DNA from: Natronosalvus amylolyticus
GTDB taxonomy: Archaea; Halobacteriota; Halobacteria; Halobacteriales; Natrialbaceae
DNA length: 64,000 nucleotides
Assembly (NCBI RefSeq): GCF_024298845.1
Contig: NZ_CP101156.1
Coordinates: forward strand, 496,001 to 560,000
Direction of reading: 5' to 3'
Shown: piece by piece, positions 1-64,000 of the stretch
Numbering within the stretch: the first letter of the stretch is position 1
How the letters are laid out: every line of letters begins with the position of its first letter
Notes under the pieces: generated by a model
Databases searched by the model: none
The model's input: only the letters and a program-made list of their open reading frames with translations
What the model was told of the DNA's origin: nothing
Translations under genes and position numbers: made by a program

Positions 1-23
1 AGTCGGGAGACGACGGTACCAGG

Positions 24-221
24 GTGGCAGAGTCCACCGCTCGAGGTACCACCGAAGACACGCATTATTCGACGGGGTTCGACCCGTCACGGGACGACCC
101 ACCCGAGGACGTCGAACGGATATTCCCGATAGCCAGTTCCGGCGAACTGTTCATCATTACTGTCGCTGGCTATCTCTCGGTCGGTTACCGGTTGCTCGAG
201 CAGTGGCGAACGGGCAAGTGA
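24..221 (+). CDS. Hypothetical protein, probably the C-terminal part of a gene entering from the left
   Basis: A 65-codon reading frame begins at a GTG at 24, but the frame stays open to the window edge, so the true start may lie outside. The acidic N-terminal part is followed by one hydrophobic stretch (about residues 41-56) and a short basic tail ending WRTGK, which would suit a small single-span membrane protein. I do not recognise the family. It ends 39 bases before the acetyltransferase ATG on the same strand. Confidence 0.4.
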   Translation: MAESTARGTTEDTHYSTGFDPSRDDPPEDVERIFPIASSGELFIITVAGYLSVGYRLLEQWRTGK

Positions 222-260
222 ACCGATACAATGGAGGCCACCCGTTCCCCATCTGGAGGT

Positions 261-797
261 ATGGACACGAGGATTCGACCGTACGATCCCGATACTGATC
301 GTGATGCTCTCTGGGCACTCAAAACCGGCTTCGAGCGCGGACTCGGTACTGGAACGGGTGGCCACGAGAAAGCCAAACTGTACGACGCGAAGCTGAACGA
401 CGAGTACCGTGAGGGGTACCTGGAGTGGGTCGAACGCTGTCTGACCGAGGAACCCGGGGCGGTGACGGTCGCGGAACGCAACACCGTCGATGGCGAGGAC
501 CTCCCGACGTCTGGGCAGGGGACTCAGTTAGTCGGCTACGTGTTCGTCTTGCCAGAATCTCTGGCGTACATCTGGGACAGTGCCGTGTTGAACGAAATTT
601 ACGTCACCCCGAACTACCGAGGGACCGGCGTTTCCGACGGACTCATGAGCGCCGCTATCGAGGTGGCAGAGGGGCAAGACCTCCCGCTCGAGCGACTGGT
701 CCTCGACGTGGACCGGGAAAACGACCGGGCGCAGGCATTTTACGAGCGCCACGGATTCGATCACTGGGGCGAGATGGTTTCACGGTCACTCGAGTAA
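261..797 (+). CDS. GNAT family N-acetyltransferase
   Basis: A 178-residue GNAT-fold acyl-CoA transferase. The acetyl-CoA pyrophosphate-binding segment is visible as NYRGTGVSDGLM (about residues 115-126), after a beta-strand ending NEIYV, and the C-terminal NDRAQAFYERHGF matches the conserved last helix and strand. I chose ATG 261 because the ten codons from 231 look unlike a domain start. The acceptor substrate (small molecule or protein amine) cannot be told from sequence. The 3' end overlaps the convergent membrane-protein gene by 12 bases. Confidence 0.85.
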   Translation: MDTRIRPYDPDTDRDALWALKTGFERGLGTGTGGHEKAKLYDAKLNDEYREGYLEWVERCLTEEPGAVTVAERNTVDGEDLPTSGQGTQLVGYVFVLPESLAYIWDSAVLNEIYVTPNYRGTGVSDGLMSAAIEVAEGQDLPLERLVLDVDRENDRAQAFYERHGFDHWGEMVSRSLE

Positions 798-1457
798 CCA
801 GGCGAGGGCCCCACCAATCCCGCCAAAGAGCAAGGGATAGACCAGACCGGCACGAACGATCGCTTCGGTCGGGTCGGGACGAACGATGGCATCGCCAACG
901 GTTACGGTCCCAACGGTCATTGCCGTTATCGTCACGACGAGGTAGCCGACCGTCACGACACCGCCAGTCGCGATGTGGTCACCGAGGGACGCGCCATCGA
1001 CGCGGCGGGCTTCGCGTCGAGCAACGACGAAGCCGGCGACAGCGATGACCAGCGGCGGGACGATCAGTAACAGCGGCTCCCAGTCGGTGCCATCGAGGAC
1101 GACGTTCTGATTGGCCTGGGCGAGTCGGAAGACCCCTTCCTGGGGAAAGGAAGTCGGGACGGTGTGGGCGTTGAAGTACGTCCAGATGACGAGTTCGGTG
1201 GTCAGGCTGTCACCAGTCACGGACTCGATGATTTCGGTCCGGAGGTCATCGCGAATCGTCGATCTGGCCGTTACAAATGTGATGAAGACGCCGAGTATCC
1301 AGGCGAGCCCACCGGCTAGCGTGGCTTCGAGCAATCCCTGATACCGATTCTCGGCTGACTCGCCGTAGTTTGATGCGTTCGAATCTGGCACGGGTTGGTT
1401 GCCACCGTTCCTTCGTGAATCGCCCTTCTTCCCGGATTCGCCGTCTCGAGCACCCAT
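786..1457 (-). CDS. Haloarchaeal four-helix membrane protein, function unknown
   Basis: A 223-residue protein. About 40 polar residues rich in Gly, Asn and Ser are followed by a first membrane helix (about 41-63), a roughly 60-residue loop, and three further hydrophobic segments (about 126-146, 160-185, 199-223), the last reaching the C-terminus. The long loop between helices 1 and 2 contains the pattern typical of a folded extracytoplasmic insert. I recognise no catalytic motif and give no function. It is convergent with the GNAT gene. Confidence 0.6.
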   Translation of the reverse strand: MGARDGESGKKGDSRRNGGNQPVPDSNASNYGESAENRYQGLLEATLAGGLAWILGVFITFVTARSTIRDDLRTEIIESVTGDSLTTELVIWTYFNAHTVPTSFPQEGVFRLAQANQNVVLDGTDWEPLLLIVPPLVIAVAGFVVARREARRVDGASLGDHIATGGVVTVGYLVVTITAMTVGTVTVGDAIVRPDPTEAIVRAGLVYPLLFGGIGGALAWLLE

Positions 1458-1577
1458 CCCCAGCGGGTACTCCGTGTGCAGTCAAAACCGTTTGGTCCCG
1501 TCGGGAGAACGGGTGTGTCAACACGGCTCGAGGGAAAACTGTTGAAAGCGTACGCAGTATGGGATGTACGGTCTCCC

Positions 1578-2684
1578 TCAATCAGCGTGATGGACCGCTT
1601 CGGGTTCGGGGTTGAGACGAACTGCTCGACCGGTTTCACTCGAGCGATAGATGGCGTCGATCACGCGCTGGACGGTCAGGGCCTCTTCGACCGTATTCGT
1701 GGCTGGCTGTTCGCCAGCGACGATCGTTTCGAGGAACCGCTGGTCTTGCTCGGCGTGCCCGGTGACCGAAGAATCACCGGTCAGTTCGCTGTCAGCGTAG
1801 TGGTCAGTCCCTGCAGTGCTGGCTTCCAGAATCTTCAGGTCAGTGTCGCCGATTTCGAAGTGTGCCCCGGCTTCCGTACCGCGAACGCGGAAGTCCATAC
1901 TCGAATCGCGGTTGGTGGCCCAGCCTGCCTCGAGGGAGATGGTTTGTCCGTTCGCACAGCGAATAAAGGCGGTTACGGCGTCGTCGACCTCGTACGTTTC
2001 GGCCTCGGCATCCCAGTTTGCACCGAAGCCGTCCGGGTCAGCGTACTCCGTTTTCGTGCCGAACGTGGTTCGAGCGACGCCGCTGACCTCGACGACTTCG
2101 GGGAAATCGAGCGTATAGAGGGCGAGGTCGATAGCGTGGACGCCGATATCGAGCAACGCACCGCCGCCGGCCAGTTGCGAGTCGGTGAACCAGGAACCCG
2201 GGCCGGGGACCCCGCGGCGTCGGACGTACTCGGCTTCGACGTGCGTCAACTCGCCGAAACGACCCCGTCGTTTGTACTCGTCGAACATCGCCGTCGAACC
2301 CGCGTGCCGGTTGTGGAAGCCAACCATGCAGATGCCGTCGGATTCCGCCGCGGCCGCTGCGATTCGCTCAGCGCTCTCGAGCGTGTGTGCCAGGGGTTTT
2401 TCGACCAGTACGTTACAGCCAGCATTGAGCGCGGCAACCGAAATCGGTTCGTGGAACTTGTTCGGCGTGGTGACCACGACAGTATCGACGTCGTCGTCGG
2501 CGATCAGTCCCTCGTGGGACTCGTAGGTGGTCGCGTCGAACTCCGCACCGAACGCCTCGCGCTGTTCGGCGACGAGGTCGGCACCGGCAACGATAGTGGC
2601 ACCTGCCGCACGCATATTCGAGGCGTGGAGATGGCCCATGCCGCCGAGGCCAACGATTCCGACGCCGATGTCGGCGAGATTCAT
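1578..2684 (-). CDS. Gfo/Idh/MocA family oxidoreductase (ThuB-like)
   Basis: A 368-residue NAD(P)-dependent sugar or inositol dehydrogenase family member. The Rossmann nucleotide site is GIVGLGGMGHLH (about residues 8-19), and the family signature EKPLAHTLESA (about 95-105) carries the conserved EKP lysine. The C-terminal half is the typical alpha/beta substrate domain with GGALLDIGVHAIDLALY. Length is normal for the family. It is divergent from the ThuA-like gene across a 269-base AT-rich spacer. ThuA and ThuB (a Gfo/Idh enzyme) act together on 3-keto sugars in rhizobia; a similar role here is inference. Confidence 0.88.
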   Translation of the reverse strand: MNLADIGVGIVGLGGMGHLHASNMRAAGATIVAGADLVAEQREAFGAEFDATTYESHEGLIADDDVDTVVVTTPNKFHEPISVAALNAGCNVLVEKPLAHTLESAERIAAAAAESDGICMVGFHNRHAGSTAMFDEYKRRGRFGELTHVEAEYVRRRGVPGPGSWFTDSQLAGGGALLDIGVHAIDLALYTLDFPEVVEVSGVARTTFGTKTEYADPDGFGANWDAEAETYEVDDAVTAFIRCANGQTISLEAGWATNRDSSMDFRVRGTEAGAHFEIGDTDLKILEASTAGTDHYADSELTGDSSVTGHAEQDQRFLETIVAGEQPATNTVEEALTVQRVIDAIYRSSETGRAVRLNPEPEAVHHAD

Positions 2685-2953
2685 CGAGTAACCTCCAATT
2701 TCTCCGTTCGGGTAGAGAGAACGTCATCGGAAATGAACGATTGCGACCACGGCGATACAGTGCTGAAAGGAGACATAGGTGAAAACCGGTTGGCGATCAA
2801 AATAAGGGTTGTGACCCAGCCCGGTCCGATTTTCACAAGAATCCTTGACTATCGTTTATCGTATACAGTTGTAATCTCTGTTGTATTATAATAATATGAA
2901 ATTACGGTCGCATAATCGGCCGACCTATCATGCTCGAGGTGTAACCGTCGGTT
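2685..2953. promoter_or_regulatory. AT-rich divergent control region between the oxidoreductase and ThuA-like genes
   Basis: This 269-base spacer is the AT-richest DNA in the first 10 kb, especially 2850-2905, with several overlapping TATA-like words on both strands (for example TTGTATTATAATAATA at 2880-2895 and a TTATTTTG on the minus strand near 2800). GTTGTAAT and GTTGTATT are near-identical words spaced 14 bases apart, a possible operator. Neither start codon has a TATA box at leaderless distance, so both transcripts may carry leaders. Confidence 0.45.
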
Positions 2954-3667
2954 ATGGCCACAGTCACGATATGGAACGAATATCGACACGAGCGAGAAAA
3001 CGAGGCCGTCGAAGCCGTCTACCCGGACGGGATCCACGAGGCACTGGCGTCCGTTCTTCAGGCCAACCACGACGTTCGGACGGCAACGCTCGACGAACCC
3101 GAACACGGACTCACCGAGGCTGTCCTCGAGTCGACAGATGTTCTCCTCTGGTGGGGTCACAAGGCCCACGATGAAGTGGCTGACGAGGTGGTCGATCGGG
3201 TGCAAGACCGGGTACTCGAGGGGATGGGGTTGCTCGTGTTGCACTCGGGGCACTACTCGAAGATTTTCAAGCGCCTCATGGGTACCAGTTGCAGTTTGCA
3301 ATGGCGCGAAGACGACGGCCTCGAGCGACTGTGGGTCGTCGATCCCGGCCATCCGATCGCTGCGGGCCTGGACGAATACATCGAACTGCCGAAAACCGAG
3401 ATGTACGGCGAACCCTTCGACATCCCCGAACCCGACCGACTCGTCTTCTCGAGTTGGTTCGAAGGCGGTGAAGTGTTCCGGAGCGGCTGTTGTTATCGGC
3501 GTGGCAGTGGCCGTATCTTCTATTTCCGCCCGGGACACGAGACGCTCCCGATCTACGAACACGAGGATGTCAAACTGATTCTTCGAAACGCCGTCGAGTG
3601 GGCGAAACCGCGTGACGGTGCCCCACGAACGTTTGGCAATCGAACGACACCGGCAAACGAAGAGTGA
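2954..3667 (+). CDS. ThuA-like domain protein (trehalose utilisation family)
   Basis: A 237-residue ThuA-domain protein of the class I glutamine-amidotransferase-like fold. Visible family marks are the N-terminal strand [10 protein letters not shown], the segment [14 protein letters not shown], the turn [18 protein letters not shown] (where the amidotransferase nucleophile region would be) and the C-terminal [13 protein letters not shown] with the conserved PGHE. No nucleophilic cysteine is visible in the elbow position, which is usual for ThuA proteins. ThuA enzymes act on 3-keto-disaccharides or related sugars; the divergent Gfo/Idh gene supports a sugar-oxidation role. Confidence 0.85.
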
Positions 3668-3720
3668 AATCGCCCACTCCACGCTGGCAACCGAATCAGT
3701 GAAAAAGCGCCCTCGAGTCG

Positions 3721-4572
3721 TTACAGCGATTTCTTCCCTTCGTCCGTGATTACGCTATCGAGGAGGTCGACTGGTGTCGCGTCGTACGCCGGGTTCTCGA
3801 TCTTGAAGCCGTCTGCCGGTTCGGCCATCACCTCGACGGGCGTTCGATACTCGTTTTCGAACACGAACCCTTCGGTGACGAGTTTTGCTGCAGATCCGAG
3901 CACGGTCACGGGTACCTCGAGCTGGCCTGCAGTGGATGCGATTGGGAACGTGCCAACGCGATTGTACAGATAGTCGTCGACGATACAGTCCATGCCGATG
4001 AGGACGCGCGAACACTCCGGAAGGTAGTGGCCGTGTGCGCTGTCGGTGATCAACGTCACGTCAATACCCTCGATAGGAGCCAGTCGCCTGGCAGTTTTGC
4101 GGCCGATGTAACGCGGGCGGGCTTCGGTGACGTAGATGTCGAACGTCATCCCCTGGTCGGTCGCCAGTTCGAGCGCCTCGATGACCGTCGAAGAGAAATC
4201 GTGGGTCAAGATAGCTTCGCCGTCGGAGAGGTACTCGACAGCGTTTTCCGCGGCTCGACGCTTTCCGGATTCGACTCGGGCCACAACGTCTTGAATCGCG
4301 GTTTCGGTCAGTGAGAGCGCTTCTTCGACGGTATCCGGTTCGGCGTCTTCGACCTGATGGACGACCTCCCTGACCGCGTTCTGGAGCGAGGCGTGAGACG
4401 GGTTTGCCCGGCGAAGAACCGTGCCGTTTCGCTCGAGCGTTCGGAGGTACTCTTCGACCGTGGCGTACTCTCGCTCGAGCAGTTCGGTCAGTGCTCGCGT
4501 CGCCTTCACGGCTACCACCGAGGAACTGTGCGTCTGCATGGCCGCAATCTCCTCGGCCGTTTCGTCGATCAT
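3721..4572 (-). CDS. eIF2B alpha/beta/delta-type protein (aIF2B/ribose-1,5-bisphosphate isomerase superfamily)
   Basis: A 283-residue member of the eIF2B-alpha/MTNA/R15P-isomerase superfamily. The C-terminal Rossmann-like half shows the core blocks: a strand with TEARPRYIGRKTARRL (about 155-170), ITDSAH, the catalytic or ligand-site aspartate in GMDCIVDDYLYNRVGTFPIA, and VTVLGSAAKL. The helical N-terminal half is family-typical. I start at ATG 4572 (MIDETAEEIAAM) rather than upstream because that matches family length. Archaeal members are annotated either as initiation-factor-like or as R15P isomerases of AMP recycling; sequence alone does not decide. Confidence 0.75.
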   Translation of the reverse strand: MIDETAEEIAAMQTHSSSVVAVKATRALTELLEREYATVEEYLRTLERNGTVLRRANPSHASLQNAVREVVHQVEDAEPDTVEEALSLTETAIQDVVARVESGKRRAAENAVEYLSDGEAILTHDFSSTVIEALELATDQGMTFDIYVTEARPRYIGRKTARRLAPIEGIDVTLITDSAHGHYLPECSRVLIGMDCIVDDYLYNRVGTFPIASTAGQLEVPVTVLGSAAKLVTEGFVFENEYRTPVEVMAEPADGFKIENPAYDATPVDLLDSVITDEGKKSL

Positions 4573-4661
4573 ACTCGAGCAGACATCGGTGAGCGCAAAA
4601 GGTGTTCCGGGTATCTCCACGACCACACACGTTTTGCCCGTCACGCCCCTACTCGTTTCCA

Positions 4662-4988
4662 ATGGTCACCGTTCGTTACACCTGTCCCAACTGTGATGCC
4701 GTGGTGAGTGTCGACCGCCGGCCGGATCTCGCAGACCGGTCAGTGACGACGATACAACAGCCGGGCTGGGAGTACGTCACCCCTAACGTGGATTCCGAAA
4801 CGCTCGAGGCTGCCGATGGCATCGCGTTCGTCTGCGGGGAGAATTGCCACGTCACCGATTGGGAAGGCAACGAAATCGACGGCTGTGGTCGGCCGTTTTA
4901 TCTGAACTTCGTTCGGTTCGAAGCGGGTGTCGAACTCGAGCCGAACCCACCCACCTACGGCGGTCCTCGATTCGATTTCCGTCCATGA
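4662..4988 (+). CDS. Small haloarchaeal zinc-ribbon-like protein
   Basis: 108 residues starting at ATG 4662, with a CPNC knuckle at residues 8-11 and a second cysteine group in VCGENCHVTDWEGNEIDGCGRP. Together these give five cysteines and a histidine that could hold one zinc. The C-terminus ends in a proline- and glycine-rich tail. It is divergent from the eIF2B-like gene with about 90 bases between starts. I do not recognise a named function. Confidence 0.6.
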   Translation: MVTVRYTCPNCDAVVSVDRRPDLADRSVTTIQQPGWEYVTPNVDSETLEAADGIAFVCGENCHVTDWEGNEIDGCGRPFYLNFVRFEAGVELEPNPPTYGGPRFDFRP

Positions 4989-5062
4989 GGGTGACCTGAG
5001 CGGCCACGTGCGCCCGTATACCGAACACAACGCTTTTCGACCGGCAGAAACCACTGTCTGGC

Positions 5063-6148
5063 ATGGACGAATCTACAGTCCGTGAGCGTCTTCGAACCGT
5101 CGAAGACCCCGAGCTTGGCGATGACATCGTCTCGCTCGGACTGGTCAACGACGTCACCGTCTCGGATGACGGGTCGGTCACCATCGATCTCGCCCTCGGT
5201 GCGCCGTACTCGCCGACGGAAACGCAGATAGCCGGCAAGGTTCGCGAGGTCCTCGCCGAGGATGGCGTCGACCCGGAGCTGTCTGCGAGCATCGCCGGTC
5301 GGGATGACACCAATGGGGATATCGTTTTGCCGAACGTCAAAAACGTCATCGCCGTCGCCTCCGGGAAGGGTGGCGTCGGTAAATCGACGTTGTCCGTCAA
5401 CCTTGCGGCCGGACTGGCCGACCGGGGAGCTCGAGTCGGGCTGTTCGATGCCGACATCTACGGGCCGAACGTTCCGCGAATGGTCGACGCTGACGAACCG
5501 CCGATGGCGACCGAAGACGAGACGCTTATTCCGCCGGAAAAGTACGGCGTGAAACTGATGAGCATGGCGTTTTTGCTCGGCGAAGACGACCCCGTCATCT
5601 GGCGGGGACCGATGGTCCACAAGGTGATTACCCAGTTGACCGAAGACGTCGAATGGGGACACCTCGATTACCTCGTCGTTGACCTCCCTCCCGGAACGGG
5701 TGATACGCAGTTGACGATGCTCCAGACGATGCCGGTAACCGGTTCAGTGATCGTCACCACACCACAAGATGTCGCGCTCGACGATGCTCGAAAGGGCCTC
5801 CAGATGTTCGCCAGACACGACACGGTCGTCCTCGGCATCGCCGAAAATATGGCAACGTTCGTCTGTCCGGATTGCGGCGGCGAACACGACATCTTCGGTG
5901 CCGGGGGTGGCTCGGCTTTCGCCGAAAGCCACGATCTGCCGTTCCTCGCCTCGATTCCACTCGACCCACAGGTCAGAGAGGGTGGCGACGAGGGCAAGCC
6001 AACGGTTCTCGACGACGACAGCGAAACCGGCGAGGCGTTCAGGGAACTCACGGCGTCCGTCGCGAACAACACCGGCATCGTCCACCGACGTGCCGTATCC
6101 GAATCAGTCCAGGACCGAACGCCGCCTGCAGAGACCGATCACCAGTAA
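5063..6148 (+). CDS. mrp: Mrp/NBP35 family iron-sulfur cluster carrier ATPase
   Basis: 361 residues in two parts. An N-terminal MIP18/DUF59 domain (about 1-90, with TVEDPELGDDIVSLGLV) precedes a Mrp P-loop NTPase. The deviant Walker A reads GKGGVGKST (about 104-112), the switch region is VDLPPGTGDTQL, and the cluster-binding pair is CPDC (in TFVCPDCGGEHD). These proteins bind and transfer [4Fe-4S] clusters to apo-proteins in the cytoplasm. The DUF59 fusion is common in haloarchaea. It may serve the iron-sulfur glycosylase encoded 2 kb downstream, but no operon link is visible. Confidence 0.92.
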   Translation: MDESTVRERLRTVEDPELGDDIVSLGLVNDVTVSDDGSVTIDLALGAPYSPTETQIAGKVREVLAEDGVDPELSASIAGRDDTNGDIVLPNVKNVIAVASGKGGVGKSTLSVNLAAGLADRGARVGLFDADIYGPNVPRMVDADEPPMATEDETLIPPEKYGVKLMSMAFLLGEDDPVIWRGPMVHKVITQLTEDVEWGHLDYLVVDLPPGTGDTQLTMLQTMPVTGSVIVTTPQDVALDDARKGLQMFARHDTVVLGIAENMATFVCPDCGGEHDIFGAGGGSAFAESHDLPFLASIPLDPQVREGGDEGKPTVLDDDSETGEAFRELTASVANNTGIVHRRAVSESVQDRTPPAETDHQ

Positions 6149-6282
6149 CCCCACTCGAGTGCCGTCACTACGGCCAATAACTCGAGTACACTCAGCGCAC
6201 AAACGAACTCGAGTGCCGTCATTACAATCGACGGATCCGGCCCCGACCAGACCAGACTCGAGAGAAGCCTCCCACATCCACG

Positions 6283-6504
6283 ATGACTGAAACTGACTTC
6301 CCTGCAGATCCCGAACGTGTACAGTTTCTCAGAAGGGTCGCCGACGACGTCCGTGGCGATTCGGTTGAAAGTAAACAACTCGCAAACATCCTGTACCGGA
6401 CGAGCGATCTCTACGACGAAACCGAAGACACCTCGCCTGAGGAGATTGTTCGAAACGTCAAATTCATCCTCGAGGTTATCGAACGCGACGGCCTCGGTCG
6501 GTAA
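6283..6504 (+). CDS. Short conserved-looking hypothetical protein
   Basis: A 73-residue, acidic, mostly helical protein (ATG at 6283) with the heptad-like C-terminal helix IVRNVKFILEVIERDGLGR. It is soluble, with no cysteine pairs and no membrane segment. Codon choice (GAC/GAA, CTC) is like the neighbours, supporting a real gene. Function unknown. Confidence 0.55.
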   Translation: MTETDFPADPERVQFLRRVADDVRGDSVESKQLANILYRTSDLYDETEDTSPEEIVRNVKFILEVIERDGLGR

Positions 6505-6571
6505 TCCGAGCAGAGCCACTGGTGGGTTGATAGGTGGCCTGTAATAACGGAGTTGTGTCGTCTCGGACCTG

Positions 6572-6620
6572 CCGCGATTCGTGACGGAGCCACCGCGATT
6601 CGTGACGGAGCCACCGCGAT
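6572..6620 (+). repeat. 21-bp tandem repeat, 2.3 copies, before the MFS gene
   Basis: Two perfect 21-base copies (6572-6592 and 6593-6613), each reading CCGCGATTCGTGACGG followed by AGCCA, plus a 7-base third start, sit 31 bases upstream of the transporter GTG. They overlap the place where promoter elements would be expected, so they could be tandem operator sites or a slippage product. Confidence 0.8.
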
Positions 6621-6650
6621 CATTGCCATTATAACCCCCCGAAACAACCG

Positions 6651-7898
6651 GTGATCGTGTTGCGTTTCGAAAGTATCCGTGGCTTCGATCGCTCGGTCTG
6701 GATTATCGCGAGCGCTCGGTTTATCAACGTCCTCGGCTCCGGGTTGGTGTACCCATTTGCAACGCTGTATTTTTATCTCGAGGTCGACATTCCGTTCACC
6801 CTGGTCGGTACGGGGTTGTTTGCCAACAGCGTTGGTCTGGCGGTCGGTACCCTGGCTGGTGGCATCCTCGCGGACCGCTACGGTCGTCGGCCGGTAATGA
6901 TCTCGAGCATGGCCCTTGGTGGCCCGGCATTGGCGACCTACGCACTCGTGACGACTGCTCTCGAGTTCATCGTCGTGGCGGGGATTGCCGGCCTCGTCAT
7001 GGGGTTGTTCACACCCGCCAGCCAGGCCATGATCGCCGACCTGACCACCGACGATGCGCGGGAGCGAGCATACGCCCTGCTGAAAGTGGCGAGTAACGCC
7101 GGATTCGGGATGGGGTTCGTCCTCGGTGGCGTCATCTACGGTGTTACCCAGACGGGGGTGTTCGTTGCCAACGGAGTGACGAGCGTCGTCGTTGCCGGCC
7201 TCCTGTTGATTGCGTTGCCTTCCTCGCCTGCTACGAAGTCGCTCGAGGGGCCAGCGAAATCAGTTCGCGAGACTATCCATCACTGGTCGCGAGCCGTTAC
7301 ACACCCAACTATTCTGACGCTCGCCGTTCTCAACGTCGGATTTGCGGTATTGTACTCACAGATGAACTCGACGATACCGGTTCACGCGGAGACGACGTTC
7401 GACCTGACGAGCGAACAACTCGGGACACTGTTCGTATTGAACCCGCTGGTTATCGTCCTGTTTCAGTTGCCTATCGTGGCTCGAATCAGCCGGTGGCGCC
7501 GTACGCGGGGGCTGGTGGTCTCTGCGGGGTTCTGGACGGTCAGCTTTCTCGCCGTCTGGCTCTCCTATGGTACCCCCTGGGCACTGGGAGTTGGCCTCAT
7601 CGGTGCGTTTCTCGTGTTGCGAACCCTCGGAGAGATACTGCACGCCCCGTTGATAACCGCGCTCGCGAGCGACGTCGGCCCCGTCGAAGACCGTGGCTCA
7701 CAGCTATCGGTCCTCGAGGTCGCCAAACGACTCGGGTTTGGCATCGGGCCGATCGTGGGCGGCCTCTTTTTCGACTACGGTATCGATGGGTTCCTCTGGC
7801 CAGCGCTGGTCGCCCTCAGTTGTCTCCTCGCACTTGGGATACTGGCCCTCGAGCGACGGGTCAGTCCGACACAGAACGGCATTGCAGTTTCGGGCTGA
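6651..7898 (+). CDS. Major facilitator superfamily transporter
   Basis: 415 residues, about twelve hydrophobic segments in two halves. The loop 2-3 MFS signature is complete: GGILADRYGRRPVMI (about residues 66-80). The start is GTG 6651; the first helix begins around residue 12 (VWIIASARFINVLGSG). Family sequences of this type are usually drug/H+ antiporter or sugar-efflux-like; the substrate cannot be read. A CTCGAG-rich linker of 76 bases separates it from the downstream glycosylase on the same strand. Confidence 0.88.
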   Translation: MIVLRFESIRGFDRSVWIIASARFINVLGSGLVYPFATLYFYLEVDIPFTLVGTGLFANSVGLAVGTLAGGILADRYGRRPVMISSMALGGPALATYALVTTALEFIVVAGIAGLVMGLFTPASQAMIADLTTDDARERAYALLKVASNAGFGMGFVLGGVIYGVTQTGVFVANGVTSVVVAGLLLIALPSSPATKSLEGPAKSVRETIHHWSRAVTHPTILTLAVLNVGFAVLYSQMNSTIPVHAETTFDLTSEQLGTLFVLNPLVIVLFQLPIVARISRWRRTRGLVVSAGFWTVSFLAVWLSYGTPWALGVGLIGAFLVLRTLGEILHAPLITALASDVGPVEDRGSQLSVLEVAKRLGFGIGPIVGGLFFDYGIDGFLWPALVALSCLLALGILALERRVSPTQNGIAVSG

Positions 7899-7974
7899 GT
7901 GTTCGAGGTCAGCAACCATCTCGGCTCCTCGAGACGCGTCCATTTCGGTTGCCCGAGACGCGTCGCTTTTGTCG

Positions 7975-8646
7975 ATGGCACACCGAGAAATTAGCGTGGA
8001 CGCAAATCAACTGTCGACGTCGAATCCGTTCGGGATGGACGAGGGGTGTACGAACTGTCCGAACCTCTGTGAACAACGGACACAGATCGTTCACGGTTAC
8101 GGTGACGTCGCCGCTGACTTTCTGTTCGTCGGCGAACGCCCGTCGTCCCAGGCAGATACCATGGGGGTTCCATTTCTCACCGCTACCCCATCGGGTGATT
8201 CCGATCACGATAGTGGCCTCTTTCGGATCCTCCAGCGACTTGGTTTGTGCGCTCGAGAGAGCGACCCCGACTCGCCAGAACTGACGAACGTATACCTGAC
8301 GAACCTGACTCGCTGTCGTGACCCGGAGCGACCACCGACCGACGACGAAATCGAAACGTGTGAACCGTACCTCAACGCCGAGATCCGGATGATCAATCCG
8401 GAGATTATCGTCCCGGTCGGGGCACGAGCCCTGAAAGAAATCGCGACAGAGTACACGACGAAGCGTGCCAGCGACCTCGATATCGAGCGCCATCATGCGA
8501 CGACGATACGGGGCAGGGGTTTCGAACTGGTCCCCATGCTCGAGGTCGACCGACAGAGCGAGGAACAGACCCAGCAGTGGCTCGAGCACTTCGTCGAACT
8601 GATGGCGTCGGATTATCGCCAGACGAAGGGGCGACAGGAGCGGTGA
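7975..8646 (+). CDS. Uracil-DNA glycosylase superfamily protein (family 4/5-like, Fe-S)
   Basis: 223 residues from ATG 7975. Four cysteines suited to a [4Fe-4S] cluster are present at 25 and 28 (CTNC) and at 114 and 129 (LTRCRDP, ETCEPY), the spacing seen in thermophilic-type UDGs. The catalytic motif region is FVGERPSSQADTMGVPF, a variant of the family 4 GEAPG-D-GxPF motif, and the helix IVPVGARALKEI follows. It removes uracil from DNA in base excision repair. The altered GERP motif means substrate range is uncertain. Confidence 0.8.
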   Translation: MAHREISVDANQLSTSNPFGMDEGCTNCPNLCEQRTQIVHGYGDVAADFLFVGERPSSQADTMGVPFLTATPSGDSDHDSGLFRILQRLGLCARESDPDSPELTNVYLTNLTRCRDPERPPTDDEIETCEPYLNAEIRMINPEIIVPVGARALKEIATEYTTKRASDLDIERHHATTIRGRGFELVPMLEVDRQSEEQTQQWLEHFVELMASDYRQTKGRQER

Positions 8647-8658
8647 CGAGTTGTCAGA

Positions 8659-8874
8659 TTACCAGTAAGGACTGCGGAGCCAGCGATCTGACCGTGCGCC
8701 GAGAACGAACAACACGAACACGAAGCCGAACGCGATTACAGCGGTAGCGACGCTCTCGAGGAGGAAACCGTCGTTCGCGCCGACGACGTAGGTGTCGACT
8801 ATTGTCCAGAGGCCGGCCCCAACGAGGGCCGCCACAATCAGCGTTGTGCACAATCCGGCTATGACCCTGTTCAT
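8659..8874 (-). CDS. Small two-helix membrane protein
   Basis: 71 residues with two clear hydrophobic helices (about 4-24 and 40-60) joined by a short acidic loop, ending RSDRWLRSPYW. It is convergent with the glycosylase, 12 bases apart. No motif is recognised. Composition and codon use fit a real small membrane protein. Confidence 0.5.
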   Translation of the reverse strand: MNRVIAGLCTTLIVAALVGAGLWTIVDTYVVGANDGFLLESVATAVIAFGFVFVLFVLGARSDRWLRSPYW

Positions 8875-8948
8875 ACGATATCCGATGGCGTCTGGGATTA
8901 AGATTGTACCGCAATTCTGGTCACATGGACGTTCCCAGTAGCTACCGC

Positions 8949-9016
8949 TTCCGTCTTGCTCTCGTTTACATCTCGTTCCAATTTCCGTCTTGCTCTCGTT
9001 TGCATCTCACTTACGT
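8949..9016 (+). repeat. 34-bp imperfect direct duplication upstream of the 9110 gene
   Basis: Two adjacent units (8949-8982, 8983-9016) share TTCCGTCTTGCTCTCGTTT and then diverge in their last third. The duplicated pyrimidine-rich word lies about 95-160 bases before the next start codon. Confidence 0.7.
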
Positions 9017-9109
9017 TTACCACGCCGTATGCTCGAGCCACGTCTTGTCCTCGAGAGACACCAGAACTGTCTCCGACGCGTTGAAGGCTCGAGGGAACCG
9101 AGACCAGGT

Positions 9110-9862
9110 ATGCTCGTCGTCGTTCCCGTCGACCCCCCGCACGAATCGTTGGCTCCACCGACACTCACTGACGACCCGGCAAACGGCCTCTCGAAGGCGG
9201 AGTTTGTGACGCTGTACAGGGCAACGATTTCGGACGTAATCGCAGCCGTCGACTCGAGCGGCGGCGACCTGTTACTCAACGTTCGGGACGAACAGACCCT
9301 CCCCGAGGAAGCCCGTGATTCGATTGCCGACCCCAGGGGAGCGGTCCGCTCGCTTGCCGAACAGCGGCTGGGGACGGATGCCGATATCCGCATCGAACCA
9401 CAGGTCGGGTCGACGCGTTCGGCCCGAATCGGCAACACGGTCACGCACTTGCTCGAGCGCGAAGAGGTAAACAGTGTCGGGGTACTTGATCCGATGGCCG
9501 CCCTCGTCGGTCGTCCACAGATCGACGGTGTGGCGATGTCGTTGCGACGAAACGAGATCGTTCTCGGCCCCGCACAGGCCGGGCAAGTGTATCTGGCGGC
9601 GTTCACCGACCCAATCGACTTCACTGATGTCTTCGATGCGTCGAGATCGCCAATCGAGGTTCTCTCGAGTCGCGGCGTTGGGGCCGATCTGGGTGTTGGG
9701 TTCGCGCCGCGTGTTCCCCTCGCCTCCGATGCACAGGGCCTGGGAACGACGATTGCAGAGGTCCGTGCCCTCGAGTCGGCAGGGCGGGCGATTCCACAGG
9801 CGACAACAGCCGTTATCGAGGAGTTGGGTCTCGAGACCGGAGCCGATGGGACGCTCCGCTGA
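9110..9862 (+). CDS. Haloarchaeal conserved protein with glycosyltransferase-A/DUF2064-like look
   Basis: 250 residues from ATG 9110 (MLVVVPVDPP). The N-terminal VPVDPP strand-turn, the QVGSTRSARIGNTVTHLL block and the central LGPAQAGQVYLAAF resemble nucleotidyl- or glycosyltransferase-like DUF2064 proteins, where a glycine-rich segment binds the nucleotide sugar. I cannot identify catalytic residues with certainty and consider the link tentative. I placed the start at 9110 because the upstream codons overlap the 34-bp duplication. It lies 53 bases before tRNA-Ser. Confidence 0.55.
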   Translation: MLVVVPVDPPHESLAPPTLTDDPANGLSKAEFVTLYRATISDVIAAVDSSGGDLLLNVRDEQTLPEEARDSIADPRGAVRSLAEQRLGTDADIRIEPQVGSTRSARIGNTVTHLLEREEVNSVGVLDPMAALVGRPQIDGVAMSLRRNEIVLGPAQAGQVYLAAFTDPIDFTDVFDASRSPIEVLSSRGVGADLGVGFAPRVPLASDAQGLGTTIAEVRALESAGRAIPQATTAVIEELGLETGADGTLR

Positions 9863-9915
9863 TAATCGCCCGAGACCGACAACGCTTTTAAATTCCGACG
9901 TAAAGATTCACTCGA

Positions 9916-9997
9916 GGTGAGGTGGCAGAGCGGCCTAACGCGCCTGCCTTGAAAGCAGGTGGCGCAAGCCTCATGGGTTCAAATCCCATCCTCACCG
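9916..9997 (+). tRNA. tRNA-Ser(UGA)
   Basis: An 82-base tRNA. Acceptor GGTGAGG pairs with CCTCACC (9990-9996), with discriminator G at 9997. The anticodon arm is CCTGC-CTTGAAA-GCAGG (anticodon TGA). A long variable arm of the class II type follows, then the T arm ATGGG-TTCAAAT-CCCAT. No CCA is encoded and no intron is present. Its 3' end is repeated 157 bases downstream. Confidence 0.95.
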
Positions 9998-10132
9998 CTT
10001 CTACGACGAACAGATGTGAGGAGCGAAGCGTGAACAGGGATCTGAATCAGGGAAGCCGCCCACAGCGAGAGCGCGGTCGCCTCGAGACCGCGATTGCGAA
10101 CGCCGAAGCCGTGAGCGAGCACGTCCGACCGT

Positions 10133-10154
10133 GGTTCAAATCCCATCCTCACCG
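10133..10154 (+). other. att-like duplicate of the tRNA-Ser 3' end
   Basis: These 22 bases are identical to 9976-9997, the last part of the T arm plus acceptor and discriminator of tRNA-Ser, in the same orientation. This is the footprint that tRNA-targeting integrases leave as attL/attR. Only about 135 bases separate the copies and no integrase is nearby, so it would be a relic of an excised or decayed element. The rest of 9998-10376 has no supported gene; the PiT gene starts at 10377. Confidence 0.75.
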
Positions 10155-10376
10155 TTTTCTCGAGCCTGGCAATAGATCAGACCCGGAAAAACCTCGATGG
10201 ATTTGAACGAGTTATAGCCGCAATCCAGCTAAAAACAGTGTCGATTGCGTCCGCGAGAGCCGGCCGCTGTCTGGTCATCACGGCTGTGGATTCGGACCCG
10301 ACTTCCAGCAGGTGTCGAATTCTCCGCTCACTCTCTTACAGAATGTATTTCAGTCGCCTTATCCTACGTTCCGCCG

Positions 10377-11558
10377 ATGGTAGAGACGCTTTTGATTATC
10401 GGCGTAATCGCATCGATATTTGTAGGATTCAATATCGGTGGGTCGTCGACCGGAATCACCTGGGGCCCTTCGGTTGGGGCTGGAATCGTCAAGAAAACGA
10501 CTGCAGCGGCGGTAATGACGGTCTTCGTTTTCCTGGGTGGGATAACGGTTGGACAAAACGTGATGGATACCCTCAGCGGCGAAATTATTACAACCGAACT
10601 CACGTTGTCTGCGGGTGTGGCCGTACTCTTCTTTATCGGCCTCGGCATTCTTGTCGCGAACGTTTTCGGCGTTCCGGTTCCCACATCGATGACGACCGTC
10701 GGTGCCATCGCCGGGCTTGGACTTGCCACGGGAACGCTAAATTACGAAACGATTGCGGAAATCGTTATCTGGTGGATCGTTACACCGGTTATCGGATTCT
10801 GGGTCGGAGGGGTTATCGGACGCTACATTTATCCGTGGGTCAATCGTCGAGTGGACATCAAAAAGTCCGATGGGCCACTCCTGACACTAAACCGAGATGG
10901 AGGGGTTCCGTCACCGAAATTAGGCCCAAACACGACTGTACAGGAACTTGGCACCACAGTGGTTGTCCTCCTTATCGGCTGTTATATGGCTTTCAGTGCC
11001 GGCGCGAGCAACGTTCCAAACGCCGCTGCGCCACTGGTTGGCCAAGCCGGCCTCGAGGTGACCGATGCCGTAATTCTCGCCACCGTCGCCATCGGACTCG
11101 GCGGATTTACCATCGCTCGCCGAACGATGGACTCTGTGGGTGGAGAACTGAGTGACATCCCGCTCCTGGCAGCGCTTTTCGTCATGGTGACCGCATCGAC
11201 GATCACGACGATTCTGTCCTGGATGGGAATCCCGATCAGTCTCGTGATGGGGACCGTGATGACGATCGTGGGAATTGGGTGGGGGCGAGCAACTCGGCCG
11301 ATAACCGTTCGCGAAGCAGTTACTCGCGATAGCGATATTACCGACAAACGGATCGAACTGGGTGCAATCGTCACCGAGGAAGAAGAGGATGAAGACGCAC
11401 CGGCTATCGGGGAACCGGAAACTGAAGCGGTCCTTCACGGGAGCGATCTCTTCAATCCTCGTGCGATAATTAAGTACGTCTCGATGTGGGTTATCGGGCC
11501 TTCGATGTCCACGCTTTTGGCATACGGCTTCTTCACCGTCTTGCCTGGTGTTGCCTGA
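10377..11558 (+). CDS. Inorganic phosphate transporter, PiT family
   Basis: 393 residues from ATG 10377. The two inverted PiT half-signatures are visible: GFNIGGSSTGITWGPSVGAG near residue 18 (normally GANDVANA-type) and SAGASNVPNAAAPLVGQAG near residue 203. Around ten membrane segments flank an acidic cytoplasmic loop rich in E/D near the C-terminal third (TEEEEDEDAP). It would import phosphate driven by a cation gradient. No DUF47 (PhoU-like) partner, often linked to PiT, is adjacent. It sits next to the tRNA-Ser att-like repeat. Confidence 0.88.
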   Translation: MVETLLIIGVIASIFVGFNIGGSSTGITWGPSVGAGIVKKTTAAAVMTVFVFLGGITVGQNVMDTLSGEIITTELTLSAGVAVLFFIGLGILVANVFGVPVPTSMTTVGAIAGLGLATGTLNYETIAEIVIWWIVTPVIGFWVGGVIGRYIYPWVNRRVDIKKSDGPLLTLNRDGGVPSPKLGPNTTVQELGTTVVVLLIGCYMAFSAGASNVPNAAAPLVGQAGLEVTDAVILATVAIGLGGFTIARRTMDSVGGELSDIPLLAALFVMVTASTITTILSWMGIPISLVMGTVMTIVGIGWGRATRPITVREAVTRDSDITDKRIELGAIVTEEEEDEDAPAIGEPETEAVLHGSDLFNPRAIIKYVSMWVIGPSMSTLLAYGFFTVLPGVA

Positions 11559-11645
11559 CTGATCCCAATCAGTTCTGCGTGTTTTTACGGCTCCTGAAGC
11601 CGACGACCAGCCGGTCAAAACCACAGGGCAGCGAGTGAAATCTCG

Positions 11646-12860
11646 TTACAGCGATCGCAGCGCCCGGCGACAGGCAGCGACGCCAGCGTCAGGGTCCACG
11701 TCGGCTCCGTGGACCTCGAGTGAGTCACCGAGTGCCGTCACGACGAGCAATACGTTTTCGGGGCGAGCAGAGTGGCCCATGCAGCCGATGCGGAAGATCT
11801 CGCCGGCGAGGTCGCCCAGGCCGCTCGCGATCTCGAGGTCGTAGCGCTCGAGCAGGTCGGCACAGATGTCACCATCGTCGACGCCGTCGGGAACGCGGAC
11901 GGCGTTGAGACTCGGGAGCCAGTAGGCTTCGGGGGCGTTCATCTCGAGGCCCATTCCCTCCATCCCGGCTTTGAGTGACCCGGCAAGTTCTCGGTGGCGT
12001 TCCCATCGCGCCTCGATGCCCTCTTCGGCGACGAGTCGGAGCGCTTCGCGAATTGCATAGACGTTCGTAATCGGAGCTGTGTGGTGGTACGATCGGTCCG
12101 AACCCCAGTATCCCTCGAGGAGGGATAAATCGAGGTACCACGAGCGAGGGTCGGTGTCTCGGCTGAGTACTTTTTCCATCGCCTCGTCAGAAAGGGTGAG
12201 CGGGCTTGCGCCGGGCGGACAGGAGAGGCACTTCTGCGGTCCGGAGTAGGCCACGTCGATGCCCCATTCGTCGACACGAAGCTCGACACCGCCGAGTGAG
12301 GTGACGGTGTCGGCGATCACGAGCGCATCGTGATCGTGGGCGGCGGCGGTCAGTTTGGGTACGTCAGGCTGGACGACCCCGGTGCTGGTCTCGGCGTGGA
12401 TGAACCCGAACACGTCGGGGTCGTGTTCGGCGAGTGCATCGGCCACGTCGTCCGGATCGAGCGGTTCTCCCCACGGGGCGTCGACCGTGACGACGGTGCC
12501 GCCGGCCCGTTCGGCCATGGAGGCCATCCGGCCGCCGAAGTAACCGTTCGTCGGAACGAGCATCGTGTCTCCGGGCTCGACGACGTTACCGATGGCGGCT
12601 TCCATCGAGGCTGATCCGGTTCCTGAGACCGGAATCGTCCACTGGTTATCGGTGCGGAACGTATAGCGTAGCAGGTCCTGCACATCGTTCATAATCTCGA
12701 TGAACGAGGGGTCCAGGTGACCGACGAGAGGGGTGCTCATCGCCCGCAACACGCGCGGGTTGACGTCGCTGGGACCAGGTCCCATGAGGGTCCGATTCGG
12801 TGGCGTGAGTTCGCCGACGTCCGGCGCGGTCTCGAGTGTTTGCTCCTCTGAAGATGCCAT
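11646..12860 (-). CDS. Class V aminotransferase (alanine-glyoxylate/serine-pyruvate type)
   Basis: 404 residues, a PLP-dependent fold type I enzyme. N-terminal LMGPGPSDVNPRVLRAMSTP, the SGTGSASMEAAI turn that cups the cofactor phosphate, the aspartate in VIADTVTSLGG that binds the pyridine nitrogen, and the Schiff-base lysine in SGPQKCLSCPPG are all visible. ATG 12860 gives the family's normal length; the frame stays open upstream but that part is antisense to other coding. Likely reaction: transfer of an amino group to glyoxylate from alanine or serine. Confidence 0.9.
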   Translation of the reverse strand: MASSEEQTLETAPDVGELTPPNRTLMGPGPSDVNPRVLRAMSTPLVGHLDPSFIEIMNDVQDLLRYTFRTDNQWTIPVSGTGSASMEAAIGNVVEPGDTMLVPTNGYFGGRMASMAERAGGTVVTVDAPWGEPLDPDDVADALAEHDPDVFGFIHAETSTGVVQPDVPKLTAAAHDHDALVIADTVTSLGGVELRVDEWGIDVAYSGPQKCLSCPPGASPLTLSDEAMEKVLSRDTDPRSWYLDLSLLEGYWGSDRSYHHTAPITNVYAIREALRLVAEEGIEARWERHRELAGSLKAGMEGMGLEMNAPEAYWLPSLNAVRVPDGVDDGDICADLLERYDLEIASGLGDLAGEIFRIGCMGHSARPENVLLVVTALGDSLEVHGADVDPDAGVAACRRALRSL

Positions 12861-12936
12861 AATCTGTGTCGAGTAGGCACAACCAAAAACGTTGAGTTGT
12901 CCGAAGAGGGTAGCTGGGCACTTTTCGCCGGTATCC

Positions 12937-13674
12937 TCACGGACGCAGGCCACCCGCGTAGTCGGTGAGCCGCTCGAGGGCACAGTCGGAAAATCGATGT
13001 GAGAGCAATCGCCCGGTGTCTCGGTCGGTCGGATAAGTCGTTCCGCAGCGACAACTCGTGGCGTCGAACTCGTCGTCCCAGGCGTAGGCGCTGACCATCG
13101 GGGTGACGGCAGTTTTCCCATCGTGACGCTCGATGTGACCGTGTTCGTGTCGCAACCCGAGCGTGTGCCCAACCTCGTGCAGCAAAATTTGTGCAGTGAG
13201 TGCCGGTCTGGTGTAGCCGTCGTAGCCGTCGAAATCGGTGGGTACGTCGAGGGAGGCAAGGTGGCGAGCACCCCCAACCGAGGCCACGTGGGGAATCGCA
13301 TAGCCGGTCGGTGCCGTCGACATCTGTCCATCCGTGATGAGGACATTGACGTCTCGAGCGGGGTTCGCGTCGCCCATCCCCGTGACGCCAGCACCCACGG
13401 TGAACGGCCAGCGACCGGTTCGAACGGGGTCTGCGCCGTCCTCTGTCGGGGTCGAGACGATGCCCCCCATCGAGACGTCGACCGACCAGAACGGGTACTC
13501 GAGGGCACCTTCGAGATAGGCGCTAACGCGACTCTCAATACCCGGATAGTCGCTGGCACCCTCGGACAGAAAGAACCGAACCTCGAGTTTCGAGACTGGT
13601 TCTCGGGTGGTGTAATGGAGGGTTCCGAGCGAGCTCACGGCCCCGAGTGTGCCGAGAAACGTTCGTCGCTTCAC
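12937..13674 (-). CDS. Tat-exported metzincin zinc metalloprotease (matrixin-like)
   Basis: 245 residues. A GTG start at 13674 gives VKRRTFLGTLG, a twin-arginine signal right at the N-terminus. The active site is HEVGHTLGLRHEHG (about residues 170-183), the complete HExxHxxGxxH metzincin zinc motif, followed 20-odd residues later by VTPMVS as a probable Met-turn. Three cysteines near the C-terminus (SCRCG and DCALE) could stabilise the exported fold. It would act outside the cell on unknown proteins. It ends about 77 bases from the start of the divergently placed aminotransferase. Confidence 0.8.
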   Translation of the reverse strand: MKRRTFLGTLGAVSSLGTLHYTTREPVSKLEVRFFLSEGASDYPGIESRVSAYLEGALEYPFWSVDVSMGGIVSTPTEDGADPVRTGRWPFTVGAGVTGMGDANPARDVNVLITDGQMSTAPTGYAIPHVASVGGARHLASLDVPTDFDGYDGYTRPALTAQILLHEVGHTLGLRHEHGHIERHDGKTAVTPMVSAYAWDDEFDATSCRCGTTYPTDRDTGRLLSHRFSDCALERLTDYAGGLRP

Positions 13675-13901
13675 ACCCGCTGTCTCGAGTGTGGGCCCCA
13701 GAACGTTCGGCTGTACATACACACCGATTAATATCGGTAGCCTCTGGCGTCGGACAGTGCGTCGATGGCCGCATATTCGTGGGCAACGAGAAGTGAACAG
13801 CTGGCCAATGAGGGGGAAAACACATCCCGTCCAGTATGGCTATCGCTTTCGGCAGGATAGCTGTGACTCTCAGCAGGGTGATTGTCCCGAAAAGGGTGGG
13901 T

Positions 13902-14207
13902 TTACACCGTTACCGATGGCCCTGGCGGAGCGCGCTCGACCTGATACTCCTCCCCGTCGACGACGATGATCGCCCACTCATACGCGGGATTGTGGCGTGT
14001 AAGTCGGTTCTCGAGTTCGTCGGCGTCGTCCGGTTGGGCGACGAAACAGTGGAACTGTCCGTCACCCCGGGGAAGCTCGTTCATATCGTATACCGTGTTG
14101 ACGTGGACGACTTTCCACGCACGTTCGGCTCGGAATTCCGGTCCGTTGCCCTCGACTGTGTAGCCGAGTTCAGCGAAAATCGACCTGGCCTGCTCGACGA
14201 GTCGCAT
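13902..14207 (-). CDS. Haloarchaeal conserved hypothetical protein (about 100 residues)
   Basis: 101 residues from ATG 14207 (MRLVEQARSIFAELGY), soluble, alpha/beta in appearance. It has conserved-looking pieces WKVVHVN, FHCFVAQPDDADELE and YEWAIIVVDG. It resembles a restriction-fold or DUF7116-like small protein of haloarchaea, but I hold that from memory only. No catalytic set is clear. Function unknown. Confidence 0.6.
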   Translation of the reverse strand: MRLVEQARSIFAELGYTVEGNGPEFRAERAWKVVHVNTVYDMNELPRGDGQFHCFVAQPDDADELENRLTRHNPAYEWAIIVVDGEEYQVERAPPGPSVTV

Positions 14208-14492
14208 GTTAACAGGACCCATTCACCTAATCATACTCTGGACACCATGATAAAGCTTTGCACAGTATGGGTGATCGATACATTGGTGAGCGATAGAAGT
14301 GCGGACGTTCAGCAAAAATAGACCATGATATCGGACAAGCGTAGTTTTTCGATCGGTCTCGAGCGCCCATCTGTGCTCGAGGTTTGTCCCCATCGGTCGT
14401 TCGTACGGTCGGTTGTTGTCTCTTCTCGGTAACCGACCACCCAATATAGCGATTACCGGTGAATAGGTACAACCGACCGTATCAGCGGGCAG

Positions 14493-14732
14493 CTATTCGT
14501 GGGCCGCATCCCACTCGGTTGGTTTCCGGAGGTTGCCACACTGATTGCACAGGATTCGGCCCATGGGGTCCATCGCGTTATCTATGCGTTCACAGTTCGA
14601 GCAGAACCAGCCATAACGGCGCTCTCGATCACGTGTTTCGTAGGCGATCAAAAACGGTCCCTTCGATCCACGGTCACCGTCTGCCCTCGAGACGTACACT
14701 GTCTTTCCATCATCAACACCGACAGCTTCCAT
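14493..14732 (-). CDS. DUF5816-type small zinc-finger protein
   Basis: 79 residues from ATG 14732, typical of the haloarchaeal DUF5816 family. A charged GDRGSKGPFLIAYE segment is followed by two cysteine pairs, CSNC (in WFCSNCERIDNAMD) and CNQC (in RILCNQCGNLRKPTEWDAAHE). The pairs probably bind one zinc. A TATA-like CCTAAAGTG on the minus strand near 14760 is 28 bases upstream, supporting this leaderless start. Role unknown; it is divergent from the nucleotidase gene. Confidence 0.8.
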   Translation of the reverse strand: MEAVGVDDGKTVYVSRADGDRGSKGPFLIAYETRDRERRYGWFCSNCERIDNAMDPMGRILCNQCGNLRKPTEWDAAHE

Positions 14733-14809
14733 GCGAGAGACTACGTTTGCACACACTTTAGGTTCGCGAACCGACGAAGCCAAGGCAGTGGTGTCCAAAT
14801 TCACACCGA

Positions 14810-16192
14810 ATGCCGCCCCGGCTCCTCCACTATTCGGACGTCGAAAACGCCTGTGACAATCCGTCAGTGATCGGTCGACTCGCGCGGACGATCGCCCGAC
14901 ATCGAGATGACCACACGCTCGTCGTGGGGACGGGTGACAACACCTCGCCGGGTGTTCTCCCGCTGGTCACCGAAGGGAGACAGGCACTCCGATTTTACCA
15001 GGCTATCGACCCCGACTTCGAAACCTTCGGAAACCACGATTTCGACCACGGCCTCGAGGCCACTCGGGACATCGTCAGTGAATCACCACAGACCTGGCTC
15101 ACGGCCAACGTGAACCAGAACGGAGATCGTTTCGCCGCTGAAAGCGGTGTCCAACCCTGGGCCGTCCGCGAAGTAGCCGGCACTCGTCTCGGCTTTACGG
15201 GCGTGACGACACCCCGGACGGTCTCGCTCAATCCAGTGGCAGCGCCACTCGAGATCGATGACCCAGTCGAGTCCGTTCGCGATGCACTGGCTGCACTAAC
15301 GGACGAAGGCGTCGACTATACTGTCGTCTGTTCACATCTCGGTCGTGGCGACGACGAGCTCGCTCGGGCGGTCGATGCCGACGTGATCGTTGGCGGGCAC
15401 GTGCCGAGCGTCAGAGCCGAAATTATCGATGGAACCCTCCTCACGAGGCCGGGTGACGGTGGATCGGCCATCGTCGAAGTGACGTTCGAGGAGGAAACAC
15501 CCAGCGCGACAATTCGTCGAACCTCGAGCGTCGAACCCGACCCAACGGTGGTGACGGCGTTCGAGAAGTTGTTCAAAAAAACGGGGCTCGACGAAGTCGT
15601 TTCCCATACGGAGATACCGCTCGACCGCTCGGAAACGACTATCTTCGGTGGCGAGTGCAGACTTGGGAATTTCGTCACCGACGCCTACCGGTGGAAAACC
15701 GGTGCTGACGTCGCGCTCCAGAACAGCGGTGGCCTGCGAACGGGCCAGACGCTCGAGGGTGCGGTGACCGCGGCGGACGTCATCAGCCTCGTCCCATTCG
15801 AAGAACCCGTTGCCGTCGCCGAGGTAACGGGTCGACAACTCGAGCGGATCTTCGACGGTGGGGCCGGGATCGATCTCGGCTTTGCTGAACCAGACTGGTG
15901 GCACGCTCAGGTGAGCGGAGCAACCCTCGAGTGGGATCCGCGAGACCACGCTGTTTCGGTACTCGAGGTTGACGGTGAACCGCTCGACCCTGACGGGCGC
16001 TACCAACTCGCAACGTCCGATTACCTGTTCCATACGGACGACGAATTTGCCGCGCTGGAACCGACCTACCGAATCGAACGAACCGTCGAGACCCAGTACG
16101 AGGTGCTCCTCGAGTATGCTCGCCATTGTGGCATCGAAACCGAGAGGCAGGGGCGAGTTCGACGGCTCGAGGACATCGAATCGGCAGAGTGA
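14810..16192 (+). CDS. 5'-nucleotidase-family bifunctional metallophosphatase
   Basis: 460 residues with an N-terminal calcineurin-like phosphoesterase domain (about 1-215) and C-terminal 5'-nucleotidase substrate domain (about 260-440). Metal motifs seen are GTGDN, FGNHDFDHG, VCSHLG and VGGHVP. The first motif reads YSDVENA instead of the usual DxH, so the histidine ligand is replaced. The C-terminal domain has FVTDAYRWKTGADVALQNSGGLRTG, which stacks the base. No signal peptide is present, so it is probably cytoplasmic. It would hydrolyse nucleotides or related phosphoesters. Confidence 0.85.
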   Translation: MPPRLLHYSDVENACDNPSVIGRLARTIARHRDDHTLVVGTGDNTSPGVLPLVTEGRQALRFYQAIDPDFETFGNHDFDHGLEATRDIVSESPQTWLTANVNQNGDRFAAESGVQPWAVREVAGTRLGFTGVTTPRTVSLNPVAAPLEIDDPVESVRDALAALTDEGVDYTVVCSHLGRGDDELARAVDADVIVGGHVPSVRAEIIDGTLLTRPGDGGSAIVEVTFEEETPSATIRRTSSVEPDPTVVTAFEKLFKKTGLDEVVSHTEIPLDRSETTIFGGECRLGNFVTDAYRWKTGADVALQNSGGLRTGQTLEGAVTAADVISLVPFEEPVAVAEVTGRQLERIFDGGAGIDLGFAEPDWWHAQVSGATLEWDPRDHAVSVLEVDGEPLDPDGRYQLATSDYLFHTDDEFAALEPTYRIERTVETQYEVLLEYARHCGIETERQGRVRRLEDIESAE

Positions 16193-16224
16193 AACGTTTA
16201 CCAGTACCGGTCGCGTTACTCTCG

Positions 16225-16638
16225 ATGATGACGTTGGTTGTGGTCCCAGTTCGATATCCTTTGACGAACCACTCGAGACGTACCCTCGAGGCGGCGATAG
16301 AGGTCGCTCGAGATCGGAATGCGACGCTTTCTGTGTTACATATCAATCTGTATCAGAACGGGAAAACAGTGACACGAACGGATCTCAAAGCGGCGGTTGA
16401 ACGCCAGTTTGGTCGCCTCGAGAACGCGAGATACGTCGTCCGACCGGGATTTCTGGTCGAAGAGAGTATCCTGGACGAAGTGGCTGCCGAGGGAGCCGAC
16501 GTGGTCGTTATCGGTACGCGACAGGCGAGTCGCTGGCGACGGCTGTTTCAACGTCTCTCCGACAACCCCGATATCGAACAGTATCTCCGCCGGCATCTGG
16601 ATTGTGAGTTGTTGACGGTCGAAGAGGCACTCGCGTAA
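16225..16638 (+). CDS. Universal stress protein-like (UspA fold)
   Basis: 137 residues from ATG 16225. The N-terminal strand is TLVVVPVRYPLTNHSRRTLE and the C-terminal part ADVVVIGTRQASRWRRLFQ. The normal G-2X-G-9X-G(S/T) ATP loop is not complete (GTRQASRW has no following Gly-rich element), so this is probably a non-ATP-binding Usp type. It follows the nucleotidase by 32 bases on the same strand and could be co-transcribed. Confidence 0.75.
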   Translation: MMTLVVVPVRYPLTNHSRRTLEAAIEVARDRNATLSVLHINLYQNGKTVTRTDLKAAVERQFGRLENARYVVRPGFLVEESILDEVAAEGADVVVIGTRQASRWRRLFQRLSDNPDIEQYLRRHLDCELLTVEEALA

Positions 16639-16873
16639 AACAGGACTAAAGCACGTTCGACAACGGGTTTCCTATTAGAATAGCGGTCTAACAGTGCTGT
16701 TGTTTGTCCTGAACCACAGATCCACATCTCATACAAATTCACTCCTTAAAGCGTATTATTCGGTATCTTTTCGATAGTGTTTTCACTCACTCGGTTTTCC
16801 GCTCACTGCCTGTGGCTCACTCGCTATGGCCCCGAAAACTTCCTCTCGAGCCGAGTGCCGTCGAACATCTCCG

Positions 16874-17866
16874 TTATTCGTCGTCGGCATCTGCTACCTG
16901 CTCATGGGTTGGGTTGGAGTCTGCCTCGACAGCCATCGACGGCGTGCCCTGGGTGCTGATCTGTGCCGTTCCGCTCGTGTTGTCGAACACGTGATGGGTA
17001 TGTGGATACGCAAATTCGATTCCTTCCTCCAGAAACCGTTCGCGGATACGACGGTGGACGGCTGAACGAACGACGGTTAGCTTGTATGGATGTTTCACCC
17101 AGAACCGGACCTGTAGCAAAATACCACTATCCGCGTACTCGAGAACGTCACACTTCGGCCCGGCAGCATACCGTGCACTGCCGATACGAATGTCCGGCCC
17201 GCCACTGATGACGTTCTCGACCTTGCGAGTTGCCCGTTCGGCGACGTGAATCGCCCGCTCGAGGTCACTTTCGTAGGTAATTTCCATTCGGACGTCGACG
17301 CGGGTTCGTTCGTCCTCCGCAGAGTAGTTAATAACGTCGCGTTCGTGGATCTCGGCGTTCGGAATGACGATAAACGTATTCTCGAGGGTGAATATTTTCG
17401 TATACCGAATCGTGATGTCCTCGACGAAACCGCGGTGGCCTTCGTCGGCGACTTCGATCATATCTCCGATCTCGTAGGGTCGGTCAGCGAGGATGAAAAT
17501 GCCGTTGATAAAACTGCCGACCAGCGGTGCCAGAACGATGGCGACGACGGCCGAAATAACGGTCACCGAGAGTAAGATTTCGTATCCGCCCAGTCCAAGG
17601 ATACTAGCGGCCAACAGGACAGCCATTGCGATGACCGAAAGCCGAACGCCGCGAAGCACCGTTCTGGTCACACTGGGTCGCTCGATATGTTGGGCGACGG
17701 TGCGACCGGTGATTCGAACGACGAGTTTCGAAACGTACCAGCCGATGAGCACGATGAGAATAGCCAACCCGATATCGACAACGGGGCCAGGAATCGAACC
17801 GGGAAGAATCGAACGGACCTCTTGCCCGATAACGGATTCGTTACCAGCCGTCACGTTGTCGGTCAT
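16874..17866 (-). CDS. MscS-family mechanosensitive channel
   Basis: 330 residues from ATG 17866 (MTDNVTAGN). Three to four N-terminal membrane segments lead to the MscS pore and beta domain: VVAIVLAPLVGSFINGIFIL is the pore-lining region, GDMIEVADEGHRGFVEDITIRYTKIFTLEN is the beta-domain signature, and FIVIPNAEI follows. The C-terminal alpha/beta part is intact, ending in a 45-residue acidic tail. It would release solutes on hypo-osmotic shock, a plain need for a halophile. Confidence 0.9.
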   Translation of the reverse strand: MTDNVTAGNESVIGQEVRSILPGSIPGPVVDIGLAILIVLIGWYVSKLVVRITGRTVAQHIERPSVTRTVLRGVRLSVIAMAVLLAASILGLGGYEILLSVTVISAVVAIVLAPLVGSFINGIFILADRPYEIGDMIEVADEGHRGFVEDITIRYTKIFTLENTFIVIPNAEIHERDVINYSAEDERTRVDVRMEITYESDLERAIHVAERATRKVENVISGGPDIRIGSARYAAGPKCDVLEYADSGILLQVRFWVKHPYKLTVVRSAVHRRIRERFLEEGIEFAYPHTHHVFDNTSGTAQISTQGTPSMAVEADSNPTHEQVADADDE

Positions 17867-18003
17867 ACCATCACTGTCTGGGTGGTGGTGGTTAAGGGTT
17901 CTGACCATCGCTGTCCAGTCCACACCTGATAACTGTGTTCCATAATGGGATACTACTCGAAACATAATAAATGATTTAGCGATAGCTCCCTAACCGGCCA
18001 CAT

Positions 18004-19065
18004 ATGGCAACAGACGAGTTGCGTTCGACCGTCGAGCGCGTCGGTGACCGGTTCAATCTCGGCGAGTACGAGATTGATGCGTATCTGACGGTGCTCGCTC
18101 ACGGGCAACTCACCGCGAGCGAAATCGCTGATAGAACCGACATTCCACAACCACGGGTGTACGACACCGTTCGCAGTCTGAGCGACCGCGGACTGGTGGA
18201 ACTCCGGGAATCCCGCCCCATGAAAATCGTCGCTATCGATCCGGGGGAAGCCTTCGACGACGTTCAGGACGCCCTGACGGAGATGATCGACGAACTCGAG
18301 GCACGGTACACCGCTCCCGCGAGAGAAACCGAGGCGGTCTCACTGGTGAAATCTCGTTCGACTATTCTTCGCTATCTCGAGGAGATCATCGAAGGTGCCG
18401 AGTACGAACTGGCGCTCTCACTGACACCCGATCTCCTGGTTCGTTTTCGGGAGCAACTCGAGGCGGCGACGAAAAACAACGTCAGCGTGGATCTGATCGT
18501 GACGCCGGCATCGGAAGCCCCCAGCCCCGAGGAGTTCGATTACCTGTCGGTGGCGACGACTGCGCGCGCACGTCGAGGTATCACGACGCCCGTGATCGCC
18601 GTTGCGGATGGAAACTATTCGATGTACGCGACACAGAACGCGCTTCGAGACGACCAGGACCGATACGGCGTCATATTCAATCGCTCTGCGCTCGGATTCC
18701 TCGTTTCGGGCTTCTTCGGAACGGTGTTGTGGACCACAGCGGAACGGACCCTCGGCGAAAATGGGGTGGGTCGTCCATACCCCCGCAAGTACGCTTCTAT
18801 TCGCCGCTGTGTCAAAGATCTGATCGAGAGCGGCGGTGATGCCTACGCGACTATCGCTGGACGTGACGTCGAACAGGGCGGCTCACGGGTCGTCCAGGGC
18901 CGCGTCGTGGATGTCTCCTTCGAAATGAGTGAGGAAGTCGCCTCGATTACGCTCGAGACCGACAGCGGGACCGTGACCGTTGGTGGCCGTGTCGCCGCCA
19001 TCGAGGACATCGAAGCCCACGAAATCCTCATCGGGAAACACGAACCGCCAGCGCTCGAGGAATAA
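18004..19065 (+). CDS. trmB: TrmB sugar-responsive transcriptional regulator
   Basis: 353 residues. The N-terminal winged helix ([41 protein letters not shown], about 16-56) is followed by a coiled linker and a C-terminal sugar-binding domain with [29 protein letters not shown]. Length and the whole N-terminal half look like the Halobacterium TrmB that controls gluconeogenesis and glycolysis genes in response to glucose; orthology is my inference. An AT-rich TATA element (ATAATAAATGATTTA at 17963-17977) sits about 30 bases upstream of the ATG, suggesting a leaderless transcript. Confidence 0.87.
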
Positions 19066-19149
19066 GCACACCGAGTTCACTCCCGAACATGACGCTGCGA
19101 CATCAACACAGGAACAGACTTATCACGGTGTCGTCTCGAGACCCACAAA

Positions 19150-19293
19150 ATGCGCTATCCTGACGGTTCCTGTCGCGAGTGTGGGACACGTCTATTTGCC
19201 CATATCGATGGCGGCGTGCAGTGTCACAACTGCGGGCATCGAAGGCTTGCGAGTGATAGCGAGCGGCCTGTCGAGGATCGTTCACAGCATTGA
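19150..19293 (+). CDS. Tiny zinc-ribbon protein, 47 residues
   Basis: An ORF too short for usual thresholds, beginning ATG at 19150 and stopping TGA at 19291. The protein starts MRYPDGSCRECGTRLFAHID and continues with CHNCGHRRLASDSE, so two CxxC knuckles 16 residues apart form a rubredoxin-type ribbon. A TATA-like ACTTATCAC at 19118-19126 is about 28 bases upstream, as expected for a leaderless gene. It lies between trmB and tRNA-Leu on the same strand. Function unknown; similar micro-proteins are common in haloarchaea. Confidence 0.75.
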   Translation: MRYPDGSCRECGTRLFAHIDGGVQCHNCGHRRLASDSERPVEDRSQH

Positions 19294-19415
19294 GGGGGAT
19301 TTCACTAGAGCGTGGACGTTTGTGGCACCTGGCTCGCAGTTTCGGTGTCGCTCGAGAGAGCCCGTGAGGAAAATCGCAGGGTATTCAAACCACACCTGCA
19401 TATCTACGGGTGCGT

Positions 19416-19498
19416 GCGAGGGTAGCCAAGCGGCCAACGGCGGCGGACTCAAGATCCGCTCTCGTAGGAGTTCGTGGGTTCGATTCCCTCCCCTCGCA
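19416..19498 (+). tRNA. tRNA-Leu(CAA)
   Basis: An 83-base class II tRNA. Acceptor GCGAGGG pairs with CCCTCGC, with discriminator A at 19498. The anticodon arm is GCGGA-CTCAAGA-TCCGC with anticodon CAA. The variable arm TCTCGTAGGAGTTC is long, and the T arm GTGGG-TTCGATT-CCCTC has one mismatch. No CCA is encoded. Confidence 0.93.
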
Positions 19499-19712
19499 TC
19501 GTAGCACAGCGCATGCACGCGCTGGGCGAACATGCGGAAGGTCCTGCAGTAGCGATCTTCCCTCGCAAAGATTCTGCGGTGAACCAATCTCACGAGTTAC
19601 CAGTGTCTACCCAACCGACGTCTAAAGTTCTCAGTGTCCGCTACGTCGGTCGACCCCGATGGGACGAGCGAAACCGCCATCTCTTTGCCCGGTGGGTCAT
19701 CGAATACCATCA

Positions 19713-20534
19713 ATGACAATTCACGACGCGACTCCCGAATCGGGGACGCCGAGACACCGTTCGATGGCGGCTGCTCGAGCGGCCCAGGCTGGTGCTTCGG
19801 TTGCACTCGAGGCGTTTCGAACGGAGATTCCGGTCGAGACGAAAGGTGGGAAAACAGACGTCGTCACGCAGGCTGACCGTGACGCCCAGCGAGCAGTCAT
19901 CGAGGTGCTCCGTGAGTGGTATCCGGAGGACCCGATCGTCGGCGAGGAAGACGACGAGCGAAAAACCGTTCCAGCAGAGGGACCGGCATGGATCATCGAC
20001 CCTATCGATGGGACGAGCAACTTCGTCAGGGGAATGCGAACCTTCGGAACTGCTGTCGCCGCCGTCATTGACGGCGAACCCGTCGGATCGGCAGTCGTGT
20101 TGCCGGCGCTGGAAGACACCTATCGTGCGGGCCCGGCTGGCGTGACGAGAAACGGCGAACCAGTTTCGGTGAGCCGGCGAACGGACCCGGAAACCTGTGC
20201 GGTCTGTCCGACGATCTGGTGGGATTTCGACGAACGCGACCAGTACGCCCGTGCTGCTCAGGCTATCGTCGAACGCTTTGGCGACTTACGCCGGTTCGGG
20301 TGTGCACAGGCAGTATTGTCGAACGTGGCCGAGGGGGCACTCGATGGCGTGTTGACGAACGTGCGAGCGAATCCGTGGGACTCCGTCGCCGGCGTCCATC
20401 TCGTTCGAACGGCGGGCGGGACGGTGACCGACCTCCAGGGGGAGCCCTGGCGATATGATTCGACGGGACTCGTCGTCTCCAACGGTGAAATACACGAAGA
20501 CGTGTTGGCTGCTGCCCAGGAAATCGACGGCTGA
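19713..20534 (+). CDS. Inositol monophosphatase/FBPase-superfamily phosphatase
   Basis: 273 residues from ATG 19713. The lithium-sensitive phosphatase motifs are GEEDDE (about 82-87), WIIDPIDGTSNF (about 98-109) and WDSVAGVHLVRTAGG (about 231-245). It is a soluble Mg-dependent phosphatase, possibly acting on inositol-1-phosphate, fructose-1,6-bisphosphate or NADP. A second copy of this domain is fused to NAD kinase at 25311-27089, so the window holds two. Confidence 0.88.
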   Translation: MTIHDATPESGTPRHRSMAAARAAQAGASVALEAFRTEIPVETKGGKTDVVTQADRDAQRAVIEVLREWYPEDPIVGEEDDERKTVPAEGPAWIIDPIDGTSNFVRGMRTFGTAVAAVIDGEPVGSAVVLPALEDTYRAGPAGVTRNGEPVSVSRRTDPETCAVCPTIWWDFDERDQYARAAQAIVERFGDLRRFGCAQAVLSNVAEGALDGVLTNVRANPWDSVAGVHLVRTAGGTVTDLQGEPWRYDSTGLVVSNGEIHEDVLAAAQEIDG

Positions 20535-20663
20535 TAGCGTTCGTTGGCGTTTCACCCTCACTCGAGGTGGGTTCTTCGGACACAAGTGCTGCAACACGAA
20601 CCGTTTCTGGGCTGCGGCCGATGAGTACAGAAGTATTTTGAGGCATCTCCACGCAAAATCGAT

Positions 20664-21140
20664 ATGGAACTCGATGACACGGACCGGGAAATTCTTCGGT
20701 TGCTCCAGGAAAACGCCCGGATCCCGTTTAGCGAAATCGCCAGACAGATTGAGATGTCGAGTGCGACGGTCCACGACCGGGTCAACCGAATGGAGTCCGC
20801 CGGCGTCATCACGGGATATCATGCACAGGTCGACCCGAAAGCAATCGGTCTCGGTATCTCTGCAATCGTCGGATTACGGGTCGAACAGGGTCGAGAGCAG
20901 GATACGCTCGAGCGTCTAACCGACATTCCTGGCGTGCAGGAGGTCCATCTCACGACCGGCGAGTGGGACGTCATGATGCGCGTCTATGCCGACGATGCCG
21001 ACGCACTTCGGGAACTCATGTTCGATCAGATCGCCCAGATGGATGGATTCTCTCGTTCTCAGACGATGGTTATTCTCGGGACGACCTACGAGAACGAGGT
21101 GTTGCCAGTCGGAACGGACGACGAACCGTTCGAAGCCTGA
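20664..21140 (+). CDS. Lrp/AsnC family transcriptional regulator
   Basis: 158 residues: an N-terminal winged helix starting MELDDTDREILRLLQENA with the recognition helix in SSATVHDRVNRMESAGVI, then the RAM ligand domain (ISAIVGLRVEQGREQD, LTTGEWDVMMRVYADD). The TATA-like AGTATTTTG at 20632-20640 lies about 27 bases before the ATG, fitting leaderless transcription. The target genes are not apparent. Confidence 0.9.
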   Translation: MELDDTDREILRLLQENARIPFSEIARQIEMSSATVHDRVNRMESAGVITGYHAQVDPKAIGLGISAIVGLRVEQGREQDTLERLTDIPGVQEVHLTTGEWDVMMRVYADDADALRELMFDQIAQMDGFSRSQTMVILGTTYENEVLPVGTDDEPFEA

Positions 21141-21331
21141 GGGTTCACGATCTGTTCAAAAAGGTTGATACGGACCCTACGACGGGGGTATTATCCGCTC
21201 GAGCAGGGAGTTCGTTTTTTCGATCGTTCCGGATTCGGGTGTTTTTGTCTGGTACCTTCGGAAATTTCTCGCGGCGTGCTGACTCGAAGAAACCGGAAGC
21301 GGTAAGCGATAACCCGAGAGGAATGTAGGGT

Positions 21332-22450
21332 ATGGAAGCGTACATCGAACGCTACGGTGCGGGTCGGGTCTGGCTCGCGGTCGTCGGTGCCCTCGCGACG
21401 GCGGTCGTACTCGCCGCTATCGCCTTCCCAGAGCGGGTATACCGTGACATCATCTGGCAGTATTACTGGGGACCGGTCGTTGCAGACGCCCAGAACTACT
21501 CGTGTATCGCGTGGAACGATGGCACAGAGGTACCTTGTGGGCCGGATACGACTGGTCCTGAAGCCAGCCCCGGATACACATGGCAGTCGTATGCTGGCTA
21601 CATCCCGACGCTGATAATCATGCTGGTTGGCATCATCATTTTGCTCCAGCGGCTAGCCATCGACCGCTTTCGAGCCGCGTTTTACGGACTCTTTCCGTTC
21701 ATGCTGTTCGGTGGGGCACTCCGAACGGTCGAAGACGCAAACGTCCGCTCGCTGGTCGAAACCGGTGAGGTCGCTATTGCACTTCCCTGGGTTGCGCTCT
21801 TGATCAGCCCCTTTATTTACGGCACGGTGTTCGTGATCGCCCTCGTCGCACTCGTGATTTCCATCTGGTTAGATCGGAACGACTACGTCTCGGGATACGA
21901 GTACCCCCTGGCGGGGATCGGTACCGTCGCGCTGGCAGTTACGCTCGTCTATCTGGGCTACTTCGCTGCCACACACGAGACAGCAGGATTCTATCCTGCG
22001 ATCTCGATCATCACGCTCGTCGGTGCGACAGTCATTACCGCAGTGACCTACGTCGCTATCGATCGCTTCGCGCCGTCGCTACACGAGGGGACGAAGTATA
22101 TGGGTGCGGTGGTTATCTGGGCACACAGCGTAGACGGCATCGCGAACGTCATCGGCCTCGACTGGGCCTCGTCGTTCGGACTCGAGGGCTACAGCCCAAA
22201 ACACCCGGTGAACGAGTGGATCGTTAACACGACGGGGTCCGTCCTCCCGCAGTCGGTCGCCGAGATTACTGGGGTCGCCTGGCCGTTCCTGTTCGTCAAA
22301 GTCGCGGCAGCCGTCTTTATTCTCTGGGTGTTCGATAAGGCGATCTTCGAGGAAAGCCCGATGTACGCTATTCTGTTGCTGATAACCGTGGTCGCCGTCG
22401 GCCTCGGGCCAGGAACGCGTGATATGCTTCGTGCAACCTTCGGGATCTGA
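21332..22450 (+). CDS. DUF63 family membrane protein
   Basis: 372 residues, about eight or nine membrane segments. Family-like pieces include an N-terminal [14 protein letters not shown] stretch and [15 protein letters not shown], both conserved in the archaeal DUF63 family. Charged residues within the membrane (D, E and R near TVEDA, and HSVDGIAN) suggest a channel or enzyme active site. No function is known for the family. The palindromic element follows the stop by about 24 bases. Confidence 0.82.
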
Positions 22451-22473
22451 TCCAGCTCTCGCTCGTTTTATAC

Positions 22474-22557
22474 TATAGTAGCTATTGAAAGTCAGTGCAC
22501 ACCATATCGTAAGCGGGCGTCGGGATAGGTGTGTACATCGTTTCAATTGCTACTATA
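22474..22557 (+). repeat. Palindromic 84-bp element, copy A (MITE-like)
   Basis: Arms begin GTAGCTATTGAAA and end TTTCAATTGCTAC; the inverted repeats run about 26 bases each with a few mismatches, around a less conserved centre. Three other copies are at 40559, 54078 and 60772. It is intergenic, in the gap between the DUF63 gene and the convergent TrmB-like regulator. Confidence 0.85.
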
Positions 22558-22636
22558 CCGTCGGACAGATACTTTGATATACTGTCACCGGGACCGGCCT
22601 CCGGTAAATCTAGCAACCGTTCTGTCCGACGGTATA
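22554..22636 (+). repeat. 83-bp element with perfect 16-bp inverted ends (second family)
   Basis: Left end TATACCGTCGGACAGA (22554-22569) and right end TCTGTCCGACGGTATA (22621-22636) are exact inverted repeats with a 51-base centre. The first four bases (TATA) are the last four of copy A, so the two elements abut or nest. Confidence 0.8.
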
Positions 22637-22805
22637 TATCGGACTGATTCGTGGACCTATCGAAACACTCGAGTAGGGACAACTCCGCTCGAGGGGGTCA
22701 GGACGCGGACGAACCGCTAACAGCCCTCTCGAGCATGCAGTTACCGCTTCGAGTAATATCCTGGAACCGGTCCAAACGCTAGTCGAGATGCCGTTTCTTC
22801 TCACT

Positions 22806-23600
22806 TCAAATCGCGTTCATTGGCCCCGACCGTCGCCAGATTTCATCGAAACTCGAGGCGAGATCTTTGGCTATCGTTTCGTCTCGGAAATTGATAACGG
22901 CGAGCAGTTCGTCGGCGTGAATTGGGTTTTGCATCTCGAGACAGACTTCGGTTTCATCGATAACGATGAATCGCTCCGCAGGAACCACATCTGCCTGTCG
23001 GACACGGACGCCAGCCTGGATGAGTTGCTGTAATTTCCCGGTGTCATCAGCGAGTTCGGCCCCCAACAGTTGGACGTCACAGTCAGCACGCGCCTGCTCG
23101 TCCAGTCGTTTGACGACCGAATCTCGGATATCCGGCCCGAGTTCGATGTCGTCGACGAGAATTCGAATCGAGTGACTCGCGGAATCGAATCGCTCGAGTA
23201 AGAGGTCTCTGGCGGCCTCGTCGTGAAACGCGCTGGTGGCAAACTGGTCGACGGCCCCCCGTTCGTCAAGCTCGGTCAGTGTTTGTCGAGCGCTCGAGGC
23301 AGTCTGTTCGTACGCACTGCGTTTGGTCTCGAGTTCGGTCGTTCGACGCTCGAGGAGACGGTCGATTGCAACCGATGGCTGGACGTGGGTATAGGTGCGC
23401 GGACGACCGTCGTCCGACCTGATCAGTGACCGGTCGTCGAGTGAGTTGAGTACGTCGTAGATTCGACCCAGCGGGACATCGGCTTCGGTCGCAACATCGT
23501 CGGCAGTCATGACGCCGTTTTCAACGAGTGCCACGTACGCCCGCGCCTCGTAACTCGAGAGTCCAAGGGATGTTAATTTGTCGACGTAATCGGCGTCCAT
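22806..23600 (-). CDS. TrmB-family transcriptional regulator (second copy type)
   Basis: 264 residues from ATG 23600. Winged helix: VDKLTSLGLSSYEARAYVALVENGVMTADDVATEADVPLGRIYDVLNSL (about 5-53), with the recognition helix PLGRIYDVLNSL. A coiled stretch and a phospholipase-D-like fold with SIRILVDDIELG follow, lacking catalytic HxK, as in TrmB-type regulators. It lacks the extra C-terminal domain of the 353-residue TrmB. Unknown inducer; there is no neighbouring target gene. Confidence 0.85.
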   Translation of the reverse strand: MDADYVDKLTSLGLSSYEARAYVALVENGVMTADDVATEADVPLGRIYDVLNSLDDRSLIRSDDGRPRTYTHVQPSVAIDRLLERRTTELETKRSAYEQTASSARQTLTELDERGAVDQFATSAFHDEAARDLLLERFDSASHSIRILVDDIELGPDIRDSVVKRLDEQARADCDVQLLGAELADDTGKLQQLIQAGVRVRQADVVPAERFIVIDETEVCLEMQNPIHADELLAVINFRDETIAKDLASSFDEIWRRSGPMNAI

Positions 23601-23824
23601 ATCCCAGCTCACGGTGGGTGTGATCAATTACCTTGGGATTTCTCTCGGCAAAATCATCCGCCATCAACAGTTATCGTTGTAAGTAAACTATCTATCTGCA
23701 AGTGAGTACAGTGCTGGATTCAAGTATGCGATAATTGTTTGGGATGGTAATGGGTCAACACCGATTCCCCTTGCTCGTCGAGCTGGATTGAAAGAGTTAA
23801 TCGGCGTCGGTAGCAAGAGCACCT

Positions 23825-24682
23825 ATGAGTGGTGATGGGTGGTTCGCCGGGACACAGGACGAGCGCCTCGAGCGAATTCGCCATGGATCGGCCGCCAAGC
23901 CAGCTAATTGGCCGACATTAGCTGTCGAATCGGCAAGCGATATCGAAGACGAGACGACGTATTACGACCGGCTCCACGAGGCAACCGTTTCCGCGACCCG
24001 CGCGGCAGTCCAGACTCGCGAACGAGCCGACGACAACCAACTGATTCACGCAATCAGATCGCTCGAGGATTGCCGTCGCACGGCGAACGAACTGGCCGAA
24101 CGGCTGTCTGAGTGGGGTGGAACGGTCGATCCGGAGGCTGGAGCTGGCATCGACTACGCGAAGCAACTGGTCGAAGAGCCACCAGCCGATGGGCCGGAAC
24201 CGATGCTATCGCTTGCAGGGCGCGTCGTCGACCTGGCCCACCAGGCCGAGGAGCTTGAAGCGTACGTCGAACGGCAAGCACCGGTGGTCGCACCGAACCT
24301 CTCTGCACTCGCCGGACCCGTCCTCGCCGCGAGACTCCTGTCACTTACAGGCAGTCTCGAGTCCCTCGCGAAGAAACCCAGTGGGACCGTGCAGGTTCTC
24401 GGCGCCGAAGAGGCGCTGTTCGCCCACCTCAGAGGCCACGCCCCGTCCCCCAAACACGGAATCATTTTCACTCACGAAGCGGTTCGTGGGACGCGTCTGG
24501 AAGACCGTGGATCGGCGGCTCGAGCCCTCGCCGGGAAACTCGCTATCGCTGCGCGCATCGACCACTACTCGGGTGAGTACCGTCCCGAACTTGAGGCGGA
24601 ATTCGAGGAACGGATGGCGACGATTCGCGCTCGAGCGGACGAAGGCGACGATAAAACCGAAAATGGTGATTCTCATGCCTGA
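23825..24682 (+). CDS. nop5: Nop5/Nop56 family C/D-box guide RNP scaffold
   Basis: 285 residues. The C-terminal Nop domain has APNLSALAGPVLAARLLSL (about 157-175) and KKPSGTVQVLGAEEALFAHLRG (about 182-203), the RNA and L7Ae contact surface; HGIIFTHEAV is also typical. The N-terminal domain is shorter than in most archaea, as in other haloarchaea. Nop5 bridges L7Ae-bound C/D box RNA to fibrillarin in the cytoplasm. It overlaps the flpA start by 8 bases, indicating translational coupling. Confidence 0.93.
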   Translation: MSGDGWFAGTQDERLERIRHGSAAKPANWPTLAVESASDIEDETTYYDRLHEATVSATRAAVQTRERADDNQLIHAIRSLEDCRRTANELAERLSEWGGTVDPEAGAGIDYAKQLVEEPPADGPEPMLSLAGRVVDLAHQAEELEAYVERQAPVVAPNLSALAGPVLAARLLSLTGSLESLAKKPSGTVQVLGAEEALFAHLRGHAPSPKHGIIFTHEAVRGTRLEDRGSAARALAGKLAIAARIDHYSGEYRPELEAEFEERMATIRARADEGDDKTENGDSHA

Positions 24683-25310
24683 GCTGCCAGCAGGCGTCGA
24701 GCGTCGCTCGTTCGATGGTGTCGAACGACTCGCGACGCGGGGTGAACCCGTGTATGGGGAACCGACTGCGGACGGGTGGCGTGCCTGGAACCCCGACCGG
24801 TCGAAACTCGGTGCCATGTTCGAACTCGGCATGGATACCGGGCTCGAGGGAGGCGAAACCGTCCTCTACCTCGGAGCGGCCAACGGCACGACCGTGAGTC
24901 ACGTGGCGGACTTTGCCGGTCCGACCTACGCGGTCGAGTTCTCTCCGCGTCCGACGCGGGACTTGCTGGAAGTTGCCGAACGTCGCTCGCGACTGTTCCC
25001 GTTGCTCAAAGACGCCAGAAAGCCCGACACCTACGCTCACATCGTTGAGGCAGACGTCGACGTCATCGTCCAGGACGTCGCGACCCGTGGACAGGCCGAC
25101 GTCGCCCTGCGGAACCGCAAATTCCTGGCCGAGGACGGTCGGCTGTTGCTCGCAATAAAAGCGAGAAGTGAAGACGTAACGGCGTCCCCAGAAAACGTCT
25201 TCTCTGCGGTTCGTGAGTCACTCGAGTCAGGCTACGAAATCCTCGATTCGCGGCGACTCGAGCCCCACCACACTGACCACCTGGGCATCGTTGCTCGCCC
25301 TCTCGAGTAA
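24675..25310 (+). CDS. flpA: Fibrillarin-like rRNA/tRNA 2'-O-methyltransferase
   Basis: 211 residues from ATG 24675. The SAM-binding motif I is VLYLGAANGTTVSHV (about 57-71), followed by YAVEFSPRP and motif VDVIVQDVATRGQAD. It methylates ribose 2'-hydroxyls guided by C/D box RNAs, with Nop5 and L7Ae. The stop meets the convergent NAD kinase stop at 25311 with no spacer. It shares an 8-base overlap with nop5. Confidence 0.95.
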   Translation: MPELPAGVERRSFDGVERLATRGEPVYGEPTADGWRAWNPDRSKLGAMFELGMDTGLEGGETVLYLGAANGTTVSHVADFAGPTYAVEFSPRPTRDLLEVAERRSRLFPLLKDARKPDTYAHIVEADVDVIVQDVATRGQADVALRNRKFLAEDGRLLLAIKARSEDVTASPENVFSAVRESLESGYEILDSRRLEPHHTDHLGIVARPLE

Positions 25311-27089
25311 TCACTCTCGAGAGTCGACGACGGCCGCGTCGAGGTGTGACTGTAACGCCGGATGAAGCACCCCGTTCGAACCGAGGAGTTCTTTTCGCGT
25401 GTCCATCTCGAGGTCGAACTCGAACGGGTTGCCGCGAGCATCGGTGATACGTGCGCCGGCCGCACGAGCGATGACGAGGCCGGCGGCGACGTCCCACGGG
25501 TAGGTGTCGAACTCCCAGACGGCATCGGCGCTACCGCGGGCGAGATAACAGAGATTCAACGCCGCGGCACCCAGTCGGCGGACGCCTCGAGTTTCCTGAT
25601 AGAAGTTCGCCAGAAACGAGCCGTCCGGGTCGTAACCGGACAGAAGCATGCTCTCCGGGAGGCGGTTCCGATCGGTCGTTGCAATCTGCCTGCCGTTTTG
25701 CCAGGCGGTTCCACCTTCGACGGCAGCGAATAACTCGTCTGTTTCTGGGACGTAAACCACTCCGAGGGTGGGTGTTCCTGAAACGACCAGTCCGATCGAG
25801 ATGGCGTAATTCGGATTTCCGTGTGCAAAGTTTCCGGTCCCATCCAGTGGGTCGATGACCCAGGTGTATGGAGTTCCGGACGCTCGATGGCCGCTTTCTT
25901 CCGAAAAGAGGCTGTGGTCGGGGAACTCGGCCCTAATAGCCGTCGTGATGATCCTATCTGCCTGCCGGTCGGCTTCCGTGATGATGTTCGCTTTGTCCGT
26001 TTTGAAGCCGACCGATTCCACCTGTCCGTGGAGTTCGCGTAAGGGTTCGCCAGCGCTGTGAGCCGCCTCGATGGCTATCTCGAGGGCATCGTCGATGGCA
26101 AAATCGGTCGGAAACGATGTTCGATCGAGCCCTGCCGTCATAGCGTCGACGTTGGGAACACCGCTACGGCTCGTTCCGTTCGGCTGAGCACGACTCGGTC
26201 GAATCCGGGGGACGTCAGCACGTAAGGGCCGCCCTTCGTCCGACCGAACGTCCCAGCCGAGTTTCTTCGTGATTGCCGTGAAGAAATGGTCGTCGTAACT
26301 GGTTCGGACGACGTAAGCCGGCGTTTCAGCTCCTGTGATCAGTACTTCTTCGTCTTCATTGACGGCCGTGTGAACGCGACCGCCGTCGACTTGCAACGTG
26401 GCGGGACCTTCCGTGTATATCCGGAGTTCCGTCGACGGTGCCATAACGACCGGCCGCACACCGAGTTGATGGGTGTGCAGTGGAACCAGCTGAATCGAGT
26501 GGTTGTTAACCGGATAGTGAATCGGCCCGTTGGCCGAGAGTGAAATTCCGGTCGACCCGGTGGGCGTCGAAACGGCCAGTCCGGTCCCTTCGAACTCCCC
26601 GACGTACTCGTCGTTGGCGAACACGTCGAGACGGGTTATCTTCCGGTCGATCGGGTTCTCCGGCGGCGCGTGCTCGAGCATGATCTCGTTGATCCCCGTC
26701 GCCTCGAGCCCGTCGGTTTCGACGCGAACTTGCTGGCGATTGTCGACAGCTGCACGGCCACGAAGGGCTTCTTCGAGTGCTGCCTCGAGGTCTTCCGGTT
26801 CGACGCGAGCCAGAAACGAGAGCGTGCCCGTATTGATGCCCAGAACTGGAACCCCGCGCGGAGCGAACGTCTTGATGCCCTCGAAAAACGTCCCGTCACC
26901 ACCGATTGTCAGGCCGAGCGTTGCCGTCCCCTCCTCGTAGACGTGTCCAATATCCGTACCGACGTCGACTGCTGACACCGAGAGATCGTATGCGGATGCA
27001 ATGGTCTCCAGTCGGTCGAGCACGTCCTCGCTGCCTGGGCTGACGACGGCGATCAGTTCCTCTGTCGTCGCCAATCTTCGGCCGTGCAT
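25311..27089 (-). CDS. Fused NAD kinase and inositol-monophosphatase-type phosphatase
   Basis: 592 residues from ATG 27089. The N-terminal NAD kinase (about 1-270) shows GGDGTFFEGI, the NEIML strand and STPTGSTGISLSANGP. A 30-50 residue linker is followed by a C-terminal IMPase domain with FSEESGHR, WVIDPLDGTGNF and YPWDVAAGLVIARAAGA. NADK makes NADP; the IMPase domain could remove its phosphate, as in the Methanocaldococcus MJ0917 fusion. There the order is phosphatase then kinase, so this is reversed. TATA-like ATTTATA at 27118-27124 (minus strand) supports the start. Confidence 0.9.
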   Translation of the reverse strand: MHGRRLATTEELIAVVSPGSEDVLDRLETIASAYDLSVSAVDVGTDIGHVYEEGTATLGLTIGGDGTFFEGIKTFAPRGVPVLGINTGTLSFLARVEPEDLEAALEEALRGRAAVDNRQQVRVETDGLEATGINEIMLEHAPPENPIDRKITRLDVFANDEYVGEFEGTGLAVSTPTGSTGISLSANGPIHYPVNNHSIQLVPLHTHQLGVRPVVMAPSTELRIYTEGPATLQVDGGRVHTAVNEDEEVLITGAETPAYVVRTSYDDHFFTAITKKLGWDVRSDEGRPLRADVPRIRPSRAQPNGTSRSGVPNVDAMTAGLDRTSFPTDFAIDDALEIAIEAAHSAGEPLRELHGQVESVGFKTDKANIITEADRQADRIITTAIRAEFPDHSLFSEESGHRASGTPYTWVIDPLDGTGNFAHGNPNYAISIGLVVSGTPTLGVVYVPETDELFAAVEGGTAWQNGRQIATTDRNRLPESMLLSGYDPDGSFLANFYQETRGVRRLGAAALNLCYLARGSADAVWEFDTYPWDVAAGLVIARAAGARITDARGNPFEFDLEMDTRKELLGSNGVLHPALQSHLDAAVVDSRE

Positions 27090-27117
27090 TTGTGTCGAAC
27101 TATCTTCGGGCTCACCG

Positions 27118-27124
27118 TATAAAT
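27118..27124 (-). promoter_or_regulatory. TATA box of the NAD kinase fusion gene
   Basis: On the minus strand the word is ATTTATA, centred about 32 bases from the start codon at 27089, giving a leader of at most a few bases. Confidence 0.6.
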
Positions 27125-27165
27125 CCACCTCGACACGCCGACACCTGCCTGCCGACTCCAAACCC

Positions 27166-27174
27166 TATTTAGTA
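27166..27174 (+). promoter_or_regulatory. TATA box of gshA
   Basis: TATTTAGTA centred 27 bases before the gshA ATG at 27197; a classical leaderless haloarchaeal promoter. It and the minus-strand box form a compact divergent promoter. Confidence 0.65.
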
Positions 27175-27196
27175 TCCGGGATACAATCCCCGAGCG

Positions 27197-28279
27197 ATGG
27201 AACGGGGCTCGCGCGAATCGTTTACGCGAATGGGAACGCTGGGAATCGAAGAGGAGTGTTTCGTCGTCGACGAGCGTGGGCGCCCGACGAGCGGTACGGA
27301 TGCACTCGTATACGACCACGAACCTCCTGCTATTCTCGACGAACGACTCGATCACGAGCTGTTTAAATGCGTTATCGAGACCCAGACGCCCTTGATCGAA
27401 CGGCCGAGCGACGCCGAGTCCGCTCTGCTCGAGGTCCGAAACGCGCTGCTCGAACACGCACAGCGTCACGGATACGGAATTGCCGCAGCGGGCTTGCACC
27501 CGCTGGCTCGCTGGCGTGAACTCGAGCATGCCGAAAAATCGCGATACCGATCACAGCTCGACCGCATTCAGTATCCACAGCACAGAAACACGACGGCAGG
27601 GGTGCACGTCCACGTCGGTGTCGATGACGCGGATAAGGCTGTCTGGATCGCCAACGAACTTCGGTGGTTCGTCCCGATTATGCTCGCGCTGTCGGTGAAC
27701 TCGCCGTTCTGGAACGGATTCGATACCGGGTTGCAGTCCGCACGCGCAAAACTGTTCGAAGGGCTGCCGAACACCGGGATGCCGACGTACTTCGAGGACT
27801 TCGAAGCGTTCGACCGGTTCGAACGACGGATGATCGATACCGGTTCGATCGAAGACCGCGGAGAACTCTGGTACGACGTCCGCCCGCACACGGGCCACGG
27901 GACGGTGGAGGTTCGAACACCAGACGGACAGGCAGATCCCGACATCGTGATGGCGTTCGTCGAATACACCCACGCACTCGTCACGGACCTCGCTGCCGCT
28001 TACGAGGACGGTGAGTCGCCACACGAGCACCGACGGGAACTGCTCGACGAAAACAAGTGGCGAGCTATCCGACACGGTCACGAGGCTCACTTTATCGACC
28101 GTGATCTCGAGGGAACCGTCTCCCTTGGGGAGGTCGTCGAACGGGAATGTGACCGGCTGGATATCGATGGTATTCGAGATATCTACGAGCGTGAAAGCGG
28201 GGCCACACAACAGCGGCGGGTACTTTCGAACGGCGGCGTTGATGCTCTCTGTGCGTCGCTGTTGCTCGATTCGTCGTAG
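27197..28279 (+). CDS. gshA: Glutamate-cysteine ligase (gamma-glutamylcysteine synthesis)
   Basis: 360 residues of the GCS2 type. Visible: [16 protein letters not shown] (about 13-28) with metal-binding glutamates, the [14 protein letters not shown] block, [16 protein letters not shown] with the histidines and metal ligand, and [18 protein letters not shown]. It joins glutamate to cysteine with ATP; haloarchaea use gamma-glutamylcysteine itself as their main thiol. It is divergent from the NAD kinase fusion, so NADP supply and thiol redox may share control. Confidence 0.9.
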
Positions 28280-28366
28280 TCTCGAGTCGCTATGGGATGA
28301 AGGATACATCGTCGTGCTCACAAAGGTTTAACTCCGCGGCTAACTTTGTCCTATACGAGAGGACAC

Positions 28367-29092
28367 ATGCCTGCTGATGAAAACGATGAGCCCCGGGTGC
28401 CGACGGACGATACCGACGCTCATCACGACGACGGAGCAACGGGAGATCCTGCAGAGAGCGATTCTAGCGAAGGCGGAGACGGTGAAGGGGCCTTCGATGA
28501 CGGTACACTCGAGAGCGAGTCCGGAGTCGAAGGTATCGGCTCTCTGGACCAATCCGGCGGGAAACGAGTGAACGTCAGTGCAGAGGATATTGATCAGCGA
28601 ATCGTCGATCTGCTCTCGTGGATTCTCGATACAGAAACGCGAGCGAAAATATACGTGCACCTGCTAGCCCAGCCGGGGAGTACGTCAGAGGAGATCGCCC
28701 ACGGAACCGGTTTGTACCCGAGCACGGTTCGAGAAGCCCTGGCTGAACTCCACGAGGAAGAGCGAGTTACCCGACGCAAGCGGGCGAGTGAAGGCGCTGG
28801 TAACAACCCGTACGAGTATCGGGCGATTCAACCCAGCGAACTCGTCGGCGGCGTCGTCGATCAGGTCCAACACGAGCTGAACACGATTTTCACGCTCGAT
28901 CGGCTGTTCGACCGTGAGGACGAACCGACAATCGATGCCGATGTCGAGCCAGTGACTATCGTGGTCAACGACGAGTCGATGGAGTCCGACGCGGACGACG
29001 AAGCCGACGACCTCGAGGCCGACTCCAGTGACGAGTCACTCGAAGATGGTGATAGCGACGAAGACGGGACATCGAGTTCGTCTGCCGAATAG
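28367..29092 (+). CDS. Winged-helix transcriptional regulator with acidic tails
   Basis: 241 residues from ATG 28367. A long acidic low-complexity head (about 1-70) precedes a winged helix: LLSWILDTETRAKIYVHLLAQPGSTSEEIAHGTGLYPSTVREALAELHEEE with the wing RVTRRKRASEG. A further helical segment follows, then an acidic tail rich in DD, EE and SS. The architecture is of the TrmB/MarR-like type; the ligand is unknown. Acidic ends may only reflect halophilic adaptation. Confidence 0.8.
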   Translation: MPADENDEPRVPTDDTDAHHDDGATGDPAESDSSEGGDGEGAFDDGTLESESGVEGIGSLDQSGGKRVNVSAEDIDQRIVDLLSWILDTETRAKIYVHLLAQPGSTSEEIAHGTGLYPSTVREALAELHEEERVTRRKRASEGAGNNPYEYRAIQPSELVGGVVDQVQHELNTIFTLDRLFDREDEPTIDADVEPVTIVVNDESMESDADDEADDLEADSSDESLEDGDSDEDGTSSSSAE

Positions 29093-29249
29093 TAACCGGT
29101 CTGGTTAACATGGCAGTGTACCGTGGCGAGTCGTTCCCAACGAAATACGTGCTCGATGATGGCGCTGATCGTGTCGGCCGCCCATAACAGTTATGTGATA
29201 TTCCATTTCCGACAACAACACTATTGGTTCTCACATCGTACGTTCCGTC

Positions 29250-29669
29250 ATGGTATCACGTGTCCTGGTCCCAGTCGACGGTTCCGAGATGGGAGAACAC
29301 GCCCTCGAGTACGCACTCGAGGTATTCCCGGACGGCGACATCACTGTCCTGCACGTCGTTGGTGGGCCGTCACCGATGTGGGGTGAAGCAGCGGGGCTCG
29401 CATTGGCAGACGATATTCAAGAGAAAGCAAACGAACTCGCAGCGTCAGCGTTTGAACGTGCTGAGGAAATCGCCGCTGAAAACGATCAGGAGATTTCGAC
29501 CACCGTCCAACTCGGACACCCAGCACGGGTGATTGTGAATCGAGCCGAAGACTACGATACCGTCGTTATCGGCGCTCACGGTGGCACGTTAGCTGATCGA
29601 CTCATCGTTGGAAACGTCGCAGAAACGGTTTTCCGTCGCTCGCCCGTGCCGGTTATCGTCGTTCGGTAA
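29250..29669 (+). CDS. Universal stress protein, UspA family
   Basis: 139 residues. It has the standard N-terminal MVSRVLVPVDGSEMGEHALEYA and the full ATP-loop signature in IGAHGGTLADRLIVGNVAETVFRRSPVPVIVV (G-2X-G-9X-G then N). Unlike the 16225 copy this should bind ATP. It is monocistronic, separated by 157 bases from the regulator upstream. Confidence 0.92.
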   Translation: MVSRVLVPVDGSEMGEHALEYALEVFPDGDITVLHVVGGPSPMWGEAAGLALADDIQEKANELAASAFERAEEIAAENDQEISTTVQLGHPARVIVNRAEDYDTVVIGAHGGTLADRLIVGNVAETVFRRSPVPVIVVR

Positions 29670-29681
29670 GAGGAGTGATTG

Positions 29682-30530
29682 TCACTTTTCTTTAGTATCT
29701 CTGTCGTCTTTAGAACCTTCGTTATCCGTGTCTTCGCCCCCATCGTCTTCGTCGTCCGTCTGCTCGACCGACTCTTCGATCAGTTCGGCAACTTGGTCCT
29801 CTCGAGGGCGTCGTTCGACCCGTTCTTCGACTGATTCGACTTGTTCCTGGACCGCACTCACCTGTTTCTCGACTGTCTCACCAACCGTTTCTTCGACGGT
29901 TTCGCTGACCGTTTCCTCGACGGTTTCACTAACCGTTTCCTCGACACGCGGTCCAATCTCTTTTTCGACGGTTTCTTCGACCTTCTCACCGACTGTCTTC
30001 TCCACGGTTTCGCCGACGGTCTTTTCGACCGTCTCTCCAACCTTTTCGTCGACCGTTTCCTCGACCTTCTCACCGACTGTCTTTTCCACGGTTTCACCGA
30101 CCGTTTTCTCAACCGTCTCCTCCACGGTTTCGCCAACCGTTTTCTCTACGGTTTCACCAACCGTCTTCTCCATGGTCTCATCAACCGTCTTCTCCATGGC
30201 TTCACCGACGGTCTTTTCGACGGTTTCTCCAACCCTCTCATCGACCGTCTTCTCCACGGTTTCACCGACTGTTTTCTCGACGCTCTCACCAACCTTTTCA
30301 TCGACTGTCTTTTCGACCGATTCGCCGACAGTTTCTTCGACCACTCGAGTCATCCACTCGGGATCGAATCGGGCCATCTTCCAGAGCACGTGAACCAGAT
30401 ACGCGGAGAACACACCAATCCCGAACGCGACACCGATCTGGGCATCGAAACCGGCGATGAGCGCGATAGCAGCAAAAATCAAGATACCGTAGGCGATATC
30501 CACGATGGCATCGACGTGTGTGGCTCTCAT
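29682..30530 (-). CDS. Membrane-anchored protein with 41 consecutive four-residue repeats
   Basis: 282 residues. Two membrane helices (about 9-27, 31-50) precede an unbroken run of four-residue units from about 61 to 224, each of the form x-x-T/S/K-V, such as GETV and EKTV. V, M or I stands at every fourth position for 41 units. An acidic tail (DDEDDGGEDTDNE) follows. Units alternate GETV/EKTV, so the DNA has 24-bp periodicity, but with many synonymous differences. The repeat would make an extended fibre or helix outside or inside the membrane. No family was recognised. Confidence 0.75.
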   Translation of the reverse strand: MRATHVDAIVDIAYGILIFAAIALIAGFDAQIGVAFGIGVFSAYLVHVLWKMARFDPEWMTRVVEETVGESVEKTVDEKVGESVEKTVGETVEKTVDERVGETVEKTVGEAMEKTVDETMEKTVGETVEKTVGETVEETVEKTVGETVEKTVGEKVEETVDEKVGETVEKTVGETVEKTVGEKVEETVEKEIGPRVEETVSETVEETVSETVEETVGETVEKQVSAVQEQVESVEERVERRPREDQVAELIEESVEQTDDEDDGGEDTDNEGSKDDRDTKEK

Positions 30531-30784
30531 CGAGGGTCACCACACTCGAGAGACTCTGTCGTTCGTTTAGCCAGTACGACCGATCCCGACTGTCCACCGG
30601 TTCGCCGCTCGCTGACGGCACATCTCACTCGTCGATACATACTGATCGAAGAGAGGGCATCGTCGGATGAAACGTTTGGGGTTTGGAACGCCCGATGAGC
30701 GGTGTCTTCGGGCCGATCAACTGCTGCTTTTGTTCGCATGCTCGAGCGTACTGCTTTTGTCAACTGCGTACAGACTGTCGATGA

Positions 30785-32290
30785 ATGCTGCGCAAGGACC
30801 TGCTTCGGGTTTCACGAGCCGGTGGCGGTTACCAGCCACAGTTTGCCGGTCGGGAACACCGACCGCTCGCTGCTCGCGTTATCGGGACGTTTCAGGGCCA
30901 TCTGGGTGAAACCCGAGGCGACCTCGAGGCCGCACTGGCTGATCTCGAGGCGGAGGCAGCCGATTTCAAACTCGTTCGCGGGTTCGCCGCCTTGCTCGAG
31001 CGCGAAGCGTCGTTCGAGACCGACGCTCCCGTCGATCCTGAACGGGTTCGCACCGTCGTGTTCGAGGCGGCGGAAACGATCGGCGTCGTCACCGAAGGCG
31101 AGCGACGCGAAGCGCTCGAATCAGCCGGAGACAGCCTCGATATGGCATCCGAGGTGGTCGATTCGAGCCTGTTCGCCGACCTCGAACACCGACAGGTCCT
31201 TTCCGATATCGACGTGCCCTGGACGCCCGACGAACTGCTCGCCCAGTACAACCTGTCGCTGGCACAGACGGCCCTGTTCGACGCCACGAGCGTCCGGATT
31301 CGCTCGTCGAACCCGAAAGCGCTTATCTCAGCGACCAAACGGCTCCGACTCCTGTACGAAATCGAGCGGACGGACGAGGGTCGTGTCGTCGTCGTAACGG
31401 GACCAACCGCGCTCTTTCAGGCTACTCGTCGGTATGGAACCCGTTTTGCCCGACTCCTTCGAACCGTCGTGGGGGCTCCGGAGTGGTCACTCGAGGCAGC
31501 AATTGACGATCGCGGGACTGAACGAGTCCTTCGACTCTCGCAGGCGGATCCACTTCGAGCCCCTGACGCGGAACCTGTAACCGACGTGACGTACGATAGC
31601 GACGTCGAAGCGGACTTCGCGGCCCGGTTCGAGGCACTGGATCTCGACTGGGGCCTGCAACGGGAGCCGGAGCCGCTGGCAACCGGTACGCGGGTGATGA
31701 TCCCCGATTTTGCCTTCGACTACCGACACGCCGACTTTCGGGTCTACTTCGAGATCATGGGGTTCTGGACGCCCGAGTACGTCGAAAAGAAACTCGACCA
31801 GCTCGAGCACCTCGAGGATGTCGAGATGGTCGTCGCCGTGGACGAATCGCTCGCTGCCGAGGCCGATATCGAGGCGCGCGACCACCGGGCAATCCCCTAC
31901 CGCGACCGCGTCCGTGTGAAAGACGTCGTCGATGTCCTTCGATCCTACGAACGCGAATTGATCGATGAAAGTGCTGCCACACTCCCGGATTGCCTGCGTC
32001 CGGAAGCCAACGTCTGCACCCTCGAAGCCATTGCCGCAGAACACGGCGTGAGTGAAGCGGCACTCGAGGCCGTGACCTTCCCCGAACACGAACGTCTCGG
32101 TCGAACGCTCGTTCGCCCTGCCGTCCTCGAGGCTCTCGAAGCCGACCTCGAAGAAGGGCTGACGCTCGAGACTGTCGAATCGCGGCTCGAAGTGCACGGA
32201 CTCGAGGAGACGAGTGCCGTCCTCTCGAAACTCGGTTACCGCATCGAGTGGGAGGGGCTGGGTGGGGGCGTACTACGACGGCCCACGTGA
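30785..32290 (+). CDS. DUF790 family protein (Bax1-like, XPB partner nuclease)
   Basis: 501 residues from ATG 30785 (MLRKDLLRVSRAGGGYQPQF), matching DUF790 throughout. Visible: LSLAQTALFDATSVRIRSSNPK and VMIPDFAFDYRHADFRVYFEIMGFWTPEYVEKKL, which carries the D, E and K of a PD-(D/E)xK-like nuclease core. In other archaea Bax1 is an XPG-like nuclease that binds XPB helicase and is encoded next to it; no helicase gene adjoins here. Predicted role is nucleotide excision repair. Confidence 0.85.
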   Translation: MLRKDLLRVSRAGGGYQPQFAGREHRPLAARVIGTFQGHLGETRGDLEAALADLEAEAADFKLVRGFAALLEREASFETDAPVDPERVRTVVFEAAETIGVVTEGERREALESAGDSLDMASEVVDSSLFADLEHRQVLSDIDVPWTPDELLAQYNLSLAQTALFDATSVRIRSSNPKALISATKRLRLLYEIERTDEGRVVVVTGPTALFQATRRYGTRFARLLRTVVGAPEWSLEAAIDDRGTERVLRLSQADPLRAPDAEPVTDVTYDSDVEADFAARFEALDLDWGLQREPEPLATGTRVMIPDFAFDYRHADFRVYFEIMGFWTPEYVEKKLDQLEHLEDVEMVVAVDESLAAEADIEARDHRAIPYRDRVRVKDVVDVLRSYERELIDESAATLPDCLRPEANVCTLEAIAAEHGVSEAALEAVTFPEHERLGRTLVRPAVLEALEADLEEGLTLETVESRLEVHGLEETSAVLSKLGYRIEWEGLGGGVLRRPT

Positions 32291-32370
32291 ATCGTTCACA
32301 CGGTTTACTGTCGTCTCTTACCCGTGAATGCCGTACGATAAATCCCGGTAAAAAGTCACAGGGGACCGTA

Positions 32371-33513
32371 TCAGGGACGCCAGCCCATCGGCGACTCGTT
32401 CAGCCGTTCGACGCCATCGTCGGTGACGAGCACCAGATCCTCGAGTCGAACGCCAAACTCGCCCTCGAGGTAAATTCCCGGCTCGACGCTGAACACCATT
32501 CCTGTCTCGAGCGTCGTCTCGTTTCCGTCGACGATGTACGGTGGTTCGTGGACCTCGAGGCCGACGCCGTGGCCGGTCCGATGAACGAACGCGTCGCCGT
32601 AGCCTGCTTGCTCGATGATATCACGGGCAACCCGGTCGACGGCTTCAGCAGTCACCCCCGGTTGCGCGTGTTCGACGGCTGCCTGTTGGGCTTCTCGGAC
32701 CGTCTCATGAACGACCTCGTACTCGGCTGGTGGCTCTCCATCGAACACAATTGTGCGCGTCTGATCGCCTGGATACCGAGCACTCCCGACCTCGAGATCG
32801 GCCGGAACGAACGCGCCGAAGTCCAACACGACCGGTTCGCCGGCCTCGATTTGTTTCTCTCCAGGATGGTGGTGGGGTCTGGCACCGTTTGCCCCTGCGG
32901 CGACGATCGAATCGAACGACGGCTCGATGCCACCTTCGTCCCTCAGTAGCCGGTCGATTTCAGCCGCGAGTTCGGCTTCGCTCATCCCGACGATTTCGTC
33001 ACCGCGCTCGCGCAACCGCATCGAAACCCGGTCGGCCAACTCGCCAGCCCTCCGGAGAGCGTCTCGTTCCACCGAATCTTTCGTGATTCGCAGGGGCCCG
33101 ACGACAGAACTCGCCAACCCATAGGTCGCGTCGGGGCGTATCCGTCGAACGTCCTGGGCAAAGACCGTCCACATACGGTCGTCTAGCAAGATTGTACTGT
33201 CATCGGCCCTTTCCGTGATATCAAACTCCGCGAGGACCGCATCGAGGATGTCAACGGGGTCGTCGCCGTCTCCCCAGCAGCGAAAGTCACCGATCGGGGC
33301 TTCCTCGAGTTCGGCTTCGTACATCGTCGGGGCGACCATTTGCGGTGTCCCATCGGCTGGCACGACGTACAGGAAGTGACGTTCGGATGGCGATTCCTCG
33401 ATCCCAGCGAGGTACGTCAGATTCGGACCCGGTGTGAGTATGACGACTGCAGCATCGGCCGCCTCGAGTCGTTGCTGGCAGGCCACAATTCGGTCGATAA
33501 ACGGGTACTCCAT
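32371..33513 (-). CDS. M24 family Xaa-Pro aminopeptidase-type metallopeptidase
   Basis: 380 residues from ATG 33513. The N-terminal creatinase-like domain (about 1-145) is followed by the pita-bread catalytic domain. Metal ligands visible: D in VVLDFGAFV, D in RYPGDQTRT, H in VHRTGHGVGLEVHE, E in SVEPGIY and E in VRLEDLV. The GHGVG and HHHPGEKQ segments are typical. It cleaves N-terminal residues before proline, releasing amino acids from peptides in the cytoplasm. Confidence 0.9.
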   Translation of the reverse strand: MEYPFIDRIVACQQRLEAADAAVVILTPGPNLTYLAGIEESPSERHFLYVVPADGTPQMVAPTMYEAELEEAPIGDFRCWGDGDDPVDILDAVLAEFDITERADDSTILLDDRMWTVFAQDVRRIRPDATYGLASSVVGPLRITKDSVERDALRRAGELADRVSMRLRERGDEIVGMSEAELAAEIDRLLRDEGGIEPSFDSIVAAGANGARPHHHPGEKQIEAGEPVVLDFGAFVPADLEVGSARYPGDQTRTIVFDGEPPAEYEVVHETVREAQQAAVEHAQPGVTAEAVDRVARDIIEQAGYGDAFVHRTGHGVGLEVHEPPYIVDGNETTLETGMVFSVEPGIYLEGEFGVRLEDLVLVTDDGVERLNESPMGWRP

Positions 33514-33633
33514 AAACGGACATTCGGACGGCACACCTTCAACGTGCCTGCCTGCGTTCGATCCTGCAAATTGTCTGGGGCGATCGGGCGGTCGACTCGA
33601 GGTTTTTAGTTACAGACGGTGAAAAACGACGAA

Positions 33634-34170
33634 ATGACACCACCTCCTGACGTCGCTGACGGTGACAAACCGCCTGCAGACAGGCTCGAGTCGGCTCGAA
33701 CGTGGCTCGAGTCGGCCGATCGGACGATTATCACGTACATGGACCGGCTCGCTGTTCCCGTGTTGCGTATCGCGCTGGGTGTCGTGTTCATCTGGTTCGG
33801 TGGCCTGAAAGTCATCGGTGGGAGTCCGGCAGCCGACCTCGTGGCTGCGACGGTATACGTCGTCCCGCCGGAGCTGTTCGTGCCAGTTCTGGGTATCTGG
33901 GAGGTCATCATCGGCATCTGTCTGCTTTACCGGCCGTTGATCAGGCTCGGCATATTGCTGTTGTTTCTCCAGATGCCGGGAACGTTCCTCCCAATCGTGT
34001 TGTTGCCATCGGTAGTCTTCCACACGTTTCCGTACGGGCTAACAGTTGAAGGCCAGTACATCGTCAAAAACCTCGTCATCATTGGGGCGGCCCTCGTCGT
34101 TGGCTCGACCGTCCGCAAGGAGGACAAACGGGTGACTGAGGACGTACGTCAGTCAGATGCGAAAACGTAG
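33634..34170 (+). CDS. DoxX-family membrane protein
   Basis: 178 residues. I start at ATG 33634: a TATA-like TTTTTAGTT near 33603-33611 is about 27 bases upstream, better than for GTG 33619. Four to five membrane helices follow a 35-residue head; MDRLAVPVLRIALGVVFIWFGGLKVIGGSPA opens the DoxX-like domain. Function is not known for most DoxX proteins (quinone or respiratory-linked in some). Confidence 0.75.
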   Translation: MTPPPDVADGDKPPADRLESARTWLESADRTIITYMDRLAVPVLRIALGVVFIWFGGLKVIGGSPAADLVAATVYVVPPELFVPVLGIWEVIIGICLLYRPLIRLGILLLFLQMPGTFLPIVLLPSVVFHTFPYGLTVEGQYIVKNLVIIGAALVVGSTVRKEDKRVTEDVRQSDAKT

Positions 34171-34221
34171 CCACGATCGAAGCACTCGGAATCAGGTGAC
34201 GTCGTTATCAGGGGCCTGTAT

Positions 34222-35937
34222 GTGCAGGGCGCGCACGAACACGTGCGGGAGGTGAGGGGACAGCCACTGATGGGATCGAACGAGCGGCACGCAGCGCTGG
34301 GGCGGGCATGGCGATCGGTGAATACTCGGATATTCGAACAATCGAGCGCGACGCTACGGGCAGACGGTGGGGAAACCGACGTCGTACCGGACACGCTGAT
34401 CGTCGCGTCGAATCGACAACCATACCGCCACCGGTTGGCGGATGACACGACGTCGCAGCCGAAAATTGCGTCTCTGGAGGACGGTAACGGGTCCACGCTG
34501 TCAATCAGCGTCGATGAACCGACTGGCGGACTCACTGCCGGCCTCGATCCAGTGTTGCGATCGGTCGGTGGCACCTGGATTGCTTGGGGTGACGGAAATG
34601 CCGATCGAGTCGTCACTGACGAAGATGACTGTGTCGCGGTACCACCGGATGCCGACGATCAGTACACGCTTCGTCGGCTCTGGCTGTCCGAGGAAGCTGT
34701 CGATGGATATTACGCCGGCCTGAGTAATCGCGTCCTCTGGCCGTTGTGTCACGATCGGCCGGATCTCGTGTCGTTTCGACCGACTGACCTGGCCTGGTAT
34801 CGTCGCGTCAACCGGAAGTTCGCGGCGGCTATTCGTACCCACGCAACACCGAACGCCGGTGTCTGGATCCACGACTACCACCTTAGCCTGGTTCCGTCGT
34901 ATCTGGTCGACGAACTCCCACCGGGAACCACTCTCGGCTTCTTCTGGCACATCCCGTGGCCGACACCCGACGTGTTCGAGTCCTGTCCGTTCGGCCGCGA
35001 ACTGCTCGTCGGGTTGCTCGGTGCCGACGTACTCGGTTTCCATCTCGAGTCGTATGCAACCCGGTTTCTCGAGTGTGTCGACCGATTCGTTCGGTCAGCC
35101 GAAACCGACCGGAGCGAGCGGGCGATTCGATACGACGGCACTGCCACGAAACTCGTTGCGTCACCGATGGGTGTCGACACCGCGAGCTACGAGCGGCGCG
35201 CTCGAGCAGGTGACAGGGGGCGCTGGGAATCGTTGTGTGAGCAATATGGTATCGACCCCACCTGCGATATTGGCATCGGTGTCGATCGGCTCGATTATAC
35301 CAAAGGAATTCCCGAACGACTCGAGGCGCTCGAGCAGTTCTTCGAGAATCATCCGGACTGGCGCGGCTCGTTTACGTTCGTCCAGAAGGCAACGCCGAGC
35401 AGAACTGGCATTCCCGCCTACGATCGACTGGGTGACCGCGTTCGTCGGCGAGTCGAGCGACTGCAAGCCCGGTTCGGCACCGACACCTGGCAACCGGTCG
35501 TTTACACCGAGGATATCCTGCCGGTTGCGGACCTCGTTGCGCTGTACCGACGTGCCGACCTGGCAATCGTCAGTTCACTCTGTGACGGGATGAACCTGGT
35601 CGCCCAGGAATACGTTGCGTCGTCGGTCGATAACGACGGCGTGTTATTACTCGGTACCGATGTCGGCGCCGCCGAGGTGCTCGGCGCTCACGCGCTGTTG
35701 GTTGATCCGACCGACACCGCACAGTTTGCTGATCAGATCTGTGACGCACTGACTATATCGAATACCGAAGTTCAATCGCGTATGCGTGCGATGCGCCAGG
35801 TGGTGACTGCCCACCGCCTCGAGGCGTGGATGGGTGAGCAGTTAGAATATCTCGCACAGAATCCGCTCGAGTCGGGTCACCGCCCGGAAAACCACTCATC
35901 TGACAGGTGGCACATACCAGACAGCATCGACCAGTGA
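34222..35937 (+). CDS. otsA: Trehalose-6-phosphate synthase (GT20, OtsA)
   Basis: 571 residues. GT20 hallmarks: ASNRQPYRHR near the start, GGLTAGLDPVLRSVGGTWIAW, VWIHDYHLSLVPSYL, FFWHIPWPTPDVFESCPFGRELL, IGVDRLDYTKGIPERL (UDP/GDP-glucose binding) and SLCDGMNLVAQEYVAS. It joins a nucleotide-sugar glucose to glucose-6-phosphate. The start is uncertain; ATG 34270 is a good alternative. No otsB phosphatase gene lies in the window. Trehalose would act as compatible solute or surface sugar. Confidence 0.9.
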   Translation: MQGAHEHVREVRGQPLMGSNERHAALGRAWRSVNTRIFEQSSATLRADGGETDVVPDTLIVASNRQPYRHRLADDTTSQPKIASLEDGNGSTLSISVDEPTGGLTAGLDPVLRSVGGTWIAWGDGNADRVVTDEDDCVAVPPDADDQYTLRRLWLSEEAVDGYYAGLSNRVLWPLCHDRPDLVSFRPTDLAWYRRVNRKFAAAIRTHATPNAGVWIHDYHLSLVPSYLVDELPPGTTLGFFWHIPWPTPDVFESCPFGRELLVGLLGADVLGFHLESYATRFLECVDRFVRSAETDRSERAIRYDGTATKLVASPMGVDTASYERRARAGDRGRWESLCEQYGIDPTCDIGIGVDRLDYTKGIPERLEALEQFFENHPDWRGSFTFVQKATPSRTGIPAYDRLGDRVRRRVERLQARFGTDTWQPVVYTEDILPVADLVALYRRADLAIVSSLCDGMNLVAQEYVASSVDNDGVLLLGTDVGAAEVLGAHALLVDPTDTAQFADQICDALTISNTEVQSRMRAMRQVVTAHRLEAWMGEQLEYLAQNPLESGHRPENHSSDRWHIPDSIDQ

Positions 35938-36152
35938 CTCCTGAACCCTCCTGTATATTATGAGTCTGTTCGACAGAGATCCATTAGAACTGTGTTGGAT
36001 TGTTGACAATCCTCCCGGAGCAGCCCCTTTGTTCCGTCACTATTTTACGGTCCGGCTTGGTACACGAGAGAAGAGATGGTGGCCAAACCAACGAACACAA
36101 TTTCCTCCAGCATATTTCGGCCACCGTCCGGCCTAACTGAGCGTGAGTATTT

Positions 36153-36530
36153 GTGAAACTGCGACAACCCACTGACTTCCTTATTCTCGAGGCCCTCGAG
36201 GATACCGGACGAAACGTAGCAACTAACCTGGCACCGCATACGGGAAAAAGCCGGAAGAATATCAACACCAGATTGCCCGTACTCGAAGACTACGGACTCG
36301 TGAAGAAGATCGGCCCGGCAGAACGATCCGGACTGTACGAAATTACTCGGCTCGGTCGCACAGCCCTTATTTACGCCGACCAGTACGACGATGTCGATGA
36401 TTTCGAGGCCCTGATCCGCGGTCCGAAAACCGATGGAATGGGTGCTCAAGAGGCTGGTACAGTTGTCCGTGGCCAACACGATGCTGACGACGACGCCGAC
36501 GACGACATCTCGAATGGTCGTTCCGAGTAA
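36153..36530 (+). CDS. PhiH1-like winged-helix repressor
   Basis: 125 residues from GTG 36153. The winged helix covers about residues 5-70: FLILEALEDTGRNVATNLAPHTGKSRKNINTRLPVLEDYGLVKKIGPAERSGLYEIT. The rest is an acidic tail. It resembles the small repressor of halovirus PhiH and its many chromosomal relatives. Its place directly before the orphan 23S locus is notable, but a regulatory link is unproven. Confidence 0.78.
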   Translation: MKLRQPTDFLILEALEDTGRNVATNLAPHTGKSRKNINTRLPVLEDYGLVKKIGPAERSGLYEITRLGRTALIYADQYDDVDDFEALIRGPKTDGMGAQEAGTVVRGQHDADDDADDDISNGRSE

Positions 36531-36974
36531 CGTCGTTTCTCATACGTTTTCATCACCTCGTCGTTATCCATGATGCCAGATGGGTTCGCGTGCTTTTATA
36601 CCGCCGCAACCGGCGGATAGTCGCCGAAAGCGGGCGAAGAGACCGTTGTAACTCGCTCGAGTGTGTCGTGATTGGTGGCGCCACGTTCCCTCTAATTTTC
36701 ACTTCTTTGAAAATTCATGATAACGGGGGTCATGCGTGTGTGTCCCGGGGGCGATTCGAATCCGTGCCCTTAAGTGTGTGACCGGAAAAGGATCTAATCC
36801 ACAAGAAAAACCGATGCACCTCCCCGCGTAAGCGAGGTAGGGAAGGGTGAATGCATGCCAGCCGTCTACTGGCGTGCAGATGACACCGTATGTACGTGTA
36901 GTCCAGGCGTCCACTGGACCCGTTCCCGGGTCACATCGCTGCTCATTACGAGCAGCACCCAAGATCCGAAAGAA
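36531..36974 (+). promoter_or_regulatory. Leader and promoter of the 23S locus
   Basis: No gene and no 16S rRNA is seen. A TTTTATA box at 36594-36600 is the best promoter. A hairpin TGCATGCCAG...CTGGCGTGCA lies at about 36852-36878. The word CCCTTAAGTGTGTG near 36768 looks, from memory, like normal 16S-23S spacer sequence, suggesting derivation from a complete operon that lost its 5' part. The upstream half of the 23S processing stem starts at 36895. Confidence 0.5.
36895..36922 (+). other. 5' half of the 23S pre-rRNA processing stem
   Basis: CGTGTAGTCCAG (36895-36906) pairs exactly with CTGGACTACACG (39935-39946), and CTGGACCCG (36914-36922) with CGGGTCCAG (39919-39927), leaving a 7x7 internal loop. 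This is the place of the bulge-helix-bulge cut by the archaeal splicing endonuclease. Confidence 0.8.
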
Positions 36975-39885
<2,911 letters not shown>

Positions 39886-39918
39886 TCATTTCACATGGAT
39901 CTGCACTGGACCCGCGAA

Positions 39919-39946
39919 CGGGTCCAGGCGTTAACTGGACTACACG
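39919..39946 (+). other. 3' half of the 23S processing stem
   Basis: CGGGTCCAG (39919-39927) and CTGGACTACACG (39935-39946) are complementary to 36914-36922 and 36895-36906. They indicate that this 23S is processed by the normal archaeal stem excision. Confidence 0.8.
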
Positions 39947-39956
39947 GACATGCGGT

Positions 39957-40026
39957 TTACCGATTACAGGTTGACTCACACGGCTTCAGGGTCGTGTGAG
40001 AGACGGTTCGAGTCCGTCTATCGGCA
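39957..40026 (+). ncRNA. tRNA-like leader of 5S copy 1
   Basis: A degenerate tRNA shape. CCGAT (39960-39964) pairs with ATCGG (40020-40024) as acceptor; a 10-bp hairpin (39975-39984 with 39991-40000, one GU) replaces the D and anticodon arms; and a perfect T arm GACGG-TTCGAGT-CCGTC is at 40002-40018. In Haloferax, tRNase Z cuts such a structure to make the 5S 5' end; the 5S starts just after it. Confidence 0.7.
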
Positions 40027-40148
40027 TTACGGCGGCCAGAGCGGCGGGGTTCCTCCCGTACCCATCCCGAACACGGAAGATAAGCCCGTCTGCGTATTGG
40101 TGAGTACTGGAGTGGGAGACCCTCTGGGAAATCTGATTCGCCGCCGAC
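40027..40148 (+). rRNA. rrf: 5S ribosomal RNA, copy 1
   Basis: About 122 bases with the haloarchaeal 5S core GTACCCATCCCGAACACGG and terminal helix GGCGGC pairing with GCCGCC. It differs from copy 2 at several paired positions with compensating changes. The 3' end is approximate. Confidence 0.95.
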
Positions 40149-40168
40149 CACTCATAACACATTTCCAT

Positions 40169-40231
40169 TCGAGGTACCGACCTCGAGTGACCGGCAGTGG
40201 TCTGACGGCGGTTCGATTCCGTCGGCCGGCA
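40169..40231 (+). ncRNA. tRNA-like leader of 5S copy 2
   Basis: A 7-bp hairpin TCGAGGT/ACCTCGA (40169-40186), acceptor-like CCGGC (40191-40195) with GCCGG (40225-40229), and a T arm GGCGG-TTCGATT-CCGTC (40207-40223) precede the second 5S directly, as in copy 1 but with a different sequence. Confidence 0.65.
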
Positions 40232-40353
40232 TTACAGCGGCCAGAGCGGCGGGGTTCCTCCCGTACCCATCCCGAACACGGAAGATAAGCCCGCCTGCGT
40301 ATCGGCCAGTACTGGCGTGGGAGACCCGCTGGGAACACCGATTCGCCGCTACT
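40232..40353 (+). rRNA. rrf: 5S ribosomal RNA, copy 2
   Basis: About 122 bases, same core as copy 1. Differences cluster in the 3' half (for example ATCGG/CCGAT here against ATTGG/CTGAT in copy 1, and GCG/CGC for GAG/CTC), and keep base pairing. It ends the rRNA transcript; no tRNA-Cys follows. Confidence 0.95.
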
Positions 40354-40368
40354 ATTCATACTGATTAT

Positions 40369-40400
40369 CCTCACAGAGCTGTGGGGATTTTTGCATTTTA
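40369..40400 (+). terminator. rRNA operon terminator
   Basis: Hairpin CCTCACA-GAGC-TGTGGGG followed by ATTTTTGCATTTT, 16 bases after the second 5S. Confidence 0.6.
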
Positions 40401-40833
40401 CTCGAGGCAGATGAAGAGGGCATGCAATCGTAGTCGCCCACTTGACCGCGAATCGACACGCGTGGTGACGGTCGGATGACACACTTTTCAGGCAATGATA
40501 CGGTCGATGGAGACTCGTACCAATACTCACGATACCTGGTGACCGATCACGAGAAAAATACTAGCCAGTGAAACGGTGTACAACCCGACCGCGATCCAGT
40601 CTTGGGATGGGGTGTACACTGCCTTTCACTGGCTACTGTCGGTACAGCCGATCCGAAGACTGGCTGGTTCAATGGAATCACATGGTAGGACACTTCGATC
40701 AGGCGCTCGACTCGAGGTGAGTGTGCCGTCCCGTTCGGTATCGAGAACAGTATTCGGACCGGGACTGTCAAACAAAATGCCAGGAAGCGGCGGCCATCGC
40801 CGGATTCAAGTGGGTAAGTACTCGATACTGAGT
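40401..40833. other. Gap between the rRNA locus and the DUF5786 gene
   Basis: 433 bases without a supported gene. It holds palindromic element copy D (40559-40638) and otherwise nothing I can name. Reading frames through it are shadows of the palindrome. Confidence 0.5.
40559..40638 (-). repeat. Palindromic element, copy D (divergent)
   Basis: Reverse orientation to copy A. Arms TAGCCAGTGAAAC and CTTTCACTGGCTA form an exact inverted repeat; GGTGTACAA and GGTGTACAC follow inside. About 80 bases. Relative to the other copies the arm change T to G is matched by A to C in the other arm. Confidence 0.75.
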
Positions 40834-41025
40834 ATGGGTTTTGGAAGCTACGATGAATCCGAACAGCGACACCAGAATCGGGATGAGGACGACGGAGAGG
40901 AGAAAGCGGTGAACGTTCACGAAAACGCCCACGAGGGGGAGATGACGGTCGAAACTGGTGCGTCGACGGACGATTTGCTGGGGCAACTGCAGGACATCAA
41001 AGAGTCGAAAGCTGCTGAGGAATAA
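40834..41025 (+). CDS. DUF5786-type small acidic protein
   Basis: 63 residues from ATG 40834, opening MGFGSYDESEQRHQN. A charged middle and ASTDDLLGQLQDIKES at the C-terminus match the haloarchaeal DUF5786 family. It is likely unstructured at the N-terminus, with a short C-terminal helix. Function unknown. The upstream 430 bases hold palindromic element D. Confidence 0.82.
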   Translation: MGFGSYDESEQRHQNRDEDDGEEKAVNVHENAHEGEMTVETGASTDDLLGQLQDIKESKAAEE

Positions 41026-41119
41026 GGACAGAAACAATTCTGTGATGACTGTCTTTTTCCAGGGTGTCATCGATCCCTATTAGATAAACTGTTTGAAGGG
41101 GGAGGCTGTAACCCGTGGC

Positions 41120-42067
41120 ATGGAGAGTCTCAACCGAATGGCGATCGAACTGGTCGACGAGGCCCTCGAGTTCGCCGAGGAGCTGAATGTGGGGGCGTAC
41201 GAACTCGAGAACGAGGCGACGGTACTCGATTTCGGCCTCGAGTTCGATGGTGGAATCGAAGCGGGACTACTGTGTACGGAGATTCAAACCGCAGGATTGG
41301 CGACACCGGGGCGTGATCTCGGAGAACTGGGTGGTGCGCCCATACCGTATATCGAACTGTCGACGGACCAGCCAGGGCTGGCATATCTGGGTTCACAAAA
41401 GGCTGGCTGGGAACTGCAGACCGATGATTTCGAAGGACTTGGAAGCGGCCCGGCTCGAGCGCTGGTGGCCGAGGAACAGGAGTTCCGACAGCTTCAGTAC
41501 ACAGATGCGTTCGACCTGACGGCACTGACACTCGAGACGACCCAGATGCCGACGGCGGCCGCAGCCGAGGCGGTTGCCTCGCGGGCAGAAATCGAGTCGA
41601 GCGGTGTCTTTTTACTCGCGTATCCGACGGCGAGCGTCGTCGGCAGCGTGACAAACGCGGCTCGAGTCGGTGAACTGGTGACGTTCAACCTCTCCGAACT
41701 GGGCTACGATCCGCTCGATATCGTTTCCGTGACGGGCCGAGCGCCGGTTCCGCCGGTTGCCGACGACGAGGAGACGGCAATTGGCCGGACGAACGATGCG
41801 ATTGCATACGGCGGGACGGCACATCTGGTCGTCCGGGAGCCGTTCGACGGCTTCGAGCAACTGCTTTCGACGGCAGGAGACGAATATGGGAGGCCGTTCG
41901 TCGAAATCTTCGACGACCGGGACTGGTCGTTCGAGGAGACTGCGGCCGACCTCTTCGGGCCGGCAAAAGTCACCGTTGACGTACTCGGCGGTGGCACCTA
42001 CGTGTACGGTGAAACACGCGAGGATATCCTCGTCGAATCGTTCGGACTCGATGAAAATCCTGCTTGA
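41120..42067 (+). CDS. mch: Methenyltetrahydromethanopterin cyclohydrolase
   Basis: 315 residues from ATG 41120. Mch family sequence along its length, for example LGGAPIPYIELSTDQPGLAYLGSQKAGW, GSGPARALVAEEQEF and NDAIAYGGTAHLVV. It interconverts methenyl- and formyl-tetrahydromethanopterin. Haloarchaea are not methanogens and mainly use folate-type C1 carriers, so the cofactor here is open. The next gene starts 5 bases after the stop, suggesting an operon. Confidence 0.93.
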   Translation: MESLNRMAIELVDEALEFAEELNVGAYELENEATVLDFGLEFDGGIEAGLLCTEIQTAGLATPGRDLGELGGAPIPYIELSTDQPGLAYLGSQKAGWELQTDDFEGLGSGPARALVAEEQEFRQLQYTDAFDLTALTLETTQMPTAAAAEAVASRAEIESSGVFLLAYPTASVVGSVTNAARVGELVTFNLSELGYDPLDIVSVTGRAPVPPVADDEETAIGRTNDAIAYGGTAHLVVREPFDGFEQLLSTAGDEYGRPFVEIFDDRDWSFEETAADLFGPAKVTVDVLGGGTYVYGETREDILVESFGLDENPA

Positions 42068-42071
42068 GCCT

Positions 42072-42596
42072 ATGCAGTTCAAACTGGTTCCCGAAGCACC
42101 TGAATCGGTCGACTACCTCGAGACGGTGCAGGCTGCCGTCCCGTTAGTTCCGGGGACGGAGGACGACTGCTGTGCCCGGATCATGCGCCAGACGGAGATT
42201 TCACCGCGTGATGAGGCTCGAACGTGGCTGACCTTCCTGCGAGCGCTCGAGTTGGCAACGGAGGGGCCGACGGGATTCCATCGCGTCCGTGGGCGACCAG
42301 CACCGAGCAATCCGGCGGAGCGTTCGCGTCTGCGCGAATCGTTTGTGAGCCGAGTATACGGCGTCGAACGGATTCTCGAACTCCTCGAGGCGGCCAATGA
42401 ACCGTTGTCGGCTGACGCGGTTTTCGATCGATTTCGCGAATCGATACCGCAGTACGAACAGCACAAACATCGAAATCGACTACGTGAGATCTGGGGTGAA
42501 CGGGTCGCACGAATCCTCGACTGGGCTGTGTTGTTCGATCTGGCTGTAGTGGAGTCTGCCGGATACACCGTCGCTGACTCGAGGCCGAACCAGTAG
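42072..42596 (+). CDS. Conserved haloarchaeal protein following mch
   Basis: 174 residues from ATG 42072, soluble and mainly helical (LEDDCC-like turn GTEDDCCARIMRQTEI, then a winged-helix-like C-terminal half with LLEAANEPLSADAVFDRFRESIPQYEQHKH). The C-terminal helices could be a DNA-binding wing, but I am not sure. It sits in the mch transcript. Function unknown. Confidence 0.65.
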   Translation: MQFKLVPEAPESVDYLETVQAAVPLVPGTEDDCCARIMRQTEISPRDEARTWLTFLRALELATEGPTGFHRVRGRPAPSNPAERSRLRESFVSRVYGVERILELLEAANEPLSADAVFDRFRESIPQYEQHKHRNRLREIWGERVARILDWAVLFDLAVVESAGYTVADSRPNQ

Positions 42597-42701
42597 CAGT
42601 GGCGGCGTGGGGTCAGGTTCTGCCCGAGGGCCGAGGCCGTACGCGAACTGGTATCACTTGCGTTCGAACGGCTTTTACACTATCTCCCCGCATTCGAGAG
42701 T

Positions 42702-43400
42702 ATGTCACATCCGCCTGAAGCGATTCTTTTCGATCTCGACGATACGATCTGCCGATATCGGCGGTCCGCAGAGACGGTCCTCGAGTGTGCGTTCGAACGC
42801 GTTGGCGTCGATCCCGTCTTCGACCCCGCTGCGTATCCCGAACGGTACGGAGACTATCTCGCCTCGAGTTCGAGTATCGGTGATCTCCATCGGCAGTGTT
42901 TCGGCGATCTCGCTGTGGAGGCGGGTGTAGATCGAGAAGTTGGAATCGCCGTCGCCGAGGCGTTCAACGAAGAACGGGATCAGCGAGCGGTCGACCCACT
43001 GGCTGGCGTCCCGGACGTGTTCGATACCCTCGAGGCGTCGTATCGACTTGGTCTGATCACGAACGGTGACCCGGCGATGCAAGCAGAGAAGTTGGCTGCG
43101 CTGGGATTGACTGAGACCTTCGAACCGGTGGTCTGTGCGGGATACGAGACTGCCCCGAAGCCGGACCCGGAACCGTTCGAGGTTGCACTCGAGGCCCTCG
43201 ATATCACGCCGGAGAAGGCGCTCTACGTCGGCAATTCGCTCACGAGTGACGTGGCCGGAGCCAAAGCTGCAGGTGTCCCGTCAGTGTGGGTCCCCGTTGA
43301 TGGTCGGGGCGGAGAGACGACGAGGGTATCCGGGCCTGAACCAACCTTTAGGGTGTCCTCGTTGGCAGCACTCGAGTCAGTGCCGGTGCTTTCGATGTAA
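42702..43400 (+). CDS. HAD-superfamily hydrolase
   Basis: 232 residues. HAD motif I is LFDLDDTICRYR (about 9-20), motif II lies in LGLITNGDPAMQAEK, motif III lysine in APKPDPEPFEVALEAL and motif IV in YVGNSLTSDVAGAKAAG. The cap domain is the helical C1 type. It is a phosphatase of unknown substrate; phosphoglycolate-like is possible. Confidence 0.88.
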   Translation: MSHPPEAILFDLDDTICRYRRSAETVLECAFERVGVDPVFDPAAYPERYGDYLASSSSIGDLHRQCFGDLAVEAGVDREVGIAVAEAFNEERDQRAVDPLAGVPDVFDTLEASYRLGLITNGDPAMQAEKLAALGLTETFEPVVCAGYETAPKPDPEPFEVALEALDITPEKALYVGNSLTSDVAGAKAAGVPSVWVPVDGRGGETTRVSGPEPTFRVSSLAALESVPVLSM

Positions 43401-43416
43401 CTCGGGAAGGGGATGA

Positions 43417-45018
43417 TCAATTGGCTGGATAGACGTCGGTTACCGTTCCGACACCTTTACTCCGCCCTTCTCTGAAGACGAACTTCTGGCCGGGTTCGAC
43501 CAGATACGGCCTGAATTTGAAGCGGACGCGTGCGATGCCGCTGTCACCGGGGAGGAGGCGGCCGTTCTCAGGGGAAAACGCGGCTGCTTCGCCGATCGTC
43601 TCGAGGTGGACGACGGGTTCGTAGCCGTCACCGATCCTGGTTGGATGGTTGAGGACCATGACTTCGGCGTCGAACTCCCGAACCGGCACGGGGTCTGCGT
43701 CGGCTGGGAGTAATACCATGCCGCGTTCGATCTCGGGTTCTTTGACGCCTTTCAGGGCGATACCGACGATTCGACCGGCCTGGGCCTGGTCCACGCGGTG
43801 GTAGTGCATTTCGATGGATCGCACTTCGACCTCGCGGAAGGTTCCGTCAGGCATGGGTCCCAACAGGAGTTTGTCACCGGCTTCGACCGATCCGCGCATG
43901 ACCGTTCCCGAGGCAACGGCGCCGACGCCAGTAACGGCGTAACTCCGGTCGATGTACATGCGGAATTCGCCTTCGTCACGGGTCGTTTTGGGGAGGCGCT
44001 CGAACAGTTCGTCGAGTACGTCAAGCCCGTCCATCGTGATTGCGCTGGTTTCAGCGATGGGAACGACGGTATCGCCGATTTCATCGACGGCGGCGTCGAC
44101 GCCGTGGCGGGCGATTCGCAACGGCGACTTTCCGACCTCTCGAAGGAGTCGCTCGATCTCGAGAACGACCGATTCGATCTGTTCCTCGCTGGCGATATCC
44201 GTTTTCGTGAGAACGACCATCGTTGGAAGGTCGGTCGCGAGCAAGACACCGAGGTGTTCGCGGGTGGTTCGGGTCGGCCCGTCGTCGGCGGCGACGACGA
44301 GCAAGCCGTAATCGAGTTTCTGCCCGACGAGACCGCGAATAGTCGTCCGCAACCAGGGTTCGTGGCCAACCGTGTCGACGAAGGAAACCAGTCGGTCGGC
44401 CTCCTCGACGATCTGTGCCCGGTCGTCTTTTCGGTTGGGATTTCTGACGTGTACGGGGCCGTCGTCGTCGAACCCGTAGACGGCATACGAAAGATCCGCG
44501 GAGAGACCACGTTCGACTTCGTGTGGCTGGACATCGAGGAACGCTCGAGTGGCCCCATCCCCGTCGTCCGGTCTGCCGGTTACGAGCGAGCCAACCAGCG
44601 TGCTCTTGCCGTGGTCGACGTGGCCGGCTGTCCCGATGACGATGTGTTTGTCGTCCGTCTCGAGGACGGCGCCTTCGCGTATCTGAGCGATACCGACGAG
44701 ACCGTCTTTGACACCCCAGGTCTGTACGTCTTCGATGTGGCAGTCGGCTTCTTCGGCGAGCAACGAGAGAACGTCCATGGACTCCGAAAAGGTATCGGGG
44801 TCGATTCCAGCGAGGCCGCCATCGTCGGTCACACCAACGACGTAGGTCGCCTCGCCGTCGCCCGACAGTACGCGGTGTCGAAGCTGTGCGGCGAGACTCT
44901 CGCGTCGACCCCCCTCGAGGTGAATCGACTGCAGGAGACGTTCTTTGAACTCGACGTTTCCACCGTCCTGTTCGCCACGTTCCAGGGCTCGCTCGAGGAG
45001 AGCCCGGTCACGGCTCAT
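43417..45018 (-). CDS. GTPBP1-type translation elongation-factor-like GTPase
   Basis: 533 residues from ATG 45018. An N-terminal domain of about 130 residues with GVTDDGGLAGID precedes an EF-Tu-like GTPase: G1 GTAGHVDHGKSTLVGSL (about 121-137), G3 DTVGHEPW, G4 LTKTDIAS. Domains 2 and 3 are the beta barrels (SVEAGDKLLLGPMPDG, NHPTRIGDGYEPVVHLETIG, VRFKFRPYLVEPGQKFVFREG). GTPBP1-like proteins rescue or modulate stalled translation in other organisms. Confidence 0.88.
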   Translation of the reverse strand: MSRDRALLERALERGEQDGGNVEFKERLLQSIHLEGGRRESLAAQLRHRVLSGDGEATYVVGVTDDGGLAGIDPDTFSESMDVLSLLAEEADCHIEDVQTWGVKDGLVGIAQIREGAVLETDDKHIVIGTAGHVDHGKSTLVGSLVTGRPDDGDGATRAFLDVQPHEVERGLSADLSYAVYGFDDDGPVHVRNPNRKDDRAQIVEEADRLVSFVDTVGHEPWLRTTIRGLVGQKLDYGLLVVAADDGPTRTTREHLGVLLATDLPTMVVLTKTDIASEEQIESVVLEIERLLREVGKSPLRIARHGVDAAVDEIGDTVVPIAETSAITMDGLDVLDELFERLPKTTRDEGEFRMYIDRSYAVTGVGAVASGTVMRGSVEAGDKLLLGPMPDGTFREVEVRSIEMHYHRVDQAQAGRIVGIALKGVKEPEIERGMVLLPADADPVPVREFDAEVMVLNHPTRIGDGYEPVVHLETIGEAAAFSPENGRLLPGDSGIARVRFKFRPYLVEPGQKFVFREGRSKGVGTVTDVYPAN

Positions 45019-45102
45019 AGACGCTGGTAGCGACTCACACGGCAAAAGCTTTCGCGTCGAATGTCACAAAATAGCACAGTCGGCGAGGGGAGCTACCACT
45101 CA

Positions 45103-45666
45103 TTACTTCGCTCGCAGTCGTTCGTAGGCGGCCGTCACTCGCTTGAACTCGTCTTCGTCGCCCCCACGGTCCGGATGGGTGTCTTTGACGCGCTCGCGGT
45201 AGGCCTGTTTTATCGACGATTGATCGGCTGTCGGATCGACACCCAGCACCGTTCGTGCTTCCGCTCGAGTGGGGCCGTCCGACGTCGAGGGCGCTCTATC
45301 ACGGGAGTCGTAGCGGTCGTGTGCCCCGAATCCTACTCGGCCCTGTGAGCCAAAACGCGCTTCACGTTCGCCACGGGTTCGCGGGCCACGACGCTGGCGT
45401 GGACCGGCCCCAAACCCGCCACGTTGACCGGTCGCGCGCTGTTGGCGGCGCCGCTGGTCAGCCGCTTGCCGGCGCTCCTCTCGACGGTGCAGTCGCTCGA
45501 GTAGTTTGCCGCTGCCGTGATAGTACATGAAGTAGGCGGTCACTCCGAGCGGAACCGCCACGAAAAACGCGACGGGTGAACCGGAGACGACGGCTCCAAT
45601 GGCGAGCAGTGCCGTCATGGCTGCAAACGAGGCGGCCATGAGCAAGACGACTGGAGACTGACGCAC
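45103..45666 (-). CDS. Membrane-anchored C-terminal J-domain protein
   Basis: 187 residues: two hydrophobic helices (about 9-29, 33-49), a basic arginine- and glycine-rich middle (about 58-125), and a J domain at the C-terminus with the HPD motif in THPDRGGDEDEFKRV. J domains stimulate Hsp70; a C-terminal J domain with membrane anchors is a known haloarchaeal layout. The linker is unusually basic for a halophile. Confidence 0.85.
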   Translation of the reverse strand: MRQSPVVLLMAASFAAMTALLAIGAVVSGSPVAFFVAVPLGVTAYFMYYHGSGKLLERLHRREERRQAADQRRRQQRATGQRGGFGAGPRQRRGPRTRGEREARFGSQGRVGFGAHDRYDSRDRAPSTSDGPTRAEARTVLGVDPTADQSSIKQAYRERVKDTHPDRGGDEDEFKRVTAAYERLRAK

Positions 45667-45817
45667 AGGGATTATAGTGGCTCGAGGCTCCTAAAGGGTA
45701 CGGCGATGGGTGCGATTGCCGGCTTCGACATCGGAGTTCCCGAAGAGCACTGGGGACGTTTCGGCATTCCTGTCGATTCCCCACCTGATTGATACACCTA
45801 GAGTCCGTACGTCGGGT

Positions 45818-45994
45818 ATGAGCATCACCGGCCTCTGTCAGATCTGTGAATCGCGACCGGCCGAATACCAGTGCTCGAACTGCGGGACGCTGGCCTGTAC
45901 GGCCCACTTCGACCAGTCTCACGGGCTGTGTACGACCTGTGTGAAAACTGCGAAGCCCGATAGCAACACTGACGTGGACATTCATCGGCTATGA
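45818..45994 (+). CDS. Small HIT-type zinc-finger protein
   Basis: 58 residues from ATG 45818. Cysteines in CQICESRPAEYQCSNCGTLACTAHFDQSHGLCTTC form the crossed-brace HIT zinc finger. The TATA-like TTGATACAC lies about 26 bases before the ATG. Its stop overlaps the next ATG by four bases (ATGA), so the pair is translationally coupled. Confidence 0.82.
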   Translation: MSITGLCQICESRPAEYQCSNCGTLACTAHFDQSHGLCTTCVKTAKPDSNTDVDIHRL

Positions 45995-46281
45995 CCTCGA
46001 TACGTGATCTCGTCAGTGGCTCGCTCGGTGTGGGTGAACAGTTCTGTCTCGAGGTTGAACTCGAGCCAACGGCGGACGCACAGGCACGAGGTAATAGACG
46101 ATTACTCGCCGCCCATCCGTATCCAGCGACTCCAGTGCCGATTGCCGTGACGGAAAACCTCGATGCACTCGAGGAGATTCCCCCGGCGGGACCGATCGAA
46201 GTGGAAGTCGTTGGACCGGTCGTTGACGGTGCAGTCGTTGGCCGTGTCGCTTCGGATCACTGCCAGGAGCCTGAAGCCTGA
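45991..46281 (+). CDS. Conserved hypothetical protein coupled to the HIT finger
   Basis: 96 residues, beta-rich, with no cysteine pair except a single C in DHCQEPEA. It starts inside the stop of the zinc-finger gene (ATGA). Function unknown; stable pairing suggests a shared function. Confidence 0.6.
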   Translation: MTSIRDLVSGSLGVGEQFCLEVELEPTADAQARGNRRLLAAHPYPATPVPIAVTENLDALEEIPPAGPIEVEVVGPVVDGAVVGRVASDHCQEPEA

Positions 46282-46306
46282 AGGCGGTTCGTCGTTTGGG
46301 AGGGGA

Positions 46307-47107
46307 CTAATGTCGATGCTCGTTGAGCCGGTCTTGCAGCCGTTTGGCCGCCTGTCCAGACACCTTTGCGAAGTCTTCACCGGCATTTTCGCCGGCGAAG
46401 ATGATTCCGCGAGAGGAGTTGATTAACCCAACGCCACCCGCGAGTCCGTATTCGACGGCCGCCTCTGCATCTCCGCCCTGGGCTCCAACGCCGGGGACGA
46501 GAAACGGCAGCTCGGGTACCTGTTCGCGGAGTTCCTCGAGTTCTTCGGGCTTCGTTGCCCCCACTACGAGGCCGACGTTGTCGTTTTCGTTCCAGAGGTC
46601 GGCAAGCGCGGCAACGCGTTCGTAAAGTGGTTCGCCGGTTTCGAGTTCGAGGTCCTGTAGATCAGCGCCGCCGGGGTTGGAGGTGCGACAGAGGACGAAC
46701 ACTCCGGCCTCTTCGTTCGCCAGGAACGGCTGGAGTGAGTCACGGCCCATGTAGGGGTTGACGGTTATCGCGTCGACTCGCTCGAGGATTTCGGCGTATT
46801 TTCGGGTCGTATTGCCGATATCGGCGCGCTTTGCGTCGAGCAAGACAGGGACACCTTTTCCGTGTGCGTAGGCGATGGTCTCTTCGAGGGCGGCCCACCC
46901 GTCGGGATCCTCGTAGAAGGCGGCGTTCGGTTTGAACACGGCGGCGTGTTCGTGGGTGGCGTCGATGATACGGCGGTTGAACGCCCAGCGCGGGAGGTCG
47001 TAGTCGAGTAGGTGATCGGGAATCCGAGACAGATCTGGGTCGAGGCCGACGCTCACGACGCTATCGACGGTGACGATCCGGTCGTGCAACCGGTCGAAGA
47101 AGTTCAT
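46307..47107 (-). CDS. pyrF: Orotidine-5'-phosphate decarboxylase
   Basis: 266 residues from ATG 47107. The type 2 OMP decarboxylase signature VLLDAKRADIGNTTRKYA carries the D-K-D catalytic triad (about 79-96). VGLDPDLSRIP and VGATKPEELEELREQVP are further family blocks. It makes UMP in pyrimidine synthesis. It is convergent with the 45991 gene, 25 bases apart. Confidence 0.95.
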   Translation of the reverse strand: MNFFDRLHDRIVTVDSVVSVGLDPDLSRIPDHLLDYDLPRWAFNRRIIDATHEHAAVFKPNAAFYEDPDGWAALEETIAYAHGKGVPVLLDAKRADIGNTTRKYAEILERVDAITVNPYMGRDSLQPFLANEEAGVFVLCRTSNPGGADLQDLELETGEPLYERVAALADLWNENDNVGLVVGATKPEELEELREQVPELPFLVPGVGAQGGDAEAAVEYGLAGGVGLINSSRGIIFAGENAGEDFAKVSGQAAKRLQDRLNEHRH

Positions 47108-47218
47108 GCACTCGAGTGCTCGCCGGATCGGTGAAAACGTTGCTATTTTTCGCCCTCGTGGTATTTCTCCTCTCGCTTTTACACTCGTTCGTCGCACGTT
47201 ACCGCCGGTGAGGACGCG

Positions 47219-49270
47219 TTACTGCTCTCGAGCGTTGTAGATCACGTCGACTGCGGCGTCGCCTAACAGCTTGAAATCCTCGAGATCGCCGGCAAACCAG
47301 TAGGCGTCGAGCCAGTTGCCGACCGCGCCGCGAACGGTTCTGCCATCGATGATGTCTTCCTCGTTGATCGAGGCGTTCCGGTAGTCGGATTTGACGACTG
47401 CGCCGCTCGCCCGGAACGAGTATACCGCCGGTCCGGACGCGTTCGTTCCGTCGATGACGATGGCGTGTGGGAGGAGTTCGTGGTCGCCTGCGTCTTCGAT
47501 CTCGAGCGGTTCGCCATCGAGTGTCACGTTCGCTTCACCGTCGGTGAAGGAAACGTCAGTTAGCGCGCCCGAAAACCGGAATCGCTGGGTGCTGTCCGTC
47601 ACGGAACTCTGAGCTGTGGTGCCAGAGACCATCGTGACGTTCTCGGCCGGATCGTCCCCGTCGTAGACGAGGTCGCCGTCGACCGTGATCTCGAAACTCG
47701 CGGGTTCACCCGTTCCCTCGATCTCGAGGACGTGTGGATGGTCCGCTCCGTAGTCGGCTGGGTCGATCACGTCGCCGTTTACCGACATCGTCGCCGGTCC
47801 GTCGACCGTTACCTGCTCGAGTGAACCGGAAAACCGGAACGCATCGCGCCAGTTCGCGACGGTGCCCTGGACGTGTCCGTCCTCGATTTCGAGGCCGTCG
47901 TCGATCGTCGCACCCTGGGCGTTCGAGCTTTCGACGTGTCCATCGACGACGAACTCGTACCGGCTGACATCTGCATCTGCGCCTTCGACCAGGAGCAAGT
48001 TCTCGAGGACGTCGTCGATATCGTCAGGGTCGATTTCGACGCCGTTGACGCGGACGGCCGCGCCGCCATCGACCGTTAGCGTCTCGATTTCGCCGTCGAA
48101 TCGGAACGCGTCGAGATAGTTGGCGACGACGCCTTCCGCGTAGTTTCCGTCGACGGTTGCTTCGGCGTCGATAGTCGCGTTTTCGTCTGTGCTGGGTTCG
48201 ATATCGCCTGTCGTCGTGAACGCGTACTCAGTGGTGTCGGTGTCTGATTCACGCCCGTCGACCACGATAACGTTTGATAGCCTCGTGGTTTCGGGTTCCG
48301 CCGACGCGTCGTTCGAATTTCCCGAGGCGGCCTCCACAGCTGACGTCGGACAACCGTCAGGAACGACGTTACGTGGTGACGTCCCGTTGCCACCGGCCAT
48401 ATTGATCGACCCGCCCGGACGTCTGAATCCGCCATTGAAGCCGGTGTCGTACTGGGTGTTGGTCATTCGAACGGCGGAAGACCTCCCGTTTGCACCGACG
48501 ACGACGGAGTAGTGACGGCCACCCATCGCAAGGTGACAGTTGTCGACGTGGACGGTTCCGGGTGCCCACGCCCAGACGCCACGTCCGTTTTTGTATCTGC
48601 TCGTATTGACCGCCGTACAGTTCGTAATTGAGCCTTCGCCCAGACGGTAATGAGATACCCACGAGTCTCGCGAGTAGCAGTTACTAATATCGACGGTCCC
48701 ACCGCTGCCGTTGTGCATCGGCGCCGAACAATAAAACGAGTTGTCACCCATCTCCTGTATATTCACGCGGTCGATGTTGATGTGACCGGTATGCTGTGGG
48801 GCAACCCAGATGCCAACACCCATTCGGTGGCCGTGGACTGCCCCGTCACCGAGATAGACGTTCTCCATCGTCGATGTATTTCCACGGCGGTCGGAGAGGC
48901 CAAAGACGGCGTCGTGTTGCCCGACGCGACCCTGGATACCCACATTTCGGATCGTCCAGTTGGTCCCGTGTGCGGCGATCACAACCTTGGCCTCGTCAGC
49001 GGTACAATCGATCAACAGGTTCTCGAGCGTCTCGTTCGAGCCGACGCGAATCACGCGTCGTTCACCTGCGCCGACGGTAATCTCGTCATACCCGGACGCA
49101 CTGGCGCGACCGGCAGCGGCCGTTGTGACCGCACCGGTCAGCGCGCTCGCGGAGGCGAGCTTGAGGTACCCCCGTCGGTTGAGTAATCCGCTATTACCGT
49201 CGATTTCAGTCGTTTCAGGTCGATTACCGCTCGTATCACTATCATCCGATACCGAAACGTCGCGTGCCAT
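47219..49270 (-). CDS. Tat-exported beta-helix surface protein with four C-terminal repeats
   Basis: 683 residues. A twin-arginine signal (NRRGYLKLASASALTG, about 31-46) is followed by a right-handed parallel beta-helix of pectate-lyase type (about 60-310) with ENVYLGDGAVHG, GHINIDRVNIQ and CYSRDSWVSHYRLG. The rest, about 330-683, is four modules of about 82 residues with the pattern IDG...F.FSG...VDG...VNG. Catalytic residues of a lyase are not evident; binding or adhesion is as likely. The smaller paralogue at 49692-50696 lacks the repeats. Confidence 0.85.
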   Translation of the reverse strand: MARDVSVSDDSDTSGNRPETTEIDGNSGLLNRRGYLKLASASALTGAVTTAAAGRASASGYDEITVGAGERRVIRVGSNETLENLLIDCTADEAKVVIAAHGTNWTIRNVGIQGRVGQHDAVFGLSDRRGNTSTMENVYLGDGAVHGHRMGVGIWVAPQHTGHINIDRVNIQEMGDNSFYCSAPMHNGSGGTVDISNCYSRDSWVSHYRLGEGSITNCTAVNTSRYKNGRGVWAWAPGTVHVDNCHLAMGGRHYSVVVGANGRSSAVRMTNTQYDTGFNGGFRRPGGSINMAGGNGTSPRNVVPDGCPTSAVEAASGNSNDASAEPETTRLSNVIVVDGRESDTDTTEYAFTTTGDIEPSTDENATIDAEATVDGNYAEGVVANYLDAFRFDGEIETLTVDGGAAVRVNGVEIDPDDIDDVLENLLLVEGADADVSRYEFVVDGHVESSNAQGATIDDGLEIEDGHVQGTVANWRDAFRFSGSLEQVTVDGPATMSVNGDVIDPADYGADHPHVLEIEGTGEPASFEITVDGDLVYDGDDPAENVTMVSGTTAQSSVTDSTQRFRFSGALTDVSFTDGEANVTLDGEPLEIEDAGDHELLPHAIVIDGTNASGPAVYSFRASGAVVKSDYRNASINEEDIIDGRTVRGAVGNWLDAYWFAGDLEDFKLLGDAAVDVIYNAREQ

Positions 49271-49691
49271 GCAATCAGGTAATTTGAGGATACCGGCATA
49301 AATCTTTCTTTAAACTAATGAATTAAATTTACAGACACTCGATATAGTCGGAACGACAGGCAATAACAATATCTCTATACATTCATACAGATATGACCAT
49401 TAGGGCATGGAAATAGGGGCGGTAACAGTGTATTACCGCAAAAGCCCGCTCGAGCCTGGTCACCTTCTCATCAACGAGGTCACAATGTGAGGGGAAAGCA
49501 AGCGCTATCAGGAAGGTTTTGATAATAAATTGCAAATGATACGCGGACCCAGAGAGTCCGGAGAGCTGGTGGAGGTCCGTGCGTCCAGTGGGATGTTGTC
49601 AGCGGAGACCGGTCACCGAGGGTTCAAGTGGAGGGTGTCGTCAGCGGAGGCCGTGTTGCGTCGTTCGCGAGTTGCCGAGTGGGTGGTGGAT
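49271..49691. promoter_or_regulatory. AT-rich region before the beta-helix gene
   Basis: 421 bases with no supported gene. The minus-strand GATTTATGC at 49296-49304 is a TATA box about 31 bases from the ATG at 49270. The stretch 49305-49400 is unusually AT-rich. The remainder, to the end of the second beta-helix gene, shows nothing else. Confidence 0.5.
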
Positions 49692-50696
49692 TCAGAACCC
49701 GAACCAGGTAAACGATGGACCAGTGTCCGCACTTGAGGTACCTTCGTCCCCACTGGCAGCTGCTTCAGGAGTCTCTGGGACGCCGTCAGGAATCTCCGGC
49801 TCCGGATTCGTGCCGACGCTGTCATCGATTTCGATGCTCGAGCCAAATTTCTCGTTGAGACCGCCGTGGAAGTCCGAGCTGTAATCCGTCTCGGTCACCG
49901 TCAGGGAGGTCCCGTTTCCGTTCGCACCCACGTCGATCGCGTAGTTATGCCCGTTCATATCGAGTTGGCAGTTATCGATTTCGCAGGTGCCGGGCGACCA
50001 GACCCAGATACCGCGGCCACCGTATCCGTCGCGGTCGACGTGGACGCTCGAGTTCGTGACAGCGCTCCCGGCCGAACCGATTCGGAAGTTCGAGACGTAG
50101 TTGTTCGCGGCGTAGCACTCGTCGATGTGTACGGTACCGCCACCGTTTCCACCGGGCGCAGAAGCGTAGATTCCGTTATCTGGGAAGTTCTGCACGTTCA
50201 CGTGGCGGAAATCGATGTGTCCGTTGTGCTCAGGGCTGACCCAGAACGCCGTCTCACCCGTTGCCTGTGAGCCGTGTACGGCACCGTCGGCGATGTAGAC
50301 GTTTTCGATCGTACTTTCACCGCCGTCGAGATCAGAAATACCGAACGCTGCATCCGGTGCACCGACATCGAACTCACCTTTGATACCGACGTTTCGGATC
50401 GTCCAGTCGGTAGCGTGAGCCGCGATCGTCACGCGCGCACCGGCTGCCGTACAGTCGAATAAGACGTTCTCGAGGGTTTCGCCGTCCTCGAGGGACACTA
50501 ACCGATCCTCACCGCTGTCGAGGGTGATGGTCTCGTAGTCGCCGTCGTCACCAGCAGCCGTGCCAACTGCACCGAGGGCCAGGCCGGTTGCCGCAGCGAG
50601 CGAACCCGCAGCGCGAAGGTACGAACGGCGGGATAATCGCTCGTTACGAGCAGTAATCTGTGGTTCGACATCGGTAGTGCGAGAATTCTGCGCCAT
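49692..50696 (-). CDS. Tat-exported beta-helix protein, short paralogue
   Basis: 334 residues from ATG 50696. Tat signal SRRSYLRAAGSLAAATG (about 22-38), then the same beta-helix as the 47219 gene (ETLENVLFDCTA, DWTIRNVGIKG, ENVYIADGAVHG, CYAANNYVSNFRIG). It ends in a low-complexity tail rich in E, A, G and S, and lacks the 82-residue modules. Its TATA box (minus-strand GGTTTATGTG, about 50721-50730) resembles that of the longer paralogue. Probably a recent duplication pair. Confidence 0.85.
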   Translation of the reverse strand: MAQNSRTTDVEPQITARNERLSRRSYLRAAGSLAAATGLALGAVGTAAGDDGDYETITLDSGEDRLVSLEDGETLENVLFDCTAAGARVTIAAHATDWTIRNVGIKGEFDVGAPDAAFGISDLDGGESTIENVYIADGAVHGSQATGETAFWVSPEHNGHIDFRHVNVQNFPDNGIYASAPGGNGGGTVHIDECYAANNYVSNFRIGSAGSAVTNSSVHVDRDGYGGRGIWVWSPGTCEIDNCQLDMNGHNYAIDVGANGNGTSLTVTETDYSSDFHGGLNEKFGSSIEIDDSVGTNPEPEIPDGVPETPEAAASGDEGTSSADTGPSFTWFGF

Positions 50697-50930
50697 GCAT
50701 TTGCGTAACCTGGGCTTTCGCACATAAACCTTTCCGTATCAAAGGCAATGATTTTACAGAAAATCATTAGAAACATACGCTGTATTCACAAAATAATAGC
50801 ATTATTGTACAGCAATCATTACTTTCGTCGAACCCAGGGTGTCGGCGAAATAAGCATGGGTTACGGAGCGGTGTGGCCGTTTGAAGTGATGTATGGATAG
50901 GTTTATGATACTAACTTTCAAATATCTGCT

Positions 50931-51536
50931 ATGAAACGGCGAACGCTTCTTGCTGCGACCGGTCTCTCGACGGTCACTATCAGTGGTTGTTTGAGTAGTG
51001 ATGATGACGCTAGCGACGAGTCAACCGGTGACGATGGCGCGCTATTCGGCGATGATGCTTCTGACGACGCCACCAGTGATGACGAGGATTCGGGGGATGC
51101 CGGTGACTCGGAAAACGGCGACGAAGGGTACCGTCTCGAGGGCTTCGAAGATTGTAGTGCGCCCGACACGGACGATCTCGAGGCTTTGCTGCCAACCGAA
51201 GCGGACGTCGATGGCCTCTCGAACGCTGGAAGTGGAAGTGGAACGGATGTCGGCGTCGAACGGGTGAGCAGAACGTTCAGGGAGGGTGGCTCGACGGACG
51301 TGAACACAGTCGTTGGACGCGTAGAAGAACCGCCGTTTCAACAAAATCAGCTCTCGCGAAATATACTCTACGCCGATTCGTCCCACGCGGAGAAACTCGC
51401 CTACGTCATCGTCGGGGAGTACCTTTTCATTACCGGTGGGTTCGACGAAAATCACGCCATCGAGATGTTGACTGCGTTTCCGTCCATCGACCAGGCGTGT
51501 GCTGCAAATGCCGAACTCGTCGATTCGGACTCGTGA
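50931..51536 (+). CDS. Tat lipoprotein, haloarchaeal
   Basis: 201 residues. The N-terminus MKRRTLLAATGLSTVTISGCLSS has both a twin-arginine motif and a lipobox with the lipidated cysteine at residue 20. About 50 very acidic residues (DDDASDESTGDDG) lead to a folded domain with CSAPDTDDLEALLP and GEYLFITGGFDENHAIEML. TATA box GTTTATGATA at 50901-50910 is about 26 bases upstream. The domain is unknown; it is anchored outside the membrane. Confidence 0.85.
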   Translation: MKRRTLLAATGLSTVTISGCLSSDDDASDESTGDDGALFGDDASDDATSDDEDSGDAGDSENGDEGYRLEGFEDCSAPDTDDLEALLPTEADVDGLSNAGSGSGTDVGVERVSRTFREGGSTDVNTVVGRVEEPPFQQNQLSRNILYADSSHAEKLAYVIVGEYLFITGGFDENHAIEMLTAFPSIDQACAANAELVDSDS

Positions 51537-51722
51537 ACCGCTCCGGTTTGCTCCGCCTGTAAATAGTTGTAGAGAGGTCGGGGTCGCTTTTCCTCATACA
51601 AGCGTGTAGCTGAGTACTCCGTCGAACTCCCATTTTGCTTGGCAAAGGAGGAGCAAAGAGGATGTCGATCGCTATACGATGACGAGGACGGCCCGACGTA
51701 TTCTCCCTGGATATGGTGTCGT

Positions 51723-53510
51723 CTACTCTCCTTCAACTTCGTACATCCTGAATTCGTTGTTCGAGACGAGTCGATTGACACCGGGGTCCTGTTCGATGGA
51801 CTCGAGGGCTTCACGGGAGTGATGAAGTTCCTGATACACCTCGAGTTCACGCGTCTCGTCGTAGGCGCTCACGGTGAAGTAGTAGTCTGTCCCGTGATAG
51901 GCACCACTGTAATTGCCGGCTTCGAACTCCTCGACTAGGACCTGTCCACCTGCACCACCGTCATAGTTGATCTCGGTCCCTGCCTCAGTTCCGTGGTAGG
52001 CGTCTCCATACCGGCTGATTCCGTAGCCGAACCCGGCGAAGAGTCGTTCGTCTGCTCGGGTCTCGAGAGCCGTGTCGTAGCCGAACTGCTGTTGTTCGGT
52101 GACGTGCTGGGTCGGCTGATAGATCGTCGGTGACGCAAACAGCGTCATGAGTGTGAGGACGAGACACGCCGAGACGAAGATGGCGGCGAGTGCGTTCGAA
52201 CCCGGGGTCGTCAGGAAGCCGGAAAGCCAGCCGAACAGGTGTGCCAGCGCGATGCCGCCGAGTATCGTCAGGAGGACGTAAATGAAGCCCACCTGTCTGA
52301 ACGCCATCGTCGGCGTCCCGAAGAAATACACGATGAACATGGCGAAAAGCGGCACGGTTGCCAGTGCCAGGTACGTAATGTACGCCCGAGCATCGCTATC
52401 GAGTTGCGTTCGTCCGAGCCAGTTTGAAAGGACGAACAGGGCGGCTATGGTACCGATAATCGCTGCCACGAGAAACATAAGGACGAACAGCTCGACGAGG
52501 CTGCCACCGATTTCAGTTAGCGACCCACCCCGTTGTCCGACCTCGGAACCGGTACCGATATCCTGCACGAAAAGGCCATATACCAGCCCGGAAAACGCCC
52601 TTCGGAAACGCTCGTTCGCGGCAGCCCACAGGACGAAGAGCACGCCCAGAAGCGCAGCGGGCGTGTGCATTCGTGGATGCGTCGAGATTGGATGGTTCGC
52701 GGAACGAAGGCTCGCGAGCATCTGGACGCCGGCGAGTGCTGCGAACACGACGACGACGTTGACCATCTGCTGTGGGTGTACCAGCAGAATCCCCGCTCCC
52801 ACGAAGATGAGCAGAAACGTAAACGGCGAGATGCCAAAGGGCAACCGCTCGAGGCCACCTCGCCGACCCAGATACGCAACTAGCGCGAACAGCGCCACTG
52901 GAACGAGGAACAGCGCGTTCGAGTTCGTATGCGGTCCCATGTGGGTCGCGACGTTGTTAACCGGTAGAACCATCCAGGAGACGATAGCCGCGAATCCGGC
53001 CGCACCGGCGGTTCCGGTAATCGCTCGAGCAATGAGCGGAACGAAGACGACGAACGGAACGAACAGAAGAATAACGGACATAATCACCGCTCGCTCCATC
53101 GAAATTCCACCCGCTATGTGGACGGTAGTAGCGATCGAGTGCAGCCCCGGATAGAACAGTTCGTGGGGTGTCATCGTACCCTGCGTGAAATCCCGAACCC
53201 AGCCGAGGTGCGTGAGGGCGTCGCCCATCCCCTGGAAGTGATAGTTACGAATCACTGGGATGCTCACGACGGTCGTTACCGTCAGCCCCCCGAGTGCCAT
53301 TGCCCCGACCTGATATGGCCCTCGCGTCCCGATCGTCAGCCCAATCGCGATTGCCAGGGCGAGACCGACGCCCAGCCAGGTGAGCGTCGGTGTGGCAGTA
53401 TAAATCGACGGCTCGTACCCCGACGGCGGCGACCGCCGAGCGACGCCAATCGCGAGCGCCAGAGCGAGGAAACCCACCGCGAGGACGGTATTGAGTATCG
53501 TCCGGTTCAT
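51723..53510 (-). CDS. Polytopic membrane protein, GT-C glycosyltransferase-like
   Basis: 595 residues, about 12 membrane helices up to about residue 465 and a soluble C-terminal domain of about 130 residues. A first luminal-side loop has NYHFQGMGDALTHLGWVRDF, with the D and H typical of the metal-binding loop of GT-C enzymes that use polyprenyl-phosphate sugars. No Pfam name can be given with certainty. It lies in the glycan region, which supports a transferase or flippase-like role. Confidence 0.6.
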   Translation of the reverse strand: MNRTILNTVLAVGFLALALAIGVARRSPPSGYEPSIYTATPTLTWLGVGLALAIAIGLTIGTRGPYQVGAMALGGLTVTTVVSIPVIRNYHFQGMGDALTHLGWVRDFTQGTMTPHELFYPGLHSIATTVHIAGGISMERAVIMSVILLFVPFVVFVPLIARAITGTAGAAGFAAIVSWMVLPVNNVATHMGPHTNSNALFLVPVALFALVAYLGRRGGLERLPFGISPFTFLLIFVGAGILLVHPQQMVNVVVVFAALAGVQMLASLRSANHPISTHPRMHTPAALLGVLFVLWAAANERFRRAFSGLVYGLFVQDIGTGSEVGQRGGSLTEIGGSLVELFVLMFLVAAIIGTIAALFVLSNWLGRTQLDSDARAYITYLALATVPLFAMFIVYFFGTPTMAFRQVGFIYVLLTILGGIALAHLFGWLSGFLTTPGSNALAAIFVSACLVLTLMTLFASPTIYQPTQHVTEQQQFGYDTALETRADERLFAGFGYGISRYGDAYHGTEAGTEINYDGGAGGQVLVEEFEAGNYSGAYHGTDYYFTVSAYDETRELEVYQELHHSREALESIEQDPGVNRLVSNNEFRMYEVEGE

Positions 53511-53806
53511 AGCTGTAGCGAACGGCGAAAGTCACTCGGTCGTCGACGTTGCTTCCCGCTCGAGGCTTTTCGAATCACTGGCGAACCTGCATACTCCATT
53601 GGAGTTGGCGTTGCAACGGACGGGGTTTGTTATACCCGTCCTACCTCCGAGGAAGGTTGGTCGTATAGACTGGGCCTGCCCGTGAAACCCGGGAGAGGGT
53701 CCGTGGTTTCCGTCTGTCTGATTGTGGTGTCCAGCAGTCCGTCTATCCGCACGATCGAACTCAAATTTAATACAGGCCATCTACTACCAATCTACTAACT
53801 ATAGAT

Positions 53807-54049
53807 ATGACCTCACGAGACCCAAAAGAGATGCTTCTCGTAATAGCCAAAATCAGTTTAGCGTTAGTGGGCGCAATCGTAATCACCGCTCTTGCAACGA
53901 TCGTTCTTCCGTTTAGCGGTTTCAGTCCGCAAACTCCCGGGAGAGTCGTTCAGATTTCGGTGTTTTATACAGTTTGGGCACTTTTGCTATTCAAACTCCT
54001 CTTCGGAGCGTATATTCCTCGAGAAATATTCAGTACCAGTGCATCGTAG
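53807..54049 (+). CDS. Small two-helix membrane protein
   Basis: 80 residues with two hydrophobic helices (about 9-30 and 47-65) and no recognised motif. It is located before palindromic element B. Function unknown. Confidence 0.55.
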   Translation: MTSRDPKEMLLVIAKISLALVGAIVITALATIVLPFSGFSPQTPGRVVQISVFYTVWALLLFKLLFGAYIPREIFSTSAS

Positions 54050-54077
54050 TCTTCGTTTTGCCGGGCTTGCGTGCTTC

Positions 54078-54161
54078 TATGGTAGCAATTGAAACGATGT
54101 ACACACCTATGGCGACGCAAGCTTGCGATAGGGTGTGCAATGACTTTCAATAGCTACTATA
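54078..54161 (-). repeat. Palindromic 84-bp element, copy B
   Basis: Reverse orientation to copy A and most similar to it. The arm GTAGCAATTGAAACG (from about 54082) is mirrored by CTTTCAATAGCTAC near 54146-54159. Located between the 80-residue membrane protein and the PP-loop gene. Confidence 0.85.
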
Positions 54162-54242
54162 GGCCACCCCTTCCAGATGTCGTGACGGTTCAACCATTGT
54201 CAGTATTTATGGCAACCCCTGTGGTGGCGGGCACAACGAACG

Positions 54243-55607
54243 ATGGCACGGATACATATCGACAGGTCAACAGTCGACGGTTCGACCCTCCGAACGACAG
54301 TTCGTCCCTCGAGGGAGGTGACCCAGTTTTTCAGCGGGTCGCCACTCGAGGTCACGTACGAAGGTACCTCGCTCGAGGCAGTCCCGGAGTCGATTCGCTG
54401 TCTGCCGGCACTCTCTCAAATTGCACCCGTTGCGTGGGCCACCGGGGCCGACATCTACGTCGAATCGGTCGACGCGACGTTCGTCCGAGGACTCGAGGAC
54501 GTCAAAGCGAACATGCTCGAGATGTACCCGTTTCTCGAGGGGGGAAACCTCTACGCACAGGAGGTAGTCGACAGGGGGCAAGTGAACGAGACGGATGGAG
54601 ACCAGTCTGTAGTGACCAACGACTCGTCCAATGAACCAGCGCGACCCAGTGCCGGTCTGTTGTTTACCGGGGGTGTCGACTCAACGTGCTCGTACGTTCG
54701 ACACCGTGACGAAGCGCCGACGTTGATCAGCGTTCGAGGGTGGACGATTACTCCAGACTCCGCAGACGACCACCAGTGGGAACACCTCCGCACGCGAACG
54801 AGTGGGTTTGCCGCCGAACGCGACCTCGAGACGGCGTTCATAGCGGCCAACATGCTCTCGTTTCTCGACCATCCCATGCTGTTAGCGCATTTCAAACGCT
54901 ACGTCGATGGCGGGTGGTACAGTTCGGTCGGTCACGGACTCGGATTGCTCGGACTGTGTGCCCCGCTTGCGTTCAGCCGTAGTCTCGAGGACATCTACAT
55001 GGCGGCCACTCACTGGGAGGGAATCGACCTCGAATGGGGATCTCGTCCCGACATCGACGACCACGTTCGGTGGGCTGGGACCCGTTGTCATCACGACGGC
55101 TACGAACTGACTCGCCAGGAACGACTGGACGTAATCGCCGAGTACGTCGAAACCGAGTGCCCCGAGCTGGCACTCCAAACGTGTAACGTGCGCATGGACG
55201 GGAACTGTGGCGACTGCGAGAAGTGTTATCGAACAGCCGTGGGCCTTCGCCTCTCCGGCCTCGAGCCGAGCGAGCACGGCTATCCGTTCGACGAGTCGTC
55301 GTATGCCGCCATGCGCGATGGCCTCGAGACGGGCCGCTGGATACTCGGGGAAGACGAACGGTATATGTGGGAAGACATCCGCAACCGAGCCAGCGAAACC
55401 GAGCCAAACTCGCCGGCCGAACGCGAATTCTTCCGATGGCTCGAGGGGGCCGACCTCACGGAAATCGTGGACAACTCGGGCTCCCCAATCCATCATCGAC
55501 TGCTTCGCGCGGGCGCAAGAACTGCCCCACACTCCGTCTACACGACGTTGTATCCGGCGTGGAACGTCGCCAAAACGGGGTATCGTCGTCTCACCTCGAG
55601 TCGATGA
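54243..55607 (+). CDS. PP-loop ATP-binding protein in glycan island
   Basis: 454 residues. An N-terminal region without recognised fold (about 1-130) is followed by a PP-loop: LLFTGGVDSTCSY (about 137-149), a variant of SGGxDS. Further on, NCGDCEKCYRT (about 322-332) is a cysteine cluster like the zinc or Fe-S site of QueC/TtuA-type enzymes. Such proteins adenylate a carboxylate or carbonyl and add N or S. The neighbourhood suggests modification of a sugar or its carrier, but no known enzyme matches fully. Confidence 0.65.
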   Translation: MARIHIDRSTVDGSTLRTTVRPSREVTQFFSGSPLEVTYEGTSLEAVPESIRCLPALSQIAPVAWATGADIYVESVDATFVRGLEDVKANMLEMYPFLEGGNLYAQEVVDRGQVNETDGDQSVVTNDSSNEPARPSAGLLFTGGVDSTCSYVRHRDEAPTLISVRGWTITPDSADDHQWEHLRTRTSGFAAERDLETAFIAANMLSFLDHPMLLAHFKRYVDGGWYSSVGHGLGLLGLCAPLAFSRSLEDIYMAATHWEGIDLEWGSRPDIDDHVRWAGTRCHHDGYELTRQERLDVIAEYVETECPELALQTCNVRMDGNCGDCEKCYRTAVGLRLSGLEPSEHGYPFDESSYAAMRDGLETGRWILGEDERYMWEDIRNRASETEPNSPAEREFFRWLEGADLTEIVDNSGSPIHHRLLRAGARTAPHSVYTTLYPAWNVAKTGYRRLTSSR

Positions 55608-55658
55608 AGTGAGACGAATGAGTGTGATCTCTCTCCGAACCGGCTGAACAAAAACGGG

Positions 55659-56072
55659 TTAGAGGCCGATATTCAACGCGTACGGCCAACTCGCGTTACT
55701 CACTGCGAGAAACGCGAGGGCGGCACCCGCACCGTAAACGTTCTTGAGGAAACTGGTCATCTCGTTCTGGGCGTCTTCGCCCTCGGCGTTCCAGAAGTCG
55801 TGCATCTTCACGGCGGAGACGAGCAAGAACAGAGCGAGGGCTCCGGCTCCGATCGCTGGCAGAACGCCTGCAATCACGGAGAATCCACCGAAAATTAGCA
55901 ATCCACCGCTTGCGAGGACCGAGAGTTTCGGTGCGGGGAGACCCTTGAATTCCGCGTAGCCTGCCATCGACTCGAGGTTCAGAAAGTGATTTAGCCCCAT
56001 AAACGCGAGAATCCCGCCGAACAGCACTCGAGCGAGCAAGAACGCGACGTCAGCCCCGGCAGCTTCGAACAT
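55659..56072 (-). CDS. DoxX-family membrane protein
   Basis: 137 residues, four membrane helices: FLLARVLFGGILAFMGLNHFLN opens the domain and LPAPKLSVLASGGLLIFGG follows. Standard DoxX length. Function unknown. It is convergent with the PP-loop gene. Confidence 0.8.
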   Translation of the reverse strand: MFEAAGADVAFLLARVLFGGILAFMGLNHFLNLESMAGYAEFKGLPAPKLSVLASGGLLIFGGFSVIAGVLPAIGAGALALFLLVSAVKMHDFWNAEGEDAQNEMTSFLKNVYGAGAALAFLAVSNASWPYALNIGL

Positions 56073-56312
56073 TAGTTTGTTACCTCGAGGGTGGTGGGAT
56101 GATTCGATTTCGTGGCGTTTATCGGACGAATTTCCGCTGTTGTAATCTCTGGTTTCATTACGTTACCAGGTACGTATTCGAACCATTATATCGGTTTGCG
56201 AACATCGGTGTCACCGGGTAACGACGATGTCACCGGCAGGAATTCACTCGAGATTGGTGTCCACAGTGAATTTCGCCGCCGGGATTACGTACAATGGATA
56301 TCGATGCCAGGA

Positions 56313-57917
56313 TTATTCCATGTATCCGAGCCCTTTCAGCCGATCTTCGACGCCGGAGAAATCCTCGTCGACAGTTCGTTCGTCTCTCTTCTCGGCCATC
56401 TCCGTGCGTCTGACTTTACTCCCGCTTGGCTCGGCTTCGGGATGGTACGCGTCGAACAGCACACGGCCATCCGCGTTCGATGGAACGGGTTTCCCGATGC
56501 CGTGAAGCAGTGTCGGGGCCACGTCGACGACTCGAGCGCCGCGAATGGTACCGCCAGGTTCGATAGACGGGCCGCGACAGAGCATGATTCCCTCGGCACG
56601 GTGGCTCGCAGCGGTCGGACTTGGATCGCCAAAGACCGTCTCCGTGATAGCATTTCGTGCCTCGTATTTGTCCGTCCCGTTGATCACGAGGTCCGGTGCG
56701 TTTGGGTCGGTCTGGAACAGTTCTGCACCGTCGTACACGACGAACACCCGCTCTCCGTCTTCATCGGTTATCGACTCGAAAAGCTCTCGCAACTCTGTTC
56801 TCAGTGCAGGACGTCGGTCCGCAGCGACCACGCCGTCTTCGAATCTGTCGGTGTCATTTATGTAGAGCGTTCCCGTATCGTGAACGAATGCCATGGTGCG
56901 CTCGTAATCGACGTCGTAGAGGGCGTGTTGGCCGGGTATCTGTTCAGCTACGGAGTCGACGAGACGCCGAGGAAGCGCCGATAGAAGAAACTTCTCCGAG
57001 ATGCCGATTCGGTTCAGGGCCCCCGTAACCCGGTCGCGGGAGATGCCGAGGCTGGCAAGTGCCCCACGAGTGCCGTCGTCCTCTTCCTGAAAGAGATATC
57101 CCTCTCGCTCGAGGATGTGGTTTGGATATGCCAGGCGTTCGATAGGCCCGAAGCCGTGGTCGGAGACGACGTAGAGGTCCGCGCCCTGTTCGTCGGTGTA
57201 CTCGATGACCTCGCCGAGGATGTCATCGAGGTCTTTGTAGTGCTCGAGGATGCGGTCTTCGTCCCAGACGAGATGCTGGAACCGGTCGGGGGCGGTGTAA
57301 ACGAAAAAGACGAGCTCGGGTTCGTTCGCTCGCTCGAGCAAGAGCCGCATGAGGTCCCGTCGATTTGATAAAATATCCGACACCGCGTCTTCGAAGTCAT
57401 CCAGCCGATTCGCGTAGTCCGGATAGTTGAGGCTGATCTTGTAGTCCGGAATTCGATCTTTGATCGTGTCGGCGAGCTCCGGCGGATGGGTAAACTCGTG
57501 ATCGACCGACGGCGTAATCATGCCGGTGACGAGTTCGCCATCGACCTCGTTCGCCGGATACGTCATCGGTACGTTGCCGACGGCCACCGAATCGAGTTGC
57601 TCCCAGAGAGGGGGCTGCGTGCAGTCCTGGCTCGTGTACATCCGCTGTGAGTACGACGACGAGAGCTTCTGAAAACCGTAAATACCGTGTTTGTCTGGCC
57701 AGACACCGGTGGAAATGGCAGGCCAGGCTAGCGGTGTCGTCGCGGGGCGCGTACTATCGAGGGGGCCGGAAGCCCCTTCGTTTCGCATTCGGGCGAAATT
57801 TGGCAGCGCTCCGTCTTCGGTCCAGCGATCGATCAACTCCCAGGGTATGCCGTCCAGCCCGAGGACAAACGCACTCTCGGCAGCGGACGACGGTTTCGTC
57901 GGTGTAGATCCGCTCAT
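56313..57917 (-). CDS. Alkaline-phosphatase-superfamily phosphodiesterase
   Basis: 534 residues. The metal and nucleophile motifs are visible: FVLGLDGIPWELID (about 17-30), the nucleophile threonine in RPATTPLAWPAISTG (about 57-71), HGIYGF, FVYTAPDRFQHLVW with D and H, and LYVVSDHGFGPIE. A type I phosphodiesterase or nucleotide pyrophosphatase-like fold with no signal peptide. In archaeal surface-glycan clusters these enzymes may act on sugar phosphates or lipid carriers. Confidence 0.88.
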   Translation of the reverse strand: MSGSTPTKPSSAAESAFVLGLDGIPWELIDRWTEDGALPNFARMRNEGASGPLDSTRPATTPLAWPAISTGVWPDKHGIYGFQKLSSSYSQRMYTSQDCTQPPLWEQLDSVAVGNVPMTYPANEVDGELVTGMITPSVDHEFTHPPELADTIKDRIPDYKISLNYPDYANRLDDFEDAVSDILSNRRDLMRLLLERANEPELVFFVYTAPDRFQHLVWDEDRILEHYKDLDDILGEVIEYTDEQGADLYVVSDHGFGPIERLAYPNHILEREGYLFQEEDDGTRGALASLGISRDRVTGALNRIGISEKFLLSALPRRLVDSVAEQIPGQHALYDVDYERTMAFVHDTGTLYINDTDRFEDGVVAADRRPALRTELRELFESITDEDGERVFVVYDGAELFQTDPNAPDLVINGTDKYEARNAITETVFGDPSPTAASHRAEGIMLCRGPSIEPGGTIRGARVVDVAPTLLHGIGKPVPSNADGRVLFDAYHPEAEPSGSKVRRTEMAEKRDERTVDEDFSGVEDRLKGLGYME

Positions 57918-58365
57918 GATAACACTCGAGGCGTGAAACGCCTGCTATCGTGGTGATAGCCCACGGCAGTCTTTGTTATCCAGTCACTGCAGCGTGGAAA
58001 CGACCACGAACGATTCACTCTCTCGGATTCGACGATATCTGAGAGAGAGTGTTATTACCGGTTACCGGTCATCGAGCACCCCGGTTCGTCCCTGGCTGGT
58101 GAAATTACAACAGACTGTATGAGATTGGCCGAATCGACGATTTTCGATAGTTCGTTCGGACCGATGGCGGCCGGTTTGCAGGGCCCGTTTGTTCGGAGTC
58201 ACTGCTCTCTGCGGTCACCGTGACACGCCTGTCGTGGTTCCGAACGATGCACTCTGGCTTCCTCGAGCGTGTCGGCGCAGCCGTCTGATCTGTCCTGGTG
58301 TTCGATGGGGCATCGAGATAGTAGGCACCAATCAGGCGCTCATTAACAAACCTCACTAACGATAT
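57918..58365. other. Divergent spacer between phosphodiesterase and deacetylase genes
   Basis: 448 bases with no supported gene. A 9-bp inverted repeat CACTCTCTC (58017-58025) and GAGAGAGTG (58043-58051) separated by 17 bases is the only clear structure; it could be a regulatory palindrome. Reading frames here are weak and unlike the neighbours. Confidence 0.4.
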
Positions 58366-59334
58366 GTGGTCCGTGTATGGACACGCGATTCGTCGGTGAG
58401 CACGGTGGGTAGTGTCGTGCTCTCGATCGACGCCGAACTTGGCTGGGGCTTTCACGACCTCGAGTCTCCGCCGACTGACCGCGTCGAGAGCGCCCGCCGT
58501 GGCTGGACCACGCTCTTGGACCTACTCGATCGACATTCGGTGCCGGCGACGTGGGCCGTCGTCGGTCACCTCATGCTTACCGATTGCGACGGCGAGCACG
58601 CCGAACACCCTGCCCCACCGGGGTGGTTCGAACGCGAGCGGACGACATGGGCCGACCGGCACGACCTTCGATTTGGCCCCGAATTGATCGAAGCCGTGCT
58701 CGAGTCGCGGGTCGACCACGAACTGGCTAGCCACTCGTTTTCGCACGTGCTCTTCGGTGATCCACGGACCACGCGAACGCTCGCTGACGCCGAACTCGAG
58801 CGGGCGGTCGAACTGGCAGACGACTGGGGACTCGAACTGACGTCGTTCGTTTACCCGCGAAACGACGTTGGCCACCGGGAGGCGCTCGCAGAACACGGCT
58901 TTCGGACCTATCGCGGCCGCAATCCACACCCCGAAGGGGTGTACCGAATCCTCGAGGCTGCGGTCGTCGACCGCTCGTTGCTGGTGCGACCGAGTATCGA
59001 CGAATATGGGCTGGTCGACATCCCTGCGTCGCTGTTTCTGTTCGGCTTCGAAGGCCGTTACCGCCGTCTCTTCGAGTCGATCTGGGGCGACCCGATGGTG
59101 CGAACGGCCTGCCGCGGGATCGACCAGGCCGTCGATGGGGACGACGACCAGGTGTGTCATCTCTGGTTACACCCGAACAATCTGACCGGCTCCCGGGACG
59201 ACGAACGGATGGAGGCTATTCTCGCGTACCTCGAGCAGCGACGACGGGAAACCGACCTTCGCGTCGAGACGATGGCCGAAGTTGCCGAACGGTGTGCCGG
59301 GAAGCGACCCTCATTGACGTCACCCGTCTCGTGA
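58366..59334 (+). CDS. Polysaccharide deacetylase family protein
   Basis: 322 residues, beginning GTG 58366 or a nearby GTG. The NodB-like domain has VVLSIDAELGWGF (motif 1, first metal aspartate), WAVVGHL, and ELASHSFSHVLFGD (motif 2, H-x(3)-H). The C-terminal third (from about residue 185) has TYRGRNPHPEGVYRILEAA and HLWLHPNNL. It would deacetylate N-acetyl sugars of a surface glycan. It is cytoplasmic by lack of a signal, or linked to a membrane carrier. Confidence 0.82.
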   Translation: MVRVWTRDSSVSTVGSVVLSIDAELGWGFHDLESPPTDRVESARRGWTTLLDLLDRHSVPATWAVVGHLMLTDCDGEHAEHPAPPGWFERERTTWADRHDLRFGPELIEAVLESRVDHELASHSFSHVLFGDPRTTRTLADAELERAVELADDWGLELTSFVYPRNDVGHREALAEHGFRTYRGRNPHPEGVYRILEAAVVDRSLLVRPSIDEYGLVDIPASLFLFGFEGRYRRLFESIWGDPMVRTACRGIDQAVDGDDDQVCHLWLHPNNLTGSRDDERMEAILAYLEQRRRETDLRVETMAEVAERCAGKRPSLTSPVS

Positions 59335-59529
59335 CTCGAGCGACTCGGCCACCGTCATAGCCCGATGACTGACCATCTGCCTTTAATCGTATTATCGCAC
59401 CAAGATAGTAGGATTTTGGTAGTTATAATGGAGGAGCGGAAACGATGCGGTAACCCTTCGAAAAATGAATTGTCCCAGAGGCTGATAGCACGGTGTCCCG
59501 TTCGGATTCCGAGGCGGCCAGCGAGCGTC

Positions 59530-60513
59530 CTACGCTCGAGGTGGATTTTCCCTGTGTTGTGACGGGTGATCGTCCGCGTCATCGTCGTTCCCGTCACGGA
59601 CGACTGCCTCGTACACCTCCAACAGCGAATCGGTGGTCGCCTCGAGGCTTACCTCCCGGACCGCGTCTCGGCCGTTCGATCGAACCCCACGCTCGAGTGT
59701 CTCCGTGAGACCGTCGATCAGTTCCTCGTCGCTCGTCGCCACCGTCGATGGCTCGACTCCCTCGAGGCGTTCACGAACGTCGCCCACGTCGGCTGCGACG
59801 ACCGGCAGGTTACAGGCCATCGCTTCTTTGACCGAGTTGGGTGAGCCCTCGCTGTGTGAGGTCAACAGCAGGGAATCAGCTGCGTTCATGTACGTGACCA
59901 TCGCTTCGTGGTCGACGCCCGAGACGGTTCGTAGTTGGACCGGTTTCTCGAGGCGTTCCCTGACGACGTTCACAATACGACGGGCACGCGGGTAGTTCTT
60001 CACCGACCGATCAGGCGCGTAGGGAAACAGGACGTTCGCCACGTTTTTTGACCAGCCTACCGCCTCGAGTGCTGCCTCCCGTGGTTGGGGTTCGAACATT
60101 CCGATGTCGACACCATCGGGAATCACTCGACACGGCCTGTCGATGGCATCGGCCATCGCCTGTGACATGACGATCACCTCGTCACAGCGTGGTGCACACA
60201 GACGACTGATTGGCTTGACAGGGCCGTGCACGTCGGATCCCCACAGCGAGAGCACCACCGGGAGCTGTCGTTGGGCGAGTGCCATCGGTGCGGTGAGTCC
60301 GTAGTGGGCGTGAATCAGATCGTATTCGGCTAGGGGCTCCGCTCTGACGGTTCGGAAGAATCGAAGATAGGGCACCGGGCCTCGAGACTGGGGCGTCGTT
60401 GGGTCGCCGCCGACAGCTCGAACCGTCACTGACACACCCCGTTCCTCGAGCGCCTCGAGTTGTTGTTGTAAAAACGGGGCCTCGGGAGCGTTGGTGAGGG
60501 TGAGAACGTCCAT
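59530..60513 (-). CDS. GT4 family glycosyltransferase
   Basis: 327 residues from ATG 60513. The GT-B donor domain has EGSPNSVKEAMACNLPVVAADVGDVRERL with the E(x7)E motif (about 231-260), and VIPDGVDIGMFEPQ (about 138-151). The N-terminal acceptor half has IHAHYGLTAPMALAQRQ. It would add a sugar from an NDP donor to a glycan or lipid-linked chain in the cytoplasm. Convergent with the deacetylase (59334). Confidence 0.88.
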   Translation of the reverse strand: MDVLTLTNAPEAPFLQQQLEALEERGVSVTVRAVGGDPTTPQSRGPVPYLRFFRTVRAEPLAEYDLIHAHYGLTAPMALAQRQLPVVLSLWGSDVHGPVKPISRLCAPRCDEVIVMSQAMADAIDRPCRVIPDGVDIGMFEPQPREAALEAVGWSKNVANVLFPYAPDRSVKNYPRARRIVNVVRERLEKPVQLRTVSGVDHEAMVTYMNAADSLLLTSHSEGSPNSVKEAMACNLPVVAADVGDVRERLEGVEPSTVATSDEELIDGLTETLERGVRSNGRDAVREVSLEATTDSLLEVYEAVVRDGNDDDADDHPSQHRENPPRA

Positions 60514-61025
60514 TCGTCTCTCCGTCCACCTGGGTTGGCGATGGGCTTTGTTACGGATGCCTTTCTGAGAACCCTCTGGTGGATTCCCCAACCTGCACGG
60601 ATGCGTGAAACCGATTTCGGGAACCCGTGTTCACGCATCGGTCGACGTTTGTGAGGGGGCGAGGAGCGCCCTTTCGGTCCCGGTTCGTCGATTTTGATTA
60701 CGACGTGCCGTTAGCATCGCTCGCGGCGTCTGCGCTTCCTCGAGCGTCGATACAAACGCGACTCGAGATGGTGCAGTAGCCATTGAAAATCATCGCACAC
60801 CTTTTCGTAAGACTGCGTCGTGATACGGTGTAAATCGTTTCAATGGCTACTATCGGCAAACGAGTACCGATCACTGGTCTGGCGGTGTCGTCAGCGAGCG
60901 GACGCCGAATGGAAACTTGATGAAGAAAGCGGGTCTATAATCGGTTTCAACGGCACCTTGTAGAAGTGTACCGAACGTTGACGGCGAAATACTTATTCCG
61001 GAAAGTCCTGAACGGGGAACTACCA
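60514..61025. other. Intergenic region with palindromic element C
   Basis: 512 bases with no supported gene. It holds element C (60772-60854) and a TATA-like ACTTATTCC at about 60991-60999, which is 30 bases before the ATG at 61026. Nothing else is recognised. Confidence 0.5.
60772..60854 (+). repeat. Palindromic element, copy C
   Basis: 83 bases, same orientation as copy A: GTAGCCATTGAAAA (from 60776) and TTTCAATGGCTAC (60838-60850) pair perfectly in the arms, followed by CGCACACC and GGTGTAAATCG. Confidence 0.85.
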
Positions 61026-61235
61026 ATGTCGCTTTCTGAATTCGTTACTACTCTCTTTTCTGGGTCGAAAGGCGACGAGTCGCCGAGTGACACGTCGAGT
61101 CAACCGGGGGAGGGAACGAGCCAGAACGGGGCTGTCATCTACGAGTGTCGCCAGTGTGGCACTACCGTCACTCCCGAGGCGAAGACCTGTCCCAACTGTG
61201 GGGACGACGATATCGTCGACTACCCCATCGAGTAA
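61026..61235 (+). CDS. Small zinc-ribbon protein
   Basis: 69 residues from ATG 61026. A low-complexity serine and glycine stretch is followed by YECRQCGTTVTPEAKTCPNCGDDDIVDYPI, two CxxC knuckles 13 residues apart. The TATA-like ACTTATTCC lies about 30 bases upstream. It sits 38 bases before the Lrp-type regulator on the same strand. Function unknown. Confidence 0.7.
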   Translation: MSLSEFVTTLFSGSKGDESPSDTSSQPGEGTSQNGAVIYECRQCGTTVTPEAKTCPNCGDDDIVDYPIE

Positions 61236-61273
61236 AACGAAAAGAACCTGTTACTGGTCTCGAAACGCATCGT

Positions 61274-62014
61274 ATGGACATTCGTCTCGACGAGGTCAAC
61301 AAGCGCATCATCCACGCGCTGATGCACGACGCCAGGTCGACGTCGGCACCCATGATCGCCGATGAAGTCGGTGTCTCTCCGGCAACGATCCGAAACCGTA
61401 TCGGACAACTCGAGGATGCGGGCGTGATCGAGGGCTACCACGCGAACGTCGACTTCGAACGTGGAGACGGGCGACTCCGAAATCTGTATCTCTGTAACGC
61501 CCCGGTCGAAGACCGCGAACGGCTTGCACACAAAGTCCGACTGGTACCCGGCGTGATCAACGTCCGCGAACTGATGACTGGCCGCCGAAATCTCCACGTA
61601 CTCGCGGTCGGCACCGATACTGGCGACCTGCGTCGAATCGCCCGGGAAATAGCCGCACTCGGCATCGACATCGAAGACGAGGACCTGCTCCAGGCCGAAC
61701 ACTACCAGGCGTACCAGCCTTTCGGTCCGGACGAGGAGAAGCCCCAGCCCCTCTCAGATTATATTAGCCTGACCGGCGGTGCCGAAATCGTCGAGGTAAC
61801 GGTTCCAAAGGGCGCACCGATCGAAGGGCTCACGCTCGAAGAGGCCGGCCGAAACGGTCTGCTCGCCAATGACGTCCTCGTCGTCGCCATCGAACGTGAC
61901 GATGCGGTTTTGACGCCTCGAGGCGGGACGGCCATCAGATCCGACGATCTCGTGACGTTGCTCTCCCGTGAGGGCGAAGCGGATCTCGAGGCGTTTCATA
62001 GGGAGACTGTTTAG
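61274..62014 (+). CDS. Lrp/AsnC-type regulator with TrkA-C (RCK_C) domain
   Basis: 246 residues from ATG 61274. Winged helix MDIRLDEVNKRIIHALMHDA to GVSPATIRNRIGQLEDAGVI (about 1-57), then a RAM-like middle, then a C-terminal TrkA-C domain (about 168-240: IVEVTVPKGAPIEGLTLEEAG and VVAIERDD). Fusing an Lrp-type helix to a domain of K+-channel regulators is a halophile layout; it may sense a small ligand or nucleotide. Confidence 0.85.
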   Translation: MDIRLDEVNKRIIHALMHDARSTSAPMIADEVGVSPATIRNRIGQLEDAGVIEGYHANVDFERGDGRLRNLYLCNAPVEDRERLAHKVRLVPGVINVRELMTGRRNLHVLAVGTDTGDLRRIAREIAALGIDIEDEDLLQAEHYQAYQPFGPDEEKPQPLSDYISLTGGAEIVEVTVPKGAPIEGLTLEEAGRNGLLANDVLVVAIERDDAVLTPRGGTAIRSDDLVTLLSREGEADLEAFHRETV

Positions 62015-62111
62015 CGGTTTGTGACGGACCGGGACGGTCGCTGACCAGGACGACTACCCCTCTCAGGCGACGTCCGACCGGTTCTGTACGCCACGCACTG
62101 ATACCTGCCAA

Positions 62112-63617
62112 TCACAATCGAAAGTCCTCGTCCCCGGTGATCGAGGGCTCCCGAAGGGAACCGAGACCTTCGCCGACGTGCCGATAGCATCCTCGAATCG
62201 CCCGATCCCGAAACAGCGCTGCTGGAACGAGACCAGTCATCCGCTCTGGAACGGGTCGACCAAGCGAGGCCATCACCATCGGAGCGATATCCGCTCCAGT
62301 GAGTCGACGTGTCGTGGTTCCACAAACCGCGGGGCCGGTAAGGAAACAGTGGCCGGGACTCGAGCGAACGAAACCGCGAAAGCGGCTCACAGGTGTCCGG
62401 TTGGGCGCCCCCGAAATCGTACAGTTCGTCCCTGCAGTCGATACGACCACATCGGGGACATCTCTCGGGGGACGGCCCGGATACAGGTGGTCGCGTCGAC
62501 AGACGAACTCGAACGCCGGATTTCCGTCCGGATCGAGACAGTCTGCCAGCACGTCGATGACGGCTTCCTGTGTCTCCCGATATATGGAGTTGGTGACCGT
62601 TCCGTTGGGTTCTCGCCCCGCTACGTTCAGTCTGATTCCACCGCCCGTGGGACTCGGACAGAACGCCCGCGAGTGCTCCCAATCGTAGACGGTCCACGTT
62701 GCTGTCCCATCGTGTGCCCTGTAGGGGCCGTCTTCCCCATTCGAAACGGTACCCGAGGGTGCGATGTCGCGGAACGGAGCAGTGAGTCGCCTCAGTGCTT
62801 TCGTAAACCCTGTTTGTTTCGCGGCGTCAGTTCGCTCGAGCAGTCCGGCACCAGTGAGGAGTTCGTTGAGGTGGACCACGTAGCCGTCGATGTGCCGGAC
62901 CCCGGCCGGTGAACAGCCTATGACTGTCGTGGTGTCGGGAACCGACTCGATTATCGCCTCGACCAGCCCGTCCGCGATCTGCAGTGCTCGTCGACGAACC
63001 GTTTCCGGGTTGGATCCATCTCCGTTCGTGACTCGGGCGAGTAACCCTGGCGTGAGAATCGGTACGTGGATGATGGCTAGCTCCCAGGGCTCGTTTTCCA
63101 GGCAGTCTCGACAGACGCGTCGTCGGCGCTCGAGCAGTACCTCGAGGTCGCGACTCGAGTGTACGTCCGCAGTCGTCCACGGACGGCTGGCTGGTGTGGT
63201 TGTCGTCGGACGTGTGTTTCGCCCGGGTATCAGTGTCGTATTTTGCATCTGCTGATGAGAGAGTGAGCTTTCGAACGACTGCTCCTCGTTCAACACTGGA
63301 AGCCCGCACACGACCGCCCGTGCACCCTGGCTCGCCAGATACTCCCATACGTATGGACGGTTTCGGTCAGCTGGCCTGACCGGCCGTTCGGACCCTGGAT
63401 AGCCATCTCGCGTGTGACTGTCGAAAATCCCGTGCTCGTGTGGTTCGGTGCCGGTTGCGACGGTCGTCCAGGCGCTAATGATCGACTGTGGAACCGGTGG
63501 ATCGAGCGCAGCGATCGTCCCCGTTCGCCGCAGTCGACTGATCGTGGGCAGTACGTCCGAATATCGCTCGAGGCACTCGTGATCGAGGCCATCGAACGCA
63601 AACATAAGCGTCTGCAT
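62112..63617 (-). CDS. Alkaline-phosphatase-superfamily protein with degenerate metal motifs
   Basis: 501 residues. The N-terminus MQTLMFAFDGLDHECLERY retains the first metal aspartate, and SAWTTVATGTEPHEHGIFDS matches the superfamily second block. But the D-x(3)-H site reads IIHVPILTPGLLARV and the SDHG block reads VIGCSPAGVRHIDG, so the second metal ligands are missing. It may be a non-catalytic relative of the 56313 enzyme, or a divergent family. The length is normal. Confidence 0.75.
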   Translation of the reverse strand: MQTLMFAFDGLDHECLERYSDVLPTISRLRRTGTIAALDPPVPQSIISAWTTVATGTEPHEHGIFDSHTRDGYPGSERPVRPADRNRPYVWEYLASQGARAVVCGLPVLNEEQSFESSLSHQQMQNTTLIPGRNTRPTTTTPASRPWTTADVHSSRDLEVLLERRRRVCRDCLENEPWELAIIHVPILTPGLLARVTNGDGSNPETVRRRALQIADGLVEAIIESVPDTTTVIGCSPAGVRHIDGYVVHLNELLTGAGLLERTDAAKQTGFTKALRRLTAPFRDIAPSGTVSNGEDGPYRAHDGTATWTVYDWEHSRAFCPSPTGGGIRLNVAGREPNGTVTNSIYRETQEAVIDVLADCLDPDGNPAFEFVCRRDHLYPGRPPRDVPDVVVSTAGTNCTISGAPNRTPVSRFRGFVRSSPGHCFLTGPAVCGTTTRRLTGADIAPMVMASLGRPVPERMTGLVPAALFRDRAIRGCYRHVGEGLGSLREPSITGDEDFRL

Positions 63618-63891
63618 TGTCAGGCCCTCCGTGCTATTCGCGACGTGGCCACCGGTGTCGAGCAGAATCGACTGGCTGTGTCACCGGCCCATGATCGCAT
63701 CGAGTACGGAGACGCTGCTCACCGGTATCGTTAATCGGGTATTTCCGGTGTTGATTGCTGTTTCCCGGACGTGATGTGAGCTTCACGGGGCTCGAGCTGG
63801 TGCAACTTAGTGGTTCGTCACGCCTGAACATGTAAGCCGAACCAATATCGGTTGTCGGATTCGGCCTACACGTCAACGCGTGACGGAGTAC
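63618..63891. other. Gap before the partial gene at the right edge
   Basis: About 270 bases without a supported gene. Reading frames are short and lack neighbour-like codon use. Confidence 0.4.
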
Positions 63892-64000
63892 TTAGTTTTC
63901 TGCGTCGAACGCTGCTGGCCTCCCGATCGTCGAGGTTCCCGTCTCGGTGCTCGTCCCGCTATCGATGACGACCGGTTGCCGTCCACGTGCACCGCCGAGA
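63892..64000 (-). CDS. C-terminal end of a gene continuing past the window edge
   Basis: On the minus strand an open frame runs from the edge to a TAA at 63892-63894, with the C-terminal sequence GRQPVVIDSGTSTETGTSTI and ending PAAFDAEN. It is too short to assign a family. Confidence 0.45.
   Translation of the reverse strand, partial: LGGARGRQPVVIDSGTSTETGTSTIGRPAAFDAEN

Follow-up and report, generated by a model that had tools for sequence, protein, structure and literature searches.

What kind of protein carries a hydrophobic residue at exactly every fourth position over some 160 residues, and what such a protein does in the cell, are the questions raised by an open reading frame of the haloarchaeon Natronosalvus amylolyticus. 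This frame is located on the minus strand (29682-30530) of the window, i.e. the whole stretch of 64,000 nucleotides that was analysed; as originally predicted, it begins with ATG and encodes 282 amino acids. Our data place its product in a family of haloarchaeal proteins whose genes often adjoin those of PiT-type phosphate transporters. Both the family and the phosphate-transporter link are new with respect to the original prediction.

Sequence features of the tetrad protein

The gene codes for a predicted two-helix membrane hairpin, an arm of 42 tetrads, a short heptad-like segment and an acidic tail, all on the minus strand. Hydropathy, AlphaFold helix assignment and conservation point to transmembrane helices at about residues 8-27 (30450-30509) and 31-50 (30381-30440). 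The invariant residues D7, D11, Y14 and G15 are found within or just ahead of the first, and the second holds the invariant G39, Y44, H47 and W50. The description of the product as a membrane protein is thus appropriate for its N-terminus (about residues 8-50), to which the predicted membrane helices are confined. A near-invariant signature, W-K-M-A-R-F-D-P-[DE]-W-M (residues 50-60; 30351-30383), marks the membrane exit, and the presence of K51 and R54 after the second helix suggests, according to the positive-inside rule, a cytoplasmic location of the arm. The 41 complete tetrads (residues 61-224; 29859-30350), recognized by sequence, spectrum and shuffling, have the consensus [E/G][E/K]T-V. 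They are followed by the exit segment SAVQEQVESVEERVERRPRED (residues 225-246; 29793-29858), whose 3-4-3-4 spacing is canonical and heptad-like, and by a weakly conserved acidic tail of low pLDDT (residues 257-282; 29685-29762). The exit segment is kept in many relatives as VQAQVEAVDERVDRRPRED, and the post-tetrad segment with canonical 3-4-3-4 spacing contains SAVQEQVESVEERV.

The regularity that had drawn attention to this frame, every fourth residue being Val, Met or Ile over 41 uninterrupted units, was confirmed: from residue 60 to residue 224, 42 unbroken positions are filled by 38 Val, 3 Met and 1 Ile, or 41 positions when counting starts at residue 64. Between residues 64 and 224 all 41 stripe positions were filled, and apart from them a single Ala was hydrophobic; when these residues were shuffled 10,000 times, no run exceeded 10. 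The hydrophobic power spectrum peaked at 4.00 residues and was nearly empty at 3.5, 3.6, 3.66 and 3.76 (power of 9.1 at 4.00 against 0.09 at 3.66). Rich in E, K, T, G and V, the arm has a net charge of about -31. Its units included 11 EKTV and 8 GETV, mixed with EETV, DEKV, GEKV and SETV, so that the alternation of GETV and EKTV reported previously is only partial, with part of the arm displaying an 8-residue G-E-T-V-E-K-T-V period.

An ordinary heptad or hendecad coiled coil misread as tetrads could be invoked, as 4-3-4 spacing is present in the conserved exit segment and in inserted modules. However, neither a heptad nor a hendecad register fits runs of 41 to 53 consecutive spacings of 4, and spectral power was near zero at 3.5 and 3.66. 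Where coiled coils mix spacings of 3 and 4 with a period of about 3.33-3.9, the window protein has a period of 4.00 and almost nothing at 3.5-3.76. The misreading is contradicted by the sequence of this member and is almost certainly wrong, and the view that a strict tetrad is not a usual coiled coil was borne out at the level of sequence.

Distribution and spacing rules of two tetrad families

A search with the N-terminal 76 residues of the window protein (the hairpin) retrieved homologues from 113 of 125 genomes at the family level and from 277 of 391 at the class level, all uncharacterised; about 70% of the sampled haloarchaeal genomes thus encode such a protein. Hosts included Natronosalvus, Natrinema, Natrialba, Halorubrum and Halobacterium salinarum. 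Copies in annotated records were either labelled 'hypothetical protein' or left unannotated. In agreement with the previous statement that no described protein matches, searches of Pfam and NCBIfam yielded no family describing the hairpin, and no description of the tetrad protein family was found in a literature search. Matches of the arm to GerPC, EcsC, DUF445 and ser_rich in these databases were rejected as low-complexity; that to GerPC was slightly above the cut-off and covered the repeats only.

Outside Halobacteria, a whole-protein profile search returned no homologues, only other short-period repeats (PEPV, KHLV). One of these (L149 from genome G611, about 839-1450, plus strand), from another class of the phylum, carries about 29 unrelated KHLV/KHSV/KHLA tetrads that are basic rather than acidic; it is likely a young 12-bp repeat and offers a natural comparison for the acidic tetrads. 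Another (L151 from G547, 485-1340, plus strand) is a secreted-looking protein with PEPV/SEPV tetrads, which shares the period but is a proline-rich extended spacer. A metallo-beta-lactamase-like protein (L154 from G653, 854-2600, plus strand) has a long N-terminal repeat linker of the DKTTDKNVDK type.

The longest unbroken tetrad run varied from 5 to 54 units among 102 extracted proteins; the long open frames of some homologues (up to 1117 aa) reflect upstream extensions and not long arms. Of 3430 successive hydrophobic spacings in 108 homologues, 3175 were of 4 residues and 216 of 3. The other 39 included 12 spacings of 8, i.e. one stripe position skipped. Spacings of 3 clustered in VEKQVDEVQAQV-type modules, which follow heptad/hendecad grammar. 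Because the register shifts almost solely by 3, as is the rule in helix packing, the arm is probably alpha-helical, and this mixture of 3 and 4 is the main sequence evidence for a helix. In two genomes (L127 in G087, L128 in G091), two paralogous tetrad genes in opposite orientation lie about 4.5 kb apart and apparently flank pitA genes; one paralogue has a long arm (221-261 aa) and the other a short one (114-121 aa).

A second, diverged family was caught by profile search and is present in 17 of 194 sampled genomes. It has a different hairpin (IELLYG ... RVWEKMSIYER), remotely similar to that of family 1 (hhalign P 2.6e-5, 27% identity, probability 75%), and tetrads such as AEVEEQVGDEV, with 261 of 321 hydrophobic spacings being 4. 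The Thr, Gly and Lys of the family 1 filler are mostly replaced by Ala, Gln and Asp, with Glu present as well, so that the tetrads of family 2 are filled by strong helix formers. The hydrophobic residue at each fourth place is common to both families.

Selection and turnover of units

Silent codon variation, noted at the outset as abundant, is real: Val is encoded by GTC (23), GTT (9), GTG (6) and GTA (1) in the window gene, and Thr by ACC (12), ACG (11), ACA (5) and ACT (2). The dN/dS ratio of the repeats was about 0.01-0.19 in most close pairs of homologues, and in many pairs the value at stripe positions was close to zero. Some close pairs gave no ratio, their synonymous sites being too diverged, and one pair (L060/L104), with very few substitutions, was an exception. 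Comparison of the window protein with its closest relative at stripe positions gave a pS of 0.52 and a pN of 0.03.

These two proteins share 97% identity in their first 76 residues, yet the relative has 54 units and the window protein 42. Silent-site divergence was 0.75 for nominally aligned units against 0.17 for the hairpin, and such a higher value is expected for aligned units if units are gained, lost and shuffled. Judging from these sequences, unit number turns over while purifying selection keeps the tetrad rule, and selection and slippage both operate. The original choice of selection rather than recent slippage was therefore right about selection at the protein level, as the low dN/dS indicates, but silent variation does not exclude the turnover of units. 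Neutral slippage of a 12-bp repeat devoid of structural meaning would likewise account for the 42 and 54 units of close relatives. It is already contradicted by diverse codons, by low dN/dS and by conservation across the whole class and in a second family, and has next to no chance of being the explanation.

Structural models of the arm

AlphaFold models, computed for single chains only, contained no secondary structure other than helix. For the window protein, folded with an alignment, mean pLDDT was 57 and that of the arm 40-57, whereas a Halovenus homologue folded alone reached 59-87 in its arm. Searches of the PDB by sequence gave no convincing relative of the tetrad protein, and a PDB fold search returned only generic helical bundles with low TM-scores. 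The low confidence speaks against a confident helix, as does the abundance of the poor helix formers Gly, Thr and Val in family 1.

One alternative is an intrinsically disordered acidic spacer or brush, in which the valines arise incidentally from a repeat locked in its reading pattern. The low AlphaFold confidence, the strong acidity of the arm, a feature of many halophilic proteins, and a unit number varying from 5 to 54 are all compatible with it. But a brush needs no hydrophobic residue at every fourth position, synonymous sites change freely between the two closest relatives where Val of the stripe does not, and the stripe is kept in a diverged family with other filler. We consider disorder unlikely.

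If the arm is helical, a stripe of period 4.0 at 3.60-3.63 residues per turn needs a right-handed superturn every 36-39 residues. Parallel arms would then be right-handed, with a pitch of about 40-50 Å for two or three strands and a tilt of 30-45 degrees; a computed dimer rope had a pitch of about 44-50 Å and a tilt of 32-35 degrees. For comparison, the computed superturn was about 81 residues for the 19/5 segment of YadA, and heptads at 3.63 gave a left-handed one of about 98. Carried by a helix, a right-wrapping stripe with one turn per about nine units, one of the two shapes initially envisaged, is the best structural reading.

The other, a non-helical fibre, was not supported: nearly every spacing that deviates from 4 is a 3, and family 2 tetrads are built of strong helix formers. 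Such a fibre could be an intertwined beta-helix of the kind formed by the octads of phage gp5/VgrG, or an octad screw of very short helices (HeliScrew4, PDB 9zem). Weak matches to Gp5_trimer_C (E 0.2) and to a VgrG-type chain (E 0.59), another weak one between HeliScrew4 and a family-2 arm (E 0.009) and the 8-residue period in part of the arm give it some basis; nothing was found on HeliScrew in a literature search. However, a beta-strand would put E/K two residues from Val, so that its faces would not be amphipathic, glycine has no regular spacing of 8 and the proline of HeliScrew4 is absent. Considering also the register shifts by 3, the helix formers of family 2 and the two all-helix AlphaFold models, such a fibre is highly improbable.

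The 11-residue repeats of alpha-synuclein and LEA-3, which are rich in E, K, T, G and V, follow an 11/3 period and present one side to lipid. A membrane-lying or partner-binding amphipathic helix of this type, with KTKEGV-like logic, is therefore evoked by the similar composition of the tetrad protein and by its membrane anchor. An 11/3 period keeps one face, whereas power is found here at 4.00 and the 11-residue (3.67) periodicity is lacking in the window protein. As the stripe rotates once per about nine units, the arm cannot lie flat over 160 residues, which makes this reading very unlikely.

A helical arm thus remains the preferred reading. Coiled coils have an accessible upper limit of about 3.9 and an extreme known period of 3.8, with 4.0 regarded as inaccessible (PMC4786415), and in the dimeric coiled coils of CC+ a spacing of 4 occurs at most twice in succession (PMC9369452). 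From its sequence, the arm, if helical, would be either a coiled coil past the accepted limit or a set of helices whose stripes rotate among several neighbours. That it is a natural coiled coil of true period 4.0, or a helix relaxed toward four residues per turn, serving as a clamp or regulator of phosphate transporters across haloarchaea, is a tentative proposal that we regard as possible but doubtful.

Gene neighbourhood

Neighbouring genes were scored by tblastn with PitA and Usp (universal stress protein) seeds. The flanks of 62 of 101 family-1 loci contained a PiT (PHO4) gene (29 of 58 where the flanks were wide), as did those of 10 of 15 family-2 loci, mostly on the same strand and within about 90 bp of the tetrad gene; as loci are related by descent, these counts are not independent. 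The chance of finding PHO4 within 3 kb, when a 4 Mb genome has about four such genes, is about 1% by a rough estimate of our own. The layouts nevertheless vary: same-strand tandems, the two genes being about -55 to 21 bp apart, were seen in Halobacterium, Halorientalis, Halosimplex, Halorussus, Halapricum and Halobiforma, and further layouts were convergent with Usp in between or divergent from a second pitA. Among annotated plasmids, 8 records contained a tetrad gene, and in every one a phosphate transporter was encoded no further than about 1 kb away; three of these records were examined in full. Mere co-occurrence is uninformative, PHO4 being found in 390 of 391 genomes; about 30% of sampled genomes have PitA with no tetrad homologue detected.

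In the window, the tetrad gene is convergent with a Usp gene (29250-29669, plus strand), with 12 bp between the two frames. The PitA/PHO4 gene (10377-11558, plus strand; PF01384, 142 bits, and tblastn) lies 19 kb away, unlike in many Natrialbaceae relatives, where pitA adjoins the tetrad gene. This window copy of pitA has no tetrad gene or Usp directly beside it, and many relatives keep all three together; a rearrangement between 11.5 and 29 kb probably separated it from the other two. A Bax1-like nuclease gene (30785-32290, plus strand), which lies divergently beside the tetrad gene in several genomes of this genus, is regarded as context only and is not thought to be part of the system. A 616-aa frame of the window (25311-27161, minus strand) seems to encode an NAD kinase joined to an inositol-monophosphatase-like domain, a type of fusion known in archaea.

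It is possible that the link to phosphate is one of neighbourhood only and that the helical arm acts as a general membrane tether or spacer, or works with Usp. A Usp gene adjoined 49 of 101 family-1 loci, and about 39% of family-1 loci, including Halorubrum and some others, had no PitA within flanks of 1.5-3 kb; Halorubrum copies adjoin Trm1, YihY and, in a few cases, an amino-acid permease. On the other hand, the PitA link is kept in three gene arrangements, in two diverged families and in all plasmid copies, and family-2 loci have PitA and no Usp in the stretches examined. A tether with no part in phosphate transport therefore appears rather unlikely. At three Halorubrum loci without adjacent PitA (L058, L064 and L103), an APC-like amino-acid permease gene follows the tetrad gene, with Usp in some.

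A putative partner of PitA

The architecture, the conservation, the linkage to pitA and the purifying selection on the stripe are observed. On this basis, we give about an even chance to the proposal that the tetrad protein is an accessory partner of PiT-type phosphate transporters; adjacency of genes is no proof of physical contact. The two-helix hairpin would dock on PitA in the membrane and the arm would extend as a long alpha-helix into the high-salt cytoplasm, its valine stripe drifting right-handed, with each unit adding about 35-40 degrees. Adjacent subunits could pack their arms along these stripes into a strongly right-handed rope or a looser multi-helix cluster, which may cluster PitA or couple its activity to a cytoplasmic partner, Usp being the first candidate. 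Arm length would be free within 5-54 units provided that whole tetrads are added.

Each family of bacterial phosphate importers has its own accessory protein, which is PitR in the case of PitA (PMC13170248), and the tetrad protein might take in haloarchaea the role of accessory regulator that PitR has for bacterial PitA. PitR (PF01865) was found in 18 of 78 haloarchaeal genomes and was missing from 60, with no strict either/or pattern between it and the tetrad protein. The latter is thus a candidate for the missing PiT accessory protein of haloarchaea, most of which lack PitR in this sample.

Comparison with known systems

Short-period repeats with weak sequence similarity to the tetrads occur in the phage gp5/VgrG beta-helix and in HeliScrew4. 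These are built on V-x-G and on TP-capped octads, respectively, without the tetrad stripe and 3-residue shifts of the haloarchaeal families; the window protein has no VxG octad and scored 12.2 bits with the Gp5_trimer_C profile, against a cut-off of 30.9. With alpha-synuclein and LEA-3 the tetrad protein shares the richness in E, K, T, G and V, but it differs by its period of 4.0 and its hairpin anchor.

Among phosphate-related proteins, PitR (PhoU_div, PF01865; PMC13170248) is likewise encoded beside pitA, a situation found at 62/101, 10/15 and 8/8 tetrad loci, with the window gene 19 kb off. PitR is a PhoU-like domain without membrane hairpin or tetrads, unlike the tetrad protein, and the PF01865 profile gave no match at E<=1 to the window protein or to a family-2 protein. 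A further likeness is offered by SCO1846, a small uncharacterised membrane protein that, like the tetrad protein, is encoded next to pitA in several genomes, frequently ones that lack PitR (PMC13170248). It is bacterial and about a third of PhoU size, so that a long arm is unlikely.

Close parallels to the arm are right-handed coiled coils with hendecad, pentadecad or 19/5 repeats, such as the YadA stalk with its local period of 3.8 (PMC4786415), which also have runs of core spacing 4 in a membrane-anchored stalk. Coiled coils of the YadA type insert a 3 after two to four spacings of 4, whereas tetrad proteins have 20-53 consecutive ones and a period of 4.00. With a published limit of about 3.9 and a period of 4.0 kept for 20-54 turns in two diverged families, this limit becomes directly testable, and the tetrad arm provides a simple, expressible domain for doing so.
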